Positions 1 to 35,990 of a DNA stretch of 35,990 nucleotides are shown here, piece by piece (position 1 is the stretch's first letter; each line of letters begins with the position of its first letter). Position numbers and translations under genes: made by a program. This DNA is from an uncultured Clostridia bacterium (GTDB lineage: Bacteria; Bacillota; Clostridia; Christensenellales; CAG-314), in contig CALVLA010000002.1 in NCBI GenBank assembly GCA_944336125.1, positions 151,301 to 187,290 on the forward strand, written 5' to 3'. The notes beneath the pieces were generated by a model that was not told where the DNA came from, made no database searches, and worked only from the letters and a program-made list of their open reading frames with translations.

Positions 1-38
1 TGTCCTGCCGAATAAACATTCGTTTCATTGTTTTCCAT
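1..38 (-). CDS. Possible 5' end of a leftward gene, cut by window edge
   Basis: An ATG read leftward from 38 stays open to the edge (begins M-E-N-N-E-T). A second ATG at 28 in another frame (M-K-R-M-F) is also open. A strong leftward promoter lies directly upstream, with its -10 only about six bases before the ATG at 38, so that start would be nearly leaderless. The ATG at 28 has only a weak GGA ahead of it. Too little is visible to assign a function or settle the frame; the promoter makes some leftward gene likely. Confidence 0.3.
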   Translation of the reverse strand, partial: MENNETNVYSAG

Positions 39-44
39 ACTAAA

Positions 45-73
45 ATTATACCACTATATAAATAAATATGCAA
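45..73 (-). promoter_or_regulatory. Leftward sigma-A-type promoter
   Basis: On the minus strand, -35 TTGCAT (73-68), a 17-bp spacer ending in TGG and -10 TATAAT (50-45). It drives the partial leftward gene at the window edge and is back-to-back with the promoter of the DUF4364 gene. Confidence 0.6.
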
Positions 74-127
74 TATTTTGTCATATTTCGGCAAAAATCG
101 CCAATGTCGAAAAAATGACGAATTTTG

Positions 128-156
128 TTGAATACTTTTTCGCTATGTAGTATAAT
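128..156 (+). promoter_or_regulatory. Promoter of the DUF4364 gene
   Basis: -35 TTGAAT (128-133), 17-bp spacer, -10 TATAAT (151-156), about 30 bases before the ATG at 187. Confidence 0.7.
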
Positions 157-186
157 ATTAAAAATAATTGTCGTATACGGGGATTT

Positions 187-714
187 ATGCATAATTTGGA
201 CAATACGCAAAACAAGCTGCTGTTGCTTTTTGTTTTTGACAAAATGGAAATTCCGCTGTCAGAAAACACGCTCATCGACTTGTGCTGCCAAACCAACAAT
301 TGGATAAGCTATATGGACTGCAAGCAGGCTCTTTTGCAGCTTATTGACGCGTCCTTTATATATAGGATAAACAACAATCCGTCAGCAGACCCCCTTTACA
401 CAATCACCCCTGAAGGCAGGGTATGCTTGGCGCACTTTTTCGTAAGGATTCCGTCCTCTTTAAGGGAAGTGGTTTCCGAATTTATCAAAAGCCACAGGAT
501 GAGTTACCGCAGGCGTCAGGAATATTTTTCCGACTACCACAAAAACGCCGACGGAACTTATGACGTTTCGCTTAAAATTCTCGAACCGTCGCAGGCGGTT
601 TTGGAAATCAACCTGAACGTTCCTAACAGAAATACCGCAAAATGGATTTATCAAAAATGGGAAGAAAAAGCAACTCAGGTTTATTCGGCGATTTATGACA
701 TTTTAGTAGAATAA
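187..714 (+). CDS. DUF4364 family protein, winged-helix-like
   Basis: A 175-residue soluble protein resembling the DUF4364 family of Clostridia. The N-terminal half (about 1-85) reads like a winged helix: helices around QNKLLLLFVF and LIDLCC, then a segment near IYRINNN and the phrase YTITPEGR, as in small MarR/PadR-like regulators. The C-terminal half is a separate alpha/beta domain. No signal peptide or membrane segment is seen. The start follows a GGGG motif and a good promoter. It stands alone, with a tRNA gene downstream and a small ACAGC/GCTGT hairpin at 732-745 that could act as a weak terminator. A regulatory role is inferred from the fold-like pattern; the target is unknown. Confidence 0.8.
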   Translation: MHNLDNTQNKLLLLFVFDKMEIPLSENTLIDLCCQTNNWISYMDCKQALLQLIDASFIYRINNNPSADPLYTITPEGRVCLAHFFVRIPSSLREVVSEFIKSHRMSYRRRQEYFSDYHKNADGTYDVSLKILEPSQAVLEINLNVPNRNTAKWIYQKWEEKATQVYSAIYDILVE

Positions 715-728
715 TTTAAAAAAAACGG

Positions 729-758
729 TTGACAGCAAAGGCTGTTTTAATCTATAAT
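729..758 (+). promoter_or_regulatory. Promoter of tRNA-Leu(GAG)
   Basis: Consensus -35 TTGACA (729-734) and -10 TATAAT (753-758) with an 18-bp spacer, ending 19 bases before the tRNA. Confidence 0.8.
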
Positions 759-777
759 ACCACCGTTGCGAATAAAT

Positions 778-861
778 GCGAGGATGGCGGAATTGGCAGA
801 CGCGTACGTTTGAGGGGCGTATGGTTACACCGTGCGGGTTCAAGTCCCGCTCTTCGCACCA
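778..861 (+). tRNA. tRNA-Leu (anticodon GAG), CCA encoded
   Basis: The acceptor stem GCGAGGA pairs with TCTTCGC (851-857), followed by discriminator A and encoded CCA. The D-arm motif is TGGCGGAATTGGCAGACGCG, typical of bacterial tRNA-Leu. The anticodon stem is TACGT/GCGTA with loop TTGAGGG, giving anticodon GAG (reads CUU/CUC). A variable arm and the T-loop GGTTCAAGTCC follow. It has its own promoter and terminator, so it is a single-gene unit. Confidence 0.97.
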
Positions 862-862
862 A

Positions 863-886
863 ACACCGACAAGTCGGTGTTTTTTA
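863..886 (+). terminator. Terminator of tRNA-Leu(GAG)
   Basis: ACACCGAC, loop AA, GTCGGTGT, then five T, starting one base after the CCA. Confidence 0.85.
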
Positions 887-924
887 TTACTTTTTGAAAC
901 AATAATGTTTAGTAAAAAACAAAA

Positions 925-966
925 ACACACCGGCGAAAGTTTTTGCTTTCGCCGGTGTGTTTTTTT
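925..966. terminator. Bidirectional terminator after the feo operon
   Basis: A perfect 15-bp stem (925-939 with 946-960) and a 6-base loop, with a T run on the right and an A run on the left. It ends the leftward feo operon and backs up the tRNA terminator. Confidence 0.9.
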
Positions 967-976
967 AATTGTTTGT

Positions 977-1150
977 TCAGGAAATTTTGAATTTATCTTG
1001 TTCGTTTTTTCTTGCCGCAGCGCATTTGCTGCACTCGGAACACTTTCCGCAGCAACCGCCGTGCTTTTTGCTTTTTTTCAAAGATTTAATAATCACGAAC
1101 AGGCTCAAAGCCACTATCGCGATTACGGCAATCGCTTCATACCAAATCAT
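977..1150 (-). CDS. FeoB-associated Cys-rich membrane protein
   Basis: A 57-residue protein with one N-terminal transmembrane helix (about residues 4-22), a Lys-rich stretch (22-30) and a tail with a Cys cluster, GGCCGKCSECSKC (31-43). This is the layout of the small FeoB-associated Cys-rich proteins encoded last in many Firmicute feo operons. Its ATG overlaps the feoB stop (TAATG), so it is translationally coupled to feoB. The family is thought to help ferrous iron transit or act as a metal relay, but its role is not firmly established. A longer upstream reading of this frame exists but runs inside feoB and is rejected. Confidence 0.85.
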   Translation of the reverse strand: MIWYEAIAVIAIVALSLFVIIKSLKKSKKHGGCCGKCSECSKCAAARKNEQDKFKIS

Positions 1151-3321
1151 TAGCACACTCCTTTTTGAAGTCTTTTTTTGTTTTTGCAGTACATATAAGT
1201 CAATGCCGCTATGATTACTGCCAGTAGGCACACACCTATCCACCAGAACCTTATGCTCCAGTAAGCAACCATTGACACAACGTAAGCCGTCGCAATCCAA
1301 AAGCCTATTGCCTGCCAAGTGCGCTTGCCGCTGGCCATTTCGCCGTGCACTGCGGCAACCATTGCCATGCAAGGCACCGCAAGCAAGTTAAACAGCATAA
1401 AGGAGTAAGATGCGGCTACCGACAGACCGCCAAGCAAAGCCTCAAATCCCGCAGCCCCCGCAAGCACTTCGAGAGAAGACACGACCTGCTCTTTTGCGAG
1501 AAGTCCCGTAATGGACGCCACGACAAACTTCCATCCGTCCGCGCCGTCGGCAAAGCCCAAAGGATAAAATACGTATTTGATTACGTTGCCGATTTGACCA
1601 AGCATACTTTCTTCGATGGATACCATTCCGTTCCAGAAGGCAAAACCGAAGTTTGAAAGGAACCACAGCACCACAATCGAGCCTGCAATTATAGTAGCCG
1701 CCTTGTAAAGGAAGTGTTTAAGTTTGTCCCACAGCCTTATCATAAGGTTTTTGAACTGAGGCAGATGATATGTAGGCAGTTCCATGATAAACGGAGGCGT
1801 TTCCCCTTTCATCACGGTAAACTTCAAAATCATAGCAGCAATCACAGCCACTACTATACCGGCAAGGTAAATCGAAAATACAACCAAGTCGCCGTATTGC
1901 CCCGCAAACATAATTCCTGCAAAAGCCAACCAAATCGGAAGTTTCGCGCCGCAGGAGAAAAACGGAGCAATCATCATTGTGAGACGGCGTTCTTTTTCGT
2001 TTTCGAGAGTTTTTGTTGCCATAACCCCCGGTACACCGCAGCCGAAGCACATAAGCAAAGGCATAAAGGCTTTTCCCGAAAGGCCGAATTTTCTGAAAGC
2101 CCTGTCCATAATGAAAGCCGCGCGAGCCATGTAACCGCTGTCTTCCATGATAGAAAGGAACAAAAACAGCAAAAGGATTTGAGGCAGGAATGAGAAGATA
2201 GCGTCAAGGCCGCTCAAAAGACCGTCGCACAACAATCCCGAAAGCCAAACAGGCGAATTTGAAAGCCATCCTCTCACCAAGTCAATAAGGCTTCCCGTCA
2301 ACCACCCCATCCAGGACTGCAACCATACACCTGGAGAAGGAACAGCCCCGGCTTCTTCGAGTTGGAAAAAGGTAAGCCAAAAATCACCGCTCACTTCCAC
2401 CCCGAAAAGTTTATTCAAAAACAAAAAGTCTTCGCTGAAAGTAAAGTGAAAAACGGCAAACATAATCAGGAGGAACAAAGGAATACCCCAAACACGGTGG
2501 GTAAGTACCTTATCCGCTTTGTCACTTCTCGAAACTTCCTGTTTTTTAAGCTTTTTGATTACCGACGACATATGCAATGAAATAAACCTGTATCTCAGGT
2601 CTGCCACAAGCGCCTCAAAGTCGCCGTCAAATTCAGTAGAGTCGATATTTTCTTTTACTTTAAGTGCGGCGGATGCCACCGAAGGATAGCCTGACACTTC
2701 AAGTTCGTCCGCCTCGAACATTTTTACAGCATGAAAAATTTTGTTTTTGCAATTTTCGTTGTCGTAAAGCCTTACGAATTTTTCAAAAGTATCGGCATAC
2801 TCGGTTTTTGAAATGACCGAATAACCCTTGCGTGTCTTTTTGCTTGTTTCGTAAGCAACCTGCATAAGTTTGTCGATATTGTCTTTTTTTATTGCGCTTA
2901 TAGACACTACAGGAACGCCAAATGCCTTTTCAAGCTGCTGCAAATTGATTTTGTCGCCGTTTTTTTCAACGACATCCATCATGTTGAGCGCTATTACCAA
3001 CGGAATGTCCGTTTCAAGCAGCTGTGTGGTCAGATACAAATTTCTTTCGAGATTCGTAGCGTCCACTATATTAATAATAACGTCGGGATTTTCATCAAGC
3101 ACAAAATTACGCGAAACAACTTCCTCAGGTGTATAAGGCGACATCGAGTAAATGCCGGGTAGGTCAACGATGTGAATTTTTTCCGAAAGCTTTTTGTATG
3201 TGCCTTCCCTTTTGTCAACCGTTACGCCGGGCCAGTTTCCCACATGCGCGGTACTTCCCGTCAGCGCGTTGAAAAGCGTAGTTTTGCCAGAGTTGGGATT
3301 TCCCGCCAAACAAAACTTCAT
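1150..3321 (-). CDS. feoB: Ferrous iron transport protein B
   Basis: A 723-residue inner-membrane Fe(II) transporter with an N-terminal GTPase domain. G1 is GNPNSGKT (7-14), the G2 Thr is T34 in PGVTV, G3 is DLPG (53-56) and G4 is NMMD (113-116). A helical linker (about 160-270) leads to a polytopic region from about residue 280 with the Gate-like segments GYMARAAF and CGVPGVMAT typical of FeoB. Length is normal for a Firmicute FeoB. It lies 2 bases after feoA and overlaps the Cys-rich gene by one base, so it belongs to one leftward operon of four genes. The operon's candidate iron-responsive promoter is at 3874-3902. Confidence 0.97.
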   Translation of the reverse strand: MKFCLAGNPNSGKTTLFNALTGSTAHVGNWPGVTVDKREGTYKKLSEKIHIVDLPGIYSMSPYTPEEVVSRNFVLDENPDVIINIVDATNLERNLYLTTQLLETDIPLVIALNMMDVVEKNGDKINLQQLEKAFGVPVVSISAIKKDNIDKLMQVAYETSKKTRKGYSVISKTEYADTFEKFVRLYDNENCKNKIFHAVKMFEADELEVSGYPSVASAALKVKENIDSTEFDGDFEALVADLRYRFISLHMSSVIKKLKKQEVSRSDKADKVLTHRVWGIPLFLLIMFAVFHFTFSEDFLFLNKLFGVEVSGDFWLTFFQLEEAGAVPSPGVWLQSWMGWLTGSLIDLVRGWLSNSPVWLSGLLCDGLLSGLDAIFSFLPQILLLFLFLSIMEDSGYMARAAFIMDRAFRKFGLSGKAFMPLLMCFGCGVPGVMATKTLENEKERRLTMMIAPFFSCGAKLPIWLAFAGIMFAGQYGDLVVFSIYLAGIVVAVIAAMILKFTVMKGETPPFIMELPTYHLPQFKNLMIRLWDKLKHFLYKAATIIAGSIVVLWFLSNFGFAFWNGMVSIEESMLGQIGNVIKYVFYPLGFADGADGWKFVVASITGLLAKEQVVSSLEVLAGAAGFEALLGGLSVAASYSFMLFNLLAVPCMAMVAAVHGEMASGKRTWQAIGFWIATAYVVSMVAYWSIRFWWIGVCLLAVIIAALTYMYCKNKKRLQKGVC

Positions 3322-3323
3322 AT

Positions 3324-3554
3324 TTACTTAACCTCCATCAAAACCTCGGCAGCCTCATCCTTTCTTAACGACAAGTCATAGCCCCTGATAAGTATGCAAA
3401 GCGGATCACCCATCGGAGCAACTTTCAAAAGCTTTATCTCGGCTCCCGGGGTAATGCCCATGTCATACAAACGTCTTTTGATTTTGCCCGTATTTGAAAT
3501 TTTGACAACGCTGCCAACTTCCCCCGGAACAAAATCCTTCAAAAACTTTTCCAT
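3324..3554 (-). CDS. feoA: FeoA domain protein (second copy, next to feoB)
   Basis: A 76-residue cytosolic SH3-like FeoA protein. Family features are the phrase RRLYDMGITPGAEI followed by the beta strands KLLKVAPMGDPLCILIRGYDLSLRKDEA. FeoA binds or modulates FeoB. It sits 2 bases before feoB and 9 bases after another FeoA gene. Two tandem FeoA proteins are a recurring arrangement in Clostridia; the two copies differ clearly, so this is not a recent duplication. A GAGG site precedes the ATG. Confidence 0.93.
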   Translation of the reverse strand: MEKFLKDFVPGEVGSVVKISNTGKIKRRLYDMGITPGAEIKLLKVAPMGDPLCILIRGYDLSLRKDEAAEVLMEVK

Positions 3555-3563
3555 AACCTCTCC

Positions 3564-3779
3564 TCAACCTACCATAATTTTCGACGCGAGTTCCCTATTC
3601 AAGGCAAGTTTGCTGTCTTTAACCTTGACGATAACGTTTCCGCTTTGCTCGCTTAACATCACAACTTCCGACCCGATGATAACCCCCAGATTGGAAAGGT
3701 GTCTTTTTGTCTTCTCGTCAGCCGAAATCCTAGCTATTTTAAGGTTTTTGTTTTGAGGTGCGATAATCAACGGCATCAT
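3564..3779 (-). CDS. feoA: FeoA domain protein (first gene of the feo operon)
   Basis: A 71-residue FeoA/SH3-like protein. The core pattern KRHLSNLGVIIGSEVVMLSE is followed by GNVIVKVKDSKLALNRELASKIMV, matching FeoA. It is preceded by AAGGAG six bases before the ATG (there are two adjacent ATG codons; the first is taken). As the first gene it fixes the operon promoter to the AT-rich gap on its right. Function is inferred from the family: accessory to FeoB, possibly with a distinct role from the neighbouring copy. Confidence 0.9.
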   Translation of the reverse strand: MMPLIIAPQNKNLKIARISADEKTKRHLSNLGVIIGSEVVMLSEQSGNVIVKVKDSKLALNRELASKIMVG

Positions 3780-3866
3780 TTAATCTCCTTAAAGTTACCG
3801 ATTGCTAACATTTGTTTTAAATAAAAACAGTTCGTATGAACCGAAAGCAAAGGGTAAATGTTTGTG

Positions 3867-3875
3867 TAGGCTAAC
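3867..3875 (-). promoter_or_regulatory. DtxR/IdeR-like operator core over the feo -10
   Basis: Minus strand GTTAGCCTA matches the central core of the DtxR/IdeR consensus (TTAGGTTAGSCTAACCTAA) and overlaps the feo -10 box. The outer arms match poorly. The hexamer GCTAAC also occurs at 3804-3809, and GTTAGC begins an imperfect 16-bp palindrome at 3961-3976. A DtxR-type iron repressor is a plausible reader; no regulator gene lies nearby. Confidence 0.4.
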
Positions 3876-3902
3876 TATACAACAAAAAGTTAACGTTGTC
3901 AA
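3874..3902 (-). promoter_or_regulatory. Promoter of the feo operon
   Basis: Minus strand consensus -35 TTGACA (3902-3897), 17-bp spacer, -10 TATAGT (3879-3874), giving a leader of about 90 bases. The 359-base gap 3780-4138 that contains it is very AT-rich. It holds this promoter, the GCTAAC motifs and the upstream region of the ABC operon; no gene was found in it. Confidence 0.75.
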
Positions 3903-4138
3903 ACAAATTGAACGTTTTTGTAAAAACTTCACGTAAAAACTGCGGAAGATTTTTAAATTTGTTAGCATATGCTTACTTATGGCGAAATAATACCCCCTAT
4001 CATATGTTTTGTCAAGCTTTAAAAAGCACTTTTTTTAAAATTTTAAAATAAATTTACAATTTTTAAAAAAGGACTTTACTTTATTGCTTTATTATGATAA
4101 AGTATGGTCATCAAAGTTAATTACGGAGAGGAGTTATC

Positions 4139-4999
4139 ATGAAAAATCGTTTTTTAAAAATCGCAGCGTTGATTTCGGCAATGCTCATAGGTATTTTTGC
4201 TTTTGTCGGCTGCGGCAATACGGCGCCTACAAAAGGCTATGACATCGAGCTCGCAAAAGCTTTTGCCGAAGAAGCAGGCATTGAACTCGAACTTGTCAAA
4301 ATCGAGTGGAGCTTCAAGGAAACCGAAATTTCCTCGGGAAACATCGACCTTATCTGGAACGGTATGACAATTCACGAAGAAATGTACGACAACCTTGAAA
4401 TCAGCAATCCGTACCTTACCAACAATCAGGCAATGGTTATAAAAAGCGACAGCAATATCACTAAAGAACAAATCAAAAGCCAAAAACTTAAAATCGCAGT
4501 AGAAAACGGAAGCGCCGGCGCTGCCGCAGCTGAAGAAAATTTCCCTGAAAGCGAAGTCGTGAAAGTAGCAGATCAGATTTCCGCTTTGACCGAACTTAAA
4601 GCAGGCAACGTTCAGGTAGCAATAATCGACTCAATCATGGCAGGCTACTATGCGGCAAACGACGAATCAAGCTTCAAAGGTCAAATCAAAATGATTACCA
4701 AAGCAGACGGTTCGCTTGACGCACTCACTACCGAGGAATACGGTATCGCAGCCAAAAAAGGTAACGTCGGTCTTATCGCAATGGTAAACGACACACTCGC
4801 AAAACTTTATCAAAACGGAACGATGACGGAAATCGCCGAGAAATACGGTTTTGAAAAAATCATCGTAAAAGAAAGTTTCGAAAACTACGTTACTCAGTAC
4901 GACAAACTTTCGGAAGCCGAAAAAGCAAGCTGGGAAGCAATTAAGGAAAAAGGCAAAATCCGTGTCGGTTACACATTGTTTGCCCCTATCGCTTACTGA
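4139..4999 (+). CDS. Amino-acid-type ABC binding lipoprotein, apparently circularly permuted
   Basis: A 286-residue periplasmic-binding-protein type II (SBP_bac_3) lipoprotein. The signal peptide ends in lipobox FVGC with the lipidated Cys at 25. In the usual family order the domain begins with a strand like KIRVGYTLFAPIAY and continues into GYDIELAKAF. Here the mature protein starts directly at KGYDIELAKAF (32-42) and runs through the whole fold to AEKYGFEKIIV (233-243). A helical linker follows (244-270), and the missing first strand, KIRVGYTLFAPIAY, comes last (273-286), right before the stop. At the normal ITxER carboxylate-binding motif the sequence is IHEEM, so the Arg is Met82; Asp164 in the second lobe is kept. 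It heads the operon with permease and ATPase. The ligand is uncertain. Confidence 0.85.
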   Translation: MKNRFLKIAALISAMLIGIFAFVGCGNTAPTKGYDIELAKAFAEEAGIELELVKIEWSFKETEISSGNIDLIWNGMTIHEEMYDNLEISNPYLTNNQAMVIKSDSNITKEQIKSQKLKIAVENGSAGAAAAEENFPESEVVKVADQISALTELKAGNVQVAIIDSIMAGYYAANDESSFKGQIKMITKADGSLDALTTEEYGIAAKKGNVGLIAMVNDTLAKLYQNGTMTEIAEKYGFEKIIVKESFENYVTQYDKLSEAEKASWEAIKEKGKIRVGYTLFAPIAY

Positions 5000-5027
5000 A
5001 ATCACAATTAAACAAAACAAATACGAA

Positions 5028-5051
5028 TAACCTTGCGAATCCGCAAGGTTA
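5028..5051 (+). terminator. Intercistronic hairpin between binding protein and permease
   Basis: A 10-bp stem, TAACCTTGCG / CGCAAGGTTA, with loop AATC and only a short T stretch after it. It is probably a partial terminator or mRNA stabiliser, which commonly lets the binding protein be made in excess over the permease and ATPase. Confidence 0.6.
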
Positions 5052-5070
5052 TTTGCAGGAGAAGTAAAAT

Positions 5071-5721
5071 ATGTCCAGTTCTTTTTGGAGCGTTACGCAG
5101 TCGCTTATGGGCGCGTCGCTGTACACTCTGGGTCTTTTTGTTATCACTTTAATATTTGCAATTCCGCTTGGTCTGGGAGTTTGCGTTTTGGCTCGCAGCA
5201 AGTTCAAACCTCTGCGTGCGGTAATGCGTGTAATAATTTGGATTATTCGCGGCACCCCTCTCATGTTGCAAATAGTGCTTTTCGTTTACGCACCGGGGCT
5301 TTTGTTCGGAATTTCCGTTTCAGACAGGTTCATTTGGGTAGCTCTGGCATTTGTAATCAACTATGCCGCTTACTTTGCCGAAATTTACCGCGGCGGTATC
5401 GAAAGTATCCCCGTCGGTCAGTACGAAGCGGGCAAAGTTTTGGGATTTTCGAAAAAACAAACTTTTTCAAAAATCATTATGCCGCAGCTTGTTAAACGCA
5501 TAGTTCCCCCTATGGGAAACGAAGTCATCACCCTCATTAAAGACACGTCGCTTGCAAACGTAGTTGGTATTGCCGAAATTATCATTACCGCAAAAGACAT
5601 CACCAACACTACCGGCGCAATTTGGCCTATATTCTATACAGGCGTGTTCTACCTGATTTTCAGCGGAATTATGACGCTTGTTTTGCAGTGGATTGAAAAG
5701 AAATTGAATTATTACAGGTAA
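5071..5721 (+). CDS. Polar amino acid ABC transporter permease
   Basis: A 216-residue integral membrane protein of the HisM/GlnP family with about five transmembrane helices. Family marks are RGTPLMLQ (60-67) and the EAA loop EAGKVLGFSKKQTFSKIIMP (119-138), which docks on the ATPase. Only one permease is encoded, so it presumably works as a homodimer. A GGAG site precedes the ATG. The gene is 5 bases before the ATPase gene and behind an intercistronic hairpin. The substrate class, polar amino acids, is inferred from the family, with caution because the partner binding protein is unusual. Confidence 0.93.
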   Translation: MSSSFWSVTQSLMGASLYTLGLFVITLIFAIPLGLGVCVLARSKFKPLRAVMRVIIWIIRGTPLMLQIVLFVYAPGLLFGISVSDRFIWVALAFVINYAAYFAEIYRGGIESIPVGQYEAGKVLGFSKKQTFSKIIMPQLVKRIVPPMGNEVITLIKDTSLANVVGIAEIIITAKDITNTTGAIWPIFYTGVFYLIFSGIMTLVLQWIEKKLNYYR

Positions 5722-5726
5722 AAGAC

Positions 5727-6497
5727 ATGGAAATACTTAAAGTTAACGATTTAAATAAAAGCTTCGGTGACCTGCATGTTTTGAAAGGTATTTCTTTCAG
5801 CATGCAAAAAGGCGAGGTGTTGGCGATTATCGGTTCTTCCGGCGGCGGCAAAACAACTTTGCTGCGCTGCCTCACTTTTCTCGAAACGGCTGACCGAGGC
5901 GAAATTACAGTAGACGGCGACAAAATCGTTTCCGAAACAGAGGAAAACGGAAAATTCAAATGCATTTACCCCGACGAAGAAAATCTTCGCAAAAGAGCTT
6001 TGAAAGTAGGCTTGGTTTTTCAGGACTACAATCTTTTTCCGCACAAAACGGCAAAGGAAAATTGTTCGCTTGCCCCTATCAACGTGCTGAAAACAGACAA
6101 AGAAACCGCAGACGCAAAATCGGTTGAAATTTTGAAACGCGTAGGCCTCGAAGACAAAATCGACTACTACCCTTACCAGCTTTCAGGCGGCCAAAAACAA
6201 CGTGTCGCTATAGCAAGGGCTCTTTGCATGAACCCGTCGCTGCTATGCTTTGACGAGCCTACCAGCGCCCTTGACCCTGAGCTCACCGCAGAAGTGCTGA
6301 AAGTTATCAAACAGCTCAAAAACGAAGGCGTTACCATGCTTATCGTAACTCACGAAATCAACTTTGCGAGAGACGTCGCGGACAAGGTCATCTTTATCGA
6401 CAACGGCGTAATTCTTGAAGAAGGCGACGCAAAATCGGTTATCGATAACCCTAAAAACGCGCGCACTAAAGAATTTTTGCAAAGTATCGCTTTGTAA
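5727..6497 (+). CDS. Polar amino acid ABC transporter ATP-binding protein
   Basis: A 256-residue cytosolic ATPase of the GlnQ/HisP group. Walker A is GSSGGGKT (36-43), the Q-loop VFQDYNLFP (97-105, Q99), the signature LSGGQKQR (152-159), Walker B LLCFDEP (172-178), and the H-loop His is H209. An insert between strands (about 66-90, rich in E/D/K) is common in this subgroup. It completes the binding protein-permease-ATPase operon. No clear terminator follows. Confidence 0.95.
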   Translation: MEILKVNDLNKSFGDLHVLKGISFSMQKGEVLAIIGSSGGGKTTLLRCLTFLETADRGEITVDGDKIVSETEENGKFKCIYPDEENLRKRALKVGLVFQDYNLFPHKTAKENCSLAPINVLKTDKETADAKSVEILKRVGLEDKIDYYPYQLSGGQKQRVAIARALCMNPSLLCFDEPTSALDPELTAEVLKVIKQLKNEGVTMLIVTHEINFARDVADKVIFIDNGVILEEGDAKSVIDNPKNARTKEFLQSIAL

Positions 6498-6508
6498 CTT
6501 TATTTTTG

Positions 6509-6537
6509 TTGAGGTTTTGTTAAATTTGTGTTAAAAT
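6509..6537 (+). promoter_or_regulatory. Promoter of purM
   Basis: -35 TTGAGG (6509-6514), 17-bp spacer, -10 TAAAAT (6532-6537). It gives purM its own transcription start after the ABC operon. Confidence 0.55.
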
Positions 6538-6565
6538 CAAACAAAATTATTCGCGAGGTTGTTTT

Positions 6566-7600
6566 ATGGAAAAAATTACTTATGAAAAATCAGGCGTAAA
6601 TATCGCTACCGCTGACGAAACCAAAAAGGAAATGGCAAAATACGTCAACTCCGACAACAACCGCGTGTTGAATAAGGTCGGCGCTTTCGCTTCCCTTTAC
6701 GACATCAAATTTCCGCAAATGAAAGACCCTGTTCTCGTACTTAAAACCGAGGAACCGGGCTCAAAACAAAAGTTTGCTTTCAAGTACAACAAAATCAAAA
6801 ACATCTGCTACGATATGATTAACCACCTGACCAACGACATTTTGGTCATGGGCGCGACGCCTCTCACAGTTCAGGACGCAATCATCTGCTCCAAAATCGA
6901 AAAGGACGTCGTAAGTCAGTTGGTCAAATACATCTCACAGGCATGCAAGGACAACGGCAGCGTGCTTACCGGCGGCGAAACAAGCGAACAGCCTGACGTC
7001 GTCGAAAAAGGCATTTACGTTTTGACCTCAAGCATTGTCGGTATCGTCGAAAAAGACGAAATCGTTGACGGCAGCAAAATCGAAAAAGGCGACGTTGTCA
7101 TCGCACTTCCTTCAAACGGTATTCATACAAACGGCTACTCCTTCATAAGGATGCTTATGGAACAGTACCCTGGTATCGAGGAAGAAAAAATCGAAGGCGA
7201 AACTTTCATCGACATTATCATGCGTTCGCACACCGCTTACTACAACGTGCTCACCCCTCTCTTCGGCAACAAAAGCCTCAGAGGTATGGCTCACATCACA
7301 GGCGGCGGCATAAAAGGTAACCTCAACAGGATTTTGCCTGAAAATCTTTCTGCCGAAATTGACTTGACAAAAATCAAAGTTTTGCCTATATTCAAATTCA
7401 TTAAGGCAAAATCAGGCACCGACGACGAAGAACTTCTCAAAACCTTCAATATGGGCGTAGGAATGACCGTAGTCGTTGAAAAAGGTACCGAGGACAAATT
7501 CCTCGAACACTTCAAATCGCTTGGCACTGACGCTTACGTAATAGGCGAAATCGTCGACGGCGACAAAACGGTACAATATACCGGCAACTTGATTTATTAA
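6566..7600 (+). CDS. purM: AIR synthase, phosphoribosylformylglycinamidine cyclo-ligase
   Basis: A 344-residue PurM-type enzyme that closes the imidazole ring in purine synthesis (FGAM + ATP to AIR). Family motifs in order: YEKSGVNI (6-13), NDILVMGA (90-97), GGETSEQP (136-143), GIHTNGYS (185-192) and HITGGG (243-248). Length is normal. The glycine-rich ATP-binding stretch near 63-70 (EEPGSKQK) is more divergent than in model PurM, so a related PurM-like role cannot be fully excluded. It is not in a pur cluster: it follows an ABC operon and is followed by a tRNA. A GAGG site precedes the ATG. Confidence 0.88.
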   Translation: MEKITYEKSGVNIATADETKKEMAKYVNSDNNRVLNKVGAFASLYDIKFPQMKDPVLVLKTEEPGSKQKFAFKYNKIKNICYDMINHLTNDILVMGATPLTVQDAIICSKIEKDVVSQLVKYISQACKDNGSVLTGGETSEQPDVVEKGIYVLTSSIVGIVEKDEIVDGSKIEKGDVVIALPSNGIHTNGYSFIRMLMEQYPGIEEEKIEGETFIDIIMRSHTAYYNVLTPLFGNKSLRGMAHITGGGIKGNLNRILPENLSAEIDLTKIKVLPIFKFIKAKSGTDDEELLKTFNMGVGMTVVVEKGTEDKFLEHFKSLGTDAYVIGEIVDGDKTVQYTGNLIY

Positions 7601-7605
7601 AATTT

Positions 7606-7625
7606 AAAGAGGGTTTCCCCTCTTT
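7606..7625 (+). terminator. Hairpin after purM
   Basis: AAAGAGGG, loop TTTC, CCCTCTTT, then AATAT. It lacks a proper T run, so some transcripts may continue into tRNA-Leu(CAG), which starts 8 bases later and has no obvious promoter of its own. Confidence 0.5.
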
Positions 7626-7632
7626 AATATAT

Positions 7633-7719
7633 GCGGATATGGCGGAATTGGCAGACGCGTAAGATTCAGGTTCTTATAGTTGCAAGACTGTGCAGGTTCA
7701 AGTCCTGTTATCCGCACCA
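7633..7719 (+). tRNA. tRNA-Leu (anticodon CAG), CCA encoded
   Basis: The acceptor stem GCGGATA pairs with TATCCGC (7709-7715), followed by A and encoded CCA. The D-arm GGCGGAATTGGCAGACGCG equals that of the other tRNA-Leu. The anticodon stem is TAAGA/TCTTA with loop TTCAGGT, giving anticodon CAG (reads CUG). A long variable arm and T-arm CAGGTTCAAGTCCTG follow. With no clear promoter, it is probably released from a purM read-through transcript. Its 3' end borders the accessory-looking patch 7720-8880. Confidence 0.97.
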
Positions 7720-7723
7720 AATC

Positions 7724-7784
7724 AAAAAAACACAATATATTGTATGATTAAGTATTATTTTTTGTACAATATATTGTGTTTTTT
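7724..7784. repeat. Long inverted repeat / hairpin next to tRNA-Leu(CAG)
   Basis: The 19-base arm at 7726-7744 (AAAAACACAATATATTGTA) is perfectly complementary to 7765-7783 across a 20-base loop. The T run on the right allows it to end the tRNA transcript. The stem is unusually long for a terminator in this window and almost purely AT in its inner part. Confidence 0.8.
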
Positions 7785-7789
7785 ATTTT

Positions 7790-7806
7790 GGGTACAATTT
7801 AGGTAC
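7790..7806 (+). repeat. Tandem GGTACAA motif beside the tRNA
   Basis: Two copies of GGTACAA, at 7791-7797 and 7802-7808, start 11 bases apart. Paired motifs of this kind often lie near the ends of elements integrated at tRNA 3' ends by tyrosine recombinases. No integrase gene is present, so this is only suggestive. Confidence 0.3.
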
Positions 7807-7827
7807 AAAAAGCACTCGATTGAGTGC
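7806..7827 (-). terminator. Terminator of the small leftward genes
   Basis: Minus strand GCACTC, loop AATC, GAGTGC, then TTTTTG. It lies 20 bases after the stop codon of the 69-residue gene. Confidence 0.65.
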
Positions 7828-7847
7828 CTTTGAGAATAATTTAAATT

Positions 7848-8057
7848 CTAATAATGCACTAGAAAATTTTTTGCATAGTGAGCAAGCCACTTTTCTTCCG
7901 TTAAAACACCAAATTCTTTAAAAGACATATCTCTTGCAGTAACGCTGAAAAATATCTCATTTGTTTCATCAAGCACACTTAAGATGTCGGCAATATCTTT
8001 TGCACTGTGCCCATACCCCCAACTCTTTGCTAATGCACTAAACTCTTCTCTTGTCAT
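7848..8057 (-). CDS. Small acidic hypothetical protein
   Basis: A 69-residue soluble protein, not recognised. It starts MTREEFSALAKSWGYG and ends in aromatic residues (AHYAKNFLVHY); helical and acidic throughout, with no membrane segment. The ATG at 8057 is chosen over one 27 bases upstream because AAAGGAG lies just ahead of it. It is the last of a run of small leftward genes (the CPCC-like protein is 62 bases upstream) and is followed by a terminator. The context, short unknown proteins beside a tRNA, suggests accessory DNA. Confidence 0.6.
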   Translation of the reverse strand: MTREEFSALAKSWGYGHSAKDIADILSVLDETNEIFFSVTARDMSFKEFGVLTEEKWLAHYAKNFLVHY

Positions 8058-8119
8058 TTTTCTCCTTTTCAATTGTTTAACCACCTCTAAAACGACTTGC
8101 TTGATTTAATTTTGTTTTT

Positions 8120-8335
8120 TTATTGCTTTTTCAACGGCTCACCCCAAATGTTTTTGCCTTCTGCAAATAATTTGCGTGCTTCACCAAGTGTCACAGGGTT
8201 AGGTGCTTTTAATTCCTTGTCCCAAATTTCCTCACCTTTTAATTCAATGCCGTCATACTCCCAATCACAAACAGGACAATCATCATCATACTCGCCAACA
8301 AATTCTGTTCCGCACACAGGGCAAATTATCTTCAT
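8120..8335 (-). CDS. Small Cys-rich zinc-ribbon protein, CPCC-like
   Basis: A 71-residue protein with two CPVC knuckles, C5/C8 and C20/C23, expected to hold one zinc ion. The second is followed by DWEYDG and then NPVTLGEARKLF, which resembles the Cys-rich CPCC family (CPVCGWEDD... LNEAR). That family is mostly uncharacterised. A strong AGGAGG site precedes the ATG. It lies 11 bases downstream of the 78-residue gene, so the two are probably co-transcribed. Confidence 0.7.
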   Translation of the reverse strand: MKIICPVCGTEFVGEYDDDCPVCDWEYDGIELKGEEIWDKELKAPNPVTLGEARKLFAEGKNIWGEPLKKQ

Positions 8336-8346
8336 TGTTTTTCCTC

Positions 8347-8583
8347 CTAATTCTCTTGTGGCATTTTTTTATTTTCAAATTCAAGGTAATCCGTACTCTC
8401 GTCAACTGTCGAAACTCTTACCTCATTGCCTTTAACCAACACAATCAATGGCAGCCCTACGTAAGTCTTTTGGGAATACTGCGGGATATAAACTTGATAA
8501 CTATTCCAATCTTTACCACGAACAAATTCTTGTGCTGCCAACTCGTTTTTCAACTCTTCCAACTTCCTATTGATATCATTCAT
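8347..8583 (-). CDS. Small hypothetical protein with N-terminal coiled-coil segment
   Basis: A 78-residue protein of unknown function. Residues 1-18 (MNDINRKLEELKNELAAQ) look like an amphipathic or coiled-coil helix, followed by a beta-rich domain (YQVYIPQY, YVGLPLIVLVKGNEVRVST). The ATG at 8583 is chosen because GGGGGGCG lies ahead of it. An alternative ATG at 8622 adds 13 residues and would overlap (ATGA) the end of a 39-codon reading frame upstream. Probably an operon with the CPCC-like gene. Confidence 0.55.
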   Translation of the reverse strand: MNDINRKLEELKNELAAQEFVRGKDWNSYQVYIPQYSQKTYVGLPLIVLVKGNEVRVSTVDESTDYLEFENKKMPQEN

Positions 8584-8618
8584 CTTTTCGCCCCCCTTAT
8601 CCATACTGTCACAAAACT

Positions 8619-8738
8619 TCATACCATACTAATCCTTACGGCTGACAAATTTGCAATTTGAACATGCTTGCTTTTGAAAAACTTTAAATTTGTTAGTATA
8701 TTTATGCCATTAGAAAAACTATTTTCATTTTCTGCCAT
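8619..8738 (-). CDS. Possible 39-residue ORF, perhaps a gene remnant
   Basis: An ATG at 8738 opens a 39-codon frame (begins MAENENSF, ends VRISMV) whose stop overlaps an ATG of the next gene as ATGA. The ribosome site is weak (GAGATGAT). It is not recognised. It may be a leader peptide, the tail of a decayed gene, or chance. Confidence 0.25.
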   Translation of the reverse strand: MAENENSFSNGINILTNLKFFKSKHVQIANLSAVRISMV

Positions 8739-8787
8739 TTTATCATCTCAAACTTTAAAAGTAAATAGTCACAAAAATAGCAGGTAA

Positions 8788-8837
8788 AAAAAACAACGTA
8801 GCCCGTGCCATAAATCGGTAGGTCTGCGTTGTTTTTT
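8788..8837. repeat. Hairpin with a large structured loop
   Basis: An 11-bp outer stem (8788-8798 with 8827-8837: AAAAAACAACG / CGTTGTTTTTT) encloses a 28-base GC-richer loop in which AGCC can pair with GGTCT. A/T runs on both flanks make it usable as a terminator in either direction. The loop is larger than in any other terminator here. Confidence 0.5.
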
Positions 8838-8852
8838 AGTTTTTGCTTTGTT

Positions 8853-8880
8853 AAAAAAGCGGGCTAACGCCCGCTTTTTT
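8853..8880. terminator. Bidirectional terminator after the cupin gene
   Basis: AAAAAAGCGGGC, loop TAAC, GCCCGCTTTTTT: a perfect 12-bp stem immediately after the leftward cupin stop. Confidence 0.9.
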
Positions 8881-8882
8881 GT

Positions 8883-9233
8883 TTACATAACTCCGTCTGT
8901 CATTGAAAAGCCTTCAAGTGAATTTTCCTTTACCTGAATGCAAATGTATTTAATTCCGCAGTCAGGTGCCGCAAAAAACTGTCTTTTTGCCACAGGAGCA
9001 ACACGCAGCCAATCCCCTGCCTTAATTTCGACGCTTTCGTCATCGATAATGACTTTTCCTTTGCCTTCAAGAATTCCGTAAATTTCCTCGTTTTGCTTGT
9101 GAGCGTGAACAAAAGGTACACTTGCTCCCGCAGGCATCGCATTTATGCTTACTTCCGCACCCGTCAAATTCAATTTGTCGTGCAGTTCCACTCTTGCGCC
9201 GTCTTCAACGCTTACTTTTCTGTAATTTGCCAT
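8883..9233 (-). CDS. Small cupin domain protein
   Basis: A 116-residue single-domain cupin. The first metal motif is HAHKQNEEIYGILEGKG (about 44-60, with two His and a Glu) and the second half is IKAGDWLRVAPVAKRQF; the usual second-motif His is not obvious, so metal binding may be partial. Proteins of this kind are often redox- or stress-linked; the substrate is unknown. It is transcribed divergently from an HxlR-type regulator gene with a large palindrome between them, implying joint control. A GGAGG site lies before the ATG. Confidence 0.85.
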   Translation of the reverse strand: MANYRKVSVEDGARVELHDKLNLTGAEVSINAMPAGASVPFVHAHKQNEEIYGILEGKGKVIIDDESVEIKAGDWLRVAPVAKRQFFAAPDCGIKYICIQVKENSLEGFSMTDGVM

Positions 9234-9260
9234 AAAATTTACCTCCTGTTTTTTGTAATT

Positions 9261-9289
9261 ATTATAATCGTGTTTGTAAATTTTGTCTT
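9261..9289 (-). promoter_or_regulatory. Promoter of the cupin gene
   Basis: Minus strand -35 AAGACA (9289-9284), 17-bp spacer, -10 TATAAT (9266-9261). The HxlR palindrome ends 5 bases upstream of the -35. Confidence 0.6.
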
Positions 9290-9293
9290 TAAC

Positions 9294-9328
9294 GTTACTT
9301 ATTTATTACTCTGTAATAAATTTGTAAC
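9294..9328. promoter_or_regulatory. 35-bp palindrome, candidate HxlR operator
   Basis: The left arm GTTACTTATTTATTAC (9294-9309) and right arm GTAATAAATTTGTAAC (9313-9328) match in 14 of 16 pairs around a TCT centre. The inner TTAC/GTAA spacing resembles operators of HxlR/YodB-type regulators. It lies between the divergent cupin and hxlR-like genes. Confidence 0.6.
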
Positions 9329-9354
9329 TAAGTTTCTTTTTAATACTAACGTTC

Positions 9355-9383
9355 TTTACATATTCTGTTTTTTGCATTATAAT
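9355..9383 (+). promoter_or_regulatory. Promoter of the HxlR-type regulator
   Basis: -35 TTTACA (9355-9360), 17-bp spacer, -10 TATAAT (9378-9383). Confidence 0.8.
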
Positions 9384-9409
9384 TCAAAAAAACCTTTGGA
9401 GAAAATGCC

Positions 9410-9736
9410 ATGCTGACAAAAGACGAATTGCCTAAATGTCCCGTTGCGTCAACGGTACAACTCATCGGAAACAAATGGAAACTTTTGATTTTGCAAAACT
9501 TGTTGACTTCACCCAAAAGATTTTCCGAGCTGAAAAACAATGTTCCGGGTATATCGCAAAAAGTTTTGACCGACAATTTGCGTTGTCTTGAAAAAGACGG
9601 CATTGTTTCACGCGAAGTTTTTGCGGAAATTCCGCCGAAAGTCGTTTATTCTCTTACCGAAATAGGAAAATCTTTGTTGCCAGTATTTGATGCAATGTCC
9701 GAGTGGGGAGAAAATTATAAAAACAAACTTGTGTGA
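9410..9736 (+). CDS. HxlR family winged-helix transcriptional regulator
   Basis: A 108-residue regulator. The family signature is complete: KCPVASTVQLIGNKWKLLIL (9-28), RFSELKNNVPGISQKVLT (recognition helix, about 42-59), LRCLEKDGIV and PPKVVYSLTEIGKSLLPV. Cys10, in the conserved CPV position, is the residue that senses thiol-reactive stress in related proteins such as YodB and HypR, so redox or quinone sensing is plausible here. It is divergent from a cupin gene across a 35-bp palindrome, so it probably controls that gene and itself. GGAG precedes the ATG. Confidence 0.93.
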   Translation: MLTKDELPKCPVASTVQLIGNKWKLLILQNLLTSPKRFSELKNNVPGISQKVLTDNLRCLEKDGIVSREVFAEIPPKVVYSLTEIGKSLLPVFDAMSEWGENYKNKLV

Positions 9737-9783
9737 TGTAATTAATGTTTTATTTTAAAAGTTAAACAAGCTTTTACATGAAA

Positions 9784-9808
9784 AAAGACGGAAAAAATCC
9801 CGCCTTTT
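9784..9808 (-). terminator. Terminator of the radical SAM gene
   Basis: Minus strand AAGGCGG, an 8-base loop, CCGTCTT, then TTTT, with one G-U pair in the stem. It lies just beyond the radical SAM stop at 9812. Confidence 0.6.
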
Positions 9809-9811
9809 GTT

Positions 9812-10705
9812 TTACAGGTTTATTTCCCCTTCCTCTCCCTTTTCGGGAACAACATCAAGTTTTTCAGGAGGAATTTCCTTCAACGCCCTTTCTAGTTTTT
9901 GCAAAAAAGTTTCCTTGTCTCTCGGGAAAAATCCTTCAAGCTTCACTGAGTTTGACGGGTGGTCTCCGTAAAAATGCGTGTTTTTAAGGTTTAACCTTTC
10001 AATCATCGCAATTTCTTCCTCAATGAGCTGACGAGCAGTATTTTCCTTGAAAGCTCCGCTTCTTATCCTTTCATACAAAACACAGTTTTCCTCACAGTGC
10101 AGTGTTCCTCCGAAAAATGCCGACGGCTGAGCAAAATTAAGCAGTTTTGAATTTGCCTCCGCGCTTTTCAAATAATTGCCGAAACCTTCGACACCCCAAA
10201 TAATGTTGAGACAAAAAGTCATTTCCGCTTGTTTTAGTTTTTCTATCTGCTCGTACACGTCTTTGACATCGCAGCCTTTGTTTAAAAATTCAAGTGACGA
10301 CTGCAATCCCGACTCTACCCCGACATTTAACATATCTACTTTAAGAGATTTCAGCTTTTTCAAATCTTCCACGCTTTTGTCTTTAAGGTTTTTGATTGAC
10401 GCATAAGACGAAATCACTTCAGCTTCGGGGAAATAACAGTTAACCAATTCGGCAATTTTCAGCAGTCTGTCGGCAGAAAGCGAAAAAGCGTCCCCGTTTT
10501 CCAAAAACACGCGAGTATTCTTTTTGTAAAGACTAACCGCCTCTTTCAAATCCTGTTCAATCTCATGCATAGGCGAAACTGCATACCCGACGTCAGAGTA
10601 CATCGTACAAAAAGTGCACTTGTTGTGACTGCAACCAGACGTAACCTGCAACAAAAGTGATTTTGCCTCAAACGGCGGTCGCCATGTAATTCCCGTGTAA
10701 TGCAT
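9812..10705 (-). CDS. Radical SAM protein with CX4CX2C cluster motif
   Basis: A 297-residue radical SAM enzyme. The iron-sulfur motif is GCSHNKCTFC with Cys25, Cys30 and Cys33, i.e. CX4CX2C instead of the classic CX3CX2C. The TIM-barrel continues with an ENGDAF segment (about 69-74), ISSYASI, and NVGVESG near residue 128 (SAM-binding region). No extra C-terminal cluster or B12 domain is seen. The family resembles a group of uncharacterised Clostridial radical SAM proteins; the substrate is unknown. GGAG precedes the ATG, and a near-perfect 16-bp palindrome (10720-10735, centre GTTAAC) lies in the leader and may be an operator. It is a single-gene unit. Confidence 0.85.
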   Translation of the reverse strand: MHYTGITWRPPFEAKSLLLQVTSGCSHNKCTFCTMYSDVGYAVSPMHEIEQDLKEAVSLYKKNTRVFLENGDAFSLSADRLLKIAELVNCYFPEAEVISSYASIKNLKDKSVEDLKKLKSLKVDMLNVGVESGLQSSLEFLNKGCDVKDVYEQIEKLKQAEMTFCLNIIWGVEGFGNYLKSAEANSKLLNFAQPSAFFGGTLHCEENCVLYERIRSGAFKENTARQLIEEEIAMIERLNLKNTHFYGDHPSNSVKLEGFFPRDKETFLQKLERALKEIPPEKLDVVPEKGEEGEINL

Positions 10706-10761
10706 ATTAACTCCTTTTTAATATGTTAACACATTGATTTTGATTGTCAATATAGCAAAAG

Positions 10762-10784
10762 CGGCGGAAAACCCGCCGTTTTTT
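10762..10784. terminator. Terminator after the Nim-like gene
   Basis: CGGCGG, loop AAAAC, CCGCCG, with TTTTTT on the right and a shorter T run (CTTTT) on the minus strand. It follows the leftward Nim-like gene. Confidence 0.75.
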
Positions 10785-11281
10785 CATTCCGTTCTGCCGA
10801 ACTTCATTTCTATGCCGTTTTTATCGTATTTTTTGCGCTTGCCCGTTATGCTTTGGATTTTTATTTTCCACACCCCCGTTCTTCTCAGGCTTTCTTTTAT
10901 GGCGGCATCGAATTCCCCCATGTTTTCAGGAGTGTGACGCTGGCACAAAAGCATTAACGCATGAATTTTCTCAACCTCGTCGTTTACTTCCTCCGCTTTG
11001 CCGAAAATTATCGCCGACTCATATTCGGTGGTGAATTTGTCTTTGAGCCTGTTTGTGTCACCGACACAGCTTACGCAAACGTTAGGATTATTTTTTAAAC
11101 AATCGACCTTTTTACCCGCAAGTGCCGAGTGAAAATACAAAACGTCGTCCTCTCTTGCGGGACTTATCGTAAAGCAATAAGGCAATCCGTTTTCGTCGGT
11201 CACCGCGACTGTCGCCCATTCACATTTGTCGGCTACGTAATAGGCAAAATTTTCATCCATTTCCCTGTCTTTTCTTCTCAT
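10784..11281 (-). CDS. Pyridoxamine 5'-phosphate oxidase-like flavoprotein (NimA-like)
   Basis: A 165-residue FMN-binding split-barrel protein of the NimA/5-nitroimidazole reductase-like group. Matching features are MRRKDREM at the N-terminus, CEWATVAVTDENGLPYCFTI (about 19-38), LYFHSALAGKK (FMN-phosphate region), NPNVCVSCVGD, and TTEYESAIIFGKAEEV. Family members reduce nitro compounds or bind flavin or heme; the native substrate is unknown. The ATG lies at the end of a GAGG-containing leader with a good promoter. It is a single-gene unit. Confidence 0.85.
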   Translation of the reverse strand: MRRKDREMDENFAYYVADKCEWATVAVTDENGLPYCFTISPAREDDVLYFHSALAGKKVDCLKNNPNVCVSCVGDTNRLKDKFTTEYESAIIFGKAEEVNDEVEKIHALMLLCQRHTPENMGEFDAAIKESLRRTGVWKIKIQSITGKRKKYDKNGIEMKFGRTE

Positions 11282-11298
11282 AACAACCTCTTTTTGCT

Positions 11299-11327
11299 AT
11301 TTTAAATCTTATTGAGTAATAAATCAA
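11299..11327 (-). promoter_or_regulatory. Promoter of the Nim-like gene
   Basis: Minus strand -35 TTGATT (11327-11322), 17-bp spacer, -10 TAAAAT (11304-11299). It is back-to-back with the promoter of the NifX/NifB-like gene. Confidence 0.6.
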
Positions 11328-11335
11328 GTTTTTAC

Positions 11336-11363
11336 TTTACATCGGCAAAAATAAGGCTATAAT
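11336..11363 (+). promoter_or_regulatory. Promoter of the NifX/NifB-like gene
   Basis: -35 TTTACA (11336-11341), 16-bp spacer, -10 TATAAT (11358-11363). Confidence 0.7.
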
Positions 11364-11386
11364 TATCTAAAAGGAGTGTGATTATT

Positions 11387-11788
11387 ATGAAAATTGCGGT
11401 TACACACGAAAACGGAAACATTTTTCAGCATTTCGGACATACCGAAGAATTTAAAGTTTATGAAGTAAATGACGGCAAAATCCTTTCGTCGGAAATTATC
11501 CTCCCTACCGAAGGCGGACACGGGGCTCTTTCAGGATTTTTGAAAAGCCACGGCGTAAGCACCCTTATTTGCGGAGGCATCGGAGGCGGAGCAAGAATCG
11601 CGCTTGCGGAAGCAGGCATAGATCTTTATCCCGGCGCACAAGGTAACTGCGACGACGCCGTAAAAGCCCTTATCGAAGGAAAGCTGGTTTATCAACCCGA
11701 TATACAGTGCAATCATCATCACGAAGAAGGTCACAACTGCAATCACAAATGCGGTGAAGACAAGCACGGTTGCGGCGGAAATCATTAA
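11387..11788 (+). CDS. NifX/NifB-like dinitrogenase cofactor-type protein with His/Cys tail
   Basis: A 133-residue protein of the dinitrogenase iron-molybdenum cofactor (NifX/NafY, MTH1175-like) family. It opens MKIAVTHENGNIFQHFGHTEEF, has LICGGIGGGARIALAEAGI in the middle and GNCDDAVKALIEGKL near residue 94, all typical of the ribonuclease-H-like fold. The last 25 residues are rich in His and Cys (clusters HHHEEGH, CNHKC, HGCGGNH) and should bind metal. The ATG at 11387 is used because AAGGAG is 10 bases upstream; a GTG at 11378 sits too close to that site. No nitrogenase genes are in the window, so a general iron-sulfur or metal-carrier role is more likely. Confidence 0.88.
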   Translation: MKIAVTHENGNIFQHFGHTEEFKVYEVNDGKILSSEIILPTEGGHGALSGFLKSHGVSTLICGGIGGGARIALAEAGIDLYPGAQGNCDDAVKALIEGKLVYQPDIQCNHHHEEGHNCNHKCGEDKHGCGGNH

Positions 11789-11790
11789 TC

Positions 11791-11820
11791 AAAACCTTCG
11801 GCAAAAGCCGAAGGTTTTTT
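11791..11820 (+). terminator. Terminator of the NifX/NifB-like gene
   Basis: A 12-bp stem (11791-11802 with 11807-11818), loop AAAA, running into a T tract. Confidence 0.9.
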
Positions 11821-11867
11821 TGTTTAAACGATTTTTGATTTAAGATATCTATGCTATAATAATTTAT

Positions 11868-13127
11868 ATGAGTAGTAAAAAAATAAGATATGCGGTCTGT
11901 TCGCTCATCATACTTGCTTTTCTTGCTCTTTCGGGAATTCTGTTTTTTGTCGTGGATATGATTTCCACCAAAAACGGAATTTATTCGTCGCTTAAAGACA
12001 ACCACTGCGAATTTTTCGCAAGTGACGCTTTAGTCAGCGACGGCGGGCTCATCGAAACGCAAAATTATAAAGTTTTTCTCGCGGGCGAAGTAAAAGGCAC
12101 TCAAAAAAACTACGACGTCCGTCTTGCTTTGGTCAAACTTTTGAACGAACGTGCGGGCATGAATCAATATTTAAGCATGCTCTCCCCTTCGGTTTGCATT
12201 TACCTTGACGAATATCTCAACAACGGCGACGAAAGCAACCTTGAAAAAGCTTTTTCGCTTTTGCCTTCAATCCATCCGGAAAATAACGTTGAGCACTATG
12301 AGTTTTGGCACAAATTTTATGCGTTTAACTCCGGCTTGCCAGATTACAAAAAAATAAGCGTGACAGGCCTTGGAGGAGAAGTTTCCGACGCTTCGACAAA
12401 AGAAGCTTTTATAATAATCAAAAATATAATCGCCGATGTTCAGACTGATGACGAAAACCTTTTGCTGAATTTTAAAAAAATATCAGAAACTAACGCAAAC
12501 AGCCTCACCGCATCAACTCTTCTCAGCCTTTTTACCGATTTAAAAAATGATTTAAAATTAAAAGAAGCCGCTTTGAGGCTGGCTTTGAGCGATGACTTTT
12601 TCATTTATGCTTCCCTTGTTGAAAGTGTTTACTCTTCCGTAAACATGAATTTTCTTGACAGCATAAACGAAACTCAAAAAAACGACAGGATGGAAATGTC
12701 GTCTTATCAGATTTTTCAGTACCTTTATGCCGAAAATAAAAACGACGTGTTTTTCGGCCAGACGGAAATTAAGCACGCCTTGCAAGCCGCGAGCGACAGC
12801 GAAAAAATCGGCTACCCTCTCGCAAGGCAGATTAACGAATCCACACAACTGAAACACAAGGTTTGCTCGCTGTTTTTCACTTACCGCGACAGTTATGCGG
12901 CGGGCACTACACAACAATACAGTTATCGGATTTCACAATCAATGTACGAAAAAGAATTTAACGTTTTTGCCGAAGAAAATCAAAGCTGCGTTCTTTTTAA
13001 AATTGACGAAGACGACAGCATATTCAAAAAACAGGCAATGATTGTTACCGGTGCAAGCAAATGTACCGCCGATTACTTTCAGTACGTATTGCTGATTAAC
13101 AATTCTCAAGCTGTAACTTATCGCTAA
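11868..13127 (+). CDS. Membrane-anchored protein, distantly erythromycin-esterase-like
   Basis: A 419-residue protein with one N-terminal transmembrane helix (about 8-30) and a large domain expected outside the cell. From about residue 68 the pattern VFLAGEVKG ... LALVKLLNERAGM ... YLDEYLNNGDESNLEKAF ... YEFWHKFYAFNSGLPDYKKISVTGLGGE, and later NDRMEMSSYQIFQYL, recalls erythromycin-esterase/TraB-like proteins (GExxHG, then a helical domain, then RxxxM). The catalytic His expected in GExxHG is Lys76, so hydrolase activity is doubtful. The family link is tentative. The ATG at 11868 lies close to a likely -10 (TATAAT), and no strong ribosome site is seen. Single-gene unit with its own terminator. 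Confidence 0.55.
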   Translation: MSSKKIRYAVCSLIILAFLALSGILFFVVDMISTKNGIYSSLKDNHCEFFASDALVSDGGLIETQNYKVFLAGEVKGTQKNYDVRLALVKLLNERAGMNQYLSMLSPSVCIYLDEYLNNGDESNLEKAFSLLPSIHPENNVEHYEFWHKFYAFNSGLPDYKKISVTGLGGEVSDASTKEAFIIIKNIIADVQTDDENLLLNFKKISETNANSLTASTLLSLFTDLKNDLKLKEAALRLALSDDFFIYASLVESVYSSVNMNFLDSINETQKNDRMEMSSYQIFQYLYAENKNDVFFGQTEIKHALQAASDSEKIGYPLARQINESTQLKHKVCSLFFTYRDSYAAGTTQQYSYRISQSMYEKEFNVFAEENQSCVLFKIDEDDSIFKKQAMIVTGASKCTADYFQYVLLINNSQAVTYR

Positions 13128-13130
13128 AAC

Positions 13131-13152
13131 ACGGCCTTTTCGGCCGTTTTTA
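13131..13152 (+). terminator. Terminator after the esterase-like gene
   Basis: ACGGCC, loop TTTTC, GGCCGT, then TTTT, 4 bases after the stop codon. Confidence 0.8.
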
Positions 13153-13185
13153 TGTTGTTTTTTAATATTTCGGTTGGTTTTCAAC

Positions 13186-13214
13186 TTGCTTTTTTTATGG
13201 CATGGTTGTAAAAT
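13186..13214 (+). promoter_or_regulatory. Promoter of the XRE-cupin / acyl-CoA ligase operon
   Basis: -35 TTGCTT (13186-13191), 17-bp spacer, -10 TAAAAT (13209-13214). Confidence 0.55.
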
Positions 13215-13244
13215 AATTTAAAATTTTATTTTTGGGAGGAAACT

Positions 13245-13814
13245 ATGAACGAAAATATGAAACAAATCGCCCTGCGAGTGCGTGAATTGCGTGAAATTCT
13301 GGATATGACTACTACCGAAGTCGCGGGCCTTGCCGGCATAAACGAAGCGCTTTACTGCGATTACGAAAACGGCAATATCGAAATCACCGTTTCCGACCTA
13401 TACAGCATCGCCGCCGCTTTTCAAATAGACCCTACAGCTCTTCTCACAGGCGAAACGCCCAAAATGGGAGGCTACACTATCGTCAGAAGCGGTCACGGCA
13501 TGGACCTTGAAAGACATCAGGGCTATATGTTTTCCTCGCTTGCGGCAAACTACGCAGGCCGAGACATGGAACCTATGCTTGTTTACCTGAAAAAAGACGT
13601 CAAAGACATCGAAATCGTTCAGCACAGCGGTCAGGAATTCAACTACGTCCTGCAAGGAACCGTACAGGTAAACATAGGCTCAAAAGTGTTTATTCTCAAT
13701 CAGGGGGACAGCATTTACTTCAACAGCTCAATTAAGCACAGCCAGTGCGCAATTACCCCTACCGCTACTTTCCTTGCGGTTATTAACGAAATTTCAGCTA
13801 AAAACAGAGGATGA
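13245..13814 (+). CDS. XRE family regulator with C-terminal cupin sensor domain
   Basis: A 189-residue two-domain regulator. Residues 8-66 form a Cro/C1 helix-turn-helix (VRELREILDMTTTEVAGLAGI ... YENGNIEITVSDLYSIAAAF). Residues about 105-182 are a cupin (HSGQEFNYVLQGTVQVNIGSKVFILNQGDSIYFNSSIKHSQ) that likely binds a small ligand. A strong GGGAGG site precedes the ATG. The gene ends 4 bases before the AMP-forming ligase gene, a pairing seen in other Clostridia, so it probably senses a metabolite of that ligase and controls the operon. Confidence 0.92.
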   Translation: MNENMKQIALRVRELREILDMTTTEVAGLAGINEALYCDYENGNIEITVSDLYSIAAAFQIDPTALLTGETPKMGGYTIVRSGHGMDLERHQGYMFSSLAANYAGRDMEPMLVYLKKDVKDIEIVQHSGQEFNYVLQGTVQVNIGSKVFILNQGDSIYFNSSIKHSQCAITPTATFLAVINEISAKNRG

Positions 13815-13818
13815 CACC

Positions 13819-15483
13819 ATGATTGAAAAATACATTAAACGTTTCAGCTACAAAAACTACGATGATTTTAAACAAAACTATTCTATAAACGTACTTGAAA
13901 ACTTCAACTTTGCCTACGATATCGTGGACGGATGGGCAAAAACGGAGCCTGACAAAAAAGCATTGTATTGGTGCAACGACGACGGCGAGGAAAAACTTTT
14001 CACTTTTTCAGACATGAAAAGACTTTCCGACAAGGCGGCCAACGTCTTTTTAAGCCACGGAATTAAAAAAGGCGACGTAGTACTTCTTATGCTCATGCAA
14101 AGGCCCGAAGCTTGGATAAGTATGATTGCCCTTCACAAAATCGGCGCAATCGTAATTCCCGCCACCTACCAACTCACCGAAAAAGACATCGTCTACCGCT
14201 GCAACAGCGCAGACATAAAAATGATAGTATGCGTTGACCATGAAGACCTCATGGAAAACGTTAAAAACGCCATTACAAAATGCGAAACAAAACCTGTTTT
14301 GGCTGTGGTAAGCAAGCACCCTGTCGAAGGATTTGTCGACTTCAGAAAGGAAATCAGCCAAGCGTCGGACGACTTCAAAAAAATGCCAACCAGTAATTCC
14401 GACCCTATGCTTATTTACTTTTCTTCGGGTACTACCGGCATGCCTAAAATGGTTATGCATGACTTTACCTACCCTCTCGGACACATCACTACAGCAAAAT
14501 TTTGGAATCAGGTCGAGGAAAACAAATATCACCTTACGGTGTCCGACTCAGGCTGGGCAAAATTCGGCTGGGGTAAAATTTACGGTCAGTGGATTGTAGG
14601 TGCAACAGTAGTAGCTTACGACACAGAAAAATTCAACGCTGTAAAAATGCTTGAGCTTATTCAGCGTATAAAACTTACGACCTTCTGCGCTCCGCCTACC
14701 GTCTATCGCTTTTTACTTAAAGAAGATATGGAAAAATACGACATAAGCTCAATCAAACATTTTTCCACGGCAGGAGAACCGCTTAATCCTGAAGTTCAAA
14801 ACAAACTCGAAAAACTCACCGGCAAAAAAATCAACGAAGGTTTCGGTCAAAGCGAATCAACGGTTTTGGTAGGATATTTTTCAAACTTCACCCCTGTCAA
14901 GCCGGGATCAATGGGCAAACCTGCGCCTATTTATGAAATAGACATCGTTGACGAAGACGGTAAATCGTGCGAAGACGGCGTTGTTGGCGCTTTGGTTATT
15001 AGAAACACCGACGAAAAACACCCTGTAGGACTTTTCAGAGAATATTACAAAGACCCACAGGCAAACGAAAAAGCCTTTAAAAACAATATGTACAACACAG
15101 GCGATACCGCATGGCGAGACAGCGACGGCTACCTTTGGTTTGTAGGACGCAGCGACGACGTCATAAAATGCAGCGGTTACCGTATAGGACCTTTCGAAGT
15201 AGAAAGCGCTCTGTTTACCCACCCTGCCGTTTTGGAATGTGCCGTTACCGCCGTTCCCGACGAAATCCGCGGTCAGGTTGTAAAAGCGACAATAGTTTTG
15301 GCAAAAGGCTATTTACCTAGCGACGCACTTAAAAAAGAACTGCAAAACCACGTAAAGGTAAATACCGCTCCTTACAAATACCCTCGCGTCATCGAGTTTG
15401 TAAACGAATTGCCTAAAACTTCAAGCGGAAAAATTAAGCGCGGACAGATAAGAGCCGATGACTTGAAAAAATCAATGAATTAA
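13819..15483 (+). CDS. AMP-forming acyl-CoA synthetase (acetyl/medium-chain type)
   Basis: A 554-residue ANL-superfamily ligase: carboxylate + ATP + CoA to acyl-CoA + AMP + PPi. The P-loop motif is YFSSGTTGMPKMVMH (200-214). Further motifs are GFGQSEST (A5), YNTGDTAWRDSDGYLWFVGRSD (A7-A8, Asp and Arg conserved), KCSGYRIGPFEVESAL, and SSGKIKR with catalytic Lys538. It is closest in style to acetyl/medium-chain acyl-CoA synthetases; chain length is not decidable here. The ATG at 13819 follows AGAGG; an in-frame codon 45 bases upstream lies inside the regulator gene and is rejected. It is the second gene of the XRE-cupin operon. Confidence 0.92.
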   Translation: MIEKYIKRFSYKNYDDFKQNYSINVLENFNFAYDIVDGWAKTEPDKKALYWCNDDGEEKLFTFSDMKRLSDKAANVFLSHGIKKGDVVLLMLMQRPEAWISMIALHKIGAIVIPATYQLTEKDIVYRCNSADIKMIVCVDHEDLMENVKNAITKCETKPVLAVVSKHPVEGFVDFRKEISQASDDFKKMPTSNSDPMLIYFSSGTTGMPKMVMHDFTYPLGHITTAKFWNQVEENKYHLTVSDSGWAKFGWGKIYGQWIVGATVVAYDTEKFNAVKMLELIQRIKLTTFCAPPTVYRFLLKEDMEKYDISSIKHFSTAGEPLNPEVQNKLEKLTGKKINEGFGQSESTVLVGYFSNFTPVKPGSMGKPAPIYEIDIVDEDGKSCEDGVVGALVIRNTDEKHPVGLFREYYKDPQANEKAFKNNMYNTGDTAWRDSDGYLWFVGRSDDVIKCSGYRIGPFEVESALFTHPAVLECAVTAVPDEIRGQVVKATIVLAKGYLPSDALKKELQNHVKVNTAPYKYPRVIEFVNELPKTSSGKIKRGQIRADDLKKSMN

Positions 15484-15486
15484 AAA

Positions 15487-15510
15487 AAAGACGGTTAAAA
15501 AACCGTCTTT
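15487..15510. terminator. Terminator between the acyl-CoA ligase and transglycosylase genes
   Basis: AAAGACGGTT, loop AAAA, AACCGTCTTT. Eight T follow on the minus strand, so it is strongest for the leftward polA-coaE-slt operon; its right side serves the ligase gene. Confidence 0.8.
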
Positions 15511-16054
15511 AATTATGCAGAGTTTTAAAAATTTTTTTATACGTCAAAACCTTGTTGACATAACCATCGGTTTCGGCATACGGAATTTGTTTCAAACGCC
15601 CGTTTTCCGAATATGACTTATCGTTGAGCCAGCGAGTTACCATCGTTTCTCCCGCATTGTACGCCGCCAAAACCTCTTTTTCGTAATCAAATTTTGAAAA
15701 CAGATACGAAAGATAATATATCCCTATCTGCAAATTTTGTTTGGGCTCCTTCAAATCGAACTCGTCCTTGTTCATTATTTGCGCGACATATGCAGCCGTG
15801 TTTGGCATAATTTGCATAAGCCCAACCGCCCCTTTTTGCGACACGGCATTTTCGTCAAAACCGCTTTCGGCTTTAATCACCGCGTACACTATTTCCTTTT
15901 CCACGCCGTAAGCCGTACAATATTCGTTTATACTCTCGTCATACGAAAAATCAAACCACAGGTATTTTGAAAACAAAAAACCGAACAAACAAAAAACCGC
16001 AACGATCAACAAAACAATCGCCGCGGTAAATTTTTTTCCTTTTGCTTTATCCAT
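15509..16054 (-). CDS. Membrane-anchored lytic transglycosylase
   Basis: A 181-residue SLT-domain murein transglycosylase. An N-terminal membrane helix (about 10-29) anchors it outside the membrane. The catalytic Glu is E63 in IKAESGF. Family motifs GLMQIMP (78-84), LAAYNAGETMV and IPYAETDGYVNKV follow in the standard order. It cleaves glycan strands, making anhydromuropeptides. Its start lies 8 bases inside the end of coaE, making it the last gene of polA-coaE-slt. This order also occurs in other Clostridia, although no functional link is obvious. Confidence 0.93.
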   Translation of the reverse strand: MDKAKGKKFTAAIVLLIVAVFCLFGFLFSKYLWFDFSYDESINEYCTAYGVEKEIVYAVIKAESGFDENAVSQKGAVGLMQIMPNTAAYVAQIMNKDEFDLKEPKQNLQIGIYYLSYLFSKFDYEKEVLAAYNAGETMVTRWLNDKSYSENGRLKQIPYAETDGYVNKVLTYKKIFKTLHN

Positions 16055-16631
16055 TCAACATTTCCGCCGCCTGACGGACGGTTTGAGCAAGTTTTTTCAA
16101 ATCGCCGTCGTTTTTAATAATAGTATGCGCCGAAAATTGACTTTTTTCATAGTCTGTCTGATTTTTTATTCTGTCTTTTATGCTTTTTTCGTCAAGAGAG
16201 TCTCGTTTTTGCACACGGTTTATGCGTTCGTTTTCATCCGCAACAACAATCCAGATGTTATCGAACATTTTGTCCATACCCGTTTCAAACAACAAAGGTA
16301 CTTCGGCAAAAACAATCTTTTCACCGCACTCTTCAAGCCTGCGTTTCAGTTCGCTTATTACAGGCGGGTGCATTATTTCATTCAGGCGTTTTGTCCTTTG
16401 GGCATCGGCAAAAACAAACTCTGCAAGTTTTTTCCTTTGCAGTTGGTTTCCCACCACAAACTTGCTGCCGAACTCTTTTTTTATTTTTTCCAAAACTTCA
16501 ACGGAACAAGCAACCTGTCGTGAAATTTCGTCGCAGTCAAAAACAACATAGCCAATTTCGCGAAGAATACTCGATACGGTGCTTTTTCCGCTGCCTATAC
16601 CCCCTGTTATAGCTACTTTATTTTGCTTCAT
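16047..16631 (-). CDS. coaE: Dephospho-CoA kinase
   Basis: A 194-residue P-loop kinase for the last step of coenzyme A synthesis (dephospho-CoA + ATP to CoA). The P-loop is GGIGSGKST (10-18). YVVFDCDEISRQV, the HPPV motif and VPLLFETGMD are characteristic of CoaE. Length is normal. It overlaps the 3' end of polA by 14 bases and the transglycosylase by 8, with GGAGG ahead of its ATG, so it is translationally coupled. A polA-coaE neighbourhood is usual in Bacillota. Confidence 0.95.
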   Translation of the reverse strand: MKQNKVAITGGIGSGKSTVSSILREIGYVVFDCDEISRQVACSVEVLEKIKKEFGSKFVVGNQLQRKKLAEFVFADAQRTKRLNEIMHPPVISELKRRLEECGEKIVFAEVPLLFETGMDKMFDNIWIVVADENERINRVQKRDSLDEKSIKDRIKNQTDYEKSQFSAHTIIKNDGDLKKLAQTVRQAAEMLNG

Positions 16632-19155
16632 AGAGGTTTTTCCCTCCGCTGATGTTTATGTCAAGCCTTACTTTCAAATCAAAAGCGTCTGTCATCTGAC
16701 TTTTCAAAATTTCATAGACTTTTTCACTTTCGCTTTCAACCGCGTCAATAACCAGTTCGTCATGAACCTGCAAAATGAGCTTGCTTTTCATGTTGTTTTT
16801 TTCAAGCTCGCTTGCTACTCCGTTCATTGCGATTTTTATGATATCTGCGGCACTTCCTTGCAGCGGCATGTTTTTGGCAACCCTTTCGCCGAAACTTCGA
16901 GTATTGAAGTTGGAGGATGAAATTTCAGGTATATATCTTCTTCGCCCCGTAATTGTGTATACGTACCCGTGTTCTTTAGCGAATTTTACGCTGCCTTCGA
17001 GATACTGCGAAATTTTAGGATAGCTTTGATAGTATTTTGCGATGTAATCTTTTGCCTTTGCGGGTGAAATGGAAAGATTTTGCGCAAGCCCGAAATCGCT
17101 TATGCCGTAAATTATGCCGAAATTGACGGCTTTTGCCATCCTGCGCATGTTGGAGTTAACCATTTCGGCAGGTACGCCGAAAATTTCCGACGCGACCATA
17201 GCGTGTATGTCCTTGTTTTCGTTAAATGCCGAAACAAGGTTTTCGTCCTCCGAAAAATGAGCCAAAAGCCGCAGTTCTATCTGACTGTAATCGGCAGAAA
17301 TAAGAAGGTCGTTTGTAGGAATAAAAATTTTCCTGAGTTCTCTGCCCTCCTCTTCTCTTACCGGAAGGTTTTGCAAATTCGGTTCGCTGCTGCTCAGCCT
17401 TCCCGTAGCGGTAAGCGTCTGATTGAATTTTGTGTGAATGAGGTTTCCTTTTGAAATGAGAGGTTTAAAGCCCTCGATATAAGTACCCGACAGCTTGTAA
17501 ATTTTTCGTGCGTTTTGAATGACGCCTATGATAGGATGATGAGGCGCAAGTTTGTCAAGCACGTCACTGTCAGTCGAATAGCCTGTTTTTGTCTTTTTTA
17601 TCACAGGCAGCCCCAACTTTTCAAAAAGAATATGCCCAAGCTGTTTCGGACTTAAAATATTAAATTCTTCCCCCGCAAGTTGGTAAGCCTGACGTGTAAG
17701 GTCGTCAATTTCCCTTTTAAATTTTTCGCCGAACTCGTTGAGCATGTCGACGTCGACTTTAAAGCCGTGTTTTTCCATGTCAAACAAAACTTTCGACAAA
17801 GGAAGTTCAATATTTTTGTAAAGACTTTGTGTGTCAGTTTCGTCGAGCTTTTTGTTAAGCGCATCGGCAAGGGTAATCAAAGCGGCGGCATTCCCCTCCG
17901 CTCCGAAGGCTTGTTTCAGCTGATCGAAATCCTTGTACGTTCTTGTTTCTGTCAGATACTGCATAATTGAAACGTCGTATATAACGTTTTCAAGCCCTAT
18001 GCTATATTCATCAAGCAAATGCCTCAGGTCTTTCGAGTCATAAACGGTTTTTTCTTTTTCCGATTCCAAATACTTTTTAAGTCCCGAAAGAACAAAATCG
18101 AAAGAAAGCCCTCCCAGCAAATCTTTCGCGACGGTCACTTTATACTCGCTGTTTTTGTCAAACGCAAGGTATACGTCATCCGAAATAAACAAGGCAAAAG
18201 ACTTTTCTTCATCGATTTTTTCAAGCAAAGCTGAAAAATCTTTTTCGTCATTTACTTCCTTTTGCTCGACGCTGTTTGTTTGAATTTCAGGTTCGTCATT
18301 ACTAAAAAACATCAGCTTTTTTTTCAGACTGACAAATTCAAGCTCGTCAAATTCTTTTGCCGCTTCGCTGCCGAAAGGTTTCAAAACACACTGTTCGGCG
18401 CAGCAGTCAATTTCGACGTCGGTTTTTATGGTGGCAAGCTCCTTTGACAAAAACGCCATATCTTTGCCTTCCGTAAGTTTCGTTTTTACGCTGCCTTTGA
18501 TTTCCTCTATGTTTCGGTAAACTGTTTCGATGTCACCGTATTTTTCCAACAGCGACATAGCCGTCTTTTCTCCCACGCCGCTGACACCCGGGATATTGTC
18601 GGAAGTGTCCCCTCGAAGCGCCTTGTATTCGATTATCTGCAAAGCGGTCATGTGATAAAGTTCTTTTATGTTTTGACCAGTCACTCTTTCCACGTCGGTA
18701 ATTCCGCGCTTAGTGAGCATAACTTCGATATCATCGTCCACAAGCTGCAAAAGGTCTCTGTCGCCCGTCAAAATGACTGCCTTCATTTTGAAGCTTTTTG
18801 CAACGGTACCTATGACGTCGTCGGCTTCCACACCTTGTTTTGACACCCTTTTAATATTCATTTTGTCAAGCAATTCAAAAAGAACAGGCATTTGCTGAGC
18901 AAGGTCGTCTGGCATTCCCTTTCGTGTAGCCTTGTAGCCGTCATAAAGAGAGTGTCTGAAATTTTTTCCCTTTGCGTCAAAAGCCACTGCGATATGTGTA
19001 GGATTTATATCCGACAAGGCTTTGAGCATGATATTGACAAAACCGAACACGGCATTTACGTTTTGCCCCTTTCTCGTGTTAAGAGTAGGAATTGCGTAAT
19101 ACGCCCTGTTAAGCAAGCTGTTTCCGTCGATAATTAAAATTTTTGATTCGATCAT
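16618..19155 (-). CDS. polA: DNA polymerase I
   Basis: An 845-residue repair and replication polymerase. The N-terminal 5'-nuclease domain (about 1-290) contains LIIDGNSLLNRAYY, VEADDVIG, LTGDRDLLQLV and ALRGDTSDNIPGVSGVG. The middle domain (about 305-470) has the exonuclease fold but lacks the catalytic DxE and other acidic residues, so proofreading is lost, as in Bacillus and other Firmicutes. Polymerase motif A is DYSQIELRLLAHFSED (from D622), motif B RRMAKAVNFGIIYG (671-684) and motif C QVHDELVID (HDE 798-800). AAAGGTG precedes the ATG. It heads the polA-coaE-slt operon. Confidence 0.97.
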   Translation of the reverse strand: MIESKILIIDGNSLLNRAYYAIPTLNTRKGQNVNAVFGFVNIMLKALSDINPTHIAVAFDAKGKNFRHSLYDGYKATRKGMPDDLAQQMPVLFELLDKMNIKRVSKQGVEADDVIGTVAKSFKMKAVILTGDRDLLQLVDDDIEVMLTKRGITDVERVTGQNIKELYHMTALQIIEYKALRGDTSDNIPGVSGVGEKTAMSLLEKYGDIETVYRNIEEIKGSVKTKLTEGKDMAFLSKELATIKTDVEIDCCAEQCVLKPFGSEAAKEFDELEFVSLKKKLMFFSNDEPEIQTNSVEQKEVNDEKDFSALLEKIDEEKSFALFISDDVYLAFDKNSEYKVTVAKDLLGGLSFDFVLSGLKKYLESEKEKTVYDSKDLRHLLDEYSIGLENVIYDVSIMQYLTETRTYKDFDQLKQAFGAEGNAAALITLADALNKKLDETDTQSLYKNIELPLSKVLFDMEKHGFKVDVDMLNEFGEKFKREIDDLTRQAYQLAGEEFNILSPKQLGHILFEKLGLPVIKKTKTGYSTDSDVLDKLAPHHPIIGVIQNARKIYKLSGTYIEGFKPLISKGNLIHTKFNQTLTATGRLSSSEPNLQNLPVREEEGRELRKIFIPTNDLLISADYSQIELRLLAHFSEDENLVSAFNENKDIHAMVASEIFGVPAEMVNSNMRRMAKAVNFGIIYGISDFGLAQNLSISPAKAKDYIAKYYQSYPKISQYLEGSVKFAKEHGYVYTITGRRRYIPEISSSNFNTRSFGERVAKNMPLQGSAADIIKIAMNGVASELEKNNMKSKLILQVHDELVIDAVESESEKVYEILKSQMTDAFDLKVRLDINISGGKNLYEAK

Positions 19156-19170
19156 AATTCACCTTTTTTT

Positions 19171-19199
19171 ATTATAACCTAATTAAAAACATATCACAA
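19171..19199 (-). promoter_or_regulatory. Promoter of polA-coaE-slt
   Basis: Minus strand -35 TTGTGA (19199-19194), 17-bp spacer, -10 TATAAT (19176-19171). Confidence 0.65.
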
Positions 19200-19279
19200 T
19201 AAACAACGAAAAATTTGATTGATTAAATAATTCAATTTTGTTACAATAACATTATCTTTTTTTGTTAGGGAAAAGAAAA

Positions 19280-19834
19280 ATGACACTTTTTGACATATTT
19301 ATAATAGGCGTCGGACTTTCGATGGACGCGTTTGCGGTTTCAGCCACAAACGGAATGATTGAAAAGCCCACGTTAAAAAAATCTTTGCTGATCGCTTTTT
19401 CCTTCGGTTTGTTTCAGGCATTGATGCCGCTTATCGGATACTTTGCGGGACGTCTTTTTGCCGACACTATCGAGGCATACGACCACTGGATAGCTTTGGT
19501 GCTTCTGACCTTTATCGGGGGAAAAATGATTGCCGACTTTTTCATTAAAGACGAAAAGGCGGAAGAACACAAAAAAATCACGCCGCTCATGCTTCTCACT
19601 CAGGCAGTTGCCACAAGCATCGACGCGCTTGTAATCGGCGTAAGTTTCGTAAGCATAAAATTCAACATCTTCTTGGCAGTGTCGGTAATAGGGCTTACCA
19701 CCTTTGTGCTTTCCCTCATTGCCGTAGTAATAGGCAAAAAAGCTGGCGAAAAACTTTCGGACAAAGCGACTCTCGCAGGCGGTATAATCCTAATTGCGAT
19801 AGGCTTAAAAATTTTTATCGAACATATGCTTTAA
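19280..19834 (+). CDS. mntP: Manganese efflux pump MntP
   Basis: A 184-residue polytopic membrane protein of the MntP (YebN) family that exports Mn(II). It has six predicted helices in two repeats: GVGLSMDAFAVSATNG near the N-terminus and the matching TQAVATSIDALVIGVSF near residue 110, each with the conserved Asp. The charged loop EKAEEHKK lies between the repeats. The ATG at 19280 is used; an upstream TTG would add 6 residues without support. No yybP-ykoY manganese riboswitch is visible in the short leader, although many mntP genes have one. Confidence 0.93.
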   Translation: MTLFDIFIIGVGLSMDAFAVSATNGMIEKPTLKKSLLIAFSFGLFQALMPLIGYFAGRLFADTIEAYDHWIALVLLTFIGGKMIADFFIKDEKAEEHKKITPLMLLTQAVATSIDALVIGVSFVSIKFNIFLAVSVIGLTTFVLSLIAVVIGKKAGEKLSDKATLAGGIILIAIGLKIFIEHML

Positions 19835-19840
19835 AAAGAA

Positions 19841-19866
19841 AAATCCCGACGACGTCGGGATTTTTT
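19841..19866. terminator. Bidirectional terminator between mntP and lysC
   Basis: AAATCCCGAC, loop GAC, GTCGGGATTT, then TTT. It ends both mntP and the leftward lysine operon. Confidence 0.9.
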
Positions 19867-19867
19867 G

Positions 19868-21169
19868 TTACATAATGTTGTCGTAAATGACTTTTATCGC
19901 TTTTTCGTAATCGCTGTCGTTGATACCCAAAATGATGTTGAGTTCGTCAGGGCCCTGGTCAATCATTTTCATGTTGACGCCGTTTTCGCCGAGTACGCTC
20001 AAAAGCTTTCCGCAAAGACCTTTTTTGTTTGCCATGTTGCGGCCTACTACTGCGATAAGCGCGATATCTTCCCAAAGAGTAACTTCTGCACCGAGTTCCT
20101 GCTTAAGGTCGACGATAAGTTCATAAAGGCATTTTTCGATTTGATCGCGCGCCACTACTATGCTGACGTTGTCGATACCTGTAGGAATATGCTCGATGCT
20201 GACGTTGTACCTTTCGAAAATCGAAAGCGTCTTTCTCAAAAAGCCCACTTCGTTTGACATGTGCCTTTTGTAAATGGTGATTGCCACGAAGTTCTTTTTG
20301 CCGGCAATACCCGTGATAGCCTGACTGTTGTCCTTGCACTCGTTGCTTATGATTGTGCCTTCGCAGTCAGGTTCGTTGGTGTTGAGAATTTTTATAGGAA
20401 TGTTCAACGCCTGAACAGGGAAAATACTGTCCTCGTGAAGCACGTTTGCGCCCATGTAGGAAAGTTCGCGAAGCTCGTTGTAAGTGATTTCCTTAATGAT
20501 TTTAGGATTTTTTACGATGCGCGGATCGGTGACCATGATACCCGAAACGTCTGTCCAGTTTTCGTAAATGGAAGCGTTTACGCATTTTGCCATGATACTG
20601 CCCGTTATGTCAGAGCCGCCGCGCGAAAACAGTTTGATTACGCCGTTGCCGTAAGCGCCGTAAAATCCAGGAACAACGACTTTTTTAAGAGCTGAAACTC
20701 TTTCTTTAACCTTTCTTTCGGTAACTTCGAAGTTTACCGTGCCGTCGTAGTTAAACTCGATGACTTCTTTCGCATCGAGAAATTCATATCCGAGGTAACT
20801 GCTCATAAGCTTTGCCGCCAAAAATTCGCCGCGGCTGACAAGGTAATCCTGCGGAATGGATTTGTCAAGCTGACTTTCGATGATTTTAAGTTCAGCTTCG
20901 ATGTCGAAATCAAGTTTCAGGTCGTCCCTTACTTCCTTGTAACGTTGACAGATAATTTGCCAAACATCCTCGTAAGGAACGGAATATTTAAGGTGTGCGT
21001 GCAGAATGTAAAGCAAGTCTGTAATTTTGCTGTCGTTTGAATCTCTTTTTCCGAGAGCGGAAACGACAACGATTTTACGCATCGGGTTTGAAAGGACAAT
21101 ATCCTTGACTTTTTTGAACTGCTTTGCGCAGGAAAGCGATGAGCCGCCGAATTTGGTAACTACTAGCAT
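19868..21169 (-). CDS. lysC: Aspartate kinase
   Basis: A 433-residue aspartokinase, the committing step from aspartate. The N-terminal kinase domain has VVTKFGGSS (3-11), SRGEFLAAKLM and KLFSRGGSDITGS. The C-terminal part holds two ACT domains (around GFLRKTLSIFERYNVSIEHI and LCGKLLSVLGENGVNMKMI), which usually give lysine or threonine feedback control. The start is ambiguous: the ATG at 21169 fits the family N-terminus, while a TTG at 21178 sits nearer the AGAGG site and would add three residues. It is the last gene of the riboswitch-controlled operon, 31 bases after dapH. Confidence 0.95.
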   Translation of the reverse strand: MLVVTKFGGSSLSCAKQFKKVKDIVLSNPMRKIVVVSALGKRDSNDSKITDLLYILHAHLKYSVPYEDVWQIICQRYKEVRDDLKLDFDIEAELKIIESQLDKSIPQDYLVSRGEFLAAKLMSSYLGYEFLDAKEVIEFNYDGTVNFEVTERKVKERVSALKKVVVPGFYGAYGNGVIKLFSRGGSDITGSIMAKCVNASIYENWTDVSGIMVTDPRIVKNPKIIKEITYNELRELSYMGANVLHEDSIFPVQALNIPIKILNTNEPDCEGTIISNECKDNSQAITGIAGKKNFVAITIYKRHMSNEVGFLRKTLSIFERYNVSIEHIPTGIDNVSIVVARDQIEKCLYELIVDLKQELGAEVTLWEDIALIAVVGRNMANKKGLCGKLLSVLGENGVNMKMIDQGPDELNIILGINDSDYEKAIKVIYDNIM

Positions 21170-21200
21170 AAAAAACAATAAACCTCTTTGTAAGTTAATA

Positions 21201-21896
21201 TCAAAGCACTCTCAAAGCGTCCATAAGTTCCGTTTTGTCGAGTGTTTTTTCGTCTTTCTTTTTAAGTACGCGCGCAGGTATGCCACCCACTACAACGCCT
21301 GCCGGCACATCTTCGATTACGACGGCGCCTGCCGCAACAACCGAGCCTTTACCGACCTTTACGCCTTCGATAACAACCGCATTTGCGCCGATGACAACGT
21401 CGTCCTCGATAATTACCGGAGTTGCGCTAGGCGGTTCGATAACGCCTGCAAGTACGGTACCTGCGCCGATGTGACATCTTTTGCCAACGGTAGCCCTGCC
21501 GCCGAGAACAGCCCCCATGTCAATCATGGTGCCGTCGCCGATTTTAGCGCCGATGTTTATTATCGCGCCCATCATTATGACGGCATTGTCGCCGATTTCA
21601 ACCTGATCGCGGATAATGGCACCCGGTTCGATTCTGGCGTTGATATTTTTCATGTCGAGAAGCGGAATCGCACTGTTTCTGCAATCGTTTTCAATGACGT
21701 AGTCGAAAATTTTGTCCGCATTTTGTTCAAGCTGCGGTTTGATTACGTTCCAGTCGCCAAAAACAACTTTGCTTTTTTCCGAGCCGAAAACCTTGCAGTT
21801 TTCAAAAGAAACTTCTTCCTTAAGGTTTACGTAAACTTTTACGGGCGTTTGCTTTTTTGAATCTCTAATAAAATTGATAATTTGTATAGCGTCCAT
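21201..21896 (-). CDS. dapH: Tetrahydrodipicolinate N-acetyltransferase
   Basis: A 231-residue left-handed beta-helix acyltransferase that acetylates tetrahydrodipicolinate, defining the acetylase branch of diaminopimelate synthesis. Hexapeptide repeats run from about residue 88 ([21 protein letters not shown]) to 200 ([14 protein letters not shown]). The segments [21 protein letters not shown] and [16 protein letters not shown] match DapH (YkuQ) and not the succinyl-type DapD. Its position between dapB and lysC supports the assignment. It lies 3 bases after dapB. Confidence 0.94.
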
Positions 21897-21899
21897 AAT

Positions 21900-22613
21900 T
21901 TATCCTTTAAACAGCACGTCTTCCATATTATACAAGCCGTTTTGTTTTTTGACAAGCCATTGCGCCCCTCTTAAAGCGCCTTTGGCAAAAATAGCTTTCG
22001 AATGCGCCTGATGCGTGATTTCAAGCACCTCGTCGGTTCCGGCATAAATTACCTGATGCTCGCCGACAATTGTTCCGCCGCGTACGGCGTGTACCCCGAC
22101 GTCGTTTTTCTGTCTTTTGCCTACGCCTTCCCTGCCGTAAACGATGTTCATGTCGCCGTCGGCGTTTACCGAGTTAATGAGCATTTTTGCCGTGCCGCTA
22201 GGAGCGTCGACTTTTTTGTTGTGATGTTTTTCGATAATCTCGATGTCAAAGGTATCTTTGAGTATAGGCGTGATTTCCTTGACAAGTCTGTTAAGCAAAA
22301 TTACGCCCAGCGAATAGTTGCCCGAAAATAAAACGGGTACGCTTTGCGACAGAGTTTTGATTTTTTCAAGCTGCTCCGACGAGTAACCCGTGGTAGCTAT
22401 GACCACGGGCACTTTGTTTTGCGAAGCGTAATTACAAATATCGTCGAGGCAGGCAGGATTTGAAAAGTCAACAATGACGTCCGGCTTTTCGGTAAGTGCG
22501 AAAAGCGAAGGAAGATTATTTAAATCGACAATACCTACAATCCTGTCTGAATCGGATATATTTTGTTCGACCACTTTGCCCATGGCGCCGTAGCCTACCA
22601 ACGCAATTTTCAT
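21900..22613 (-). CDS. dapB: 4-Hydroxy-tetrahydrodipicolinate reductase
   Basis: A 237-residue NAD(P)H-dependent reductase acting after DapA. The Rossmann motif is LVGYGAMGK (5-13). VIATTGYSSEQ (71-81) and the catalytic signature EKHHNKKVDAPSGTA (128-142; His130/131 and Lys134) are intact. It is shorter than the E. coli enzyme (273) but within the range of Clostridial DapB. It follows dapA by 12 bases and precedes dapH by 3. Confidence 0.96.
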   Translation of the reverse strand: MKIALVGYGAMGKVVEQNISDSDRIVGIVDLNNLPSLFALTEKPDVIVDFSNPACLDDICNYASQNKVPVVIATTGYSSEQLEKIKTLSQSVPVLFSGNYSLGVILLNRLVKEITPILKDTFDIEIIEKHHNKKVDAPSGTAKMLINSVNADGDMNIVYGREGVGKRQKNDVGVHAVRGGTIVGEHQVIYAGTDEVLEITHQAHSKAIFAKGALRGAQWLVKKQNGLYNMEDVLFKG

Positions 22614-22625
22614 ATTAAATTCCCC

Positions 22626-23510
22626 TTATTTCAATTCGCCTTTAAGCCTGTCGATTTCCGCAAAAAGTTTTGCTTTTGCCCCGTCGGAAAGTTCGTCCAA
22701 AGGCATTCTGCAAGGACCTACGCCGTAACCGAGATAGTTCATGGCAGCCTTTACAGGGATAGGATTTGTCTCAAGGAACAAATCGTTGATGAGGTCGAGA
22801 TACTTAACCTGCAATTTTCTTGCGCTTTCAACGTCGCCCGCAAGGTAATCGGCTACAAGCTGGTGAGAAGTCTGAGGCATGATGTATGCCCAAACAGAAA
22901 GAACGCCGATACCGCCCATAGAGAGAGCGGTAAGAATCATATCGTCGTTGCCATAGTAGAGCACGAAATCGTCGTTGAGATATTTTGCGACTTTAGCGAG
23001 ATAGCTGATGTTGCCGCTGGCCTCTTTGATAGCCTTGATGTTAGGATGTTTTGAAAGAACTGCGACAGCTTCTTCGCTGATGTTGCAGCCGGTCCTTCCC
23101 GGAACGTTGTAAAGAATGATAGGAACTTTTGAAACGTCCGCGATTTGAGTGAAGTGCTTAATCATGCCGCTTGTGTTTGTCCTGTTGTAGTAAGGAGTGA
23201 TGACAAGCAAAGCGTCAACGCCCGTCTGGGAGTAAGCCGCGCTTCTTTCGACAGCTGTCTGTGTGCAGTTGGAGCCGCTGCCCGCGATGAGAAAAATTCT
23301 GCCTGCGGCTTTTTTAACCGCATATTCCAAAATTTGTTCTTCTTCCTCAAAAGTAAGTGTAGGAGATTCGGCGGTAGTACCCAAAAGAACGATACCGTCG
23401 GTTTTGTTGGCGATGTGATATTCGATAAGTTCGCCGATTTTTTCCAAATTTACGCTGCCGTCCTCATTGAAAGGAGTAACCAATGCAACAATTGAACCTT
23501 TTACCATCAT
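22626..23510 (-). CDS. dapA: 4-Hydroxy-tetrahydrodipicolinate synthase
   Basis: A 294-residue TIM-barrel aldolase condensing pyruvate with aspartate semialdehyde. The substrate loop is GTTAES (44-49), the catalytic Tyr is Y134 in ILYNVPGRTG, and the Schiff-base Lys is K162 in IKAIKEASGN. Length is standard. GGAGG overlaps the dapF stop, and there are two ATG codons in tandem; the first is taken. One base separates it from dapF. Confidence 0.97.
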   Translation of the reverse strand: MMVKGSIVALVTPFNEDGSVNLEKIGELIEYHIANKTDGIVLLGTTAESPTLTFEEEEQILEYAVKKAAGRIFLIAGSGSNCTQTAVERSAAYSQTGVDALLVITPYYNRTNTSGMIKHFTQIADVSKVPIILYNVPGRTGCNISEEAVAVLSKHPNIKAIKEASGNISYLAKVAKYLNDDFVLYYGNDDMILTALSMGGIGVLSVWAYIMPQTSHQLVADYLAGDVESARKLQVKYLDLINDLFLETNPIPVKAAMNYLGYGVGPCRMPLDELSDGAKAKLFAEIDRLKGELK

Positions 23511-23511
23511 A

Positions 23512-24312
23512 TTAAACCTCCGTGATTCCTTCGAAGACCCGACAAGCAGGTCCCGTCATAAAAATATTTTCGTTTTCTTCTATTTTCAACGTGCCGTATT
23601 CAAGATGCGCGTTTACATAGTCTTTGCATATACCTAGCTTTTTTCCCGCCACGTAAGAGGCGCAGCAGCCTGTTCCGCAGGCGCAGGTCCAGCCAACCCC
23701 TCTTTCGTATGTCCTGACGATAAAGTTTTTTTCGTCAACGACTTTTACGAAATTGACGTTTGTTTTGTGAGCGAAGAGTTTGTGATTGCAAATTGCGTCT
23801 CCCTTTTCGGTAGTAGCCTCACTCAAATCCTTCACAAATACAACGGTATGCACCGTACCCATAAAAAAGCTGTAAATTTTTATTTTTTCGCCGCAAACTT
23901 CGATTTCCCTTCCGAAAAAGTTTTCACTGTCCGTGGCATCTATACTTTCGCCGCCAAAAATCGGTTTGCCCATGTTTACTTTAATCAAAAAGTTTTTTTC
24001 GTCGGCGATTTCGATTTTCATAACCCCCGCAAGCGTCACTACGTCGAAAATTTTGTCTTTTACGATGCCGTGTTCGAAACAGTATCTGGCAAAACAACGT
24101 ATGCCGTTTCCGCACATCGGAGCACGGCTTCCGTCCATATTGTAAAACACCATTTCAAGCGGATTTTGTTTTACCGCTATCAGTCCGTCTGCGCCTATGC
24201 CCGTCTTTCTGTTGCAAAGCTTTTGGGCAAGAGTCGGATAATCGGCCTTTTCGTCAAAATCGACAATTACGAAATCGTTGCCGCAGCCGTGATATTTACC
24301 GAATTTCAACAT
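23512..24312 (-). CDS. dapF: Diaminopimelate epimerase
   Basis: A 266-residue epimerase interconverting LL- and meso-diaminopimelate by a two-Cys mechanism. The first Cys is C67 in MCGNGIRC, the second C212 in CACGTGC; KYHGCGNDF near the N-terminus and KTGIGADGL are conserved. The ATG at 24312 overlaps lysA by 17 bases; a GTG two codons earlier is possible. Overlap with lysA and a one-base gap to dapA make this a tightly coupled operon. Confidence 0.96.
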   Translation of the reverse strand: MLKFGKYHGCGNDFVIVDFDEKADYPTLAQKLCNRKTGIGADGLIAVKQNPLEMVFYNMDGSRAPMCGNGIRCFARYCFEHGIVKDKIFDVVTLAGVMKIEIADEKNFLIKVNMGKPIFGGESIDATDSENFFGREIEVCGEKIKIYSFFMGTVHTVVFVKDLSEATTEKGDAICNHKLFAHKTNVNFVKVVDEKNFIVRTYERGVGWTCACGTGCCASYVAGKKLGICKDYVNAHLEYGTLKIEENENIFMTGPACRVFEGITEV

Positions 24313-25555
24313 ATTCACCGTCCCTGTCGCAGCAAATCAAATCGTCGTAGCTTTGCCTTTTGACAACTTCCCTTGCCTTGCCGTCCTTTACGAATACGAC
24401 AGCGGGAACAGAAGCTTTGTTGTAGTTGCTTGACATCGAGTATCCGTAAGCTCCCGTTGACAAAACGACAAGCCTGTCGCCCTTTGTCGCTTCGGGAAGC
24501 ATAATGTCTTCGATAAGTATATCTCCCGACTCGCAGCATTTGCCTGCCACCGTAACTTTTTTGGTTTTAGGCAAGTTTTCCTTTCCCGAAATAAGGCAGG
24601 TGTATTTTGCCTGATAAAGCGCGGGTCTTATGTTGTCGGTCATGCCTCCGTCCACGAAGTAAAAACTTTTTGTAGGAATGTCTTTCGTGTAACCTACGGT
24701 ATAAACTGTTACGCCTTCCTCCGCCACTATCGAGCGTCCCGGCTCAATGAGGAGTTTTTTGATTTTTACCTTTTGTTTTTCCAGCTCGCTCTCCGCAAAA
24801 CCGATAATGGTTTTGCAAAGCAAACTCGTTTCGACGGGTTTGTCGTCATCGGTATATTTTACGCCGAAGCCGCCGCCGATATTTAAGGTAAGAGGTTTTT
24901 CAAACTGTTTCAACACCGCAACCATTTTTTCGACTGCGAGTTTGTATGCGTTTATCTCAAAAACCTGCGAGCCGATGTGGCAGTGAAAACCGTCGAAAAC
25001 AACGTTTTTGTCACCCATGCAAAGTGCCAAACATTTTTCGAATTCTTCCGAATTTGGCATGAAACCGAATTTGGACTCAAACAGCGTTGTGGAAATATAT
25101 TTGTGAGTGTGAGCGTCAACGCCTATGTTAAGTCGGAAAAGCACTTTGATTTGTTTGTTTTGCTGTTCGGCAAGTTTTTTAAGTTCTTCAAGTTCGCAAA
25201 AATTGTCTACTATTATCGTCCCTACGTTTTCTTTCAGTGCAAAGTTAAGTTCGTCGGTTGATTTGTTGTTTCCGTGAAAGTAAACTTCCGACATATCGAA
25301 ACCTGCTTTTTTTGCTACGTAAAGTTCTCCTCCGCTGACAACGTCAAGGCTTAAACCGCAGTTTTTGACGAGTTTAATCATCTCTACGCAGGAAAAAGCT
25401 TTTGAAGCATAAAGAACCCTCGTTTCAAAAAGGTCTGATTTAAAATTGTTTTTATAGCAAAGCATTTTGTCGATTATCGCGTTTTCGTCATAAACGAAAA
25501 GCGGAGTGCCGAACTTGTCGGCAAGTTTGTTTACGTCAACACCTGAAATAACCAT
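24296..25555 (-). CDS. lysA: Diaminopimelate decarboxylase
   Basis: A 419-residue PLP enzyme making lysine from meso-diaminopimelate. The PLP Lys is K52 in LYASKAF; HCHIGSQ, LNIGGGFGVKY, EPGRSIVAEEG and CCESGDIL follow in the alanine-racemase-fold order. The ATG at 25555 is used: GGAG lies 5 bases upstream, while the in-frame TTG at 25570 overlaps the terminator region of the riboswitch. It is the first gene of the operon, directly under lysine riboswitch control, which is an unusual leading position for the last enzyme of the pathway. Confidence 0.96.
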   Translation of the reverse strand: MVISGVDVNKLADKFGTPLFVYDENAIIDKMLCYKNNFKSDLFETRVLYASKAFSCVEMIKLVKNCGLSLDVVSGGELYVAKKAGFDMSEVYFHGNNKSTDELNFALKENVGTIIVDNFCELEELKKLAEQQNKQIKVLFRLNIGVDAHTHKYISTTLFESKFGFMPNSEEFEKCLALCMGDKNVVFDGFHCHIGSQVFEINAYKLAVEKMVAVLKQFEKPLTLNIGGGFGVKYTDDDKPVETSLLCKTIIGFAESELEKQKVKIKKLLIEPGRSIVAEEGVTVYTVGYTKDIPTKSFYFVDGGMTDNIRPALYQAKYTCLISGKENLPKTKKVTVAGKCCESGDILIEDIMLPEATKGDRLVVLSTGAYGYSMSSNYNKASVPAVVFVKDGKAREVVKRQSYDDLICCDRDGEYVEIR

Positions 25556-25568
25556 ATATTCTCCAAAC

Positions 25569-25594
25569 AAAAAAGGCTTGACTTCAAGTCAAGC
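25569..25594 (-). terminator. Riboswitch-controlled terminator ahead of lysA
   Basis: Minus strand GCTTGACT, loop TGA, AGTCAAGC, C, then six T, between the aptamer and lysA. The GAAGTC just downstream of the aptamer's closing stem could pair with GACTT of the terminator as an antiterminator core (inferred). High lysine is expected to stop transcription here. Confidence 0.85.
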
Positions 25595-25620
25595 GCAAAA
25601 ACAGTAATACAAAAAGACTT

Positions 25621-25778
25621 CAATAGCGCCTCTACTTGAAAAAGTAGGAGTGTCAAGAGTATTTCCCTTAACCCCACGGAATTATCTGCCGATAAAAACC
25701 GTTCGGCGATGATTACCTTTCGTATGCCTCGCAGACTGCCGTCTCCGCATATTACTCATTTGCACCGCTGCCTCTATT
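25621..25778 (-). ncRNA. Lysine riboswitch (L-box) aptamer
   Basis: The leader RNA on the minus strand carries the L-box core in order: GAGGC..GGTGC at the 5' end (near 25775-25762), GAGTAATATGCGGAGAC, CGAAAGG, ATCGCCGAA, TATCGGC, GTGGGGTT, and GTAGAGGCGCTATT closing helix P1 at the 3' end. A terminator hairpin follows and lysA comes next. The rest of the 367-base gap 25556-25922 holds the riboswitch promoter and the promoter of the divergent aminotransferase gene. Confidence 0.94.
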
Positions 25779-25795
25779 CATATTCAATTTCGATA

Positions 25796-25824
25796 ATTAT
25801 AAAACAAGCAAAAAGATTTGTAAA
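25796..25824 (-). promoter_or_regulatory. Promoter of the lysine operon
   Basis: Minus strand -35 TTTACA (25824-25819), 17-bp spacer, -10 TATAAT (25801-25796). Transcription would begin about 10-15 bases before the L-box. Confidence 0.85.
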
Positions 25825-25891
25825 CACTTTAAAGTAAATTTAACCTAATTTTTTAAATTTGCCCAAAACATTTTTTAATTTTGATGCGATG

Positions 25892-25900
25892 TGATATAAT
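25892..25900 (+). promoter_or_regulatory. Extended -10 promoter of the aminotransferase gene
   Basis: TGATATAAT, a TGn-extended -10, lies 22 bases before the ATG. No good -35 is seen (TTTTTA at 25872-25877). Confidence 0.6.
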
Positions 25901-25922
25901 TTTTTGCAAATGAGGTGAAATT

Positions 25923-27074
25923 ATGGCAATTAAACTCAACGAAAACATTCAAAAGATTGAAACAAGTCTCATCAGAAGATTCAACGACAAAGCGGTAAAG
26001 GAAAATGCGGAGTTGTTTTTGACGCTGGGCGAACCCGCCTTTGACACTCCCGACTGCGTGAAGGAAGCATGCGTAAAAGCGCTTTACGAAAACAAAACCC
26101 ACTACGGTCCCAACACCGGCATAAAAGAGCTTCGCGAAAAAGTAGCAAAGTTTGAAAGAGAAAAAAACAACCTCGACTACACAGCCGACGAAGTAATGAT
26201 TACCAACGGTTCGACAGAGGCTTTGACTTCGGCGCTGTTTACCATATTAAACCCGGGTGACGAAGTAATCATACCTACCCCTGCCTTTTTGCTTTATGAA
26301 ATGATTATCACCTACACGGGCGCAAAAGCCGTGTTTATGGACATTTCGGAAAACGATTTTCAAATTTCGGCGGAAATGCTTGAAAAACACATTACCGACA
26401 AGACAAAAGCCATCATCGTGACTTCGCCAAACAACCCGTCGGGAACCATTTTCAATGCCGACACTTTGAACAACATTAAAAACGCAGTAAAAGGCAAAGA
26501 TATTTTTGTCATCTGCGACGAATGTTACAATCAGCTTGTCTTTACCGAAAGCCGTCCGCAAAGCTTTTGCAACTTTAAAGACATGCGTGATCAAATCATC
26601 GTGTGCCAAAGCTTTTCAAAGCCTTACGCAATGACAGGCTGGCGTCTCGGCTACATGATGGCGCCTGACTTCATAATTAAACACGCCATGAAAGCTCACC
26701 AGTTCATGACTGTTTCGGCAGGAACTTTCATTCAGTACGCAGGTCTTGCCGCACTAGACTTTGACCCTTCTGAATTTGTGGCCACTTACAAGAGGCGCAG
26801 GGATTACGTTTACGACAGGCTGGTAAAAATGGGACTTGACGTAGTAAAACCCGAAGGCACTTTTTACATCTTCCCTTCGATAAAAAAATTCGGAATGACT
26901 TCTCTCGAGTTTTGTGAAAAACTGCTTAAAGAAAAAAGCGTGGTAATTATCCCCGGCACCGCTTTCGGAACCGAAGGACACATCCGCATAAGTTTTTGCG
27001 TAAGCGACGAAGTCATCGAAAAAGCGCTTGACAGACTTGAGGACTTCGTTAAAAACTTGCCTGTAAAAGAATAA
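25923..27074 (+). CDS. PLP aminotransferase, probable N-acetyl-diaminopimelate aminotransferase
   Basis: A 383-residue class I/II fold-type I aminotransferase. YGPNTGIKELR (61-71), NGSTEAL, SPNNPSG (168-174), CDECY with Asp199, and SFSKPYAMTGWRLGY with PLP Lys233 are conserved, as is the C-terminal Arg in HIRISFC. It resembles PatA-type enzymes. It is transcribed divergently from the dap operon and convergent with an M20 deacetylase gene, so the likely reaction is transfer of an amino group to N-acetyl-2-amino-6-oxopimelate, the step between DapH and the deacetylase. That assignment rests on context. AGGTG precedes the ATG. Confidence 0.88.
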   Translation: MAIKLNENIQKIETSLIRRFNDKAVKENAELFLTLGEPAFDTPDCVKEACVKALYENKTHYGPNTGIKELREKVAKFEREKNNLDYTADEVMITNGSTEALTSALFTILNPGDEVIIPTPAFLLYEMIITYTGAKAVFMDISENDFQISAEMLEKHITDKTKAIIVTSPNNPSGTIFNADTLNNIKNAVKGKDIFVICDECYNQLVFTESRPQSFCNFKDMRDQIIVCQSFSKPYAMTGWRLGYMMAPDFIIKHAMKAHQFMTVSAGTFIQYAGLAALDFDPSEFVATYKRRRDYVYDRLVKMGLDVVKPEGTFYIFPSIKKFGMTSLEFCEKLLKEKSVVIIPGTAFGTEGHIRISFCVSDEVIEKALDRLEDFVKNLPVKE

Positions 27075-27078
27075 ACAA

Positions 27079-27103
27079 AAAACCGCTTTTCAGCGGTTTT
27101 TTT
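27079..27103. terminator. Bidirectional terminator between aminotransferase and deacetylase genes
   Basis: AAAACCGCT, loop TTTC, AGCGGTTTT, then TTT; the genes converge here. Confidence 0.9.
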
Positions 27104-28184
27104 ATATTTTCAAAAGTTTTTTGTAAAGTTCGACGCCGACGTTTAATACCGACATATCGAAATCGAATTTTTCGCTGTGAAGTTTCATCCCCTCTCCCAG
27201 CCCCAAAAAGAAAAATACCGAAGGACAAACTTTGCCGTAAAAGGAAAAATCTTCCGCCTGCATTACAGGTTTTTCAAGCAAATTGATTTGGCAGGTTTTT
27301 TGAACTTTTTCAAAAAGCGTTTTGTCGTTTATGACGGGAGGAAATCCGTCCTTGATGTTGACGTCGATTTTGCAACCGAATTGTTTTTCAACTTCGTACG
27401 CCGCACTCAAAAGTTCGCCTTTCAAAAACTCAAACATATCCATTGACAAAACCCTCATTGTTCCGTTTATTTCAGCCTTGTCGCAAACTATGTTTCTGAG
27501 GCTCCCCGCCGACATTTTTCCGAATTTCAAAACGCATTTTTCCTTTTCGTTGGCAAGCGTTTCAATTTTTCTTATTTTTGTAAGCAGCTCTGCGGCACTC
27601 ATCAAAGCATCAATCCCTTTTTCGCCGTCGGCAACATGGCATGCCATGCCCGATACCGTGATGTCAGTTTCTGACGCCTTTGCCATTATGGCTCCGCTTT
27701 TGGAGTAAACTTTGCCTTTCGGCAAATCAGGCCAAAGATGAATTCCGAAAATCGAAGTAATGTTGAATTTTTTGAAAATGCCCGAATCTATGATATGTCT
27801 TGCGCCGCCGTCAAGCTCCTCTGCAGGCTGAAAAACAAAAACAACGTTTTTCGAAAAATTTTTGGTATCGTTTACGTACTTTGCCGCGGCAAGCGCCATT
27901 GCCATGTGACCGTCGTGTCCGCAGGCATGCATAAATCCCTTGTGGCGTGATTTAAAGGAAAGGTTTGTCTGCTCCTCTATCGGAAGCGCGTCCATATCAG
28001 CTCGTATAGCTACCGCCTCGCTTTTTCCGAAATCGAAAAACGCCACTACTCCCGTGTCCTCGACCTCAAAAATTTTGCAGCCGAGATTTTGCAGAAAAGA
28101 CAAAATATACTTTTTCGTTTCAAACTCGCAATAACCTATTTCGGGAATTGCGTGCAAATCCATCCTTATTTTTTCAGCAATCAT
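27102..28184 (-). CDS. M20 amidohydrolase, probable N-acetyl-diaminopimelate deacetylase
   Basis: A 360-residue M20D metallopeptidase-family enzyme. Metal ligands and catalytic motifs are RADMDALPI, MHACGHDGHMAM, FQPAEELDGGARHII, FGIHLWPDLPKG, and AEDFSFYG near the C-terminus, with a dimerisation domain in between. The ATG at 28184 follows GGCGG by 8 bases; a GTG at 28193 overlaps that site. The family includes hippurate and acetyl-DAP deacetylases. Next to dapH, aminotransferase and dapF genes, hydrolysis of N-acetyl-LL-diaminopimelate is the most economical role (inferred). Confidence 0.87.
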   Translation of the reverse strand: MIAEKIRMDLHAIPEIGYCEFETKKYILSFLQNLGCKIFEVEDTGVVAFFDFGKSEAVAIRADMDALPIEEQTNLSFKSRHKGFMHACGHDGHMAMALAAAKYVNDTKNFSKNVVFVFQPAEELDGGARHIIDSGIFKKFNITSIFGIHLWPDLPKGKVYSKSGAIMAKASETDITVSGMACHVADGEKGIDALMSAAELLTKIRKIETLANEKEKCVLKFGKMSAGSLRNIVCDKAEINGTMRVLSMDMFEFLKGELLSAAYEVEKQFGCKIDVNIKDGFPPVINDKTLFEKVQKTCQINLLEKPVMQAEDFSFYGKVCPSVFFFLGLGEGMKLHSEKFDFDMSVLNVGVELYKKLLKI

Positions 28185-28264
28185 AAACAGCACCGCCTTT
28201 TTTGATAATTTACATTAAAAACAATTTATACGCAACATATTTTAAAAAAATAATATTATAAAAG

Positions 28265-28293
28265 TTGCTTTTTCAGTTAGTTTTTTGTAAAAT
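28265..28293 (+). promoter_or_regulatory. Promoter of the antiporter gene
   Basis: -35 TTGCTT (28265-28270), 17-bp spacer, -10 TAAAAT (28288-28293), the same hexamers as at 13186-13214. Confidence 0.55.
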
Positions 28294-28316
28294 AAATGCT
28301 TGTAGCGGGGTTAAAT

Positions 28317-29543
28317 ATGAACGTTTTGTTATGCATTTCGATAGCTTTCGTCTTTGGATTGCTTTCCACCAAACTGATGAAGATTTTTAATCTTCCAAAC
28401 GTAACCGGGTTTCTTATCGCAGGTCTTGTGATAGGTCCCAGCATTTTGGGTTTCGTTTCATCCGACGACTTAAACGCACTGTCCTTTATCAGCGACATTG
28501 CTTTGGGGTTCATTGCCTTTTCGATAGGTGTCGAATTCAAACTCAGACATCTTAAAGAAATCGGCGGAAAAGTAGTGGTAATCACCCTTTTTCAGTCATT
28601 GCTCGCAGTAGCGCTTGTAGACTGCGCGCTGATACTTTTCGGTGTAGACGTTTCGCTTTCCATCACTTTGGGCGCCATTGCGGCAGCTACTGCTCCTGCA
28701 GCTACGCTCATGGTCATTAAACAATACCGTGCAAGCGGTCCCGTAGTGGAAACTTTGTTGCCTGTAGTAGCTTTTGACGATGCAGTTGGTCTCATGGTGT
28801 TTTCCGTATCAATCGCACTTGCAAAAGTTTTTTCGACAGGAGCGGCAATTACCGCGGAAACTGTTTTAATAAACCCTCTTATTGAAATTTTCGGTTCTTT
28901 GGCACTTGGTGCTTTGCTCGGCGCAATCCTTTGGCTTGCCGCAAAATGGTTTAAATCGACGGCAAACAGGCTGATACTCACTATAACTTTTGTTTTCGGC
29001 GCAATAGGTTTGGTTGAACTTTTTTCAAGTCAGCTTGGTATCGAACTGTCGGGACTTTTGATTTGCATGATGTTCGGCGCGATTTTTACCAACCTCACCA
29101 CCGACGAAACAGAAATTTTGATAGCATGCGACAACTGGACAATGCCTCTTTTGATGTTGTTTTTCGTGCTTTCGGGAGCGCAGCTTGACGTGACGGTAAT
29201 TCCGTCCATAGGAATAATCGGCGTAATTTATATAGTGGCGCGTTCGGCGGGAAAATACTTCGGAGCATATTTCGGCTGCAAAATCACAAAAGCAAACCCT
29301 GTCGTCACGAAATATCTCGGTTGGACGCTTTTGCCGCAGGCAGGCGTGGAAATTGGTATGGCGCAGGTTGCCATGGCTGCGCTGCCTCACCTTGGCTCAC
29401 AAATAAACACCGTCGTACTTTGCGTAATTTTGGTTTATGCGGTAATAGGCCCTATCGTCACGAAAATCGCACTTACCAAAGCGGGAGAAATCAGACCCGA
29501 CGTCATGAAACTCAAAAACAAAAAAACTCAAACGAACACATAA
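28317..29543 (+). CDS. Cation/proton antiporter, CPA2 family
   Basis: A 408-residue membrane protein with about 12-13 transmembrane helices of the KefB/NapA type. Marks are NVTGFLIAGLVIGPSILG (about 28-45), FSIGVEFKLRHLKEIG, AAATAPAATLMVIKQYRASGP (core with the unwound helix), VAFDDAVGLMVF with the paired Asp, and LLPQAGVEIGMAQVA. There is no C-terminal TrkA-N/RCK domain, so it is the membrane part alone. It exchanges Na+ or K+ for protons; the ion is not decidable. GGGG lies 6 bases before the ATG at 28317; an in-frame ATG at 28296 is rejected. Single-gene unit. Confidence 0.9.
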   Translation: MNVLLCISIAFVFGLLSTKLMKIFNLPNVTGFLIAGLVIGPSILGFVSSDDLNALSFISDIALGFIAFSIGVEFKLRHLKEIGGKVVVITLFQSLLAVALVDCALILFGVDVSLSITLGAIAAATAPAATLMVIKQYRASGPVVETLLPVVAFDDAVGLMVFSVSIALAKVFSTGAAITAETVLINPLIEIFGSLALGALLGAILWLAAKWFKSTANRLILTITFVFGAIGLVELFSSQLGIELSGLLICMMFGAIFTNLTTDETEILIACDNWTMPLLMLFFVLSGAQLDVTVIPSIGIIGVIYIVARSAGKYFGAYFGCKITKANPVVTKYLGWTLLPQAGVEIGMAQVAMAALPHLGSQINTVVLCVILVYAVIGPIVTKIALTKAGEIRPDVMKLKNKKTQTNT

Positions 29544-29572
29544 AAAAAGCGGTTGAAAACAACCGCTTTTTT
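29543..29572. terminator. Bidirectional terminator after the antiporter gene
   Basis: AAAAAAGCGGTTG, loop AAAA, CAACCGCTTTTTT. It also ends the leftward SDR/NTF2-like operon. Confidence 0.9.
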
Positions 29573-29582
29573 ATTTTGTTTA

Positions 29583-29921
29583 TTAAAGAGGATAAATGTT
29601 CATTCTCGCGATTTTGCCGTCTTTATCAAAAGCCAGAATAGTTGCCGTAACAGGAATTACCCTTCCGCCGTATTCGATAAAATAGCAAACCATGTTTTCG
29701 CCGTGATAGTTGATACCCGTTATGTTGAAAGGTCCGCGGTTAAAACCGAATTTGTTGTGAAACATCATTTCGACAGCCATTTTACCTTCAAGGTGCATAA
29801 CATCCATTCCGATTTTTATGAGAGACGAATCGTGCAACACGCCGTAATCACCGAACAAATCTGCCAAAGCGATGTTGTCACCCTTTTTCATTGCGTCTAC
29901 GAATTTTTCAATCATTGTCAT
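29583..29921 (-). CDS. NTF2-like / SnoaL-like fold protein
   Basis: A 112-residue small protein with the NTF2-like pattern: N-terminal helix MIEKFVDAMKKGDNIALADLFGDYGVLHDSS, then sheet segments NITGINYHGENMVCYFIEY and a final ILAFDKDGKIARMNIYP. The family includes isomerases, dehydratases and non-catalytic pockets for small hydrophobic molecules. The ATG at 29921 follows GGGGGG by 8 bases; an upstream start would run into the SDR gene and is rejected. It lies 16 bases after the SDR gene in the same operon, so the two may act on the same compound. Confidence 0.75.
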   Translation of the reverse strand: MTMIEKFVDAMKKGDNIALADLFGDYGVLHDSSLIKIGMDVMHLEGKMAVEMMFHNKFGFNRGPFNITGINYHGENMVCYFIEYGGRVIPVTATILAFDKDGKIARMNIYPL

Positions 29922-29937
29922 TGTTACGTCCCCCCTT

Positions 29938-30711
29938 TTAAAACCTTTCCGAACGAAGCAAAGCGTCGATACCGCCGTCAATGAACAAAATTACGCCGTT
30001 GATACCGCTTGCCAAAGGAGAAGCCAAAAATACTATTCCGTTGGCTATTTCGCTTGCGTCCAAAAATTCCTTCCTGCCGTATCTTGTAGGAATCGGAATA
30101 AGCAAAGCGGCTTCCATCTGTTTTTCCGTCATGCCCTGAGTCATAGGTGTAGTCGTGTTTCCCGGTGCTACCGCATTGATACGCAATCCGTCAACTGCCC
30201 ATGCAGGAGAAACACGTCTTACCCATCTTGCCAAAGCGTGTTTTGACGAGCTGTAGCACGAAGGCGTCATTTGAGGCGGAACGTTTTGGAAAAATTCCAT
30301 AACTCTTTCCTCGTTCATGGTGTTGGAAATCATATCTACCCAGTCCATGCGAACCGTCTGATTGGTAATCGAGTTTGAAGAAGTAATTACGCATGAACCT
30401 TTTTTCTTTTTAAGGAGCGGCCTTACGCCCTCAGCCATTTCCACAGCCGCAAAAAAGTCAAGCGCAACGATTGTTTTAGGCGGAGCCGTCGGACCCACGC
30501 CGGCATTGCAAATCATAACGTCGATGCCGTCAGGATACTTTGCATAAATTTTTTCCAAAGCGGCTTTTCTTCCCTCTTTTGTGGACAAATCCGCATTGAT
30601 GTCCCCGTTTTTGTAGTCGACGTTCAAAACCTCGTGTCCCTGTTTCAGCAAAATTTCTCGAGCCGCAGCGCCGATACCGGTCGAAGCGCCCGTCATAACG
30701 TAAATTGCCAT
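29938..30711 (-). CDS. SDR oxidoreductase, 3-alpha-hydroxysteroid dehydrogenase/carbonyl reductase-like
   Basis: A 257-residue classical short-chain dehydrogenase. The coenzyme motif is TGASTGIG (7-14), NAG is at 69-71, the catalytic Ser lies in ITSSNS (109-114), and YSSSK has Tyr153 and Lys157. The pattern ADLSTKEGRKAA (40-51) and the ending GVILFIDGGIDALLRSERF resemble 3-alpha-hydroxysteroid dehydrogenase/carbonyl reductase of Comamonas, a coniferyl-alcohol-dehydrogenase-type SDR. The actual substrate (sterol, aromatic carbonyl or other) is not known. GGGAGGG precedes the ATG. First gene of a two-gene operon with an NTF2-like protein. Confidence 0.87.
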   Translation of the reverse strand: MAIYVMTGASTGIGAAAREILLKQGHEVLNVDYKNGDINADLSTKEGRKAALEKIYAKYPDGIDVMICNAGVGPTAPPKTIVALDFFAAVEMAEGVRPLLKKKKGSCVITSSNSITNQTVRMDWVDMISNTMNEERVMEFFQNVPPQMTPSCYSSSKHALARWVRRVSPAWAVDGLRINAVAPGNTTTPMTQGMTEKQMEAALLIPIPTRYGRKEFLDASEIANGIVFLASPLASGINGVILFIDGGIDALLRSERF

Positions 30712-30740
30712 AACGCCCTCCCTTGTCTAACTTTAAGTCG

Positions 30741-30769
30741 ATGTTAACAGAAAAAAAACCTGCGGTCAA
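30741..30769 (-). promoter_or_regulatory. Promoter of the SDR/NTF2-like operon
   Basis: Minus strand -35 TTGACC (30769-30764), 17-bp spacer, -10 TAACAT (30746-30741). Confidence 0.65.
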
Positions 30770-30902
30770 TTTTTGAACACTAATTTATTTTTAATTTATT
30801 AAGTAACGAAGATGAGGTAAAAATTAACGAAAAACAGCAAATTTAAGCAAAAAAATGGCAAATTGTGTGAAAAAGAAAACTAAATTTGCTAAAATTTAAT
30901 TG

Positions 30903-30931
30903 TGTACAAAATTAACGCTATATTTTGTACA
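30903..30931. promoter_or_regulatory. 10-bp inverted repeat, candidate operator
   Basis: TGTACAAAAT (30903-30912) and its perfect complement ATTTTGTACA (30922-30931) flank a 9-base spacer, just upstream of the -35 of the Spo0A_C-like gene. There is no T run, so a protein-binding site is more likely than a terminator. It does not match the Spo0A box (TGTCGAA). Confidence 0.55.
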
Positions 30932-30938
30932 AAATACT

Positions 30939-30966
30939 TTGATTTTTGAAAGTTCTGTGTTAAAAT
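30939..30966 (+). promoter_or_regulatory. Promoter of the Spo0A_C-like gene
   Basis: -35 TTGATT (30939-30944), 16-bp spacer, -10 TAAAAT (30961-30966). Confidence 0.55.
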
Positions 30967-30987
30967 AAATTAAAAAGGCGGTAATTT

Positions 30988-31404
30988 ATGCAAAACACAA
31001 AAGGCGAAACGCGAAGCGAATATCACGCGGGAAACAACTTCAAACTTGACGAAAAACAAAATTACAAAATTCTTACCGAAAAACTTTTGGGCAAAATCAA
31101 TATTACATCGCATCTTGACGGCTGCGGCGAACTTGCAATATGCATCAGCGAAAAAATCGCCAATCCCAAAATGAAGTGCAACCAGCTGTACGACGTTGCG
31201 GGCTGTGTTTACGAAAAAAATCGTTTCAGTATTTACAGCAATATTAAGTACGCTTTAAAACAATGGGACAACAAATGCGCAGAAAAACTCAACAATGTTT
31301 TCGGCACGGATTTGTTTAAGGAAAAGGTGTTCGGCAACTACAAATTTATCTGTACGGTTGCCAAACTGATTGAGCTTTATCCCGAAAAAATATCAAAGGA
31401 ATAA
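30988..31404 (+). CDS. Stand-alone Spo0A C-terminal-domain-like protein
   Basis: A 138-residue all-helical protein resembling the Spo0A effector domain. Read against Spo0A, LGKINITSHLDGCGELAICI aligns with its first helices ([20 protein letters not shown]), LYDVAGCVYEKNRFSIYSNI plus KYALKQWD aligns with the recognition region (LYPDIAKKFNTTASRVERAI, then RHAIEVAW), LNNVFG with SSLFG, and NYKFICTVAKLIEL with the last helix. There is no receiver domain; only about 25 polar residues precede the fold. DNA binding is expected but unproven, and the Arg residues of the Spo0A recognition helix are not all kept. GGCGG precedes the ATG. It lies behind an inverted repeat and is its own unit. Confidence 0.7.
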   Translation: MQNTKGETRSEYHAGNNFKLDEKQNYKILTEKLLGKINITSHLDGCGELAICISEKIANPKMKCNQLYDVAGCVYEKNRFSIYSNIKYALKQWDNKCAEKLNNVFGTDLFKEKVFGNYKFICTVAKLIELYPEKISKE

Positions 31405-31430
31405 AAAAACCGACTGAAAAGTCGGTTTTT
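31405..31430. terminator. Bidirectional terminator after the Spo0A_C-like gene
   Basis: AAAAACCGACT, loop GAAA, AGTCGGTTTTT. It is shared with the convergent cupin/alcohol dehydrogenase operon. Confidence 0.9.
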
Positions 31431-31436
31431 TGTTTT

Positions 31437-31832
31437 TTAAAGTTTGTCGTAAAATTCGTCAGACACTTCTTCGAGCCACTCGTTGCCGCTTCCCTCGGCA
31501 GGAACCTCAATGGCCACGTGGGAAAACCAGCTGTTCTTAGCCGCTCCGTGCCAATGCTTGACTTCCGCAGGAATTTTTACGGTATCCCCCGCTTTAAGCT
31601 TTATCGGCTCCTTGCCCCATTCGCAGTACCAGCCCTCGCCGTACGTCACAAGCAAAACCTGTCCGCCTTTGTGATGAATGTGCCAAAAATTTCTGCACCC
31701 CGGCTCAAATGTAACGTTGTAAACAGGAGGCTTGTCGCAAAGCGTCGCAAGGTAACTTTGTCCCGTAAAATATTTTGCGTAGGCGTCGTTTTTTTCTCCG
31801 AGAGGAAAAATTCCCATTTGTTTTTCAGCCAT
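31437..31832 (-). CDS. Cupin domain protein
   Basis: A 131-residue single-domain cupin. The first motif is FWHIHHKGGQVLLVTYGEGWY (about 49-69; His-x-His plus Gln) and the second is IKLKAGDTVKIPAEVKHWHGA (about 77-97; His93/His95 region), a complete metal site. It resembles cupins found beside carboxymuconolactone-decarboxylase or alcohol-dehydrogenase genes. It lies 3 bases after the iron-containing alcohol dehydrogenase gene, so it may act on the same substrate pool. The reaction is unknown. Confidence 0.88.
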   Translation of the reverse strand: MAEKQMGIFPLGEKNDAYAKYFTGQSYLATLCDKPPVYNVTFEPGCRNFWHIHHKGGQVLLVTYGEGWYCEWGKEPIKLKAGDTVKIPAEVKHWHGAAKNSWFSHVAIEVPAEGSGNEWLEEVSDEFYDKL

Positions 31833-31835
31833 ATT

Positions 31836-33008
31836 TCACCTGTATGATTTTTGATAAATTTTTACGCAGTCCTCGTCCGACAAACTTACTCTGTCGCAGT
31901 CAAAAAGTCTGCCCATGGTGTATTTGGCATTTTGCGCAAGCGTCAAAAATTCCTCAGGCTTTATGCCGTAATCCGACATTTTAAGCTCATCCACTCCGCA
32001 GTCTTTTTGCAGTTGCACAAGCGCGTCGATAAAATCCTCAGGCTTGTCCGCGTCAGCTTTTCCCAAAGCTTTTGCCATATCGACAAACCTTTCGTCACAA
32101 GCATGCTTTTCAATGAAATGCTCGTAGTACGCTTTAGAAATCATTATGAGACCCGCGCCGTGAGGTAATTCCTGATGATACGCGCTCATTGCGTGTTCCA
32201 ATGAGTGCTCGCTTGTACAAGCGCTTAATGTCATTACAACACCCGACAAGGTGTTTGCAAAGGCAACGTGTTCCCTCGCCTCCATGTCGTCGCCGTTTTT
32301 GACCGCTCTCGCAAGATATTTGCCAAGGTTTTCGATAGACTTCAATGCGTACATATCGCTCATAAGGTTTGCGCAGTTTGCTATATAACACTCGGTGCTG
32401 TGGAACAATGCGTCAAATCCCTGCAACGCCGTAAACTTAGGCGGAACGGATTTCATGAGTTCGGGATCGATAATCGCGAGTTTAGGGAAAAGCGAATCGT
32501 ATCCGCCGAAACCTATCTTTTCGTTTGTAACTTCGTTTGAAATTACGCCGTACTGGTCAACTTCGCTTCCCGTGCCCGCCGTGGTGGTAATTGCTACGAT
32601 AGGCAACGGTTCGTTGACAAGCTTTTTGTACTTTCCTGTTCCCGCTTCTACGTAATCCCACAAATCACCGTCGTTTGTCGCCATGGAAGCTATTGCTTTG
32701 GACGCATCCATTACGCTGCCGCCGCCAAGTGCCACAATAAAATCACAGCCGTTTTTCCTAGCCGCTGCCGCCCCTTCCATTACCGCCGATTTCAAAGGAT
32801 TTGCCATTATTCCGTCATAAACTGCCCACTCTATTCCCACTTCATTAAGCTGCTTTTGAGTCTCAGCCAATGCGCCGTTTTCCTTTACCGACTTGCCGTT
32901 GGAAATTACAATCAAGGCTTTTTTTCCGGGCATCTCGTATTTATTCATGTTTTTCAGCTGCCCGCAACCGAAAACCATTCTTGTTGGTACGTACATGTAA
33001 AAACTCAT
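31836..33008 (-). CDS. Iron-containing alcohol dehydrogenase
   Basis: A 390-residue group III (Fe-dependent) alcohol dehydrogenase. The dinucleotide motif is ALGGGSVMDASKAI (93-106); TTTAGTGSEVDQYGVI is the second fingerprint. Metal ligands are expected at Asp199 and His203 in GFDALFHSTECYIA, and at His272 and His283 in EHAMSAYHQELPHGAGL. The sequence resembles butanol-dehydrogenase-like members; the substrate is not decidable. GGAGG precedes the ATG. It is the first gene of a two-gene operon with a cupin. The upstream TTGAAG, 16 bp, TATTAT is a possible promoter. Confidence 0.94.
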   Translation of the reverse strand: MSFYMYVPTRMVFGCGQLKNMNKYEMPGKKALIVISNGKSVKENGALAETQKQLNEVGIEWAVYDGIMANPLKSAVMEGAAAARKNGCDFIVALGGGSVMDASKAIASMATNDGDLWDYVEAGTGKYKKLVNEPLPIVAITTTAGTGSEVDQYGVISNEVTNEKIGFGGYDSLFPKLAIIDPELMKSVPPKFTALQGFDALFHSTECYIANCANLMSDMYALKSIENLGKYLARAVKNGDDMEAREHVAFANTLSGVVMTLSACTSEHSLEHAMSAYHQELPHGAGLIMISKAYYEHFIEKHACDERFVDMAKALGKADADKPEDFIDALVQLQKDCGVDELKMSDYGIKPEEFLTLAQNAKYTMGRLFDCDRVSLSDEDCVKIYQKSYR

Positions 33009-33116
33009 TTCTTTTTACCTCCGAACAGAATTTTCATTTTTTCTCTTATAATATACAACCGTGAGCCGACTTCAAGTCAATAGCAAATTTCTTTTTTTCA
33101 CGAAATTTTTTCGACA

Positions 33117-33220
33117 CTTTTGCATAAATGTTTAAAAAATATAAATTATGCATTATTTATTGCATATTCTTGCATTTTATGAATAAATTAAAGAAATTAT
33201 TTAAATATTTATGCAAAAAA
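33117..33220. promoter_or_regulatory. Cluster of ARG-box-like half-sites upstream of argG
   Basis: Within about 100 very AT-rich bases there are repeated TGCAT/ATGCA elements: TGCATAAAT near 33121, TTATGCATTATT near 33147, TTGCATATT near 33162, TTGCATTTTATGAAT near 33171 and TTATGCAAAA near 33209, the last just upstream of the argG -35. This resembles ArgR/AhrC operators (TNTGNATWWWWATNCANA). The sites are read by eye and individually imperfect. Confidence 0.5.
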
Positions 33221-33223
33221 TCC

Positions 33224-33252
33224 TTGACATTATGGTGACTGACGAGTATTAT
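33224..33252 (+). promoter_or_regulatory. Promoter of the argGHC operon
   Basis: Consensus -35 TTGACA (33224-33229), 17-bp spacer, -10 TATTAT (33247-33252), giving a leader of about 25 bases. Confidence 0.85.
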
Positions 33253-33282
33253 AAGAAAAAAAATTATTCGGAGGAACGAATT

Positions 33283-34509
33283 ATGGATAAAAATAAAATC
33301 AAAAAAGTCGTTTTGGCTTACTCAGGCGGACTTGATACTTCAATCATTATTCCTTGGCTTAAGGAAAACTACAACAACTGCGAAGTCATCGCCGTATCGG
33401 GAAACGTAGGACAAGCCGACGAGCTTGAAGGACTTGAAGAAAAGGCCCTCAAAACAGGCGCGTCCAAACTTTACGTTGAAGATTTGACGGAAGAATTCGT
33501 CAACGATTACATCATCCCTACCGTCAAAGCAGGCGCTCTTTACGAAGAATACATGCTTGGCACCTCATTTGCTCGTCCCGTCATCGCAAAGCGTATCGCC
33601 GAAATCGCAATTGCCGAAAAAGCAGACGCTATTTGCCACGGATGCACAGGCAAAGGAAACGATCAGGTTCGTTTCGAACTTGCCATCAAAGCTTTCGCTC
33701 CTGATATGCCTATCATCGCACCTTGGCGCGAATGGTCAATCAAAAGCCGCGACGAGGAAATCGACTACGCAGAAAAGCACAACGTTCCTCTTAAAATAAA
33801 CCGCGAAACAAATTACAGCAAGGACAAAAACCTCTGGCACTTGTCACACGAAGGTCTTGACCTCGAAGACGCAGGAAACGAGCCCCTTTATGAAAAGAAA
33901 GGCTTCCTCGAAATGGGAGTTTCCCCTATCGACGCGCCTGACAAGCCTACTTACATCACCATGGAGTTTGACAAAGGCGTTCCCGTTTCTCTCAACGACA
34001 AAAAAATGTCGGCAAAGGAAATTATTTTGGAACTCAACAAGCTTGGCGGCGAAAATGGCATAGGTCTTTTGGATATTGTTGAAAACAGGCTTGTAGGCAT
34101 GAAATGCCGCGGCGTGTATGAAACTCCGGGCGGAGCAATTTTGTACTACGCTCACAAATATCTCGAAACCCTTTGCCTTGACAAGCTCACTTCCCACAAA
34201 AAACAGGAATTGGCAATCACCTTTGCAGACCTCGTTTACAACGGTCAATGGTTCACCCCTCTGCGCGAAGCTCTTTCGGCTTTCGTAGACAAAACTCAGG
34301 AACGTGTTACCGGTAAAGTAAAACTCAAACTTTACAAAGGCAACATTATCAAAGCGGGTGCTTGGAGCGACTATTCACTCTACTCGGAAGAAATTGCAAC
34401 GTTCGGCGAAGATCACGTTTACAATCAGGCGGACGCCGCAGGATTTATCAACCTTTTCGGACTTCCTATCAAAGTTCAGGCTCAGGTTGACGCAAAAAAT
34501 AAAAAGTAA
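33283..34509 (+). CDS. argG: Argininosuccinate synthase
   Basis: A 408-residue enzyme joining citrulline and aspartate with ATP. The N-type ATP pyrophosphatase motif is AYSGGLDTS (12-20). [26 protein letters not shown] and [10 protein letters not shown] are conserved landmarks. The ATG at 33283 follows CGGAGG; a longer in-frame start at 33211 lies upstream of the promoter -10 and is rejected. First gene of argG-argH-argC, 15 bases before argH. Confidence 0.97.
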
Positions 34510-34524
34510 AAAAGGAAAAAAGCA

Positions 34525-35916
34525 ATGGCAAAAATGTGGGCGGGAAGGACTGACGGCATTTTGAACAAAGACGCCGACGACTTCAACTCTTCAATTAGTT
34601 TTGACAAAAAAATGTACAAGCAGGACATTTTGGGCTCAATCGCCCACTCGCAAATGCTTGCTCAAAAAAACATAATTTCTTTTGACGACGCTGAAAAAAT
34701 AGCAAACGGACTGGCAGGCATACTTGACGACATACAAAACGGAAAGCTGGATTTTTCACCCGACGCCGAGGACATTCACATGTTCGTTGAAGAACAACTC
34801 ATTAAAAGGATCGGCGACGTCGGCAAAAAACTTCACACGGCAAGGAGCAGGAACGACCAAGTCGCGCTTGACCTCAGGATGTATCTCAAAGACGAAAGCA
34901 AAAAAATTTCGTCTTTGCTTTTAAATCTCATTGAAGTCATCAAAAACCAAGCGGCAAAAAACATATATACCGTTATGCCGGGATACACTCACTTGCAGCG
35001 CGCTCAGCCAATATCGTTCGCACACCATCTTTTGGCATACGCTCAGATGTTCAAACGCGATTACTCAAGGATTACCGACTGGAAAAAAAGGACCAACTTG
35101 TCCCCTCTCGGCAGTTGCGCTTTGGCAGGCACGACCTACGACACCGACAGAAACATGGTTGCAAAAGCTTTGGGTTTTGACGGAGTTACCGCCAACAGCA
35201 TAGACGGCGTTTCGGACAGGGATTTTTGCGTGGAACTTCTTTCGGCGCTGTCACTCATCATGACGCACTTGTCGCGTTTTTCAGAGGAAATCATTTTGTG
35301 GTCGAGTTGGGAATTTAAATTTGTCGAGCTTGACGACGCTTTTACCACAGGTTCAAGCATCATGCCGCAAAAGAAAAACTCCGACATGGCAGAACTGGTA
35401 CGCGGAAAAACAGGCAGAGTTTACGGCGATCTGATGGCAATGCTTACTATGCTAAAAGGTCTTCCGCTTGCATACAACAAAGACATGCAGGAAGACAAGG
35501 AAGCTGTTTTTGACGGAGTCGAAACAGTTGAAAAGTGCCTCACCGTTTTCGTGCCTATGGTGGACACGATGAAGGTGTTGAAAGACAACATGCTTTCGGC
35601 GGCACAAAAAGGATTTATCAACGCGACTGACTTGGCTGACTATCTCACCAAAAAAGGCATGCCTTTCAGAACGGCTTACAAAATTGTCGGTCAAATTGTT
35701 GCAAAATGCGTAAAAGAGAATATAATACTCGATGAAATTCCTTTATCGGAATATAAAAAAATAAGCGATTTGTTTGAGCAAGACCTTTACGGTGAAATTT
35801 CACTTGCGGCATGCGTTGAAAAACGCATTTCCGAAGGAGGTACCGGACCGAAGTCGGTAGAAAAACAAATTGCCGATTTGGAAGTTTTTTTGAAAAATGA
35901 AAAAGATATTTATTGA
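34525..35916 (+). CDS. argH: Argininosuccinate lyase
   Basis: A 463-residue fumarase/aspartase-superfamily lyase releasing arginine and fumarate. SPDAEDIHMFVE, HTARSRNDQVALD, MPGYTHLQRAQPISFAHH (catalytic His region) and the signature GSSIMPQKKNSD (around residue 280, with the catalytic Ser loop) are complete. AAAAGG precedes the ATG. Its 3' end overlaps the start of argC by 20 bases, so the two are translationally coupled. Confidence 0.97.
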   Translation: MAKMWAGRTDGILNKDADDFNSSISFDKKMYKQDILGSIAHSQMLAQKNIISFDDAEKIANGLAGILDDIQNGKLDFSPDAEDIHMFVEEQLIKRIGDVGKKLHTARSRNDQVALDLRMYLKDESKKISSLLLNLIEVIKNQAAKNIYTVMPGYTHLQRAQPISFAHHLLAYAQMFKRDYSRITDWKKRTNLSPLGSCALAGTTYDTDRNMVAKALGFDGVTANSIDGVSDRDFCVELLSALSLIMTHLSRFSEEIILWSSWEFKFVELDDAFTTGSSIMPQKKNSDMAELVRGKTGRVYGDLMAMLTMLKGLPLAYNKDMQEDKEAVFDGVETVEKCLTVFVPMVDTMKVLKDNMLSAAQKGFINATDLADYLTKKGMPFRTAYKIVGQIVAKCVKENIILDEIPLSEYKKISDLFEQDLYGEISLAACVEKRISEGGTGPKSVEKQIADLEVFLKNEKDIY

Positions 35917-35990
35917 CGGAAAAGCAGGCACCACTGGGCTCAGGATTTATCAAAGGCTTGAAGACCGAAATGACGTAAAACTCATTTCCC
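35897..35990 (+). CDS. argC: N-acetyl-gamma-glutamyl-phosphate reductase, N-terminal part (cut by window end)
   Basis: The last 94 bases encode the start of a type 2 ArgC: MKKIFIDGKAGTTGLRIYQR, then LEDRNDVKLIS. The nucleotide-binding motif DGKAGTTGLRI with GTTG is characteristic of this NADPH-dependent reductase. It is in another frame from argH and overlaps its last 20 bases. About 31 codons are visible; the rest lies beyond the window, so length and integrity cannot be judged. Confidence 0.85.
   Translation, partial: MKKIFIDGKAGTTGLRIYQRLEDRNDVKLIS

Follow-up and report, generated by a model that had tools for sequence, protein, structure and literature searches.

The SBP_bac_3-family lipoprotein gene at 4139-4999 (+) of the window, by which we mean the whole analysed stretch of 35,990 nucleotides from an uncultured gut-type Christensenellales bacterium, raises the question of whether its 286-residue product has a permuted chain order, and whether such a protein could still serve its operon. 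Its match to SBP_bac_3 (PF00497) scores 87.3 bits against a curated cut-off of 26.4, and amino-acid-type permease and ATPase genes adjoin it, as in a PAAT-type importer operon. The features of the locus are as follows:

4139..4999, + strand: circularly permuted SBP_bac_3 substrate-binding lipoprotein, 286 amino acids (profiles, relatives, AlphaFold2, tree and rotation test)
4139..4213, + strand: signal peptide, ending at the lipobox FVGC (sequence; Cys25 invariant in relatives; predicted helix at residues 3-23)
4232..4858, + strand: fold body, residues 32-240, beginning at 'KGYDIELAKAF' and ending with the canonical C-terminal helix (profile, PDB and fold matches)
4859..4954, + strand: linker, residues 241-272, between the former C-terminus and the former N-terminal strand, with a helix at 259-271 (alignment, AlphaFold2)
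4955..4996, + strand: canonical first strand placed last, residues 273-286 (alignment, rotation test, comparison with the canonical relative L121)
5024..5055, + strand: strong stem-loop between the binding-protein and permease genes (z -6.3; found in the relatives G001, G002 and G003)
5071..5721, + strand: amino-acid ABC permease, BPD_transp_1 (profile matches)
5727..6497, + strand: amino-acid ABC ATPase, nearest models TcyN/EhuA/GlnQ (profile matches)

To judge from sequence, the operon would serve the uptake of an amino acid or a similar solute. The stem-loop, the sequence of which differs in part among relatives of the genus, suits unequal expression of the two genes that it separates, and it probably sets a higher level of the binding protein relative to the permease.

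Chain order of the window protein

Matches to the Pfam SBP_bac_3 profile, to NCBIfam models and to PDB sequences span residues ~29-247 of the window protein and mostly start at profile or chain positions 20-60, which indicates that its N-terminus is devoid of the first strand. This is in line with an earlier note on this DNA, which had the mature chain begin with a later segment of the fold (KGYDIELAKAF, residues 32-42). The missing strand, KIRVGYTLFAPIAY, is located at residues 273-286. The rotation test relied on a profile of 67 proteins, all of them canonical. The native window chain matched it in two domains, the order of which was swapped (positions 46-253, then 8-38 of the profile), whereas the rotated chain matched it as a single domain (8-253) with 204.4 bits; when the C-terminal segment was shuffled 200 times as a control, the score was 184.1 ± 0.8 bits, with a maximum of 188.7. 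Residues 8-238 of the window protein align in order with canonical L121 at 37% identity, and residues 261-286 align to residues 26-51 of L121 at 50% identity. Together, the rotation test and the L121 alignment bear out the earlier proposal that the strand which opens the fold lies at the C-terminus. The proposed resemblance of residues 244-270 to the N-terminal linker of ordinary family members is likewise visible in the alignment (...ASWEAIKEKGKIRVGYT in the window protein, ...SDWEYIQKQGKMIVGYT in the canonical relative L119). Inspection by eye of the ~300 bases upstream and of the gap before the permease gene revealed no trace of a second copy. The window protein does not follow the canonical order, in which the first strand is N-terminal, and is a topological variant of SBP_bac_3; we take the canonical order to be usual in this family and to lie outside its curated membership rule.

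Predicted fold and ligand site

A structure prediction, suggested as a check in the earlier note, was made with AlphaFold2 from 23 sequences and gave a confident single-chain model (pLDDT 89.5, pTM 0.83; ~96 for strand 273-278) that resembles GlnBP (Z ~20). It matched open GlnBP (1ggg) with a Z of 20.2 at 2.0 Å, residues 27-240 of the model lying on residues 20-224 of the chain, and 3hv1 with a Z of 20.8, so that the window protein has, as a predicted model, the two-lobed type II fold. The structure aligners (VIA, Foldseek) follow sequence order, and their matches therefore leave the first strand of the targets unaligned, as expected of a permutant, and cannot show the permutation itself. Judged from model confidence and secondary structure, strand 273-278 appears to pair into the lobe-1 sheet. 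The same strand could instead complete lobe 1 of a partner chain in a domain-swapped dimer, in which case the protein would be permuted in sequence and not as a single-chain fold. A swap would be permitted by the length of the joining linker (~32 residues), but the single chain was modelled with high confidence, and no window-type relative retains the strand at both its N- and its C-terminus; we consider the swap very unlikely. This lack of a second copy also led us to reject a C-terminal duplication that keeps the first strand at both ends.

The window protein would thus be an ordinary two-lobed type II fold in which the first strand closes the chain instead of opening it. The termini created by the cut would be situated in the hairpin loop that joins the first strand to 'GFDIELAKAV' in canonical relatives, the cut site corresponding to their loop 'APIAY-EEGGQLI-GFDIDLA', and the old termini would be bridged by the linker. 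Such a protein would close round its ligand and pass it to the adjoining permease and ATPase like canonical binding proteins, and we infer that the permutation carries no functional penalty.

Of the Asp/Gly-x-Thr/Arg set, D164, G75 and T77 are retained in the window protein, and the Arg is replaced by Met at residue 82 (window 4382-4384), where most relatives carry Arg. These four positions are presumably the counterparts of GlnBP ligand residues, and with Met in place of the ligand-site Arg, the ligand of the window protein may differ. Met82 is also found in G002, not in G001 or G003. The loss of the usual ligand Arg, in G002 as well, could be read as a sign that the permuted gene is decaying or acts outside transport, for example as a sensor or an inert lipoprotein. 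However, the fold residues are conserved, D164, G75 and T77 among them, other window-type proteins keep the Arg, and a permease gene stands beside every permutant examined in the order, which makes decay or a role outside transport highly improbable.

Permuted forms among relatives

The source genome is a metagenome-assembled draft in 20 contigs, and the chain order could be an artefact of assembly or binning, such as collapsed tandem copies. Against this, relatives in many separate assemblies carry the same order. All three genomes of the same genus have it (56, 56 and 45% identity), as do G029 from another family (41%) and Christensenellales MAGs of several other families from separate projects. 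Across several projects, the same junctions recur in at least 15 distinct genomes (35-56% identity), in some of them on contigs of more than 150 kb, and the other permutation points described below are just as consistent between genomes. An assembly artefact is therefore excluded for practical purposes. Across seven relatives, W265, just before the last strand, and G277, Y278, T279, A282, P283, I284 and A285 within it are invariant. The search of related genomes suggested in the earlier note has thus found the same order within the genus and beyond, and with permease and ATPase genes adjoining, its reading of a natural permutant with intact operon partners is supported.

The first homologue search already revealed relatives cut at other points. 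A doubled, register-neutral profile, in which the start of a match reveals the cut position, detected the canonical form and four permuted forms in 200 Christensenellales genomes:

Window type: cut in the lobe-1 hairpin loop after the first strand
Type 77: cut where the chain first crosses the hinge
Type 108: cut within lobe 2, downstream of the GSAG helix
Hinge type: cut near the second hinge crossing

The loci of each permuted form are single open frames, and a signal peptide and a lipobox are recognisable in nearly all of them. A permease gene lies directly downstream in 43 of the 43 permutants examined within the order, and is followed by an ATPase gene in 42; in the remaining one the contig ends. 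A survey of 291 genomes of the class detected types 77, 108 and hinge outside the order as well; the window type was seen in the order only. At least one permutant outside the class, G540, is among the 150 matches listed for 299 genomes of the phylum. Sixteen loci from the class and phylum surveys were verified as single frames; for L198-L200 no permease was present in the flank examined, the partner check being less full for these three and for L205. The source genome itself contains only two SBP_bac_3 genes, and the two are permuted at different points; the second (G000:C3:80723-81187, L091:3230-4228, - strand) is of the hinge type and is followed by permease and ATPase genes. AlphaFold2 gave a poor model (pLDDT 62) for the hinge-type permutant L176. 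Several candidates were rejected: L210 and L211, with doubled-profile starts at 176-190, are canonical proteins the signal peptides of which had aligned to the linker, and L016-L018 and L029 (starts 240-257, ends near 446) are distant canonical proteins and not of the window type.

A tree of 76 register-corrected proteins, which represents the history of this one protein only, needs at least 14 changes of topology. Its well supported branches force five changes for the hinge type, four for type 77, and two each for the window type and type 108. The hinge-type L176 and L074 are nested inside type 108, and the canonical L119 (377-1162) and L121 (3986-4780) are nested inside the window type with support of 81-93, which is not decisive; the latter nesting may reflect either reversion to the canonical order or repeated gain of the window type. 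L176 (3890-4735) and L102 (2952-3836) have different permutation points at 53% identity in their common part, and a segment of ~35 residues is C-terminal in one of them and N-terminal in the other. These results suggest that permuted forms of SBP_bac_3 in Christensenellales arose more than once. A single origin of each type followed by horizontal transfer, a rival for the origin only, would fit the small clades and long branches of a tree made from one protein. It is at odds with the changes forced for all four types, with the nesting of types within one another and with the L176-L102 pair, and transfer by itself cannot convert one type into another along the gene's own tree; we regard it as unlikely.

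The window gene is very probably a natural circular permutant that encodes a working, membrane-anchored binding protein, one of at least four forms in Christensenellales and other Clostridia that have arisen repeatedly. We also lean, with some reserve, towards the broader reading that these binding proteins repeatedly relocate their termini among a few permitted sites (the lobe-1 hairpin, both hinge crossings and one lobe-2 loop) in Clostridia, and most of all in Christensenellales. This would include conversions between permuted forms and perhaps returns to the canonical order.

Route of permutation and known systems

Permuted forms would probably arise by in-frame tandem duplication and subsequent loss of the outer parts. 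In the window protein, the linker 241-272 holds the helix and the 'EKGKI' lead that follow the signal peptide in canonical proteins, a finding simply explained by a tandem duplication in frame of which the outer parts were lost, and we infer this route for the window type. No tandem intermediate of the window type was found; the only tandem forms among the relatives are permease fusions, in which arrays of two (L090), three (L088) or four (L089) binding-protein units are fused to one permease within the order. These arrays tile best in the register of type 77 (hinge 1), and on the broader reading of moving termini, arrays of this kind would supply the material for cutting new termini.

To our knowledge, natural circular permutations mostly come to light when distant relatives are compared, and their route is then untraceable. 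Here, canonical and permuted forms, and differently permuted forms, lie within 37-53% identity of each other with the same operon partners, so that the route of duplication and truncation is directly testable. The same series allows tests of whether the moved lipid anchor or termini alter binding or docking. If the reading of moving termini is true, the family is a natural series for testing the evolution of circular permutation, a binding-protein fold permuted repeatedly in nature with the adjoining transporter genes kept. In practice, ordinary profile searches clip these permutants, which are also misread by annotations and models that assume the canonical order. For sensors based on these proteins, the positions at which nature has cut the chain are candidates for insertion or splitting.

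We found no report of natural circular permutation of type II amino-acid ABC binding proteins in the open-licence literature, which is not proof of novelty. The window protein is like type II binding proteins (GlnH, HisJ, ArgBP, 3hv1, 4ohn) in family, predicted fold, lipoprotein anchor, and permease and ATPase partners, and differs from them in that its first strand comes last and its new termini fall within the hairpin loop that follows this strand. In GlnPQ-type fusions of binding protein and permease (6h30), tandem domains are joined to a permease as in the relatives L088-L090; in contrast, these relatives hold two to four units that tile best in a permuted register.

TpMglB-2 (Tp0684) of Treponema pallidum, designated 'Type Ic', is a permuted type I sugar-binding protein that binds glucose and changes shape (PMC4990184). 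Like the window protein, it is a natural permutant of an ABC binding protein that is lipid-anchored and has kept its operon partners. However, it has a type I sugar fold and one reported permutation point, whereas the proteins described here have a predicted type II amino-acid fold, at least four permutation points and a probable repeated origin. The window protein also falls outside 'Type Ic', which is defined by a type I fold in which the three opening strands of the N-lobe come at the C-terminus; the window protein is predicted to be type II, and only one strand has moved. PDZ domains occur in nature in four permuted forms (CIRPIN, PMC12667903) and, like SBP_bac_3 here, represent a single fold with several natural permuted forms. 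Unlike PDZ domains, the SBP_bac_3 forms are found within one bacterial order, differ from each other at 53% identity and keep their operon context.
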